Part shown: positions 1-22,095 of the stretch, one piece after another
Layout of the letters: each line of letters begins with the position of its first letter
How positions within the stretch are numbered: position 1 is the stretch's first letter
Source of the DNA: a virus
DNA length: 22,095 nucleotides
Strand: one strand, 5' to 3'
Virus record (IMG/VR): IMGVR_UViG_3300041409_000307
Location: 1 to 22,095 of that record
Notes under the pieces: generated by a model
Told to the model about the DNA's origin: nothing
Database searches by the model: none
The model's input: only the letters and a program-made list of their open reading frames with translations
Position numbers and translations under genes: made by a program

Positions 1-970
1 TGAACTCCCGGTACGGCGGGCCCGTCTTCTCGACCACGCCCACGATCCCCGGCGCGTCCTCGAACGACAGGTCCGCCACATTCGCGCTCACGAGCTCCAG
101 CGCGGTCGCGCTGACACCCCACGCCGTGTAGCCCAGGTCACCCGGGTTCGCCGGAACCAGCAGCACCTTGTCGGCGCCCAGCACCCGCGTCGTCACACCG
201 TCGAGGTCCACGTTCGCGTCGTACGTGCGCACCGCCGGAATGTTCTCCGACGCCAGCAGGTCGTCGACCTCCGCGCGCGTCACCCGGGTACGGCCCGCGG
301 CCGCGCCGGTGACCGCGTTGATGATCTCCGTGTTCCGCTGCAGCAGCCGCGACGTTGCGTTCGACATCCAGATCGCCCCGGGAGGGGCACCGTTGTCCGC
401 GATGTACGTGTCGATCCAGCCGATGAGGTCCGTCAGCGGCGTCGAAGTCGCCACCGTCGACCACAACGTGCCCGGCGCCACAACGTGTCCCGCCGGTGCG
501 CCGTAGTCGGCCTCCAGCGCGGGCTCCCCGTTCGCGGACAGCATCGTGAACTTGAAGTCCGTCAGCACATCCCCGCGCGCCAGCTCCATGCGGTTGAGGA
601 CCTCGCGGGTCAGCTGCTCCGCGTCGTTGTAGATGGCGCGGATCAGCGCCTCCCGGTTCGTCCCCCCGGTGCGGGCGAACTCCAGCTGCAGCCGCTCGAA
701 CTCGCCACGCCCCAGAGACGTGGACAGCGGCGGCAGCTTCGTCTTCTTCTCCGTGAACGTGTCCCGCTCCGACACGTGAAGACGCCCGTCGTAGGCGCGG
801 AACCGTGCCGTGCGGTTGGTGCGGGTGAGTTCCGCGAAGTCGATCTCGTTGTCGTTGAAGTACCGGTCCGGCAGCAGCTGGTTCAGCTGGAACTGGTCGG
901 ACTGCGGCACCCGGCGGACGAACGTGGTGACGTCGTCGGGGCTGACCGGCCCGTCGAAGACGATGGCCAT
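1..970 (-). CDS. Major capsid protein (phage capsid E family), 3' end cut by window edge
   Basis: This is the probable major head protein. 323 codons are visible, starting at ATG 970 (MAIVFDGPVSPDD) behind an AGGAG ribosome binding site 8 nt upstream. The end lies beyond the left edge; if it is of usual length for the family, only a short C-terminal piece is missing. Features that suggest capsid E are an N-terminal stretch on FNDNEIDFAELTRTNRTARF, a helical segment with ALIRAIYNDAEQLTREVLNR, and a late GAIWMSNATSRLLQRNTEII segment. It follows the decoration gene by 22 nt, and the order scaffold, decoration, capsid is the lambda/HK97-like head layout. Family assignment comes from pattern memory, not a search. 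Confidence 0.85.
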   Translation of the reverse strand, partial: MAIVFDGPVSPDDVTTFVRRVPQSDQFQLNQLLPDRYFNDNEIDFAELTRTNRTARFRAYDGRLHVSERDTFTEKKTKLPPLSTSLGRGEFERLQLEFARTGGTNREALIRAIYNDAEQLTREVLNRMELARGDVLTDFKFTMLSANGEPALEADYGAPAGHVVAPGTLWSTVATSTPLTDLIGWIDTYIADNGAPPGAIWMSNATSRLLQRNTEIINAVTGAAAGRTRVTRAEVDDLLASENIPAVRTYDANVDLDGVTTRVLGADKVLLVPANPGDLGYTAWGVSATALELVSANVADLSFEDAPGIVGVVEKTGPPYREF

Positions 971-992
971 GAGTGTGTCTCCTCGTCTCTCG

Positions 993-1424
993 TCAGGCGA
1001 TCAGGAAGATGAAATTGGCCTTGACGTCCGTCTGCCCGTTCGCGTCGAGGAACCCAGTCCCCGAGGTGAACGGCAGCTTCGACGTCTTCACCACGGCGTA
1101 CGCGGACAGCAGAGCGCCGCCCACGTCCTTCGTGGTGTCGAGCGGATTGGGCACCTTCACCGCGGAGAACAGGAACCCCGCCGCGGTCTGCGTGCCGTCG
1201 GCCAGCGCGTCGTTGTACGGCGCGTACAGCCCCGTGGCGGTGATCTTCCCCAGCACCGTCCCCGACGGGATGTACCCGTTCGGGTAGTGCGTGCCCGCCG
1301 TGAACGCGGACACGTCGAGGACGATCGACTGCGTGAACCCGTAGCCGATACCGCCGGGCTGGGGAATCAGCCACGACCGCTTCTCGACCTGGGACGACGT
1401 GGTGATGACAGAGATGTCGGTCAT
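993..1424 (-). CDS. Head decoration protein, lambda gpD-like
   Basis: A 143-aa protein that probably binds the outside of the expanded capsid and stabilises it. The sequence has the small beta-rich layout of the gpD family: a central G/T-rich segment (GYIPSGTVLGKITATG) followed by a segment with AAGFLFSAVKV, then a C-terminal FIFLIA. Length is slightly above the roughly 110 aa of lambda gpD, with an N-terminal arm of about 20 residues. ATG 1424 has an AAGGA site upstream. It sits between scaffold and capsid genes, as expected. Confidence 0.82.
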   Translation of the reverse strand: MTDISVITTSSQVEKRSWLIPQPGGIGYGFTQSIVLDVSAFTAGTHYPNGYIPSGTVLGKITATGLYAPYNDALADGTQTAAGFLFSAVKVPNPLDTTKDVGGALLSAYAVVKTSKLPFTSGTGFLDANGQTDVKANFIFLIA

Positions 1425-1475
1425 GCCGTTCCTTCCTGAGGATTGAGCGGACCGGACATCCCCGAGCCGCGCTGA

Positions 1476-2153
1476 CTACTGCTTGCTTCCCGCCGGGGCC
1501 ACGTAGCCGCGGCGTTCCGCCTCGGCGATCCCGCCCGCGCCCTTGCGCTGCGGCGGGGCGTCGCGGCGCCCCTGCCCGAGGTCGGCCCGGCCGTTGCCGG
1601 CAGGCGCGAACGCCTTCACCTTGTTCGCGACCTTCGCCTCGTCGACCTCGCCCTTGTCGGTGAGGTACTTGGACAGGTCGAGGTCCTCGAGGAGCGCGTC
1701 GCGCTGCTCGTCGGACAGGACACCTTTCGCGGCGGCCCGGAACTCGGCCCGGACGAGGCCGGGGGCGAGCGCCTTCCGTGTTTCGGCTTCTGCCTCTTTG
1801 CGGGCGGCCGTGACGGCCTTCTCCTGCTCGGTGGCGTTGGCGGCTTCGAGCTCGTCGGCCTTGGCGGCTTTGGCTTTCAGCGTGTCGTAGTCGCCGCGGG
1901 CCTTCGCGGTGTTCTCGTGTTTGCGGGACTGGTGTTTCCAGTACGCGGCCTGCTGCGCGTCGGTCATTTCGGCGACGGGCGTGTCGGCCGGGAACCCGGT
2001 GTCGCCCGTGACGGGCGGTACGGGGATCGGGGCCGGAGGATCGGCGGGCGGATCGTCTGCGCCGCCGAGGATCGGCCAGATCGGGCCGCGTCGACTGACA
2101 CCGAGCGGAACGAGGGGCGCACCGGTCAGCGGATGTAGCAGGTACTTCGGCAT
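1476..2153 (-). CDS. Scaffold-like head assembly protein
   Basis: A 225-aa protein starting MPKYLLHPLTGAPL at ATG 2153. The start is chosen because a GGGAG site lies 7 nt upstream and because an in-frame extension further upstream is low-quality sequence. Residues about 35-55 are proline-rich. Residues about 65-115 form a charged, Ala/Glu/Lys-rich probable coiled coil (KAKAAKADELEAANATEQEK). The C-terminal part is acidic, then basic and flexible. This composition and the position just before decoration and capsid genes are typical of phage scaffolding proteins, which fill the procapsid and are then released. The ribosome binding site is part of a tandem CCCATGNCGGG element shared with the small terminase gene. 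Confidence 0.7.
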   Translation of the reverse strand: MPKYLLHPLTGAPLVPLGVSRRGPIWPILGGADDPPADPPAPIPVPPVTGDTGFPADTPVAEMTDAQQAAYWKHQSRKHENTAKARGDYDTLKAKAAKADELEAANATEQEKAVTAARKEAEAETRKALAPGLVRAEFRAAAKGVLSDEQRDALLEDLDLSKYLTDKGEVDEAKVANKVKAFAPAGNGRADLGQGRRDAPPQRKGAGGIAEAERRGYVAPAGSKQ

Positions 2154-2161
2154 GCGTGTCT

Positions 2162-2196
2162 CCCATGTCGGGATTCGGTTGGTTGCCCATGACGGG
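2162..2196 (-). repeat. Tandem CCCATGNCGGG pair, copy A, at the scaffold ribosome binding site
   Basis: On the plus strand CCCATGTCGGG (2162-2172) and CCCATGACGGG (2186-2196) lie exactly 24 bp apart. Each can form a small CCC/GGG hairpin. On the minus strand the element nearer the gene merges into the GGGAG ribosome binding site of the scaffold gene. The same arrangement with the same 24-bp spacing occurs at 7652-7686 before the small terminase gene. Confidence 0.6.
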
Positions 2197-2199
2197 CGG

Positions 2200-2215
2200 C
2201 CCCGCAGACGCGGGG
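2200..2215 (-). other. GC-rich hairpin after the HNH gene
   Basis: CCCCGC (2200-2205) and GCGGGG (2210-2215) form a perfect 6-bp stem with a 4-nt loop, 23 nt past the HNH stop. There is no T-tract on the minus strand, so it is not a classical terminator. It could stabilise an mRNA 3' end or slow the polymerase between the HNH and scaffold genes. Confidence 0.4.
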
Positions 2216-2238
2216 AAGAAAGAGGGAGTGGGGACGGC

Positions 2239-3078
2239 TCAGGCCAGTACGGCGGCCACGCGAAGCCGGTATGCGAGGAAGTCCAGCAGAGGCTTGGCGC
2301 CCTTGCTGGAATTGCACGAGTCACAAGCCGGAGCCAGGTTCGTCCAGTGGCTGCTACGGCTAACCGACACCGGCTCAATGTGGTCGATGTCAGTGGAGGG
2401 TGCGCCGCAGTAGACGCACGGGTCGTTCGCGATCAGCTCGCAGTACTCCAACGCCTCGGCGTCAAACGGGGCCTGCGCACGGACCGGGTCCCAGCTCCTG
2501 GACTTGTCCGGGTTGGCGCGCGCCCACCTACGCTTGTACGCGCGGACGCGCTTAGGGTTCGCCAGGCGGTACCGGGTCTGCATCGCGTTCTGAGTGTCGC
2601 GGTTCTTCGCCCGCCACTCCTGTTTCGCGAGTCGATCAGCAGCACGGCACTCGTCGCAGCGGCAGCCACGGCTCTTGTACCCCAGCACCGTTCCGTGCTC
2701 GAACTCCCCGCCCCTCTCCTTCGTGGCGCTGCCGACGGCGCCACGTTCCCGGAGGCGCCATAGATGCATGGCGCACAGACCCTTACTGTGGTTCGGCTTC
2801 TCGCACCCATCGACGGCGCACGGCTTTCCTCGCCAGGGCTGGGCGACAGCCTCCGGATCGCCCCTTCTCGTCCACATCGCGTAGTGGTTGGCACACCAGC
2901 CACGCGCTCGGACCGGGAGGGCGCAATCCGCTATCGAGCAGACCCGCTCTGAACGCTCCAGCTTCTCCCGAGTGATCTCGTCTCGGTTCGCCCGCCACCA
3001 GCGCATGTAGTGCGTGTTGCACCACCCGCGTCCGGTAACCACCCCTGTGCACCCATCGACGCAACAGGTAGCGTCCAC
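2239..3078 (-). CDS. Zinc-finger HNH endonuclease, free-standing homing type
   Basis: A 279-aa protein from GTG 3078, with GGAG 7 nt upstream. Three tandem Cys/His modules come first: C6/C10/C20/H23, then CSIADC...WCANHY, then CAVDGC...LCAMH. A GCRCDECR knuckle and a basic region follow. The last 75 residues are a His-Asn-His nuclease domain: CVYCG, DIDHIEPVS, then NLAPACDSCNSSKG. Such proteins cut DNA with a metal-bound beta-beta-alpha fold; the finger array probably reads the target. It interrupts the head operon between the MuF-like and scaffold genes, as mobile HNH genes often do. Its codon use looks less GC-biased than its neighbours, consistent with separate arrival. Confidence 0.85.
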   Translation of the reverse strand: MDATCCVDGCTGVVTGRGWCNTHYMRWWRANRDEITREKLERSERVCSIADCALPVRARGWCANHYAMWTRRGDPEAVAQPWRGKPCAVDGCEKPNHSKGLCAMHLWRLRERGAVGSATKERGGEFEHGTVLGYKSRGCRCDECRAADRLAKQEWRAKNRDTQNAMQTRYRLANPKRVRAYKRRWARANPDKSRSWDPVRAQAPFDAEALEYCELIANDPCVYCGAPSTDIDHIEPVSVSRSSHWTNLAPACDSCNSSKGAKPLLDFLAYRLRVAAVLA

Positions 3079-3140
3079 GTGTCGACTCCAACCAGTCGGC
3101 CATGCCCCGGGCCTGCTCGCAACAGGCGCCGGGGTCCTAC

Positions 3141-3154
3141 GTCAATTCTAGATC
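3141..3154 (-). promoter_or_regulatory. Possible internal late promoter for HNH-scaffold-capsid genes
   Basis: On the minus strand a TAGAAT -10-like hexamer (3145-3150) lies within GATCTAGAATTGAC, about 67 nt upstream of the HNH start. No good -35 is seen 17-19 nt upstream. The 14-mer matches the promoter/operator before the prim-pol gene at 11 of 14 positions, including TCTAGA. CTAG is rare in this window, so the match is noteworthy. Confidence 0.4.
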
Positions 3155-4010
3155 AACGCCCACCCGGAATACCGGACAAGTCGAGTTTGGACTTAACGAC
3201 TTCGGGACCACTGAACCGGTGTTTCTTAACGGTCAAGAGGGGGCCGAGTTCCGAATGATCTCTAACGAGGATCAGCTTCCGGTAGTCCGGGTTCCGCGCC
3301 GCCGCGTCGGAAACACCGAACGTCGACATGATCGCCTCGTGGGCGGCGGCGAGCGTCTCCTCGTCGATCACCTGACCGGGATCTGACCGTCCGTACATGG
3401 GCCGCGGCTCACAGTTACAACCTGGATGGATCGGCAGCAGGTCCGCCTTGTGGTACCTCTGCGTCGAGGCCACCACGCACAACGCGCAGTTCTCCGGGCC
3501 GACCAGCACCCGGCGGTGACCCACTACCTCGCCGTCGTCCCGGATGACCTCGCGCGCGGCGAGCGTCTTCGTCCGCTGCAGATCCGTCTGCGCCGCCTTC
3601 GTCGCCCGGTCCAACCCGTGCCGCACAGCCTCATCCAGCGGTTTCCCCGCGCCGAGATCCCGCCACACCTGCTCACCCGCACGCCGGTACACCACGCCGG
3701 GCGGCGTGCCGTTCCGGGCAGCCGCACCCGTCACCCGATCCAGCCGCACACCGACCGGTCGCGGCGGCACATCCAGCGCCGCCGAACGGGAATCCGCCAG
3801 GTACGCCGACACCAACCCGGCCATCGCCTGCTGACCACCCAGCACGACCGGCAGGACAGCGCGCACAAACGCGGCGATGTCCTCGTCCCGCCACGACGAC
3901 AAGGCCAGCCACGACGCCTCCACCGCAGCCGTCACCCGGTCACGGACCTCCGACATGGCCTGCTGGTACGCCAACGCCAGCGCCGCCGCCTGCTCAGGCG
4001 ACAGCGCCAC
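3153..4010 (-). CDS. MuF-like minor head protein (phage head morphogenesis)
   Basis: A 285-aa protein that overlaps the portal gene by 17 nt. GTG 4010 was chosen as the start because upstream residues are an arginine-rich out-of-frame translation of the portal gene; no clear ribosome binding site is present, so it is probably translated by coupling. The N-terminal half is helical. The C-terminal half has the CALCVVASTQRY...LPIHPGCNCEPRP pattern seen in actinophage MuF-like proteins, which are thought to metal-bind. It ends with HSELGPLLTVKKHRFSG. Proteins of this family are attached to the portal and enter or line the capsid, and the gene normally follows the portal gene as it does here. Confidence 0.8.
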   Translation of the reverse strand: MALSPEQAAALALAYQQAMSEVRDRVTAAVEASWLALSSWRDEDIAAFVRAVLPVVLGGQQAMAGLVSAYLADSRSAALDVPPRPVGVRLDRVTGAAARNGTPPGVVYRRAGEQVWRDLGAGKPLDEAVRHGLDRATKAAQTDLQRTKTLAAREVIRDDGEVVGHRRVLVGPENCALCVVASTQRYHKADLLPIHPGCNCEPRPMYGRSDPGQVIDEETLAAAHEAIMSTFGVSDAAARNPDYRKLILVRDHSELGPLLTVKKHRFSGPEVVKSKLDLSGIPGGR

Positions 4011-5490
4011 TGGCCCGCGGCTGCTGCGTGGCCTGCTGCGGCGGAACCGGGACCGCGGCGACCGGCCGCGGCGCGAACGCCGCCACCCGCGCCAAATCCG
4101 CCGTCTGCTCCGCCAAAATGTCATCCGCCTCATGCGGCGGCACACCCAAAACCTTCACCAACCGCGTCCGCAACGGCAGATCAGCCGTCTGCGACCACGC
4201 CGACGCCCGCTCCGCCAACGACAACCGCTCCACTGGCGACCAGATCACCTGCAACGTGTCCAGATCCGCCCGATCCCGCCCATTCGCGAACCGGATGCTG
4301 TCCGGCAGATACTGGAAACACAGCGACATCACCAACGCCAGCCGGTCATCCACCCGGTCGATCCGGTCCTCCGCCTTGAACGTCAAACCCTCACGCGCCA
4401 ACGACGCGCCCTCCGCCGACTGGTTCTGCCCCTCCGGCGAAAACATGTACATCGGCGTCCGCGTCACCGCCGCCAAATGCTGCACATCGTCCTTCACCGA
4501 CGCCAGAATCGGCGTCAGATCCAGCTGCCCCGACTCCCAGATGTCCGCCTCCGCCGGCAACTGCCAGAACGCCGCCGGATCCGACACGAACAGACCCTCG
4601 TAGTTGATCTCCTGCCCGGCCTTCGCGTGCCCCGCCGGGTAGAACTGCGGCAGGCCCTTGATCGCCCGCTGCCGGAACGCCTGCATCGTCGCGATCACCA
4701 TCCGGTCCAGGATGGTGTGGTTGATGCGGTCCAGGATGTCGGTGTGCGTCTCGAACTCGCCCTTGCCGCGCTTGTTCGGGAAGTGCACCACCGGCATGTT
4801 GTCCACCGGCAGCTGCGCCCCGGCAGCACCACCCAGGGCCTCGTCCCAGCCCCACGTGCGGGAGTTGAACTCCATCCGCCAGCCGTTCAGGCGCTTCGCG
4901 TCACGCGACGCCACGAACCGGGTCACCTTCGCCCGGCCGTCGCCCTTCGGCAACGTTAGATACGCCAGATCCCGGTCCGCCACGTCGTCGTGGAACATCT
5001 TCAACGCCGCCAGCACCCGGTTCGGGCGGGCCGGGTCGTTTTCCGTGACCACCTGCCGCGGATCCTCCGCCGTCACCAACGGCACCGTCGGATCGTCCTC
5101 ACTCGGCGGGCCCACGATCATGTAGCCCTCCGACAGGCCCAGCATGCAGTCCAGCGTGTCCGCGATCTGCACCGTCAACCCGGCCCGGCGGTACACCCGC
5201 CACGCCACCGCATCCCCGGTCTCGTCGCCGTCCACCGACGTGCGGATCCCGATCGGACGCATCCGCTCCCGCAAAGCCTCCACGATCAGCTCGGCGAAAT
5301 TGCTGCACGCCTTCCGCTGGAACGCCTCGAACGCCTTCCTGGCGTTCTCCGCACCCGCCGGCAACGGCGGACGGCCATCCATACGGTCCGCCAAGCCCTG
5401 CAGCCGATTCAGCCGTACCGGGTCGTTCAGCTTCCTCGACAGCCGGTCCAGCCACCAACCCGGAGAGAACGGGGCATCGACGTCGATCAC
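3994..5490 (-). CDS. Portal protein, SPP1 gp6-like
   Basis: A 498-aa protein that forms the dodecameric portal ring at one vertex of the head, through which DNA is pumped. It starts at GTG 5490 with GAGGGGG 5 nt upstream, 10 nt after the large terminase stop. Length is typical for this portal family. Recognisable parts include the N-terminal WWLDRLSRKLNDPVRLN, the middle LNGWRMEFNSRTWGWDEAL with NMPVVHFPNKRGKGEFE, and the tunnel-region LTPILASVKDDVQHLAAVTRTPMY divided over residues about 340-365. The last 30 residues are Pro/Ala-rich and unstructured and overlap the next gene. Confidence 0.9.
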   Translation of the reverse strand: MIDVDAPFSPGWWLDRLSRKLNDPVRLNRLQGLADRMDGRPPLPAGAENARKAFEAFQRKACSNFAELIVEALRERMRPIGIRTSVDGDETGDAVAWRVYRRAGLTVQIADTLDCMLGLSEGYMIVGPPSEDDPTVPLVTAEDPRQVVTENDPARPNRVLAALKMFHDDVADRDLAYLTLPKGDGRAKVTRFVASRDAKRLNGWRMEFNSRTWGWDEALGGAAGAQLPVDNMPVVHFPNKRGKGEFETHTDILDRINHTILDRMVIATMQAFRQRAIKGLPQFYPAGHAKAGQEINYEGLFVSDPAAFWQLPAEADIWESGQLDLTPILASVKDDVQHLAAVTRTPMYMFSPEGQNQSAEGASLAREGLTFKAEDRIDRVDDRLALVMSLCFQYLPDSIRFANGRDRADLDTLQVIWSPVERLSLAERASAWSQTADLPLRTRLVKVLGVPPHEADDILAEQTADLARVAAFAPRPVAAVPVPPQQATQQPRASGAVA

Positions 5491-5500
5491 CAGCGCCCCC

Positions 5501-7165
5501 TCAATTCAGACGGCGCGGCATGTAGAACTCCGGAGACTCACCCAACCCCGCCGCCACAGCATCCAAACGGGCCTGCCACGCCAACACCGCGGCCACCGCG
5601 GCGTCGATCTTCTTCGGCGAGTAGTCCGACTCCTTACCCAACGTCAACTTCTGGTGCCGAATCCGGCGGCGGGCCTGCAGCATGTGCCGCGTCAACGCCC
5701 ACGACCCGTCGTGGGTGAGGTCGCCGTTCTTCACCGCGCCCTCGAACTGCTCCACCGCCCGCTGGATCAGACCCGACCGGCCGCCGGTCATCCACCACTC
5801 GAACGGATGCTGCGCGGACGCCTTCACCTTCACCCGGCCCCCGAACTGGGCCTCCCACGCATTCACGTGCGAGCGCCAGTCCTTCGCCGGGTCGCAGTAG
5901 AACGCCACCACGCCGTACCGCTGGAACGCCGACGCGACAGCGGCCTCGACCTCCACGATCAGCGGCTCCCACGTCGCCCAGTCCTCGCGGCGGTCCGGGG
6001 CCTCCCACACCGCCAGCTCGAACACATGCCCGTCCGCCACCCGCACGCCGATGAGCGCCGTCGCATCCGGTTTGCCCTTCGCCCGGCCACGGGACCCGTC
6101 GAAACCCAAGGTCACCACGTCGCCGTCCGCGACGACCTTCGCCGCGTCCGTGCACCGCCGCCACTCCGGCTGCGACAGGTAGGCGTCCGCCGCGTGCGTG
6201 ATCTGGTTCAGGAAGTCCGCGCGCGACACCTGCGGATCCGACGTCGGATCCCAGATCGTCGCCACCAGATGATCCAAGTCCACATGCCCCGGCGCGCACG
6301 GCGGATCGTGCAGCACACACCCGTCCGGATGCCCCGACGAGTCCCCGTACGCCACCCGCAAACCCAGGACCAGCGACTCACGGTCGTCGAGCTCCGTGTC
6401 CGCCGGGGCCTCACGGTGGTCGTAGAACAGGCCGTCGTCACGGGCGTGACCCGACACGATCGCCCGCCAAAAATTGGCCGACGCCTCAGCCACCGACTCG
6501 TCACCCGGCGTGAACGCATTCGGCGACTCCACGAACGTCCCGCCGACCTTCGCCGTGTTGTTCTTCACCTTCTCGAACAGATTCGGGCCGCCGTTCGACG
6601 GCACCCACTCCTCCGTCTGATCCAACACCGCGAACACCGGCCGGTTGCCCTTCACCGTCCGCGCCGACGACGTGATCGGCTCGATCCGGCCCCGCGGCAA
6701 ATTCACGAACGTGTCCAACGGCTCGAGCCCGGGGTAGGCGTCCAGCAGCGGGCCGTCGCACATCTCCAGCAGCGGAGACCACGTGTTCGCCGTCTGCTTC
6801 TCCGACACCGCCAAGATCTGCACCAGCGGTGTCCGCACCGTCGACCACGGCCTGCCCACCGGCTGCCCGTCGGCGTCCCAGCCGTCCGGCACCACCGGCG
6901 CCAAAGCCTCCGCCAACGCCAACGCCGCCAGGAACGGCGACTTCCCCGCACCACGCGGCCGCGAGTACACGCCGCGTCGGCGGCGGCGGCGACCCGTCAC
7001 CGGGTGCAGCTCGTAGAAGCGGAGAACGAAGTCCTCCTGCTCCCGGTACAGCACAAACGGCTCGTACTCGCCCCGATCCGGTGCCGCCAAGTAGGCGGCG
7101 ACCCAGTCGATGACCGTCCAACCCAGCGTCGGAACCTCACCCGGCTCCGACGGACGCCACGGCAC
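5501..7165 (-). CDS. terL: Terminase large subunit
   Basis: A 554-aa packaging motor ATPase and nuclease. Start GTG 7165 lies 3 nt after the small-subunit stop. The ATPase has a Walker A-like SRPRGAGKS at residues 68-76 and a Walker B FAVLDQTEEW with D182 and the catalytic E185. The RNase H-like nuclease domain shows LGFDGSRG with D356, FYCDPAKDW with D425, and a C-terminal KKIDAAVAAVLAW with D521, the three expected acidic residues. It moves DNA into the prohead through the portal and cuts the concatemer. Order small terminase, large terminase, portal is standard. Confidence 0.95.
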   Translation of the reverse strand: MPWRPSEPGEVPTLGWTVIDWVAAYLAAPDRGEYEPFVLYREQEDFVLRFYELHPVTGRRRRRRGVYSRPRGAGKSPFLAALALAEALAPVVPDGWDADGQPVGRPWSTVRTPLVQILAVSEKQTANTWSPLLEMCDGPLLDAYPGLEPLDTFVNLPRGRIEPITSSARTVKGNRPVFAVLDQTEEWVPSNGGPNLFEKVKNNTAKVGGTFVESPNAFTPGDESVAEASANFWRAIVSGHARDDGLFYDHREAPADTELDDRESLVLGLRVAYGDSSGHPDGCVLHDPPCAPGHVDLDHLVATIWDPTSDPQVSRADFLNQITHAADAYLSQPEWRRCTDAAKVVADGDVVTLGFDGSRGRAKGKPDATALIGVRVADGHVFELAVWEAPDRREDWATWEPLIVEVEAAVASAFQRYGVVAFYCDPAKDWRSHVNAWEAQFGGRVKVKASAQHPFEWWMTGGRSGLIQRAVEQFEGAVKNGDLTHDGSWALTRHMLQARRRIRHQKLTLGKESDYSPKKIDAAVAAVLAWQARLDAVAAGLGESPEFYMPRRLN

Positions 7166-7168
7166 AAC

Positions 7169-7642
7169 TCACGCACCCGGCGCGTCGGCCCCCGGCAGAC
7201 CCTTCAACCCGCCACGGCGACCACGAGACGACGACACAACCGAACCCTTCGACTCCGCCTCATCAGCCTGCGCAAACGTGATCCGCAACCGCGCCCGATC
7301 CTCAGGAGTCGCACCGAACTTCGCCACCCGCAACCGCAACTCCGACGCCAACGACACGCTGCCCCGCCAAAACCTCGCGTGCAACACCGCCGTATCCAAA
7401 AGTTCAGACCAATCCGTCGACGTGAACTCCGCCGACAAAGGCGACTCAGCCCACATCGCCCACCACTCACGCGTCCGCGCCGGCCACGCGAACTCCGTCA
7501 ACTCCCCGCCGACCTCAACCTCGAACGTCGGCAGATCAGGCTGCCCCGTCGGCGTCGCCGCGATCACACGCAGCGGAACAGGATCGGAGTTGCGCCGGGC
7601 CCGGCGGTTCGGATCCTTCGGACGGGGGCCGTTGCCTGCCAT
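7169..7642 (-). CDS. terS: Terminase small subunit
   Basis: A 157-aa protein that would recognise phage DNA and load the large subunit. ATG 7642 has a GGGAGG site 6 nt upstream. The N-terminus MAGNGPRPKDPNRRARRNSD is a start typical of actinophage small terminases. A helical core with WWAMWAESPLSAEF and LDTAVLHARFWRG follows, and the C-terminus is basic and glycine-rich. Position directly before the large terminase supports the call. Its ribosome binding site lies inside the tandem CCCATGNCGGG element. Confidence 0.85.
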   Translation of the reverse strand: MAGNGPRPKDPNRRARRNSDPVPLRVIAATPTGQPDLPTFEVEVGGELTEFAWPARTREWWAMWAESPLSAEFTSTDWSELLDTAVLHARFWRGSVSLASELRLRVAKFGATPEDRARLRITFAQADEAESKGSVVSSSRGRRGGLKGLPGADAPGA

Positions 7643-7651
7643 GTCGTGCCT

Positions 7652-7686
7652 CCCATGTCGGGAACGTCGCGCGTCCCCATGCCGGG
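7652..7686 (-). repeat. Tandem CCCATGNCGGG pair, copy B, at the small terminase ribosome binding site
   Basis: Plus-strand CCCATGTCGGG (7652-7662) and CCCATGCCGGG (7676-7686) are exactly 24 bp apart, the same geometry as at 2162-2196. The longest shared stretch is the 14-mer CTCCCATGTCGGGA. On the minus strand the gene-proximal copy supplies the GGGAGG site of the small terminase gene. Confidence 0.6.
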
Positions 7687-7692
7687 AAGGCG

Positions 7693-8325
7693 CTACAGAG
7701 AACCGATCACCGCCGACAGGTCCGCGAGCTCGGAAGTGGCCGACCAGCGGCGACCGGTCACGTAGATGAACCGGTCCCGGCTGTACGACTCGACCTGCAC
7801 ACCGTCCACGGTCCGCTTCCAGCCCTTGGCCACGTCGCCGTACCCGAACACGTGCAGGCCCTCACCGGAGCGGGACACCTCGACGTACGTCGCCGGGAGC
7901 CGGTCCAGCAGACGGGCCGCAGCCACCGTCGGCACACCGCCGATCAGGCAGTGGTCCAGGTCCAGGCACACGATCCCGTCGCCGTCCAACGCGAACCCGA
8001 CACCATCCCAGCCTCCGGCCTTCGCCGCCTCGTACGTGCACCACGTCGCCGGGTCGGTCGACGACGCGGCCTTGCCGTTCGGCCGCACCGGCACCTTCCG
8101 CCGGTTGTGGCACACCCACCGGTCCAGCACACGCAGCTCGACCGGCACCGGGTCGGGCACCACGTCGTCCGCGAGCCACAGCGGTGTCCGGTCGTCGAGC
8201 CACAACGGCTCCGGCAGGGTGCCCCGCTGGCGAGCTTTCGTCACCGCGGCGACGGTCACGCCGCGCGCTTCGGCGACCTGCGCGAGGGTCAGCAGCCGCC
8301 TACCGGATCCGTCGTAGAGCTCCAT
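7693..8325 (-). CDS. Stand-alone primase/polymerase (prim-pol) domain protein with N-terminal HTH
   Basis: A 210-aa protein. Residues about 11-35 (LLTLAQVAEARGVTVAAVTK) look like a helix-turn-helix. The remainder is the N-terminal prim-pol domain of bifunctional primase-polymerases: CLDLDHC with metal ligands D122 and D124, SRSGEGLH at 151-158 with H158, then a segment with RFIYVTG. There is no helicase domain, so it is much shorter than plasmid RepA-like prim-pols. It is the first gene of the packaging cassette, not of the replication block, which is unusual. A priming or DNA-end role is possible, but function is inferred only. ATG 8325 has no clear ribosome binding site and may be leaderless. 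Confidence 0.8.
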   Translation of the reverse strand: MELYDGSGRRLLTLAQVAEARGVTVAAVTKARQRGTLPEPLWLDDRTPLWLADDVVPDPVPVELRVLDRWVCHNRRKVPVRPNGKAASSTDPATWCTYEAAKAGGWDGVGFALDGDGIVCLDLDHCLIGGVPTVAAARLLDRLPATYVEVSRSGEGLHVFGYGDVAKGWKRTVDGVQVESYSRDRFIYVTGRRWSATSELADLSAVIGSL

Positions 8326-8327
8326 GT

Positions 8328-8345
8328 GTCCAGTCTAGACCGGAC
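8328..8345. promoter_or_regulatory. 18-bp near-palindrome, candidate operator
   Basis: GTCCAGTCTAGACCGGAC reads nearly the same on both strands, with one mismatched pair (16 of 18 positions symmetric). It covers the -10 region and the bases just before the prim-pol start, so a bound dimeric repressor or activator would control the packaging operon. Confidence 0.5.
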
Positions 8346-8361
8346 GGCGTGAGGCTGTAAA
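8332..8361 (-). promoter_or_regulatory. Promoter for the packaging operon, probably leaderless
   Basis: On the minus strand, -35 TTTACA (8356-8361), an 18-bp spacer and -10 TAGACT (8332-8337) are present. Six bases separate the -10 from the ATG at 8325, so transcription would start at or next to the start codon. Leaderless messages with a TANNNT -10 are common in actinobacteria. No Shine-Dalgarno site is present, which fits. Confidence 0.6.
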
Positions 8362-8604
8362 CGGGCTCAGAGCCAATCTCCCGGCGCCGGGCACCGCAGG
8401 GTCACCGCGACACCGGCAGTGCCGCGTTCGTGCGCCAGCGTGCGGTACGACTCCCGGGCGGGGGCACCATCCCCAGGCCCGTACGGACCGCGACCCGCAG
8501 CACCTAACGAGAGCCGGAGATGCCCGGGAGGGGGGTCTTGCCCCCCTATGTCCGTTTAGTCCGCTTGGATTCGTGACTGGCAGTGAGGATCCGTGCTGGT
8601 GGAG
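8346..8604. other. Non-coding stretch between HNH and prim-pol genes
   Basis: About 260 bp without a convincing gene. It holds the -35 of the packaging promoter, a perfect palindrome CCCGGCGCCGGG (8380-8391) and a G6/C6 hairpin (8530-8546). A minus-strand frame through about 8366-8545 is open but has no usable start codon. The position between an HNH gene and the terminases is where cos sites often lie in related phages, but no cos sequence can be identified by eye. Confidence 0.5.
8530..8546. terminator. Hairpin with perfect G6/C6 stem, possible terminator
   Basis: GGGGGG (8530-8535), loop TCTTG, CCCCCC (8541-8546). It lies past the stop of the small HNH gene (8605). No T-tract follows on either strand, so terminator function is uncertain. 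Confidence 0.4.
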
Positions 8605-8889
8605 TCACCCCGTCAAGCCTGGGTGCTTCTCTGCCGGCCGCTGTGTGGTGGGTGGCTTGGGTCGTTCGGCCACGGTCTTCTTCAGGTGGCAGGGCAGGCA
8701 CGCGGCCTGCAGGTTGGTGTCGCTGTGGTCGTCGCCCGGCACCACGTGGTCCACGTCGGTGGCCTGGTGTGTGCAGCCGGGTAGTCGGATGCGGCACAGG
8801 TGCTGGTCGCGGGTGAGGATGCGCCTGCGGATGCTGCGCCAGTCAGGGGGTAGGCGCCGGGAGCGGGTGCTGTTGGCCCAGCCGCCCAT
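8605..8889 (-). CDS. Small HNH endonuclease, packaging-associated
   Basis: A 94-aa protein with a complete minimal HNH fold. CRIRLPGC supplies the first zinc ligands, TDVDHVVPGDDHSD carries the catalytic His, and NLQAACLPCHLKKT supplies Asn and the second CxxC. A basic N-terminus (RSRRLPPDWRSIRRRIL) precedes. Small HNH proteins coded next to terminases, as in HK97-like phages, assist terminase cleavage of packaging sites; that role is known for the family and inferred here. ATG 8889 has a G-rich site upstream. The gene is divergent from the small plus-strand gene at 8916, with only 26 bp between starts. Confidence 0.85.
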   Translation of the reverse strand: MGGWANSTRSRRLPPDWRSIRRRILTRDQHLCRIRLPGCTHQATDVDHVVPGDDHSDTNLQAACLPCHLKKTVAERPKPPTTQRPAEKHPGLTG

Positions 8890-8903
8890 GTTGCGCCCCC
8901 GGC

Positions 8904-8909
8904 TACGGT
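8904..8909 (+). promoter_or_regulatory. Possible -10 element for the plus-strand small gene
   Basis: TACGGT fits the actinobacterial TANNNT pattern and lies 6 nt before ATG 8916, the same spacing as in the packaging promoter. No convincing -35 is visible. A leaderless message is suggested but not secure. Confidence 0.35.
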
Positions 8910-8915
8910 CGGGTG

Positions 8916-9041
8916 ATGGGCATCGGGGAGAGCATCCAGACGATCACGTTGAAGCGGATCCTCGAGGAGCAGAAGCGGACCAACGAGCTGCTCACGCAGC
9001 TGCTGGCTGCGCTGGCCAAGGTGCCGCGCGCCACGACGTAG
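8916..9041 (+). CDS. Small helical plus-strand protein (41 aa)
   Basis: This is the only plausible plus-strand gene in the window. It encodes 41 aa, MGIGESIQTITLKR followed by ILEEQKRTNELLTQLLAALA and a short tail. Almost every codon ends in G or C, which strongly favours real coding in this frame. Leucines and isoleucines spaced 3-4 residues apart with charged residues between suggest an amphipathic helix or short coiled coil. No membrane segment or known domain is seen. It lies between the divergent HNH gene and the convergent sigma factor gene, ending 6 nt before the sigma stop. A regulatory partner protein is possible but unproven. Confidence 0.6.
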   Translation: MGIGESIQTITLKRILEEQKRTNELLTQLLAALAKVPRATT

Positions 9042-9047
9042 GCCACA

Positions 9048-9668
9048 TCAGCTTCCCCACCAGACGACGCCGCGTGTCTTCGCCCACCTGCGGATCTTCG
9101 CGAACGCGGCCGTCCGGATGTGACACACCTGAACGTCGGTGACACCCAACCGGGCCCCGATCCGCACCAGCGTCTCGTCCAGCAGATACCGCCGCACCAC
9201 AACCTCACGCTCCTTCGCCGACAGGGCCCGCAGCACATCCGCGACGAACAGCCGATCATCCACAGCCGCGACGGCGCGGGACGCCGCCAGGTCGGGAACA
9301 TTCCACACGTAGTCGTCGTCATCGCAGCCGTCGAGCGCGACCGCCCTCTGCCTGTGCTCCGGCAGCTCGTCGACCGTCACGCCGCGGGCGAGCTCCGTGC
9401 GGGTGAGGGAACCCCGGCGCCGCATCTCGTCGATCAGCGCACCCCGCATACGCGGCCACACGAAGTTCTGCCAGGACGCCCCGCCGTGCGGTGTCCAGCG
9501 GGTGAGCGCGGTGAGCCCGTGGTAGACGGCCTCGCTGGTCATGTCGTCCACATCCCAGCCGTCGCTGACGGTCATCGGGTACCGGCGCAGGTGCGCGCGG
9601 GCCACGCTGCGGGCTATGGCGAGGAGCCGGGCCGCGTCCTTGTCGGGGTCGAACCGATCGGAGTCCAC
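9048..9668 (-). CDS. Phage sigma-70 family sigma factor (FliA/WhiG-like)
   Basis: A 206-aa RNA polymerase sigma factor with regions 2 and 4. Region 2 is in residues about 20-90: AHLRRYP, DVDDMTSEAVYHGLTALTRW, then FVWPRMRGALIDEMRRRG. Region 4 is near the C-terminus: LRALSAKEREVVVRRYLL, then IGARLGVTDVQVCHIRTAA, a helix-turn-helix for -35 recognition. A linker rich in acidic residues (GCDDDDY) separates them. GTG 9668 is chosen because a GAGGGGGG site lies about 10 nt upstream; GTG 9719 in the same frame is an alternative. It probably redirects host polymerase to phage promoters, perhaps those of the late cassette that follows. Confidence 0.85.
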   Translation of the reverse strand: MDSDRFDPDKDAARLLAIARSVARAHLRRYPMTVSDGWDVDDMTSEAVYHGLTALTRWTPHGGASWQNFVWPRMRGALIDEMRRRGSLTRTELARGVTVDELPEHRQRAVALDGCDDDDYVWNVPDLAASRAVAAVDDRLFVADVLRALSAKEREVVVRRYLLDETLVRIGARLGVTDVQVCHIRTAAFAKIRRWAKTRGVVWWGS

Positions 9669-9746
9669 CTCACTTCGACCCCCCTCGGAGCTCCGGTGGG
9701 GGCGGCGGCCGGCAGCCACGGGTCGACTGCCGGGCCGCCCTGGGGG

Positions 9747-9812
9747 TCAGACGAGACCTCCGACGAGGTTCAGGAGGGTGGAGACGATGTCCGCGAGGAG
9801 TCCGGTGAGCAT
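9747..9812 (-). CDS. Tiny hydrophobic peptide (21 aa)
   Basis: MLTGLLADIVSTLLNLVGGL plus a final V: a 21-aa peptide that could be a membrane-inserting or amphipathic helix. A strong GAGGGGG ribosome binding site lies about 9 nt before ATG 9812. That site falls in a hairpin (CACCCC/GGGGTG, 9819-9835), so translation may be held back. Codons are mostly G/C-ending. It could be a holin-like, toxin-like or regulatory peptide; nothing in the sequence decides between these. An in-frame extension upstream is proline-rich and looks non-coding. Confidence 0.5.
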   Translation of the reverse strand: MLTGLLADIVSTLLNLVGGLV

Positions 9813-9818
9813 TGGGTT

Positions 9819-9835
9819 CACCCCCTCTCGGGGTG
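9819..9835 (-). promoter_or_regulatory. Hairpin covering the ribosome binding site of the 21-aa peptide
   Basis: CACCCC (9819-9824) pairs with GGGGTG (9830-9835) around a 5-nt loop. On the minus-strand message it includes the G-rich ribosome binding site. It may also slow polymerase after the 58-aa gene. Confidence 0.4.
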
Positions 9836-9865
9836 AGGTGTGGGCGGGTGGTGTGTGGCAGCGCC

Positions 9866-10042
9866 CTACGGCTTGCGCCCGAAGCGGGTCTGGAGGGTTC
9901 GGAGGCGGACGACCAGGCGCTGTTCCCAGGGGTGTTCGGCGAACAGGAAGTCGAGGACCCGCATTTCGATGCGGACGCGGCGGGGCAGGAGGGCGTTGAT
10001 GCGGTCCCACTGGTCAGGTGGCGGCCGCCAGCATGTGCCCAC
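9866..10042 (-). CDS. Small basic hypothetical protein (58 aa)
   Basis: A 58-aa basic protein from GTG 10042, 3 nt after the DUF1353 stop. Content includes PPPDQWDRINALLPRRVRIE and a helical LFAEHPWEQRLVVRLRTLQT, ending RFGRKP. Tryptophan and arginine content and G/C-ending codons suggest a real protein. The start has no clear ribosome binding site but an in-frame stop lies two codons upstream, so no longer start is available. No family recognised. Confidence 0.5.
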   Translation of the reverse strand: MGTCWRPPPDQWDRINALLPRRVRIEMRVLDFLFAEHPWEQRLVVRLRTLQTRFGRKP

Positions 10043-10045
10043 CGG

Positions 10046-10603
10046 TCACGGGGCTGCAGTGCGCGCCGCGCCGAGGAGTCGGGCGAGACCGGCCGGTAGG
10101 CGCGCGCAGCCCAGGGAGATCAGGACCCCGACGGCCCCGGGGAGGACCACCGGACCGGCGAGCAGCGCCATACCGAGCACCTTCGGCGCGTCGGCGGCGA
10201 AAGCACGGCCGGGCGCCCGGTCGCTGTTGAACAGCGACGCCGCACGGACCGCCGACCACATCGCCCACCGGGTCGCCCACGGCACACCCAGGTCTTCCAT
10301 CACGCGGCGGAAGATCCCGTCGACGTCCCGCGACGCGACCCGCAGCGCCGGGTCGGGGTGGTTGATGCGTGTCTCGATCAGCCAGTCGTGCAGCACCGCC
10401 GCACGCGTGTACGCGCCGTAGGGCAGGACGAGCCAGTGGAGGAACCGTGGGACGGTGGCGAAGTCGGTCCGGAACCCGGGGGGGATGCTGAACGTGTCGC
10501 CCCGGGTGCCGGTCCACACCAGCGGCGCGGTGAGGGCCCACGTGGTCGCGGTCACGGCGCGGATCGACAGCTCGGAGTCGAACGCCCCCCGCTGCGTGCT
10601 CAC
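10046..10603 (-). CDS. DUF1353 family protein
   Basis: A 185-aa protein from GTG 10603, overlapping the upstream stop as GTGA. The DUF1353 signature is clear: FSIPPGFRTDFATVPRFLHW followed by AAVLHDWLIETR, within residues about 30-75. The C-terminal 45 residues contain a hydrophobic stretch (VLGMALLAGPVVLPGAVGVL) that looks like a membrane segment. DUF1353 proteins are frequent in phages, often near lysis or late regulatory genes; their function is not established. Here it is in the short middle operon with the sigma factor. Confidence 0.85.
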   Translation of the reverse strand: MSTQRGAFDSELSIRAVTATTWALTAPLVWTGTRGDTFSIPPGFRTDFATVPRFLHWLVLPYGAYTRAAVLHDWLIETRINHPDPALRVASRDVDGIFRRVMEDLGVPWATRWAMWSAVRAASLFNSDRAPGRAFAADAPKVLGMALLAGPVVLPGAVGVLISLGCARLPAGLARLLGAARTAAP

Positions 10604-10806
10604 GTGGCGGCCCGCCGCAGTTTGGTCCACTCGTCGAGGAGCCGGTCGACCTCGGCGATCACGTGGTCGATGCGGTCGGTGACGTGCGGATAGAACTCGG
10701 GCGCCTTGCAGTATTCGGGGGTGCGCAGTTCGGCGACGCGCAGGTTCATGGCCTTCATGCGCCGTTCGAGCTCTCGGCAGCGGAGGTGGGTCATGGGCAG
10801 CGTCAC
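10600..10806 (-). CDS. Small helical hypothetical protein (68 aa)
   Basis: A 68-aa protein starting VTLPMTHLRCRELE at GTG 10806. That start was preferred over the internal ATG because GGGGG lies 6 nt upstream of it. Charged helices (RELERRMKAMNLRVAEL and IDHVIAEVDRLLDEWTKL) cover most of the length. Its stop overlaps the DUF1353 start. It is the first gene after the intrinsic terminator. No family recognised. Confidence 0.7.
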   Translation of the reverse strand: MTLPMTHLRCRELERRMKAMNLRVAELRTPEYCKAPEFYPHVTDRIDHVIAEVDRLLDEWTKLRRAAT

Positions 10807-10831
10807 GGCGCACCCCCGGTCACGGGACACG

Positions 10832-10867
10832 AAAAAACCCCGCCAGCCCTGGATAGGACTTGCGGGG
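10832..10867 (-). terminator. Intrinsic terminator at the end of the right-hand operon
   Basis: On the minus strand CCCCGC (10862-10867) pairs with GCGGGG (10838-10843) across an 18-nt loop and is followed directly by six T (10832-10837). This is the clearest terminator in the window. It would end transcription of the early block, 55 nt after the stop of the HTH gene. Confidence 0.8.
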
Positions 10868-10922
10868 ATCGCTGGGCACAGTTCGTCCAGTGGCACCACC
10901 GTCTCACATTGACTGCGTGTGT
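10868..10922 (-). other. Untranslated leader before the terminator, possible attenuator
   Basis: 55 nt between the HTH gene stop and the terminator stem. No gene is present. No TA dinucleotide is seen on the minus strand, so no TANNNT promoter exists here. Genes downstream of the terminator therefore depend on read-through, antitermination or an unusual promoter. Confidence 0.4.
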
Positions 10923-11189
10923 TCAAGCTGCGCGTCTGCGTGCGCGTCCTCGGCCGCGTCTGGCGGCGGCTTCTTCGGCGATGAGGACGTCGAGGACGAC
11001 CACGTGTCGCACGCCCCGGAAGAGGAGCCCCGGGACTTTCTGCCGGGTGCCGGTGGCGTCGAGGTAGCCGCGGGTGACCCACATGTGGACGGTCGATTCG
11101 GTGACCCCGGCGATCCGGGCGGCTTCGGCGACGGGGACCGCGCCCTCCTCCGGGTCGAAGTGCAGGATCGTGCAAGGGTGCTGGATCAC
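10923..11189 (-). CDS. MerR/excisionase-like HTH protein
   Basis: An 88-aa DNA-binding protein. Residues about 17-42 (VPVAEAARIAGVTESTVHMW then VTRGYL) form a winged HTH of the helix-turn-helix 17/MerR type found in excisionases and small phage regulators. The tail is a run of arginines (RRGRGRARRRAA), suited to DNA contact. It starts at ATG 11189, overlapping the previous stop as ATGA. As the last gene before the terminator it may control the switch between blocks, or DNA excision if this is a prophage. No integrase is present in the window. Confidence 0.75.
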   Translation of the reverse strand: MIQHPCTILHFDPEEGAVPVAEAARIAGVTESTVHMWVTRGYLDATGTRQKVPGLLFRGVRHVVVLDVLIAEEAAARRGRGRARRRAA

Positions 11190-11398
11190 GACGCCACCTG
11201 CTCGACGGTTCGCCGCTGGTAGTCCCGCGCGGTGCGGGTGACCTTCGTGCCGGTGAGGTCGGCGAGGAAGTCCAGCGCACCGCCGTGCGTGCCGTGGACG
11301 GCGGCCACGGGTAGCTGGCTCGGGCCGACCTCGCGGAGCCGCAGGACGCCGAGGGTGTCGATGAGTGCTGCCGCGTAGGCGAGGTCCCTCTCGTTCAT
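11186..11398 (-). CDS. LAGLIDADG-like mini-protein (70 aa)
   Basis: A 70-aa protein, ATG 11398 with AGGAGAG 6 nt upstream. The N-terminus YAAALIDTLGVLRLREV resembles the LAGLIDADG helix of homing endonucleases (consensus YLAGLIDADG) followed by the first beta strand. The order helix, strands, then GGALDFLADLTG and ARDYQRRTV fits one half-domain. The catalytic second acidic residue of the motif is replaced by Leu, so nuclease activity is unlikely. It may be a DNA-binding remnant. Assignment is by motif reading only. Confidence 0.55.
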   Translation of the reverse strand: MNERDLAYAAALIDTLGVLRLREVGPSQLPVAAVHGTHGGALDFLADLTGTKVTRTARDYQRRTVEQVAS

Positions 11399-11931
11399 GC
11401 CGTGCTCTCCTGCGCGTGCTTCGCGTGCATGATGACGGCGACGATCCAGTTGTCTGCGTCGAACACGCGCCCGCAGTCGCAGAACACGACGCTCCGGTGC
11501 GGGTCGACGTGGTCCTGTCGGCACGCCTTGATGTGGTGCCTCAGTCGAGCCACCTCGGCACGCAGGTCCGCGACCTCGGCGCGAGCCGCGTCACGCTGCT
11601 CGGCGAGGAAGGCCGAGTTCTCGCCCAGCACAGCCACCCACCCCTCGGCCGCTATGGCGCGAGCCGCTACCTCGCGGGCGGCGACCTGACGCGACACCTC
11701 GTGCAGCCAGTCGACACCCGGCAAGCCGTGAAGCCGCTGCGACTCTTCGTCGTTCGGCCAGACGGGCGCCGGTGTGCTGCCCGGTGTCTCGGTCACCGGC
11801 TCCGGAGTGGGCCGGGTCGGCCGGTACACGGTGTATCCGCAGTACGGACACAGACGCGGATTACCGTCGAGCGCGTGGCCGCATCCGGTGCACACCCACA
11901 CGATCGGCGGATCCGGCGTCGGCGCGCTCAT
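11395..11931 (-). CDS. Zinc-ribbon and coiled-coil hypothetical protein
   Basis: A 178-aa protein from ATG 11931, with GAGGAG 6 nt upstream. Residues 14-31 hold a CxxC...CxxC zinc ribbon (VCTGCGHALDGNPRLCPYCG). A Pro/Thr-rich linker follows, then a long Ala/Arg/Glu coiled coil (EVADLRAEVARLRHHIK). Near the C-terminus is CDCGRVFDADNW with later His residues, possibly a second metal site. No enzyme motif seen. A DNA- or RNA-binding accessory protein is likely but not shown. Confidence 0.7.
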   Translation of the reverse strand: MSAPTPDPPIVWVCTGCGHALDGNPRLCPYCGYTVYRPTRPTPEPVTETPGSTPAPVWPNDEESQRLHGLPGVDWLHEVSRQVAAREVAARAIAAEGWVAVLGENSAFLAEQRDAARAEVADLRAEVARLRHHIKACRQDHVDPHRSVVFCDCGRVFDADNWIVAVIMHAKHAQESTA

Positions 11932-12806
11932 GCTGTGCTCCTCACGTCGGCCACCACACGGCGATGCGCCCCAATGTCGTCCGCCACCAACTGCGGCAGC
12001 ACCCGCAACGGACCCCGCCACCCGCAATCACACGTCCCGAACATCGCCGCAACCTCCTCCAACCGCAGATGCCCGTGCGTACGGAAATGCGCGGACCGGT
12101 ACGTCATCGCGTCGTAGTCGTCCAACGTCATCCACGCCTTACACGCCTTGCACACCACCCGGTCGCCACCCACCACCCGCACCACAGCCTTCACATCACA
12201 AGACCAGCACGGCCGCTCCAACAACTCCGTACGGGTCCCCACCCCCGCCGTGAAATAGAGCTGCTCGAACACCTCGAACAACTCCAGGCAGGCGTCGGCG
12301 CCATCCATCTCCACGAGCACCACCACGTCACCACCCGTGTCCGCCCTGGTGGCGGCCGGGTCCCACCGGTTCACCGGCGTCGGCGGCAGCGACATGAGCG
12401 CGCTCACCCGCCGCGCCAGATAGCTGCACGCGGTCGCCAACGCCGTGTAGTCGCGCACGTTGACCGGTTCGTCGCCGTCGCCGGCAACGTCACGCACCAC
12501 GGCGTCCCACGTGGTGGCGACCAGTACGGCGCGGCGCATCTGCGCCTCGACGCCCAAGTTGACGGGTGCCCCGATCTCGCCGCGTGAGGAGCGTCCGTCG
12601 CCGCCGCGTTGCCCGGGTGGCAGCAGGTTCACGAGCTCGATGTAGAGGGCTGGTAGGTCGCGGATGTGTCCGGTGAGGCGTTCGGCGCAGGTGTCGCAGA
12701 GGGCTCGGCTGGTTTCGGCGCCGAGGTGGGTGGGCTGGTCGCTGTCGTCGCCGTTGACTTTGGTGCTGCCGGGGCAGCGGTGGCCTCGGGCGCAGTGGGT
12801 GGTCAC
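11928..12806 (-). CDS. Cysteine-rich hypothetical protein (292 aa)
   Basis: Starts at GTG 12806 (VTTHCARGHRCPGSTKVNGD) with GAGGGGG 6 nt upstream, overlapping the previous stop as GTGA. It has an N-terminal Cys/His cluster and a CDTCAERL site. A long helical middle contains YIELVNLLPPGQRG and DYTALATACSYLARR. Cysteine pairs then follow in RPCWSCDVKAVVRV, VVCKACKAWMTLDDY and FGTCDCGWRG. The C-terminal part reads like a zinc ribbon followed by HTH-like LRLEEVAAMFGTC. Proteins of this build recur in actinophage early regions without known function. Confidence 0.75.
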   Translation of the reverse strand: MTTHCARGHRCPGSTKVNGDDSDQPTHLGAETSRALCDTCAERLTGHIRDLPALYIELVNLLPPGQRGGDGRSSRGEIGAPVNLGVEAQMRRAVLVATTWDAVVRDVAGDGDEPVNVRDYTALATACSYLARRVSALMSLPPTPVNRWDPAATRADTGGDVVVLVEMDGADACLELFEVFEQLYFTAGVGTRTELLERPCWSCDVKAVVRVVGGDRVVCKACKAWMTLDDYDAMTYRSAHFRTHGHLRLEEVAAMFGTCDCGWRGPLRVLPQLVADDIGAHRRVVADVRSTA

Positions 12807-13204
12807 GTGGTTCCCCCTCGTTGCGGTGCGTCCACTTCGACGCCGACCTCGGCGCACAGGTCGCGGTAGTCGGGGCAGGGCCAGTCGACGGGGCCGATGG
12901 ACGGGTAGCCGTCGGCCGCGGTGAACACGCCGCTGCATCCGGCGGCGCAGTGCGTCCGGGTGACCAGACCGAGCACCTCCGGTCCCCTCGGGCCATGTCG
13001 TTCGGCACGCCTGCGCAGCGACGGCAGCCACACCTCCCGCGCCCACGAGCCGTTCTCCGACGCGATGTACGGGGCAGTGATGTCCCCGGCGTGCCCGGCG
13101 GCGACCATCAGATCAACAGCGCTCTCAGGCACCCACGCCACACCTTGATCGGCGGCTTGCTGCATCTCGTCGAGCCGTGCCCGTACCCGCTCGTCGAGGG
13201 TCAC
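12803..13204 (-). CDS. Hypothetical protein (133 aa)
   Basis: From GTG 13204. The N-terminus LDERVRARLDEMQQAADQGV is a helical start seen in many small actinophage proteins. The middle mentions AGDITAPYIASENGSWAREV. The C-terminal part has cysteines in HCAAGCSGVF, WPCPDY and LCAEV that may bind metal. It overlaps genes on both sides by 4 nt. No family assigned. Confidence 0.7.
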   Translation of the reverse strand: MTLDERVRARLDEMQQAADQGVAWVPESAVDLMVAAGHAGDITAPYIASENGSWAREVWLPSLRRRAERHGPRGPEVLGLVTRTHCAAGCSGVFTAADGYPSIGPVDWPCPDYRDLCAEVGVEVDAPQRGGTT

Positions 13205-13416
13205 GACTTGTCCTTCGGGTAGGCGACGTAGTAGAGGGTCGCCAGGTCACCGTCCGGCAGATCGATCGACACTTGAGCCCGGGGCCGCCGCTCGAGTGGG
13301 GCCTTGCCGTACTCGAGCCCCGTCACGGGCTCCCACGGCCCCCACACGTCGGCGTCGAGGTGCCAGATCACGACACCGATGGCGGTGACCTGAGTGGGGT
13401 CGTCCAATGTGCTCAC
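13201..13416 (-). CDS. Small paralogous hypothetical protein, copy 1
   Basis: 71 aa from GTG 13416. It shares a pattern with the next upstream gene: GVVIWHLDADVWGPWEPV in this copy against GVLVRHGGDGVWGPWREV, then a final segment with TLYYVAYP against TRYFIAEP. This indicates tandem duplication followed by divergence. Mostly beta strand by composition. Function unknown. Confidence 0.65.
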   Translation of the reverse strand: MSTLDDPTQVTAIGVVIWHLDADVWGPWEPVTGLEYGKAPLERRPRAQVSIDLPDGDLATLYYVAYPKDKS

Positions 13417-13607
13417 GGCGTGCCTTCCGGCTCGGCGATGAAATACCTGGTCGGCTGGTCGTCACCGGAGATGTGCAGGCGCAGCTTGAAACGCGGCCAG
13501 CCCCGGGTGGCGGCGTCCACATAGGCGCACCACTCGACCTCGCGCCACGGCCCCCACACGCCGTCGCCACCGTGGCGGACCAGGACACCCAGGTCGGTGA
13601 CCTCCAT
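13413..13607 (-). CDS. Small paralogous hypothetical protein, copy 2
   Basis: 64 aa from ATG 13607, which overlaps the previous stop by one base (TGATG). It aligns over its length with the 71-aa neighbour encoded at 13201-13416, sharing VWGPW and a late aromatic-Ala-x-Pro element. Function unknown. Confidence 0.65.
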   Translation of the reverse strand: MEVTDLGVLVRHGGDGVWGPWREVEWCAYVDAATRGWPRFKLRLHISGDDQPTRYFIAEPEGTP

Positions 13608-13852
13608 CAGGCGTCCTTCGCGAGGTACGCCTCGGTGGCGGCCACCGCAGCGCGGAGGTACGCGAGCACCACCTCCGGGTGTCCGGTGATGTCCTCCTCG
13701 TTCCAGTCCGCGAGGTCCCGGTACTCGGCGGGATCCTGGTCGTCGCCGTAGTTGGCGCCGTCCGGCAGGCACACCTTCACGGCGGGCCCTCCATTGAGGG
13801 ACGCGTCGGTGACTACAGGCATCGGGGTGTCCTTGTAGACGATGCCGCTCAT
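13607..13852 (-). CDS. Acidic hypothetical protein (81 aa)
   Basis: ATG 13852 has an excellent AAGGAG site 7 nt upstream. The protein is acidic (DDQDPAEYRDLADWNEED), with a C-terminal helix LAYLRAAVAATEAYLAKDA. Four-base overlap with the previous gene. No family recognised. Confidence 0.7.
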   Translation of the reverse strand: MSGIVYKDTPMPVVTDASLNGGPAVKVCLPDGANYGDDQDPAEYRDLADWNEEDITGHPEVVLAYLRAAVAATEAYLAKDA

Positions 13853-14322
13853 CGGAGATCTCCTTCGGTGGGTGGCGTGGTGTCGAGGGCGCGGCGGATG
13901 TCGCGGACCAGGAGAACCGGCGAGGCGTCCCCCTCGAGGACGGCCTGTCGCCACTCCGGTGAGACGTAGCCCGGGGGCGTCTCTGCCGCGTCGCACAGCG
14001 CCTTCACGGCTTCGACCTTGTCTCGGAGTGCGCGGGTCAGCCGCTCCACCTCGGCGGTGAGGTCGGCGACCTGCCGGGCCACGTGCGGGGCCAGAGCAGC
14101 GAGCACCACATCGTTGGCGTCGCACATCTCCTGCTCGGCGCCCGGCCAGCGTCCCGCCAACCCGTCGAGCGCCGCGCCGAGCGCCTCGTCGGTCCACGTC
14201 CACTGCGGACCAGCCGGGCCAGTCGTCTCGGCGTGGTCTCCGGGGCCCGTATCGCCACAAGCACACGACCAGCCGTGCAACGGCTTACCGCCAACCTCCC
14301 CCGGCGACGACGAGGCAGTCAC
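13849..14322 (-). CDS. Coiled-coil hypothetical protein (157 aa)
   Basis: GTG 14322 overlaps the stop of the 31-aa membrane peptide as GTGA; longer in-frame starts would overlap that peptide in a shadow frame. Content: WSCACGDTGPGDH at about residue 20, a WTWTDEALGAALDGLAGRWP helix, then a coiled coil (VADLTAEVERLTRALRDKVE) and a C-terminal RDIRRALD segment. Function unknown. Confidence 0.65.
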   Translation of the reverse strand: MTASSSPGEVGGKPLHGWSCACGDTGPGDHAETTGPAGPQWTWTDEALGAALDGLAGRWPGAEQEMCDANDVVLAALAPHVARQVADLTAEVERLTRALRDKVEAVKALCDAAETPPGYVSPEWRQAVLEGDASPVLLVRDIRRALDTTPPTEGDLR

Positions 14323-14414
14323 GACGACACCAGAACCAGCAGCCCGGCCGTCACAAAGATCATCAGGAACAGAAACGCGCAGACGACGAGGTCTGCCCAG
14401 AAACGGAGCATCAT
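14319..14414 (-). CDS. Single-pass membrane peptide (31 aa)
   Basis: A 31-aa peptide starting MMLRFWADLV at ATG 14414, with AAGGAG 7 nt upstream. About 20 of its residues form a continuous hydrophobic helix (VVCAFLFLMIFVTAGLLVLV), long enough to cross a membrane. Both ends overlap neighbours by exactly 4 nt, as throughout this operon, which supports it as a real gene despite its size. Holin-like or host-membrane-acting peptides have this form, but function is not shown. Confidence 0.7.
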   Translation of the reverse strand: MMLRFWADLVVCAFLFLMIFVTAGLLVLVSS

Positions 14415-14857
14415 CGTGGGTCTCCTTCGTGGGTGGTGTCGGGGGCCGCAGCAGCAGCGGCGCGGGCAGTCGCCACCTCGGCACGTAGGGCTTCGATTTG
14501 CGACTGGGCGTACTCGTACCCAGCCCGGTTCATGTCCGCCTCGTACCGGACCTCGGCGCGTCCTTCCTCGCGGGCCGCCGCCAGAGCCTTCAGCAGCGAC
14601 TCGGCGTCCGAGAGGCTCAGTCGAACCCCCTCGGGATCGCGGCGACCCATGGCGCAGATCCGGGCGGTCTCCACGCGATGCTCAAACCACGTCCAAGCGG
14701 TTGCCGGTGTACCCGCCGTCGGCGCGGTCGGCAGCGTGCTTGCGGTGTCGCGGCTGTCCGGCTGGAACTCCCAGCCCGCGTTCGGGTAGCCCTGATCGTC
14801 AGTCCAGTACGCCGTACCACTAGCGGCGTTGATCCGGGCGGCCTCTTCGGGGGTCAC
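14411..14857 (-). CDS. Hypothetical protein with C-terminal coiled coil (148 aa)
   Basis: GTG 14857. The N-terminal part reads PEEAARINAASGTAYWTDDQ and is rich in Trp and Pro. Residues from about 80 are helical (LLKALAAAREEGRAEVRYEA, then QIEALRAEVATARAAAAAA). No conserved active site seen. Four-base overlap on both sides. Confidence 0.7.
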   Translation of the reverse strand: MTPEEAARINAASGTAYWTDDQGYPNAGWEFQPDSRDTASTLPTAPTAGTPATAWTWFEHRVETARICAMGRRDPEGVRLSLSDAESLLKALAAAREEGRAEVRYEADMNRAGYEYAQSQIEALRAEVATARAAAAAAPDTTHEGDPR

Positions 14858-15144
14858 GGGGTGGCCTCACGTGAGACACCAGCACGACGGGCAGTGACGA
14901 ACGCGCCCATCTCCCGGAGTGTGATTGGCGTCGCTCCGAGTTCGACCGCCGCGGCACGCTTCGGATCGGTGACGTCGTAGTGCCACCGCCCGTCGCCCTT
15001 GTCCTGGAACCACGAACGCTTCATGCCGAGCCGGGCGGCGAACGCGTGGAGTTCCTCCACGGTGTCGGCGGTGAGGTGCGACCACCGGCCGGTGAGGCGT
15101 CCGACGCGGGCAGGGACGCGGAAGTCGTCCACGTAGACGGTCAC
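14854..15144 (-). CDS. DUF4031 family protein
   Basis: A 96-aa protein matching the DUF4031 pattern: MTVYVDDFRVPA, then WSHLTADTVEELHAFAARLG, SWFQDKG, WHYDVTDPKRAAAVELGA. The family is common in actinobacteria and their phages; no activity is established. Complete length for the family. Overlaps neighbours by 4 nt. Confidence 0.85.
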   Translation of the reverse strand: MTVYVDDFRVPARVGRLTGRWSHLTADTVEELHAFAARLGMKRSWFQDKGDGRWHYDVTDPKRAAAVELGATPITLREMGAFVTARRAGVSREATP

Positions 15145-15449
15145 CGGGGTGCCTCGGCATCCGGCGAGGTCACGGTTCGCCAGGCGGGTTCGCCAGCCTG
15201 CTCGAGGGTCACGTTGCGCACGAACTGCTCGTCCGCGTCAGCCCACGCCTTGAGCTGCCCGTGCTGGTCCCAGGGGTCGTCGGTCTCCTTGCTCACCAGG
15301 TGCCAGTGCTCGTCGGGGATCTGGGAGTTCGGCACCGTCTGGGTGGTGTTCTTGTACTGGAGCGGGTCGGCGTTGCTGTAGCGCCACAGCTCGGTCATGT
15401 TCACCATCTCGAACGAGAGCCTGTAGCGGGTCGTCGGGGTGTCGGTCAC
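15141..15449 (-). CDS. Hypothetical protein (102 aa)
   Basis: GTG 15449 with GGAAGG about 9 nt upstream. Sequence includes YRLSFEMVNMTELWRYSNAD and a Trp-rich HWHLVSKETDDPWDQHG, ending in a segment with TLEQAGEPAWRTV. The last element loosely resembles the WGPWxxV signature of the paralogs at 13201-13607. Function unknown. Confidence 0.65.
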   Translation of the reverse strand: MTDTPTTRYRLSFEMVNMTELWRYSNADPLQYKNTTQTVPNSQIPDEHWHLVSKETDDPWDQHGQLKAWADADEQFVRNVTLEQAGEPAWRTVTSPDAEAPR

Positions 15450-15637
15450 GCGAAGGTTCCTTCCAGGGAGGTGATCCACGAGCCGGGCACAGTCCAAGAG
15501 CCCGGCGGCGGCTGAGAAGCTTTCTGGGCGCCACAGAGACGCTGCCGGTACAGAGCGGCGGCCGAGCCCTGCCCGGGCCGCAGCGTGCGGCTCCGGCACC
15601 AGGGTGGGCCATTCCACGAGCAGTCCACGGCCGTCAC
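15446..15637 (-). CDS. Small Trp/Cys-rich hypothetical protein (63 aa)
   Basis: GTG 15637 overlaps the upstream stop as GTGA. It contains DCSWNGPPWCRSRTLRPGQG and a RQRLCGAQ segment with three cysteines, then a Pro/Trp-rich tail. The end overlaps the next gene by 4 nt. The four-base overlaps at both ends are the main support; sequence composition alone is less convincing. Confidence 0.55.
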   Translation of the reverse strand: MTAVDCSWNGPPWCRSRTLRPGQGSAAALYRQRLCGAQKASQPPPGSWTVPGSWITSLEGTFA

Positions 15638-16053
15638 GACGCCTCGCCACCCTCCGGCGGGATCCGACGCCCCACCCGGCGCAGCAACGGCGTCACATTC
15701 CGCGCCGGCAACTCCCCGACCTGCGGCACCGCGTGGCCGTCCGCGATCGCCTGCCGCTGAGCCCGGTACGCATCGAGGTAGGCGGGCACGTCGTCCGGGT
15801 CCACCGGCGGCGGCGGGACGGTGTCGGCGCGGCTGAGCCGGGCGGCGCGGATCCGTTTCACGCCGTCGCGGACCTCCGCCACCCCGATCCACTGCGAGGT
15901 GCGGGTGTAGTGCTCGGTGACGGCGGCGGAGGCGTCGGCGAAGGGGATGTTGGCGAGGGCGTCGTGCCAGGCGGCGACGTCGGTTTCGCCGATGGTGCGC
16001 CGGTCGTAGGCGGCGCATTTCGCGAGGAGGGTGGCGGTCTCGGACGGGGTCAT
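15634..16053 (-). CDS. Replication-associated hypothetical protein (139 aa)
   Basis: ATG 16053 with a strong AGGAGG 7 nt upstream. The helical N-terminal region (TPSETATLLAKCAAYDRRTI, then DVAAWHDALANIPFADASAA) resembles a protein often coded directly after initiator genes in actinophages; it may be a helicase-loading or initiator partner by analogy with lambda P or DnaI, but no AAA motif is present. The C-terminus is Pro-rich then basic (PLLRRVGRRIP). Coupled to the initiator gene by a 4-nt overlap. Confidence 0.65.
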   Translation of the reverse strand: MTPSETATLLAKCAAYDRRTIGETDVAAWHDALANIPFADASAAVTEHYTRTSQWIGVAEVRDGVKRIRAARLSRADTVPPPPVDPDDVPAYLDAYRAQRQAIADGHAVPQVGELPARNVTPLLRRVGRRIPPEGGEAS

Positions 16054-17009
16054 GCCTGGTCCTCCTGGGCTCGGAGTTTCGCGGCGAGGGTCAGTCCGGC
16101 GCCGACCCGTTGGTCGGTGGTGGACAGGGCCGCGCCGTTCGTGCCGTTGCGGACGGCCAGCTGCCCGGCTGGGCGGTTCATGACGTCGTTGACGAACGAC
16201 GGCAGCGCACCGGGCCCGGTGCCGCCCTTGCGGGCCCAGGCGGCGAGACCTTCGCGGATGTGGTCGGCGGGTACGCCTTCGTGGAGCATGCGGGCGACTT
16301 CGACGCCGATGCCGTTGACGACCTTGCCGGGTGGTCGGCGGTCGCAGCGGTCGGTCCATTCGACGAGGATCGATTCGGCGGCGCCGGGGTTGCCTTCGGG
16401 CTGGACGACGGACGCGGTGCCGCGTGTAGGTGTCGGTTGTGGTTCTGGTGTTGGTGCTCCTACTTGGAGACTTACGTAACCACCTACACCGGGGTCATCG
16501 AGCACGGCATCTGGCATGCCATCCGGGATGCCATCGGACATGCCATCTCGGATGGCTTCTGGAATGCCCTCCCGGAGTGCCTCGATCACAGCCTCGGTGT
16601 CCTTCGGCCGCTTGTCCTCCGGCAGCCTCGACAGCTCGTGCGCAAGCACCAATCGCAGCCTCGGCGACTCCGTCTTCATCGCCTCGTCCCGCGCCGCCGG
16701 CCAGTGGTTCGGGTTCCGCCACCCGCCGTCGTTGCGGATGAACGATCGGATCAGCACCTCCTCGGTGTCCTCGTCCACGACCACGAACCGGTGTCGTGCG
16801 AGTTCGTCCAGTGCGGCCCCGACGACGTCCGCGGACGTGTTGGCGGCCAGTCGGCTCCACCGCCTGACCGACAGCGTGATGACGCCGGCGGCGTTGAGCT
16901 TCGGCTGGGACAGCAGCAGCATGTACAGCCATTGGGCGTCGCGGCTGCGTGTGGTGACGTCGTCGTCGCGCCAGATGCGGAGCGCGATCTGCGCGTAGTT
17001 GCGTGCCAT
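16050..17009 (-). CDS. DnaD/O-like replication initiator protein
   Basis: A 319-aa protein. Residues 1-105 contain a winged HTH typical of phage initiators: YAQIALRIWRDDDVTTRSRD, then QWLYMLLLSQPKLNAAGVIT, then AALDELARHRFVVVDEDT. A linker of tetrapeptide repeats, (D/E)G(I/M)P, fills residues about 146-170. A Pro/Thr-rich stretch follows, then a C-terminal helical domain (EVARMLHEGVPADHIREGL) ending LAAKLRAQEDQA. ATG 17009 overlaps the HNH stop by one base. By analogy with lambda O, it would bind the origin and recruit the helicase. The 12-bp DNA repeats coding for the linker are a candidate origin. Confidence 0.75.
   Translation of the reverse strand: MARNYAQIALRIWRDDDVTTRSRDAQWLYMLLLSQPKLNAAGVITLSVRRWSRLAANTSADVVGAALDELARHRFVVVDEDTEEVLIRSFIRNDGGWRNPNHWPAARDEAMKTESPRLRLVLAHELSRLPEDKRPKDTEAVIEALREGIPEAIRDGMSDGIPDGMPDAVLDDPGVGGYVSLQVGAPTPEPQPTPTRGTASVVQPEGNPGAAESILVEWTDRCDRRPPGKVVNGIGVEVARMLHEGVPADHIREGLAAWARKGGTGPGALPSFVNDVMNRPAGQLAVRNGTNGAALSTTDQRVGAGLTLAAKLRAQEDQA
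16424..16489. repeat. 9-bp inverted repeat in a lower-GC stretch of the initiator gene
   Basis: GTGTAGGTG (16424-16432) and CACCTACAC (16481-16489) are perfect inverted copies about 48 bp apart, with the palindrome TTACGTAA (16472-16479) inside. Bases 16441-16500 are about 55% G+C by count, low for this window. Together they could be the opening region of an origin. Confidence 0.45.
16504..16575. repeat. Six tandem 12-bp repeats, candidate iterons of a replication origin
   Basis: Six in-register units start at 16504, 16516, 16528, 16540, 16552 and 16564. The three central ones begin with ATGCCATC; the others differ at one to three positions in those eight bases. A weaker seventh unit may follow at 16576. 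They lie in the initiator gene and code for its DG(I/M)P linker repeats. The placement matches lambdoid phages, whose origin iterons sit in the initiator gene. Confidence 0.55.
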
Positions 17010-17599
17010 CAGCCGCCGTCCTCGTCGGCGAGGTTGGCGGCGGCAATCTGTCGGGCGACCTGCTGCATCTCGCCGATCTGCCGCCAGGCGATGCCGCAGA
17101 AGTACCGCCACGTGTCCTCTGGCTCGACCCTCCAGGCCGCCATCGCCTTCCGGATGGCTTCGGTGAGCAGCGGCGCCGTCATGCCCGCGGCGATGAAGCG
17201 GTCCACTGTGTCTTCCCAGCCGAGAGGGCGTGGCACAGGCAGTTTCTGGGTCCCGTGTGTCCATCCGGACCAGACGCTGTCCACGTGGCCGCGGTAGAGC
17301 TGCTTCTCGTTGAGCTCCATCGCGAACACCTCGGCGGTGAGCTTCATGGCGCCGGCCCAGCGGAGCGCGTCGGCGGCCACGTCTGCGACGAGTGGCGCAC
17401 CTGGGGGGGTGGCGCTCTTGCCGCTGTTGCAGGGCCTGCAGGAGGCGACGAGGTTGCTGGGGTCGTCGGTGCCGCCGAGGGCGCGTGGGATGACGTGGTC
17501 AACGGCGAGGGGGACGCCGGGTGCGGTGGCTCCGCAGTACCTGCAGGCGTGGTTGTCGCGTCTGAGGATTTCGTAGCGGAGCCTCTGGGTGACGCTCAT
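17009..17599 (-). CDS. HNH endonuclease with long C-terminal helical domain
   Basis: A 196-aa protein from ATG 17599, with AAGGA 10 nt upstream. Residues 5-60 are a full HNH domain: C19/C22, D34-H35, N49, C54/C57 and N58 (CRYCGATAPG, AVDHVIPRALGG, then a CRPCNSGKS). The following 130 residues are helical (LRWAGAMKLTAEVFAMELNE, then TWRYFCGIAWRQIGEMQQVA) and do not match a nuclease fold I know. It is fused or co-evolved with the replication module, because it overlaps the initiator gene by one base. A gap of 67 nt upstream breaks the otherwise overlapping operon. Confidence 0.8.
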   Translation of the reverse strand: MSVTQRLRYEILRRDNHACRYCGATAPGVPLAVDHVIPRALGGTDDPSNLVASCRPCNSGKSATPPGAPLVADVAADALRWAGAMKLTAEVFAMELNEKQLYRGHVDSVWSGWTHGTQKLPVPRPLGWEDTVDRFIAAGMTAPLLTEAIRKAMAAWRVEPEDTWRYFCGIAWRQIGEMQQVARQIAAANLADEDGG

Positions 17600-17666
17600 G
17601 TGGGGGGTTCCTTCTCCCTGCGGCGGTGCTGGGGACGGGGCGCGGGTGGGGGTCACCCCGGGCCGT

Positions 17667-17858
17667 TCACGTCTGGTCCTTTCGGGGGTGTGCGGGTTCG
17701 GTGATGTCCCGCGCCGGGTCGTCGCCGCCGTGGTGGATCGCGTGCGAGGGGGGCATGCCGCAGCCGTCGCGGCGGCAGGGGTCGAGGTGTGGCCGGATGC
17801 CGATGCCGGTGGGCTGGTGTGGGTGCGGCGGCACCGTCAGCCGCGACGTGTGCCTCAT
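17667..17858 (-). CDS. Small His/Cys-rich hypothetical protein (63 aa)
   Basis: ATG 17858 with AGGAGG 7 nt upstream. Histidines and the PCRRDGCGMPPSHAIHHGGD segment (2 Cys, 3 His) look like a small metal site. The tail is Asp/Arg/Lys-rich. Downstream of it comes the only real gap in the right operon. No family recognised. Confidence 0.6.
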   Translation of the reverse strand: MRHTSRLTVPPHPHQPTGIGIRPHLDPCRRDGCGMPPSHAIHHGGDDPARDITEPAHPRKDQT

Positions 17859-18034
17859 GCCGCGGCCTCCTGGGTGCAGTTGCAGTCGCCGCCGTCGCTT
17901 TCGACGCGGCACACTTCGAAGCCGCGCTCGTCGGTTTTGATGACGCGGTCGGTCCAGGTGCAGTCCTGGTTGCAGCCGGGGCAGTTGGCGCGGTAGGTGA
18001 CGGGTGGTGTCTGGGTGGGGATGCGGATGGTCAT
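17855..18034 (-). CDS. Small zinc-binding hypothetical protein (59 aa)
   Basis: ATG 18034, AGGA 7 nt upstream, 4-nt overlap on each side. Cysteines in ANCPGCNQDCTWTDR and later EVCRVESDGGDCNCTQ suggest a zinc-binding site. Common form for small proteins coded near phage WhiB genes. Function unknown. Confidence 0.65.
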   Translation of the reverse strand: MTIRIPTQTPPVTYRANCPGCNQDCTWTDRVIKTDERGFEVCRVESDGGDCNCTQEAAA

Positions 18035-18876
18035 GCGGTTTTCCTGGCGCGCCGGTCGGCTTGGGCGCGGGTAGCGGCGCCGCGGCATTCGGTGCAGGGG
18101 GTCTCTCCGGCGCGCTGGTGTGCGCGGGCCCCGGCTTCGGTGCCGTGTTCGATGACGCCGTGCATGCGGCTGCGGCGGAATCCGACGCCTTCGGGTTGGG
18201 CGTTCGGGTCGTCGATGGCGTCGTCGTCCCACGCGAGCGGCGGTGCCCAGCGGTGCTTCTGCGCGTGCTTCCGGGCCCGCGTGGCGGCGATCTTGTCGCG
18301 GTGGGTGTCCTCGGGGGGGAACTGGTCCCACAGTTCGTCGTAGAGCTTGTGGACGGCCCGGACGGTGGCGGCGCTGAGGTGGGTGCGGGTCATGAGGGCG
18401 GTGGAGTTGGAGCGCAGGACGCCGAGCCGGGCGGCGAGTTTCGACTGGGACCAGCCGAGGGCGACGAGGGCCTGCAGGCGGCGCTGCGCCCCGAAGGCGA
18501 GGACCCGCGCACCGTCTGCCGGGTCGAGGTGGACGGCGAGTATCGCGGCGGCGGTTTCGGGGCGGCACCGCCGGGACGGCGGCTTCCCTCGGCTGCCGAA
18601 CATCAGTTTGCAGACGGTGCTGGGTGCCACCCCGGCCGCTTCTGCGGTCCGCTTCCAGCCCATGCCGGATTGACTGAGGTCACGGATGTGGGCGCGGACG
18701 GGGTCGGCGTCCACGTAGGGCTCCCATTGGCCGTAGCCGATGAGCCGGGCGCGGCGGTTCTGGTATCTGCGGTGCACTTCCGCGCAGCCGCCGGGGCCTT
18801 GGCAGTAGCAGCCGTCGTAGGTGTGGCGGGCGCGGGTGCCGTGGGCTGGTGGGGTTCCGTGTTCGGTGGCGCTCAT
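18031..18876 (-). CDS. Double helix-turn-helix DNA-binding protein
   Basis: A 281-aa protein from ATG 18876, with GGGAG 6 nt upstream. HTH 1 is at about residues 71-95 (MGWKRTAEAAGVAPSTVCKL) and HTH 2 is WSQSKLAARLGVLRSNSTAL near residue 145. The N-terminus has Cys in YDGCYCQGPGGCAE, and the C-terminus has HGTEAGARAHQRAGETPCTE followed by a CRGAA segment, a module also found in the zinc-finger HNH protein at 2239-3078. It directly follows the WhiB gene with 4-nt overlap, a pairing often seen in actinophages and prophages. Probably a regulator. Confidence 0.75.
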   Translation of the reverse strand: MSATEHGTPPAHGTRARHTYDGCYCQGPGGCAEVHRRYQNRRARLIGYGQWEPYVDADPVRAHIRDLSQSGMGWKRTAEAAGVAPSTVCKLMFGSRGKPPSRRCRPETAAAILAVHLDPADGARVLAFGAQRRLQALVALGWSQSKLAARLGVLRSNSTALMTRTHLSAATVRAVHKLYDELWDQFPPEDTHRDKIAATRARKHAQKHRWAPPLAWDDDAIDDPNAQPEGVGFRRSRMHGVIEHGTEAGARAHQRAGETPCTECRGAATRAQADRRARKTA

Positions 18877-19166
18877 GCCGCTCTCCCGGTGGTGCGGGTG
18901 TTGCGGGGTTTGATGGGTGGCGGGTCGGCGGCGGTGATGCCGAGGCGCATCCGTTCGTAGGCGCGCTGGTTTTCGGTGAGGCCGCCCCACACGCCGTGTT
19001 CGCGGTGGGTGAGGGCGTAGGCGCGGCAGGGGTAGAGGAAGGGGCAGCCTGCACAGATGCGCTGCGCGGGCCGGTTCGCTTCGCCTTCGCGGGGGAAGAA
19101 CAGCTCGGGTTCGGCGGCGCAGGGCTGGGTGCCGTCGAGGAGGTTGTCGAGGTCGACATGGTTCAT
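18873..19166 (-). CDS. WhiB-family iron-sulfur transcription regulator
   Basis: A 97-aa protein. The four cluster-binding cysteines are C16, C38, C41 and C47 (CxxC then x5-C), followed by the family's GVWGGL turn at residues 58-63 and a basic C-terminal tail (KPRNTRTTGRAA) for DNA contact. ATG 19166 with GAGGTG about 8 nt upstream. WhiB proteins bind the principal sigma factor through the [4Fe-4S] cluster and respond to redox or nitric oxide. Phage copies can alter host transcription. It also shows the host is an actinobacterium, since the family is confined to them and their phages. Confidence 0.93.
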   Translation of the reverse strand: MNHVDLDNLLDGTQPCAAEPELFFPREGEANRPAQRICAGCPFLYPCRAYALTHREHGVWGGLTENQRAYERMRLGITAADPPPIKPRNTRTTGRAA

Positions 19167-19336
19167 GGCTGGAACACCTCGCGGGCGACGTCGGCGATGT
19201 AGTCGGCGGGCTGGTCGTCGAGCGGCGGCCGTGCCGGCAACGCTGGGCGTCGGGTGGTGGTCCATGCCCAGGCGCTGAATGCGGCGGCGGCAAGGATGAG
19301 GGCGGCGGTGAGGGCGATGGCCCCGGCGGCGGTCAT
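19163..19336 (-). CDS. Small membrane-anchored protein (57 aa)
   Basis: ATG 19336 with GGGGGAG just upstream. An N-terminal hydrophobic helix (AIALTAALILAAAAFSAWAW) is followed by a basic/Pro stretch and a short C-terminal helix (DYIADVAREVF). One membrane pass with a cytoplasmic tail is likely. Function unknown. Overlaps both neighbours by 4 nt. Confidence 0.7.
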   Translation of the reverse strand: MTAAGAIALTAALILAAAAFSAWAWTTTRRPALPARPPLDDQPADYIADVAREVFQP

Positions 19337-20139
19337 CGGGCTCCCCCGTCGAAGGTCAGGACGGACTCGGACAGGCGGCGGGCGATGGCCTCGCACTGCT
19401 CTTCGCGTTCCTCGATGAGGACGGCGTGCATGCCGAGGGCGCGGGCGGCGATCGCGGTGCTGCCGGATCCGGCGAAGGGGTCGATGACGGTGCCGCCGGG
19501 TGGGCAGGCGTAGGCCAGCATCGGCAGTAGGAGGCCCTGCGGCTTCTCGGTAGCGTTGCCGTGCCGTGCTTTGCCGCGCATGTTGGGGACGCGGATGACG
19601 GAACGCAGAGCGCGGGTGCCGTCATCGGTCCAGTCGACGGCACCGAGTTTCCCGCCACTGAGCTGCTCGGCGTGGTCGACGGTTCGCCGGACGGTGCTCT
19701 TGTGTGGCGGACCGGTGCGCGGCACGCGGGGGGCCTGGTGGTACACGTCGGTCCACCGGCCCTGGTACCAGAACAGGGCGTGCTCGTGGACGCAGTTCAG
19801 CCGGTCCGATGAGGACGGCCGGGAGCCGGTGTTCTTCTCCCACACGGCGTGCCCGTCGTCGTCGGTGCCGATGGTGTCCTGCGAGTACCGCCACCCGGCG
19901 GCTTCGATCTCGCCGTGGTGGGCGAGGAAGACGCGCATCGACCCGAAGCACCACATGGCTTTGGCGACCACTGCGGCCTGCTCGGGCCAGCCGTCGGGCC
20001 AGCGGTCCCAGGTGTGGCCGGTCGAGCCGTACGGCGGGTCGGCCAGTATCAGGTCGGCGTCGGCCATGTACGGCAGCAGGTGCCGGGCGTCGCCGTGGTA
20101 CAGCGACACGGTGTCGTCGGAGTAGTAGAGGCCGTTCAT
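19333..20139 (-). CDS. DNA methyltransferase, N4/N6 type, beta class
   Basis: A 268-aa S-adenosylmethionine-dependent DNA methyltransferase. The catalytic motif DPPY is at residues 34-37 (LILADPPYGSTG). The cofactor motif comes late, DPFAGSGST at 220-228. This order (catalytic first, cofactor last) is the beta class, which methylates adenine N6 or cytosine N4. The middle part (WEKNTGSRPSSSDRLNCVHE, ALFWYQG) belongs to the target region. ATG 20139 with GGAAGG 6 nt upstream. No restriction partner is nearby, so it is an orphan methylase, probably protecting phage DNA from host restriction. Confidence 0.9.
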   Translation of the reverse strand: MNGLYYSDDTVSLYHGDARHLLPYMADADLILADPPYGSTGHTWDRWPDGWPEQAAVVAKAMWCFGSMRVFLAHHGEIEAAGWRYSQDTIGTDDDGHAVWEKNTGSRPSSSDRLNCVHEHALFWYQGRWTDVYHQAPRVPRTGPPHKSTVRRTVDHAEQLSGGKLGAVDWTDDGTRALRSVIRVPNMRGKARHGNATEKPQGLLLPMLAYACPPGGTVIDPFAGSGSTAIAARALGMHAVLIEEREEQCEAIARRLSESVLTFDGGAR

Positions 20140-20360
20140 CGGGCGCCTTCCCGGGTGAGGGCGCAGGTGACGCAGCCGGGGACGGGGCAGGTGGTGTGCC
20201 GGTCGAGGTTGTGGTCGAAGCCGTCGTGGGGGTCGTCGAGGCTGCCGATGGCCCGGTCGACGGCGCGGTTGGTTTCGACCCAGTCGAGGAGCAGGTGCAC
20301 GCCGTAGCGGATGAGGGCGAGGGCCGCGGCGATGGTGAGGCATGCGGCGGTGGTGGTCAT
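20136..20360 (-). CDS. Small membrane protein with C-terminal cysteine motif (74 aa)
   Basis: ATG 20360. The N-terminal 25 residues form a hydrophobic helix (ACLTIAAALALIRYGVHLLL). The remainder is soluble, with a C-terminal CPVPGCVTC motif that could bind zinc. Overlaps both neighbours by 4 nt. No clear ribosome binding site, so translational coupling is likely. No family recognised. Confidence 0.65.
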   Translation of the reverse strand: MTTTAACLTIAAALALIRYGVHLLLDWVETNRAVDRAIGSLDDPHDGFDHNLDRHTTCPVPGCVTCALTREGAR

Positions 20361-20608
20361 GATGCGGCCTGCTCTCGGGTGATGGGTGGGGCGGTGGCGG
20401 CGTGGGTGTGCCATTCGCGTGCGGCGTGGTCGATGCGTTCGGGGGTGCCGGTTTCGGGTCGCCACGGGGTGCCGGTCCACCAGCAGGGGGATGTGCACTG
20501 TGGGCGGATGCGGCCGTGGGTGAGGAACCGCAGTTCGTACTGGTGGCCGTTGATGGCGGCTACCTCGCGCCACCCTGCGGGCTGCTGGAAGGTCACGTCG
20601 TCGGTCAT
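20357..20608 (-). CDS. Hypothetical protein (83 aa)
   Basis: ATG 20608 with GAGGTGG 7 nt upstream. Aromatic-rich: GWREVAAINGHQYELRFLTH, CWWTGTPWRP and REWHTHA. Two cysteines (QCTSPCWW) are present. No known domain. Four-base overlap with both neighbours. Confidence 0.65.
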   Translation of the reverse strand: MTDDVTFQQPAGWREVAAINGHQYELRFLTHGRIRPQCTSPCWWTGTPWRPETGTPERIDHAAREWHTHAATAPPITREQAAS

Positions 20609-21207
20609 GACGCCACCACCTCGGGCCAGGCGACGTTGTCGAGCACCGCGCGCTGTGCGGCCGGGACGACTGAGACGCCGGTGAGATGGTCGATGCCCAT
20701 GGCGGCGAGCCACAGGGCGTCGCAGCGGTTGTCGTCGCCGGAGCCGGTGTCGATGTCGGGGAACCGGCGTGCGGTGGCGTCCACGACCGCGCCCTTGTTC
20801 GCGGTGCCCTTGCCGGTGGCGTATTTCTTGAGCGCCGTCGGGGCGACCTCCACCAGCGCGAACCCGTGCGCGAGGATGTCGTTTACCACCAGCCACCACA
20901 GGCCCGATCGGTCGTGCATGTGCCCGTTCTGCCGCGAGTACGCGGGCTGCTCGATCAGCACAAGGTCCAGTCCCGGACGGGTGACAAGGTGGCTGAGGAT
21001 CTCGTTGCGGACCCGTTCGAGACGCTCGGCGCGGTCCAGCAGCGTCGCGGTCTCCTTGCCCTTCGACCGGACGAGCCACGTCGTGGCGCCGTCGCTCATG
21101 CCGGTGGCGGTCAGCGACAGGTCGACGCCGATGACGTGGCGGTGGTGCTCCGTTCCCGGCCGGGTCTCCCTTTCACGGCCGGGAACGGAGGTCTCGGTGG
21201 CGGTCAC
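20605..21207 (-). CDS. RuvC-like Holliday junction resolvase
   Basis: A 200-aa resolvase of the RuvC/RNase H fold. Acidic catalytic residues are visible: D29 in VIGVDLSLTATG, E86 in LVLIEQPAY, and D159/D163 in GDDNRCDALWLA; KKYATGKGTANKGAV matches the family's Lys/Gly-rich segment. It would cut four-way junctions during phage recombination or clear branched DNA before packaging. GTG 21207 with GGGAGG 5 nt upstream was chosen. Residues 6-20 are coded by a perfect 15-bp inverted repeat, so the first 24 residues may be a non-conserved leader before the fold. Confidence 0.9.
   Translation of the reverse strand: MTATETSVPGRERETRPGTEHHRHVIGVDLSLTATGMSDGATTWLVRSKGKETATLLDRAERLERVRNEILSHLVTRPGLDLVLIEQPAYSRQNGHMHDRSGLWWLVVNDILAHGFALVEVAPTALKKYATGKGTANKGAVVDATARRFPDIDTGSGDDNRCDALWLAAMGIDHLTGVSVVPAAQRAVLDNVAWPEVVAS
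21148..21190. repeat. Perfect 15-bp inverted repeat in the 5' end of the resolvase gene
   Basis: CTCCGTTCCCGGCCG (21148-21162), a 13-nt spacer, and CGGCCGGGAACGGAG (21176-21190) are exact reverse complements. The arms are GC-rich, so a strong mRNA hairpin or a DNA cruciform can form. It begins 17 nt into the coding region. Confidence 0.75.
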
Positions 21208-21440
21208 TGGAACCTCCCGAGGAGCAGCACCGTCGCCGCGTCCAGCCGGTCCATGTCGCCCAGGCAGCCGACGGTGAACACTTCGGCCCACGCGTCGTTG
21301 ATCAGGCCCTGCACGGTGTCCCGTCCGGCGACGTGCGTGAGGGCGAACACCAACCCGGGCATGTCGCGGTTTTTGGGGCTGAGCGCCCAGAACGCCACGA
21401 ACTCGGCGGCCTGCGGGAGTGTCCACGTCGCGGCGGTCAT
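21204..21440 (-). CDS. Small paralogous protein (78 aa), copy 1
   Basis: ATG 21440 with GAGG upstream. It contains PQAAEFVAFWALSPKNRDMP and ends DAATVLLLGRFQ. The upstream neighbour has the same elements: QAAELVLDLAVGVDPDDMP and DAGLALLARFR. The two align over their length as tandem duplicates. Mainly helical; function unknown. Four-base overlaps on both sides. Confidence 0.65.
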   Translation of the reverse strand: MTAATWTLPQAAEFVAFWALSPKNRDMPGLVFALTHVAGRDTVQGLINDAWAEVFTVGCLGDMDRLDAATVLLLGRFQ

Positions 21441-21709
21441 CGGAACCTCGCCAGTAGCGCGAGGCCGGCGTCCACGAGCAGGTCCATCTGCGCCTCCCGG
21501 CGCTCCTGGTACTCGGTGATGGTCTGTGCCCGCAACACGTCGACCAGGTCGATCTGCCGGGCTTCCAGCAGGTGCCGCAGCACGGTCCGCTCGTCGGCCT
21601 CCGTAGCGAGCCATGCGGCGAGGCGCGGCATGTCGTCGGGGTCGACGCCGACCGCCAGGTCCAGCACCAGCTCGGCCGCCTGCACGGCGGTCATCTCCGG
21701 GGCGGTCAC
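21437..21709 (-). CDS. Small paralogous protein (90 aa), copy 2
   Basis: GTG 21709 is taken as start because it overlaps the upstream stop as GTGA; an in-frame ATG five codons later (MTAVQAAEL) is an alternative. The protein is helical with DDMPRLAAWLATEADERTV and IDLVDVLRAQTITEY, ending in LLARFR. It is the longer paralog of the 78-aa gene that follows. Function unknown. Confidence 0.65.
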   Translation of the reverse strand: MTAPEMTAVQAAELVLDLAVGVDPDDMPRLAAWLATEADERTVLRHLLEARQIDLVDVLRAQTITEYQERREAQMDLLVDAGLALLARFR

Positions 21710-22095
21710 GACGCACCGTCCAGCGGCGGCTCGTCCGACGGCGGCTGCGGATCCAACGCGTCGATCAGCCTCGACGCCTCCGACACGGTCAACGTCTTCG
21801 ACGTCGACACCTCACGGCCGAGCACATCGGACATCCACGCCAGACGCTGAGGACGCATCTCGTCCCCCGCCAGGTGGTTGTCACCCAGCAGCGCGAACAA
21901 CATCCGGTGCTGCTCCTCGGACCGCAGCGGCTCCGGCCCGTCAGACTCGTCCAGCGACGGCTCCGGCATCTGCGGCGGTGCGGGCTTCACGGCCCGCCGG
22001 CGTGCCGTCCGCGCGGGGGCCTGTTCCTCGTTCTCGACGGTCACCACGTCCGCGACGCCGTCGCGCAGCTCCTCGACGGAGTAGGGGATGCCGAG
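21706..22095 (-). CDS. C-terminal part of a protein continuing beyond the window, possibly recombination-related
   Basis: The frame is open to the right edge, reading LGIPYSVEELRDGVADVV at its first visible residues, so the start lies outside. GTG 22047 is an internal codon. The visible 129 residues have an Arg/Pro-rich linker and then a compact helical domain: RSEEQHRMLFALLGDNHLAG, WMSDVLGREVSTSKTLT, EASRLIDALD. This kind of C-terminal domain occurs at the end of phage RecT/ERF-like annealing proteins and other recombination proteins in actinophages. Its place before a RuvC resolvase fits that, but the diagnostic N-terminal part is not visible. Confidence 0.45.
   Translation of the reverse strand, partial: LGIPYSVEELRDGVADVVTVENEEQAPARTARRRAVKPAPPQMPEPSLDESDGPEPLRSEEQHRMLFALLGDNHLAGDEMRPQRLAWMSDVLGREVSTSKTLTVSEASRLIDALDPQPPSDEPPLDGAS

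Follow-up and report, generated by a model that had tools for sequence, protein, structure and literature searches.

Tandem boxB-like hairpins at the ribosome binding sites of phage scaffold and small terminase genes, candidate translational operators of the scaffolding protein

In the 22,095-nt stretch of viral DNA analyzed here, termed the window, the genes for the scaffolding protein and the small terminase subunit (terS) are each preceded by a tandem pair of short hairpins, and our analyses of related phages revealed that this element consists of conserved, covarying RNA hairpins. The conserved RNA structure covers the ribosome binding site of the scaffold gene, that is, of the putative repressor's own gene. 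We computed the covarying hairpins, their locations, and the covariation between one amino acid of the scaffolding protein and one base of the hairpin loops. In our judgment, the scaffolding protein is likely to bind these boxB-like sites as a translational repressor that acts on its own gene and, depending on the phage, on terS as well. We further think it fairly likely that, across a large group of tailed phages of actinobacteria, the scaffold is an RNA-binding translational repressor using a one-residue, one-base code (His–C, Asn–A, Ala/Thr–U) that co-evolves at two operators, with free scaffold balancing scaffolding and packaging.

The window scaffold gene (positions 1476 to 2153, minus strand; 225 aa) matches phrog_4708, head scaffolding protein (E 1.2e-28), and its relatives in seven phage records carry the annotation scaffolding protein. 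Pfam gave no match for the window scaffold or for four other scaffold sequences, and sequence searches of the PDB returned only two designed proteins (E 0.24 and 0.3) for the scaffold and nothing for its 29-residue helix region. The terS gene (7169 to 7642, minus strand; 157 aa) matches Pfam Terminase_7 (E 3.7e-33); its top match in PHROG is labelled minor tail protein, and the second is terminase small subunit.

The first-pass annotation had pointed to four copies of a short sequence, arranged in two pairs at the ribosome binding sites of these genes, with no others in the window. This description is accurate: CCCGNCATGGG occurs in four minus-strand copies, and CCCATGNCGGG is found exactly four times (2162, 2186, 7652 and 7676), against an expected mean of 0.18 and with 0 shuffles reaching four. 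All four copies lie in the sense orientation relative to the minus-strand genes. When up to two mismatches were allowed, the window contained 56 matches versus 61 expected, and thus no additional diverged population. Both pairs have a start-to-start distance of 24 nt. As also described, the gene-proximal copy merges with the ribosome binding site just upstream of the ATG in both cases, and each copy can form a CCC/GGG mini-hairpin. In the scaffold leader (all features on the minus strand), the proximal hairpin CCC-GACAU-GGG (2162 to 2172) overlaps through its 3′ arm with the Shine-Dalgarno GGGAG (2160 to 2164), and its pairing recurs in relatives. The distal hairpin GCCC-GUCAU-GGGC (2185 to 2197) is extended by a fourth G-C pair and has a folding energy of −5.8 kcal/mol, whereas the remaining three hairpins have −2.4 apiece. 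In relatives, the outer pairs of this distal hairpin covary. In the terS leader, the proximal hairpin CCC-GACAU-GGG (7652 to 7662) overlaps in the same manner with GGGAGG (7649 to 7654), and the distal hairpin is CCC-GGCAU-GGG (7676 to 7686).

Loci of relatives were gathered by protein homology, and in these the element recurs as a pair of short hairpins whose loops read GNNA(N); the second hairpin merges with the Shine-Dalgarno. The loops, 4 or 5 nt in length, include GACAU, GAAAC and GACAA, which are GNRA-like pentaloops as judged from their sequence. The proposed check for covariation in the arms came out positively. At 168 distinct distal sites, the two outer stem pairs, which had not been used for selection, were paired in 80% and 74% of cases versus 49% and 46% after shuffling (0 of 2000 shuffles), and the next pair of the proximal hairpin was paired in 89% versus 73%. 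Pair −6, farther out, was also slightly above the shuffles (53% versus 41%; 0 of 2000 shuffles), and part of the excess therefore stems from relatedness. Among 40 hand-picked sites, 43 cells were changed on both sides versus 15 after shuffling, and the covariation score was 0.479 versus 0.174 for shuffled and at most 0.063 for slid alignments, while two of the five measures, the pairs showing a double change and the additional pair types, were unremarkable. Of 48 scaffold leaders with a tandem pair, 47 have a proximal arm that continues into a purine run resembling a Shine-Dalgarno. These results uphold the earlier proposal of a translational operator shared by terS and the scaffold gene. Rfam yielded 0 matches at the gathering score in the window, and for seven loci, including two stretches that surround the window pairs, it gave three tRNAs and one sub-threshold match to a microRNA model and nothing else.

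The spacing fared differently. The interval of 24 nt, previously taken as fixed, holds for both window pairs and for 9 of the 92 pairs with gaps of 6–17 nt in the loci gathered up to that point (the window's own two counted). A leader peptide, offered earlier as an alternative, is disfavored because the spacing is divisible by three in just 39 of the 92. A mere duplicated segment, the other alternative, does not agree with the presence of a tandem pair upstream of 120 distinct scaffold proteins, with stems and spacers changing.

The earlier suggestion to search relatives for pairs before late genes was borne out as to position, albeit with variable spacing: among 89 pairs found by pattern, 38 precede terS and 36 precede scaffold genes, so that 74 belong to these two families. 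In 3.15 Mb, 225 tandem pairs were sense and 19 antisense, a strand bias that by itself is compatible with a promoter. The terS pair is accompanied by a scaffold pair in 25 of 29 cases, and within one locus the terS and scaffold sites have an identical third loop base in 29 of 29. The element is not universal: 72 of 124 long loci selected by terS have neither pair, and phiGD20-1 has a pair at terS and no such hairpin at the scaffold gene. A narrow scan of 157 terS loci gave at least two sites in 8 and one site in 14; it required a pyrimidine at loop base 3 and therefore missed GAAAC loops.

The candidate reader of these loops is a basic helix of the scaffold with the motif W-K-x-x-[SA]-R-K-X-E (in its longer form, W-K-x-x-[SA]-R-K-X-E-x-R-x-K). 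In the window it corresponds to residues 72–84, WKHQSRKHENTAK (1902 to 1940, minus strand), a putative RNA-binding helix proposed from residue/base covariation and lying within a predicted helix of residues 65–85. Among loci encoding a scaffold with the helix, 46 of 64 have tandem pairs, versus 2 of 33 among those without it, by a motif rule shaped on the same loci and with 27 of 124 loci, which had no scaffold match, excluded. The association has exceptions in both directions, since the scaffolds of L172 and L249 have a tandem pair without the helix, and 27 of 168 helix-bearing scaffolds lack a hairpin by the rule used.

The identity of X follows loop base 3. At the proximal hairpin, His goes with C in 82 of 83 cases, Asn with A in 48 of 51 and Ala/Thr with U in 3 of 3; the distal hairpin is less clean (His–C 73 of 77, Asn–A 33 of 37), and single sites gave Asn–A in 14 of 14. 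X, which is His79 in the window scaffold, ranks first among 140 scaffold columns, with a normalised MI of 0.84 against 0.55 for the runner-up. On a tree, independent co-switches of X and the loop base numbered 7.6 same, 0 opposite and 1.4 unchanged of 9 (median p 0.008). These findings suggest that the scaffold helix reads the loop, with X matching base 3. The coat protein, named earlier as a possible binder, found no support: the loop-matching helix turned up in the scaffold, with scaffold and terS as the proteins scanned.

Based on these analyses, each pair may serve as a translational operator on the mRNA, in which a stable distal hairpin is combined with a less stable proximal one, and the Shine-Dalgarno starts within the 3′ arm of the proximal hairpin. 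A basic helix of the capsid scaffolding protein, similar to the N peptide, would read the boxB-like GNNA(N) loops. Free scaffold that has yet to assemble would bind both hairpins, probably in dimeric or oligomeric form, and clamp the proximal one over the Shine-Dalgarno, thereby stopping its own translation and, in a subset of phages, that of terS. What we infer in this scheme is that the scaffold binds directly and as an oligomer, that it represses and does not activate, and that it senses assembly. If the scaffold represses both itself and terS, the output of two assembly factors would be tied to the level of unused scaffold.

Could another protein read the hairpins? One candidate is the small terminase subunit, which often has a basic N-terminus; another is some phage protein encoded elsewhere. 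In either case, the scaffold helix would have a different function. A basic RxRR-type terS N-terminus was present in 40 of 52 loci with a pair versus 35 of 72 without, and in a column scan of 49 loci the best terS column separated the loop classes with an MI of 0.85, where the scaffold X reached 0.73, making terS a candidate by that scan as well. However, the terS columns with high MI lie where conservation is poor and have many states, whereas X has three in that set (H, N, W) and is well separated from the remaining scaffold columns; moreover, a terS pair is missing from 23 of the 48 loci that have a scaffold pair. We regard this reading as unlikely. The likeness of the proposed recognition to N–boxB would also fit an antitermination or attenuation site controlling transcription elongation. 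This is quite improbable given that the proximal hairpin runs on into the Shine-Dalgarno, that the pair recurs in mid-operon directly before a single gene, and that, among 40 distinct 40-mers lying upstream of the distal hairpin in scaffold leaders, none contains GCTCTT and no common consensus emerges.

Two further readings concern the nature of the structure itself. The minimum-energy fold of the window terS leader is a long hairpin between the copies (−22.2 kcal/mol, z −2.6), which might be the working structure in place of the two short ones. The fold of the window scaffold leader, on the other hand, includes both short hairpins, and distal stems vary in relatives (ACC/GGT, GCC/GGC, TCC/GGA) while the proximal stem is mostly CCC/GGG, so that a helix between the copies would be broken. 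Such a helix was rejected as a general structure, and we consider a working role for it very unlikely. The arms are inverted repeats in DNA too, and a gene for a sigma-70-family factor (9048–9719) lies upstream of the packaging genes, as would suit a DNA operator or a late promoter, for example one used by that factor. G·U closing pairs at 65 of 168 distal sites (the search core fixed the 5′ G and left the 3′ base free), shifts of loop length between 4 and 5, and widely varied spacing without evident helical phase make a DNA element very unlikely.

If translational repression by the scaffold is correct, scaffolding proteins of actinobacterial phages have a second role in regulation, one that would account for the levels at which assembly factors are set. 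How scaffold synthesis is adjusted to capsid assembly, an old question, could then be put to a direct test with one peptide and two short RNAs. Switches in specificity are expected from the residue/base code, which might also supply orthogonal RNA–peptide pairs, and the element would aid the annotation of scaffold and terS starts. Among the literature matches listed, titles and abstract beginnings mentioned no RNA operators of scaffolding proteins, and none of the 4 papers that contain CCCGACATGGG concerns phage leaders, as judged from title and abstract.

The scaffolding protein of phage P22 reportedly lowers its own synthesis post-transcriptionally when unassembled. For that autogenous control, no operator hairpin and no comparable basic helix are known to us, and terS would be a second target here. 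RNA phages of the MS2 type have coat-protein translational operators, and share with the present proposal a structural protein and a hairpin across a gene start site; here, the phages are DNA phages, the genes are those of scaffold and terS, the hairpins are in tandem, and the loop and protein are different. The SAS/ESAS repeats of cluster K mycobacteriophages, GGGATAGGAGCCC, are also short repeated sequences directly before start codons. Passages of PMC3203893 place them before many genes, about half of the SAS with an additional repeat pair, and state that their authors saw little support for hairpins. The present element has another sequence, is mostly confined to two gene types (74 of 89 pairs), covaries strongly and does not qualify as a SAS.

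A further likeness is to N–boxB of P22 and lambda, in which a short basic helix meets a hairpin with a GNRA-like pentaloop, assigned here from the letters only. The N protein of P22, which PMC11480772 prints as NAKTRRHERRRKLAIERDT, contains T-R-R-H-E where the scaffold has S-R-K-H-E, and the scaffold helix is poorer in arginines. In the P22 boxB loop GACAA, the C, looped out according to a passage of PMC12550061, contacts His7 and Arg11 of N in that passage and in the simulation text of PMC11480772, while a figure legend of the latter gives arginine and isoleucine, not His, as the contacts of the loop C; here, His goes with C by covariation. The boxA form GCTCTT is absent from the 40 nt upstream of scaffold distal hairpins. 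Unlike in N–boxB, the helix described here is part of a capsid scaffolding protein, the hairpins come two per site and overlap with ribosome binding sites, and a different residue at X goes with a different preferred base.

As the first-pass annotation had reported, exactly four copies of CCCATGNCGGG, read as CCCGNCATGGG on the minus (coding) strand, stand in the window, an IMG/VR virus record of 22,095 bases, at 2162, 2186, 7652 and 7676; 0.18 would be expected by chance. One pair lies 5' of the ATG of the capsid scaffolding protein gene (1476-2153, minus strand; 225 aa; phrog_4708) and the second 5' of the small terminase gene, terS (7169-7642, minus strand; Pfam Terminase_7). That the gene-proximal copy enters the Shine-Dalgarno sequence was also correct for both pairs (GGGAG or GGGAGG). 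The 24-nt start-to-start spacing described as fixed is present in both window pairs but is not a general property, being found in 9 of 92 collected pairs with 6-17 nt gaps, the window's own two among them. Just 5' of the scaffold leader, an HNH endonuclease gene (2239-3078, minus strand) ends some 40 nt short of the distal hairpin, and upstream of the packaging genes is encoded a sigma-70-family factor (9048-9719, minus strand; Pfam regions 2 and 4), possibly a phage sigma factor for late genes.

Searching viral contigs for the pair with a 3-30 nt gap returned at least 119 stretches, and the collected loci contain at least 111 distinct pairs, the window's two included through a near-identical contig. 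Among the matches listed, the gap is 6-17 nt in 92 of the 111 pairs, and 89 of the 111 precede an ORF 60 aa or longer; by protein similarity, 38 of these ORFs form one terS group and 36 one scaffold group, the other 15 being other or low-complexity frames. To avoid selection by motif, relatives were then chosen by protein, giving 157 terS loci (72 from bacterial genomes, with overlapping sets of 12 and 80 from viral contigs) and 80 scaffold loci. Upstream of 132 distinct terS starts we counted 91 hairpins in which a 3-bp stem carries a five-base G..A loop; none of the other classes among the 16 five-base loop types exceeded 37 there, and the G..A class gave 12 and 19 in two control regions. 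The 49 scaffold upstream regions contained 47. Tandem hairpins with a start codon after them numbered 225 in sense versus 19 in antisense (237 loci, 3.15 Mb, some contigs counted twice). In the terS-selected loci, 86 of 120 tandem matches fall at two places, 35 beginning 0-499 nt from the terS start and 51 lying 3.5-5.5 kb downstream of it, where the scaffold gene is, and 34 are at other positions. The element is not universal, as neither pair occurs in 72 of the 124 terS-selected loci that extend 6.5 kb or more downstream.

Several collected loci have features of their own. A small ORF close to terS on its 5' side is preceded by a tandem pair in L166, L203, L187 and L271 (524, 194, 224 and 188 nt upstream of the terS start, respectively) and also in L084. 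In L011, the gene after a tandem pair looks similar, by eye, at its start to the head decoration protein of the window, and is a possible third target. The sequence TACGGGTCTGG recurs within about 100 nt upstream of terS in L134, L135, L136 and many other terS loci, and lies near the genome end in named phages; it is probably part of cos. The contig of L183, from a MAG named Clostridium, has a head region that encodes nearly the scaffold of the Microbacterium contig L176, and is probably misbinned.

The mini-hairpin proposed for each copy is borne out by arm covariation. The search fixed the core CC-GNNAN-GG only, leaving outer pairs free to vary, and the next two pairs outward are formed in 80% and 74% of 168 distinct distal sites, versus 49% and 46% after shuffling (0 of 2000 shuffles as high for both), with CG, GC, AU and UA among the pair types. 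Relatedness contributes to this excess, because pairs -3 to -6 also exceed the shuffles, by a smaller margin (pair -6, 53% versus 41%; 0 of 2000). Loop bases 1 and 5 of these sites are G-C in 68, G.U in 65, G-G in 21 and G-A in 14. For the proximal hairpin, the next pair is formed in 89% versus 73%. In 40 hand-picked distal sites, 89.6% of cells are paired versus 71.2% shuffled, and the covariation score is 0.479, compared with 0.174 for shuffles and no more than 0.063 when partners are slid; the counts of double-change pairs and of further pair types were about those of the shuffles. Some proximal copies have loops of four bases (e.g. CCC-GACA-GGG), which shift the DNA dyad and not the RNA hairpin. 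These comparisons argue that the element acts as RNA, not DNA. In 47 of 48 tandem scaffold leaders, an SD-like purine run is read from the proximal 3' arm onward, 6-14 nt from the start codon.

The two genes appear to be addressed together. A terS pair is present in 29 of the 124 long loci and a scaffold pair in 49, so that the scaffold site is the commoner, and 25 of the 29 have both. With one spurious scaffold call dropped, 25 loci have both, 4 terS only, 23 scaffold only and 72 neither (p = 3e-9); when the set is reduced to 69 terS proteins at most 80% identical, the counts are 11, 3, 16 and 39 (p = 0.001). Loop base 3 is equal at both genes in all 29 loci with two proximal hairpins (13 A, 13 C, 3 U), which contain near-duplicate contigs and reduce to 19 distinct combinations, including L156, where the stems are unusual and the match may be chance.

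A basic stretch, W-K-x-x-[SA]-R-K-X-E-x-R-x-K, is common to the scaffolds that follow these leaders. A profile built from hairpin-bearing loci matched a scaffold in 97 of the 124 loci; tandem pairs accompany 46 of 64 with the stretch versus 2 of 33 without it (p = 2e-10), and at least one hairpin 54 versus 8, in a comparison where the stretch rule was shaped on the same loci, duplicates were kept and relatedness was uncorrected. Shared ancestry is behind part of this association.

The variable residue X follows loop base 3. All collected loci, 80 of them sought by a KWK-type pattern, gave 168 distinct proteins with the stretch, of which 120 have a tandem pair, 21 the proximal hairpin only and 27 no hairpin by our rule. 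In the 141 proximal loops, His goes with C in 82 and U in 1, Asn with A in 48 and C in 3, Ala/Thr with U in 3, and Trp with A in 2 and C in 2. In the 120 distal loops, His goes with C in 73, A in 3 and G in 1; Asn with A in 33, C in 3 and G in 1; Ala with U in 2; Thr with A in 1; and Trp with A in 1 and C in 2. Among 140 scaffold alignment columns (137 rows), X ranks first for A versus C, with a normalised MI of 0.84 (next, 0.55). On a tree of 133 rows built without the motif residues, nine independent pairs of rows differ in His/Asn on well-supported branches; on average the base changed with the residue in 7.6, against it in 0 and not at all in 1.4 (p = 0.008 as median, 0.008-0.016 as range), a test that bears on the residue/base code, not on the helix/hairpin association. 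A quick tree of 141 rows gave 6 same, 0 opposite and 2 unchanged of 8 pairs (p = 0.03). The window itself fits the code, with His79 as X and a C as the third base of all four loops. AlphaFold2 places the motif in a predicted helix at residues 65-85 (averages by block: 84 for residues 61-70, 82 for 71-80 and 67 for 81-90) within a model of low overall confidence (mean pLDDT 65.9, pTM 0.26).

Of twelve named phages chosen because their terS, terL or scaffold is similar, five fit, four lack both features and three are unclear or against. The stretch carries His in prophi102-2 (matching tandem scaffold hairpins GUCAU, GACAU) and Streptomyces phage SF3 (GACAC twice), Asn in prophiFSQJ01-1 (GCAAC, GGAAC; also a row among the 168) and Actinomyces phage xhp1 (GCAAC, GAAAC), and Thr in Cornie (GUUAU, GAUAU), where Asp replaces Glu and the strict rule fails. 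London, Larva and ReT1v-2 have neither the stretch nor a hairpin near the scaffold start, and Apricot, also without the stretch, has a single distant hairpin only. Milly (L451) and phiSASD1 (L454) lack this stretch and have GNNA-type loops with other stems upstream of scaffold, by chance or as a variant that might form another class within the code; their scaffolds have other basic stretches. phiGD20-1 has a pair at terS and a related RRWEKRAK stretch, with no such hairpin at scaffold.

The terS product could itself bind the hairpins: its best column reaches an MI of 0.85 with loop class (57 loci) versus 0.73 for scaffold X (in 49 of these loci), and the terS N-terminus is basic somewhat more often in loci with pairs (40 of 52) than in those without (35 of 72). 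We regard this reading as weakened. An antitermination site would be another explanation for the hairpins; no boxA-like GCTCTT was found in 40 distinct 40-mers upstream of the scaffold distal hairpins. For the window's terS leader (7640-7690, minus strand), one long inter-copy hairpin could be an alternative fold, and is the best predicted one at -22.2 kcal/mol. Complementary spacers were seen by eye in some other terS leaders (L018, L042), so that leaders of this gene may be able to adopt a second, switch-like fold.

Our preferred reading is binding by the scaffold helix. Bound at both hairpins at once, it would freeze the weak proximal hairpin (predicted at -2.4 kcal/mol alone) over the Shine-Dalgarno sequence. 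No paper describing the element was found in the literature searched, which covers a minority of subscription journals. In phage P22, free scaffold represses its own gene. P22 scaffolding subunits exit the procapsid and recycle, according to an excerpt of PMC9576892, and a free scaffold pool therefore exists there; in the present phages, scaffold may act in repression and in assembly sensing. The P22 N peptide, NAKTRRHERRRKLAIERDT, binds boxB with the loop GACAA (PMC11480772, excerpt). The loop C touches His7 and Arg11 of N in the simulation text of that source, and an arginine and an isoleucine in its figure legend; an excerpt of PMC12550061 has the looped-out C interacting with Arg11 and His7. 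Scaffold S-R-K-H-E aligns with T-R-R-H-E of N, and His is paired with C at the same loop place in the scaffold hairpins; because of this likeness, we propose that the scaffold helix would bind its hairpins in the manner of N on boxB.

Follow-up and report, generated by a model that had tools for sequence, protein, structure and literature searches.

Why should the gene of a phage replication initiator carry, within its coding sequence, a run of short tandem repeats lying next to a segment of lower G+C content? The sequence analysed here is an IMG/VR virus record of 22,095 bases, which we call the window, and a first-pass annotation had read such a run within it as a replication origin. Our comparisons support that reading at the level of sequence, from which the function is deduced: the array very probably represents the iterons of an origin in the style of lambda O, overprinted on the initiator gene and followed by an opening segment. 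The gene and its protein are laid out as follows:

16050..17009, minus strand: replication initiator gene, a predicted open reading frame of 319 amino acids
About residues 1-157 of the protein: N-terminal domain resembling a winged helix-turn-helix (AF2 model)
Residues 164-203: disordered linker (AF2 model)
Residues 208-288: C-terminal helical domain (AF2 model)

The AlphaFold model has a mean pLDDT of 82, and its N-terminal domain is confidently modelled, with a pattern of helices and strands that fits a winged helix-turn-helix. A tblastn search with the protein matched 355 actinophage records, many of which carry the label 'replication initiation protein' or 'RepA-like replication initiator'. 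The profile matches to PHROG 8064 (E 2.2e-69) and PHROG 3171 (E 6.5e-53), both named 'replication initiation protein', are strong, and on these matches the protein can be assigned to the actinophage replication initiation protein family PHROG 8064/3171. Its match to PHROG 1701, a DnaD-like helicase loader, is weak, and the 'O-like' PHROGs 391 and 277, which a few members of the initiator family do match, are not matched by the window protein. Searches of Pfam and NCBIfam returned no match and fold and sequence searches of the PDB nothing significant, while a search of a viral fold library placed phage replisome organizers among the distant matches. As for the surroundings, the initiator gene is immediately preceded by an HNH endonuclease gene (17012-17656), and the window further contains a Prim-Pol-like fragment (7693-8325), the gene of a sigma-70-like protein (9048-9719) and that of an N6/N4 DNA methylase (19333-20139). 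Another IMG/VR contig (3300035687_000031) shows 99% identity to the final 81 residues of the initiator, and is unusable for comparing the repeats because its match starts only beyond the array, where the contig ends.

The array itself consists of the following units, each 12 bp long and given on the coding strand:

16491..16574, minus strand: putative iteron array of seven 12-bp slots with core GATGGCAT, recognised by TRF, codon shuffles and comparison with relatives
16563-16574: unit 1, CGGGAGGGCATT
16551-16562: unit 2, CCAGAAGCCATC
16539-16550: unit 3, CGAGATGGCATG
16527-16538: unit 4, TCCGATGGCATC
16515-16526: unit 5, CCGGATGGCATG
16503-16514: unit 6, CCAGATGCCGTG
16491-16502: degenerate unit 7, CTCGATGACCCC

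The six in-register 12-bp units that the first-pass annotation had described in the initiator gene are real, with a degenerate seventh in addition, and their TRF score of 83 is the highest in the 22-kb window. Its statement that they code for the linker between the two domains holds in part: the array does run into the disordered stretch of residues 164-203, but in the structure model it starts within the final confidently modelled helices of the N-terminal domain. The units encode REGI PEAI RDGM SDGI PDGM PDAV LDDP (residues 146-173). Three exact GATGGCAT cores lie within 16515-16550, with diverged copies flanking them on both sides, and these three are the only copies in the 22 kb, with 0.29 expected when the peptide is held fixed in synonymous shuffles (p = 0.0002). 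The GAT codons of the gene (5/24 Asp; GAT background 20%) all fall inside the array (p = 0.0016). The periodicity of the window array alone is not significant against synonymous shuffles (p = 0.14), because the encoded peptide repeats too, and taken by itself this array is only moderately convincing as something more than a repetitive peptide.

The segment that adjoins the array contains several short elements:

16424..16490, no strand: lower-GC segment, candidate opening region (GC 0.52; family-wide GC dip)
16424..16456, plus strand: degenerate hexanucleotide run GTGTAGGTGTCGGTTGTGGTTCTGGTGTTGGTG
16424-16432 and 16481-16489: arms GTGTAGGTG and CACCTACAC of a 9-bp inverted repeat
16472..16479, no strand: palindrome TTACGTAA, third conserved element, unique in the window and enriched in relatives
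16481..16490, plus strand: CACCTACACC (GGTGTAGGTG on the coding strand), a short copy of the TAG/CTA track

With a GC content of 0.52 versus 0.70 for the window, this segment ranks in the lowest 0.3% of 67-nt windows, which bears out the earlier mention of a lower-G+C stretch beside the units; it is of lower GC relative to the window, not AT-rich in absolute terms. The 9-bp inverted repeat reported there is also present, and the hairpin predicted from it is no better than those of shuffles (z -0.65). One of its arms coincides with the first 9 bases of CACCTACACC and the other with the first 9 bp of GTGTAGGTGTCGGTTGTGGTTCTGGTGTTGGTG. The TAG/CTA track is found in the window as short copies only (16457-16469 and 16481-16490). 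In the nearest relative (L020), CACCTGCACCTACACC stands on the coding strand at the place corresponding to the GTGTAGGTGTCGGTTGTGGTTCTGGTGTTGGTG run, and we compare CACCTACACC, as a track, with the (GGTGTA)4 of Thermobifida phage P1312.

The comparison with relatives was made on 206 genes with the N-terminal domain, the window's included, collected from phage records, viral contigs and genome contigs and reduced to 106 representatives of less than 85% nucleotide identity. Most representatives carry 11- or 12-bp arrays behind the N-terminal domain, tandem repeats in this post-domain stretch having a period of 12 (24 cases) or 11 (22 cases). The strongest cases far exceed synonymous shuffles, P1312 for example having 44/48 matches versus 34.6 +/- 1.9; no clear array was seen in the homologs prophi91-3, L063 and L077. 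The conserved DNA core is mostly AACCCTT/AAGGGTT, and the window, unlike this majority, shares the ATGGCAT/ATGCCAT type with some relatives. Among 97 distinct initiators, AACCC/GGGTT is found in both orientations, with 456 copies in 42.4 kb of post-domain DNA versus 38 in 36.8 kb of domain DNA, and versus 229 in synonymous shuffles of the same post-domain peptides. The spacing of these copies peaks at 11 bp (43 vs 3.6) and 12 bp (96 vs 29), plus multiples. The departure from the 18-19 bp of lambdoid iterons, already remarked upon for the window, extends to the family, where the period is 11-12 bp.

The elements behind the array are conserved as well. Over 78 genes, the stretch of 90 nt that follows the array has a GC content of 0.594 versus 0.659 in synonymous shuffles, a dip that is modest in size (p ~1e-12, optimistic like the other family p-values because genes less than 85% identical were treated as independent), and its 6-nt periodicity is raised. 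De novo k-mer counting in 96 genes, with peptides fixed, brought out three groups: AACCCTT, in 51 genes versus 17 expected; CTACTCCT and CTACTACT, in 21 versus 0.9 and 13 versus 0.3; and TTACGTAA, in 15 versus 0.2. Downstream of the arrays, many relatives have a tri- or hexanucleotide track and some also have TTACGTAA, the usual order being iterons, then TAG/CTA track, then TTACGTAA; in other relatives the track lies on the opposite strand, or reads GGTGTA, GGGGAA, CAACAG or GAACAG. TTACGTAA stands in a single reading frame in nearly all genes, and protein constraint is therefore possible there. The layout of iterons followed by a lower-GC segment, which had been likened to that of lambda from the window alone, is thus a recurrent trait of the family.

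If these repeats act in replication, how specific is their position? For 77 of 100 loci of 5 kb, the densest core window falls in the post-domain stretch, versus 9.4 expected by length, and the densest 200-nt core window lies there in each of the five phage genomes that we scanned (four of them complete, P1312 for 50 of its 60 kb). We also searched blindly in the reverse direction, looking in 2.9 million viral contigs for AACCCTT three times at fixed spacing: a spacing of 12 bp gave 71 stretches, 46 of them directly behind an initiator domain, one of 11 bp gave 70, with 25 so placed, and one of 13 bp only 4, three of which were on stretches also carrying the initiator. For the core of the window, GATGGCAT three times at 12 bp, the same contigs yielded three stretches, and this search gives no support because none of them is beside a recognised initiator. 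GC skew, which had been suggested as a check, does not point to the initiator gene: across the five phage genomes there is no consistent minimum at it, and the measure is uninformative.

Sites for autoregulation would look much the same, and the array could be an operator through which the initiator represses or paces its own transcription, replication starting elsewhere. Such a role would suit a predicted DNA-binding protein, and autoregulatory binding sites often repeat. However, the array begins about 435 bp into the gene, away from any promoter position; a lower-GC segment with conserved elements of its own adjoins it; and no denser core cluster exists elsewhere in the five phage genomes to serve as an alternative origin. 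We consider an operator quite improbable.

A second alternative is that the repeats are a feature of the protein, a flexible repetitive linker whose DNA repeats come from the peptide or from recent slippage. The disorder of the linker in the model and the periodicity of the window, not significant once the peptide is given, are what one would expect in that case. The family tells otherwise. Peptides over the array differ: P1312 encodes EGFP, Bran NPSP and Eyre DPSV, the peptide of Tortellini is TP-rich, and those of period-11 arrays (GAL1, prophi68-1, Twister6) are mixed; 11-bp arrays pass through the three frames in turn, so that each unit alters the peptide. Copies of AACCCTT fall in each of the three frames (53/32/23), more than one frame being used in 37 genes; this core stands in either orientation and turns up again in diverged lineages. 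In another clade, individual genes (L152, L160) contain ATGGCAT/ATGCCAT in each of frames 0, 1 and 2, for which reason it is a DNA element there; in the nearest relative of the window, peptide and DNA are conserved together in a single frame, and in the window itself codon choice is biased toward the repeat. Some genes go further. In L056 (an identical gene is found in genome contig L093) the initiator stops directly after the N-terminal domain, and the array runs on past the gene end with stops in all three frames. In L045 and L092 the gene is split, and the repeats come after the stop of the N-terminal domain, open in an overlapping frame, while Abba has different 11-bp repeats after an early initiator stop. 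These split genes argue that DNA, not linker protein, is what is kept. Relatives thus retain the DNA repeats and not the peptide, the opposite of the outcome that the first-pass annotation had named as contrary to an origin. For the family, the protein explanation is largely refuted, and we consider it highly improbable.

A partition (parS-like), packaging or recombination site is hardly credible: the parS of RedRock is indeed made of arrays of eight 8-bp repeats (PMC7157519), but in the five genomes read no parA or parB is annotated beside the initiator and all five have an annotated integrase or recombinase, and it is with the initiator gene that the array goes together, rather than with terminase or par genes.

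Arrays are also found outside the family of the window. Several of the remaining matches of the blind search fall inside other initiators, either DnaD-like (PHROG 1701) or O-like. AACCCTT/AAGGGTT arrays at 11-12 bp occur in the PHROG 1701 initiators L256, L276, L307, L315 and L348; core repeats are present within the domain-coding part too in L307, L315 and L348, and behind the arrays of L256 and L307 comes a GAACAG-type track, which translates as QEQEQE. Relatives of these PHROG 1701 and O-like array-bearing initiators include phages of Klebsiella, Acinetobacter and Pseudomonas. A DnaC-like gene adjoins the initiator in the Klebsiella phage, the Acinetobacter phage relative is annotated 'DNA replication protein O', and the core array is short or absent in the genes of these two. 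Judged from these sequences, the array pattern is common to many actinobacterial phages and some phages of other bacteria. More tentatively, a two-part origin may be overprinted on a whole superfamily of DnaD-like and O-like winged helix-turn-helix initiators across actinophages and others, with a core that can be inverted (most often AACCCTT, spaced 11-12 bp) for double-strand binding and, behind it, a tri- or hexanucleotide TAG/CTA strip for single-strand loading that resembles DnaA-trios and the DnaD recognition element (DRE); the low-complexity linker (NPSP, EGFP, QEQE) would then be a by-product of selection on DNA, not a protein feature.

Within the 11-bp clade, the residue immediately preceding a conserved KW, in the part predicted to bind DNA, varies with the core of the iterons: it is S with ATGGCAT, mostly A with ACCGTTC, and T, V or R with AACCC, but the window has R (compare L162, L170 and L192, with A, versus L014, L164 and L165, with T/V, versus L152 and L160, with S). 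This residue is a possible determinant of iteron specificity, a lead only, drawn from few examples.

Returning to the array as the iterons of an origin, we infer by analogy how it might work. The repeats would be double-stranded binding sites for the phage's own initiator, at the junction of DNA-binding domain and linker. Several initiator molecules, bound to cores about one helical turn apart (11-12 bp), would build a nucleoprotein complex that would strain and open the adjoining lower-GC segment, whose TAG/CTA track would perhaps be held single-stranded. The C-terminal domain might then recruit either a helicase loader or the helicase of the host, as lambda O and SPP1 gp38 do.

Our searches of the open literature gave no published origin for the PHROG 1701/8064/3171 family, and judged by that literature the origins of actinobacteriophages using this initiator are apparently unmapped. 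We likewise found no earlier description of these repeats in open-access literature, which is weak evidence of novelty. The nearest experimental study concerns a different RepA family, that of Miko and Jeeves, two mycobacteriophages with extrachromosomal prophages: a plasmid can replicate on repA and its flanking sequence alone, and the origin, left unlocated, was suspected by the authors to lie either upstream of repA or within it (PMC7157519). By eye, the RepA of Miko has no resemblance to the family of the window, and inspection of the sequence and a periodicity scan revealed no 11/12-bp array in its gene; we did not retain it as an experimentally tested homolog, since it appears to be a different protein. 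The 200 bp upstream of Miko repA include GTACGTAATTACGTAA, with a single TTACGTAA and a further near copy. Our reading would allow origins to be predicted at the level of sequence for hundreds of sequenced, culturable phages, would account for the unusual repetitive linkers of some replication proteins through DNA sites overprinted there, and suggests that phage origins may contain a single-strand element similar to DnaA-trios.

How does this candidate origin compare with known ones? In lambda, the iterons lie inside the initiator gene beside a lower-GC segment that opens (PMC5043065). The window and its family resemble the lambda origin in gene O in having repeats within the coding sequence of the initiator, next to a lower-GC segment, and resemble lambda O in having an initiator built of an N-terminal DNA-binding part, a linker and a C-terminal part. 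They differ in the iterons, which in lambda are inverted repeats of 18-19 bp to which O binds as a dimer and here are 11-12 bp, mostly direct, with a core of 5-8 bp in either orientation. The oriL of SPP1, in gene 38 (gp38), likewise has direct repeats in the initiator gene, an AT-rich unwinding element and a separate helicase loader (PMC6316719); the likeness is one of layout, and SPP1 has a second origin, oriR. In the oriC of B. subtilis, 5'-CTACTATTACTTCTACTA-3' presents DnaA-trios on one strand and the DnaD recognition element on the other (PMC10201434). As in that origin, where boxes are followed by trios, relatives of the window have tracks of the CTACTACTACAACTACATC type immediately behind the iterons; unlike in it, the window has only short copies, and the strand and sequence of the track vary among relatives. 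An origin placed inside the initiator gene is therefore a layout already known from lambda and SPP1, whereas the type of iteron and the breadth of its occurrence appear to be new.
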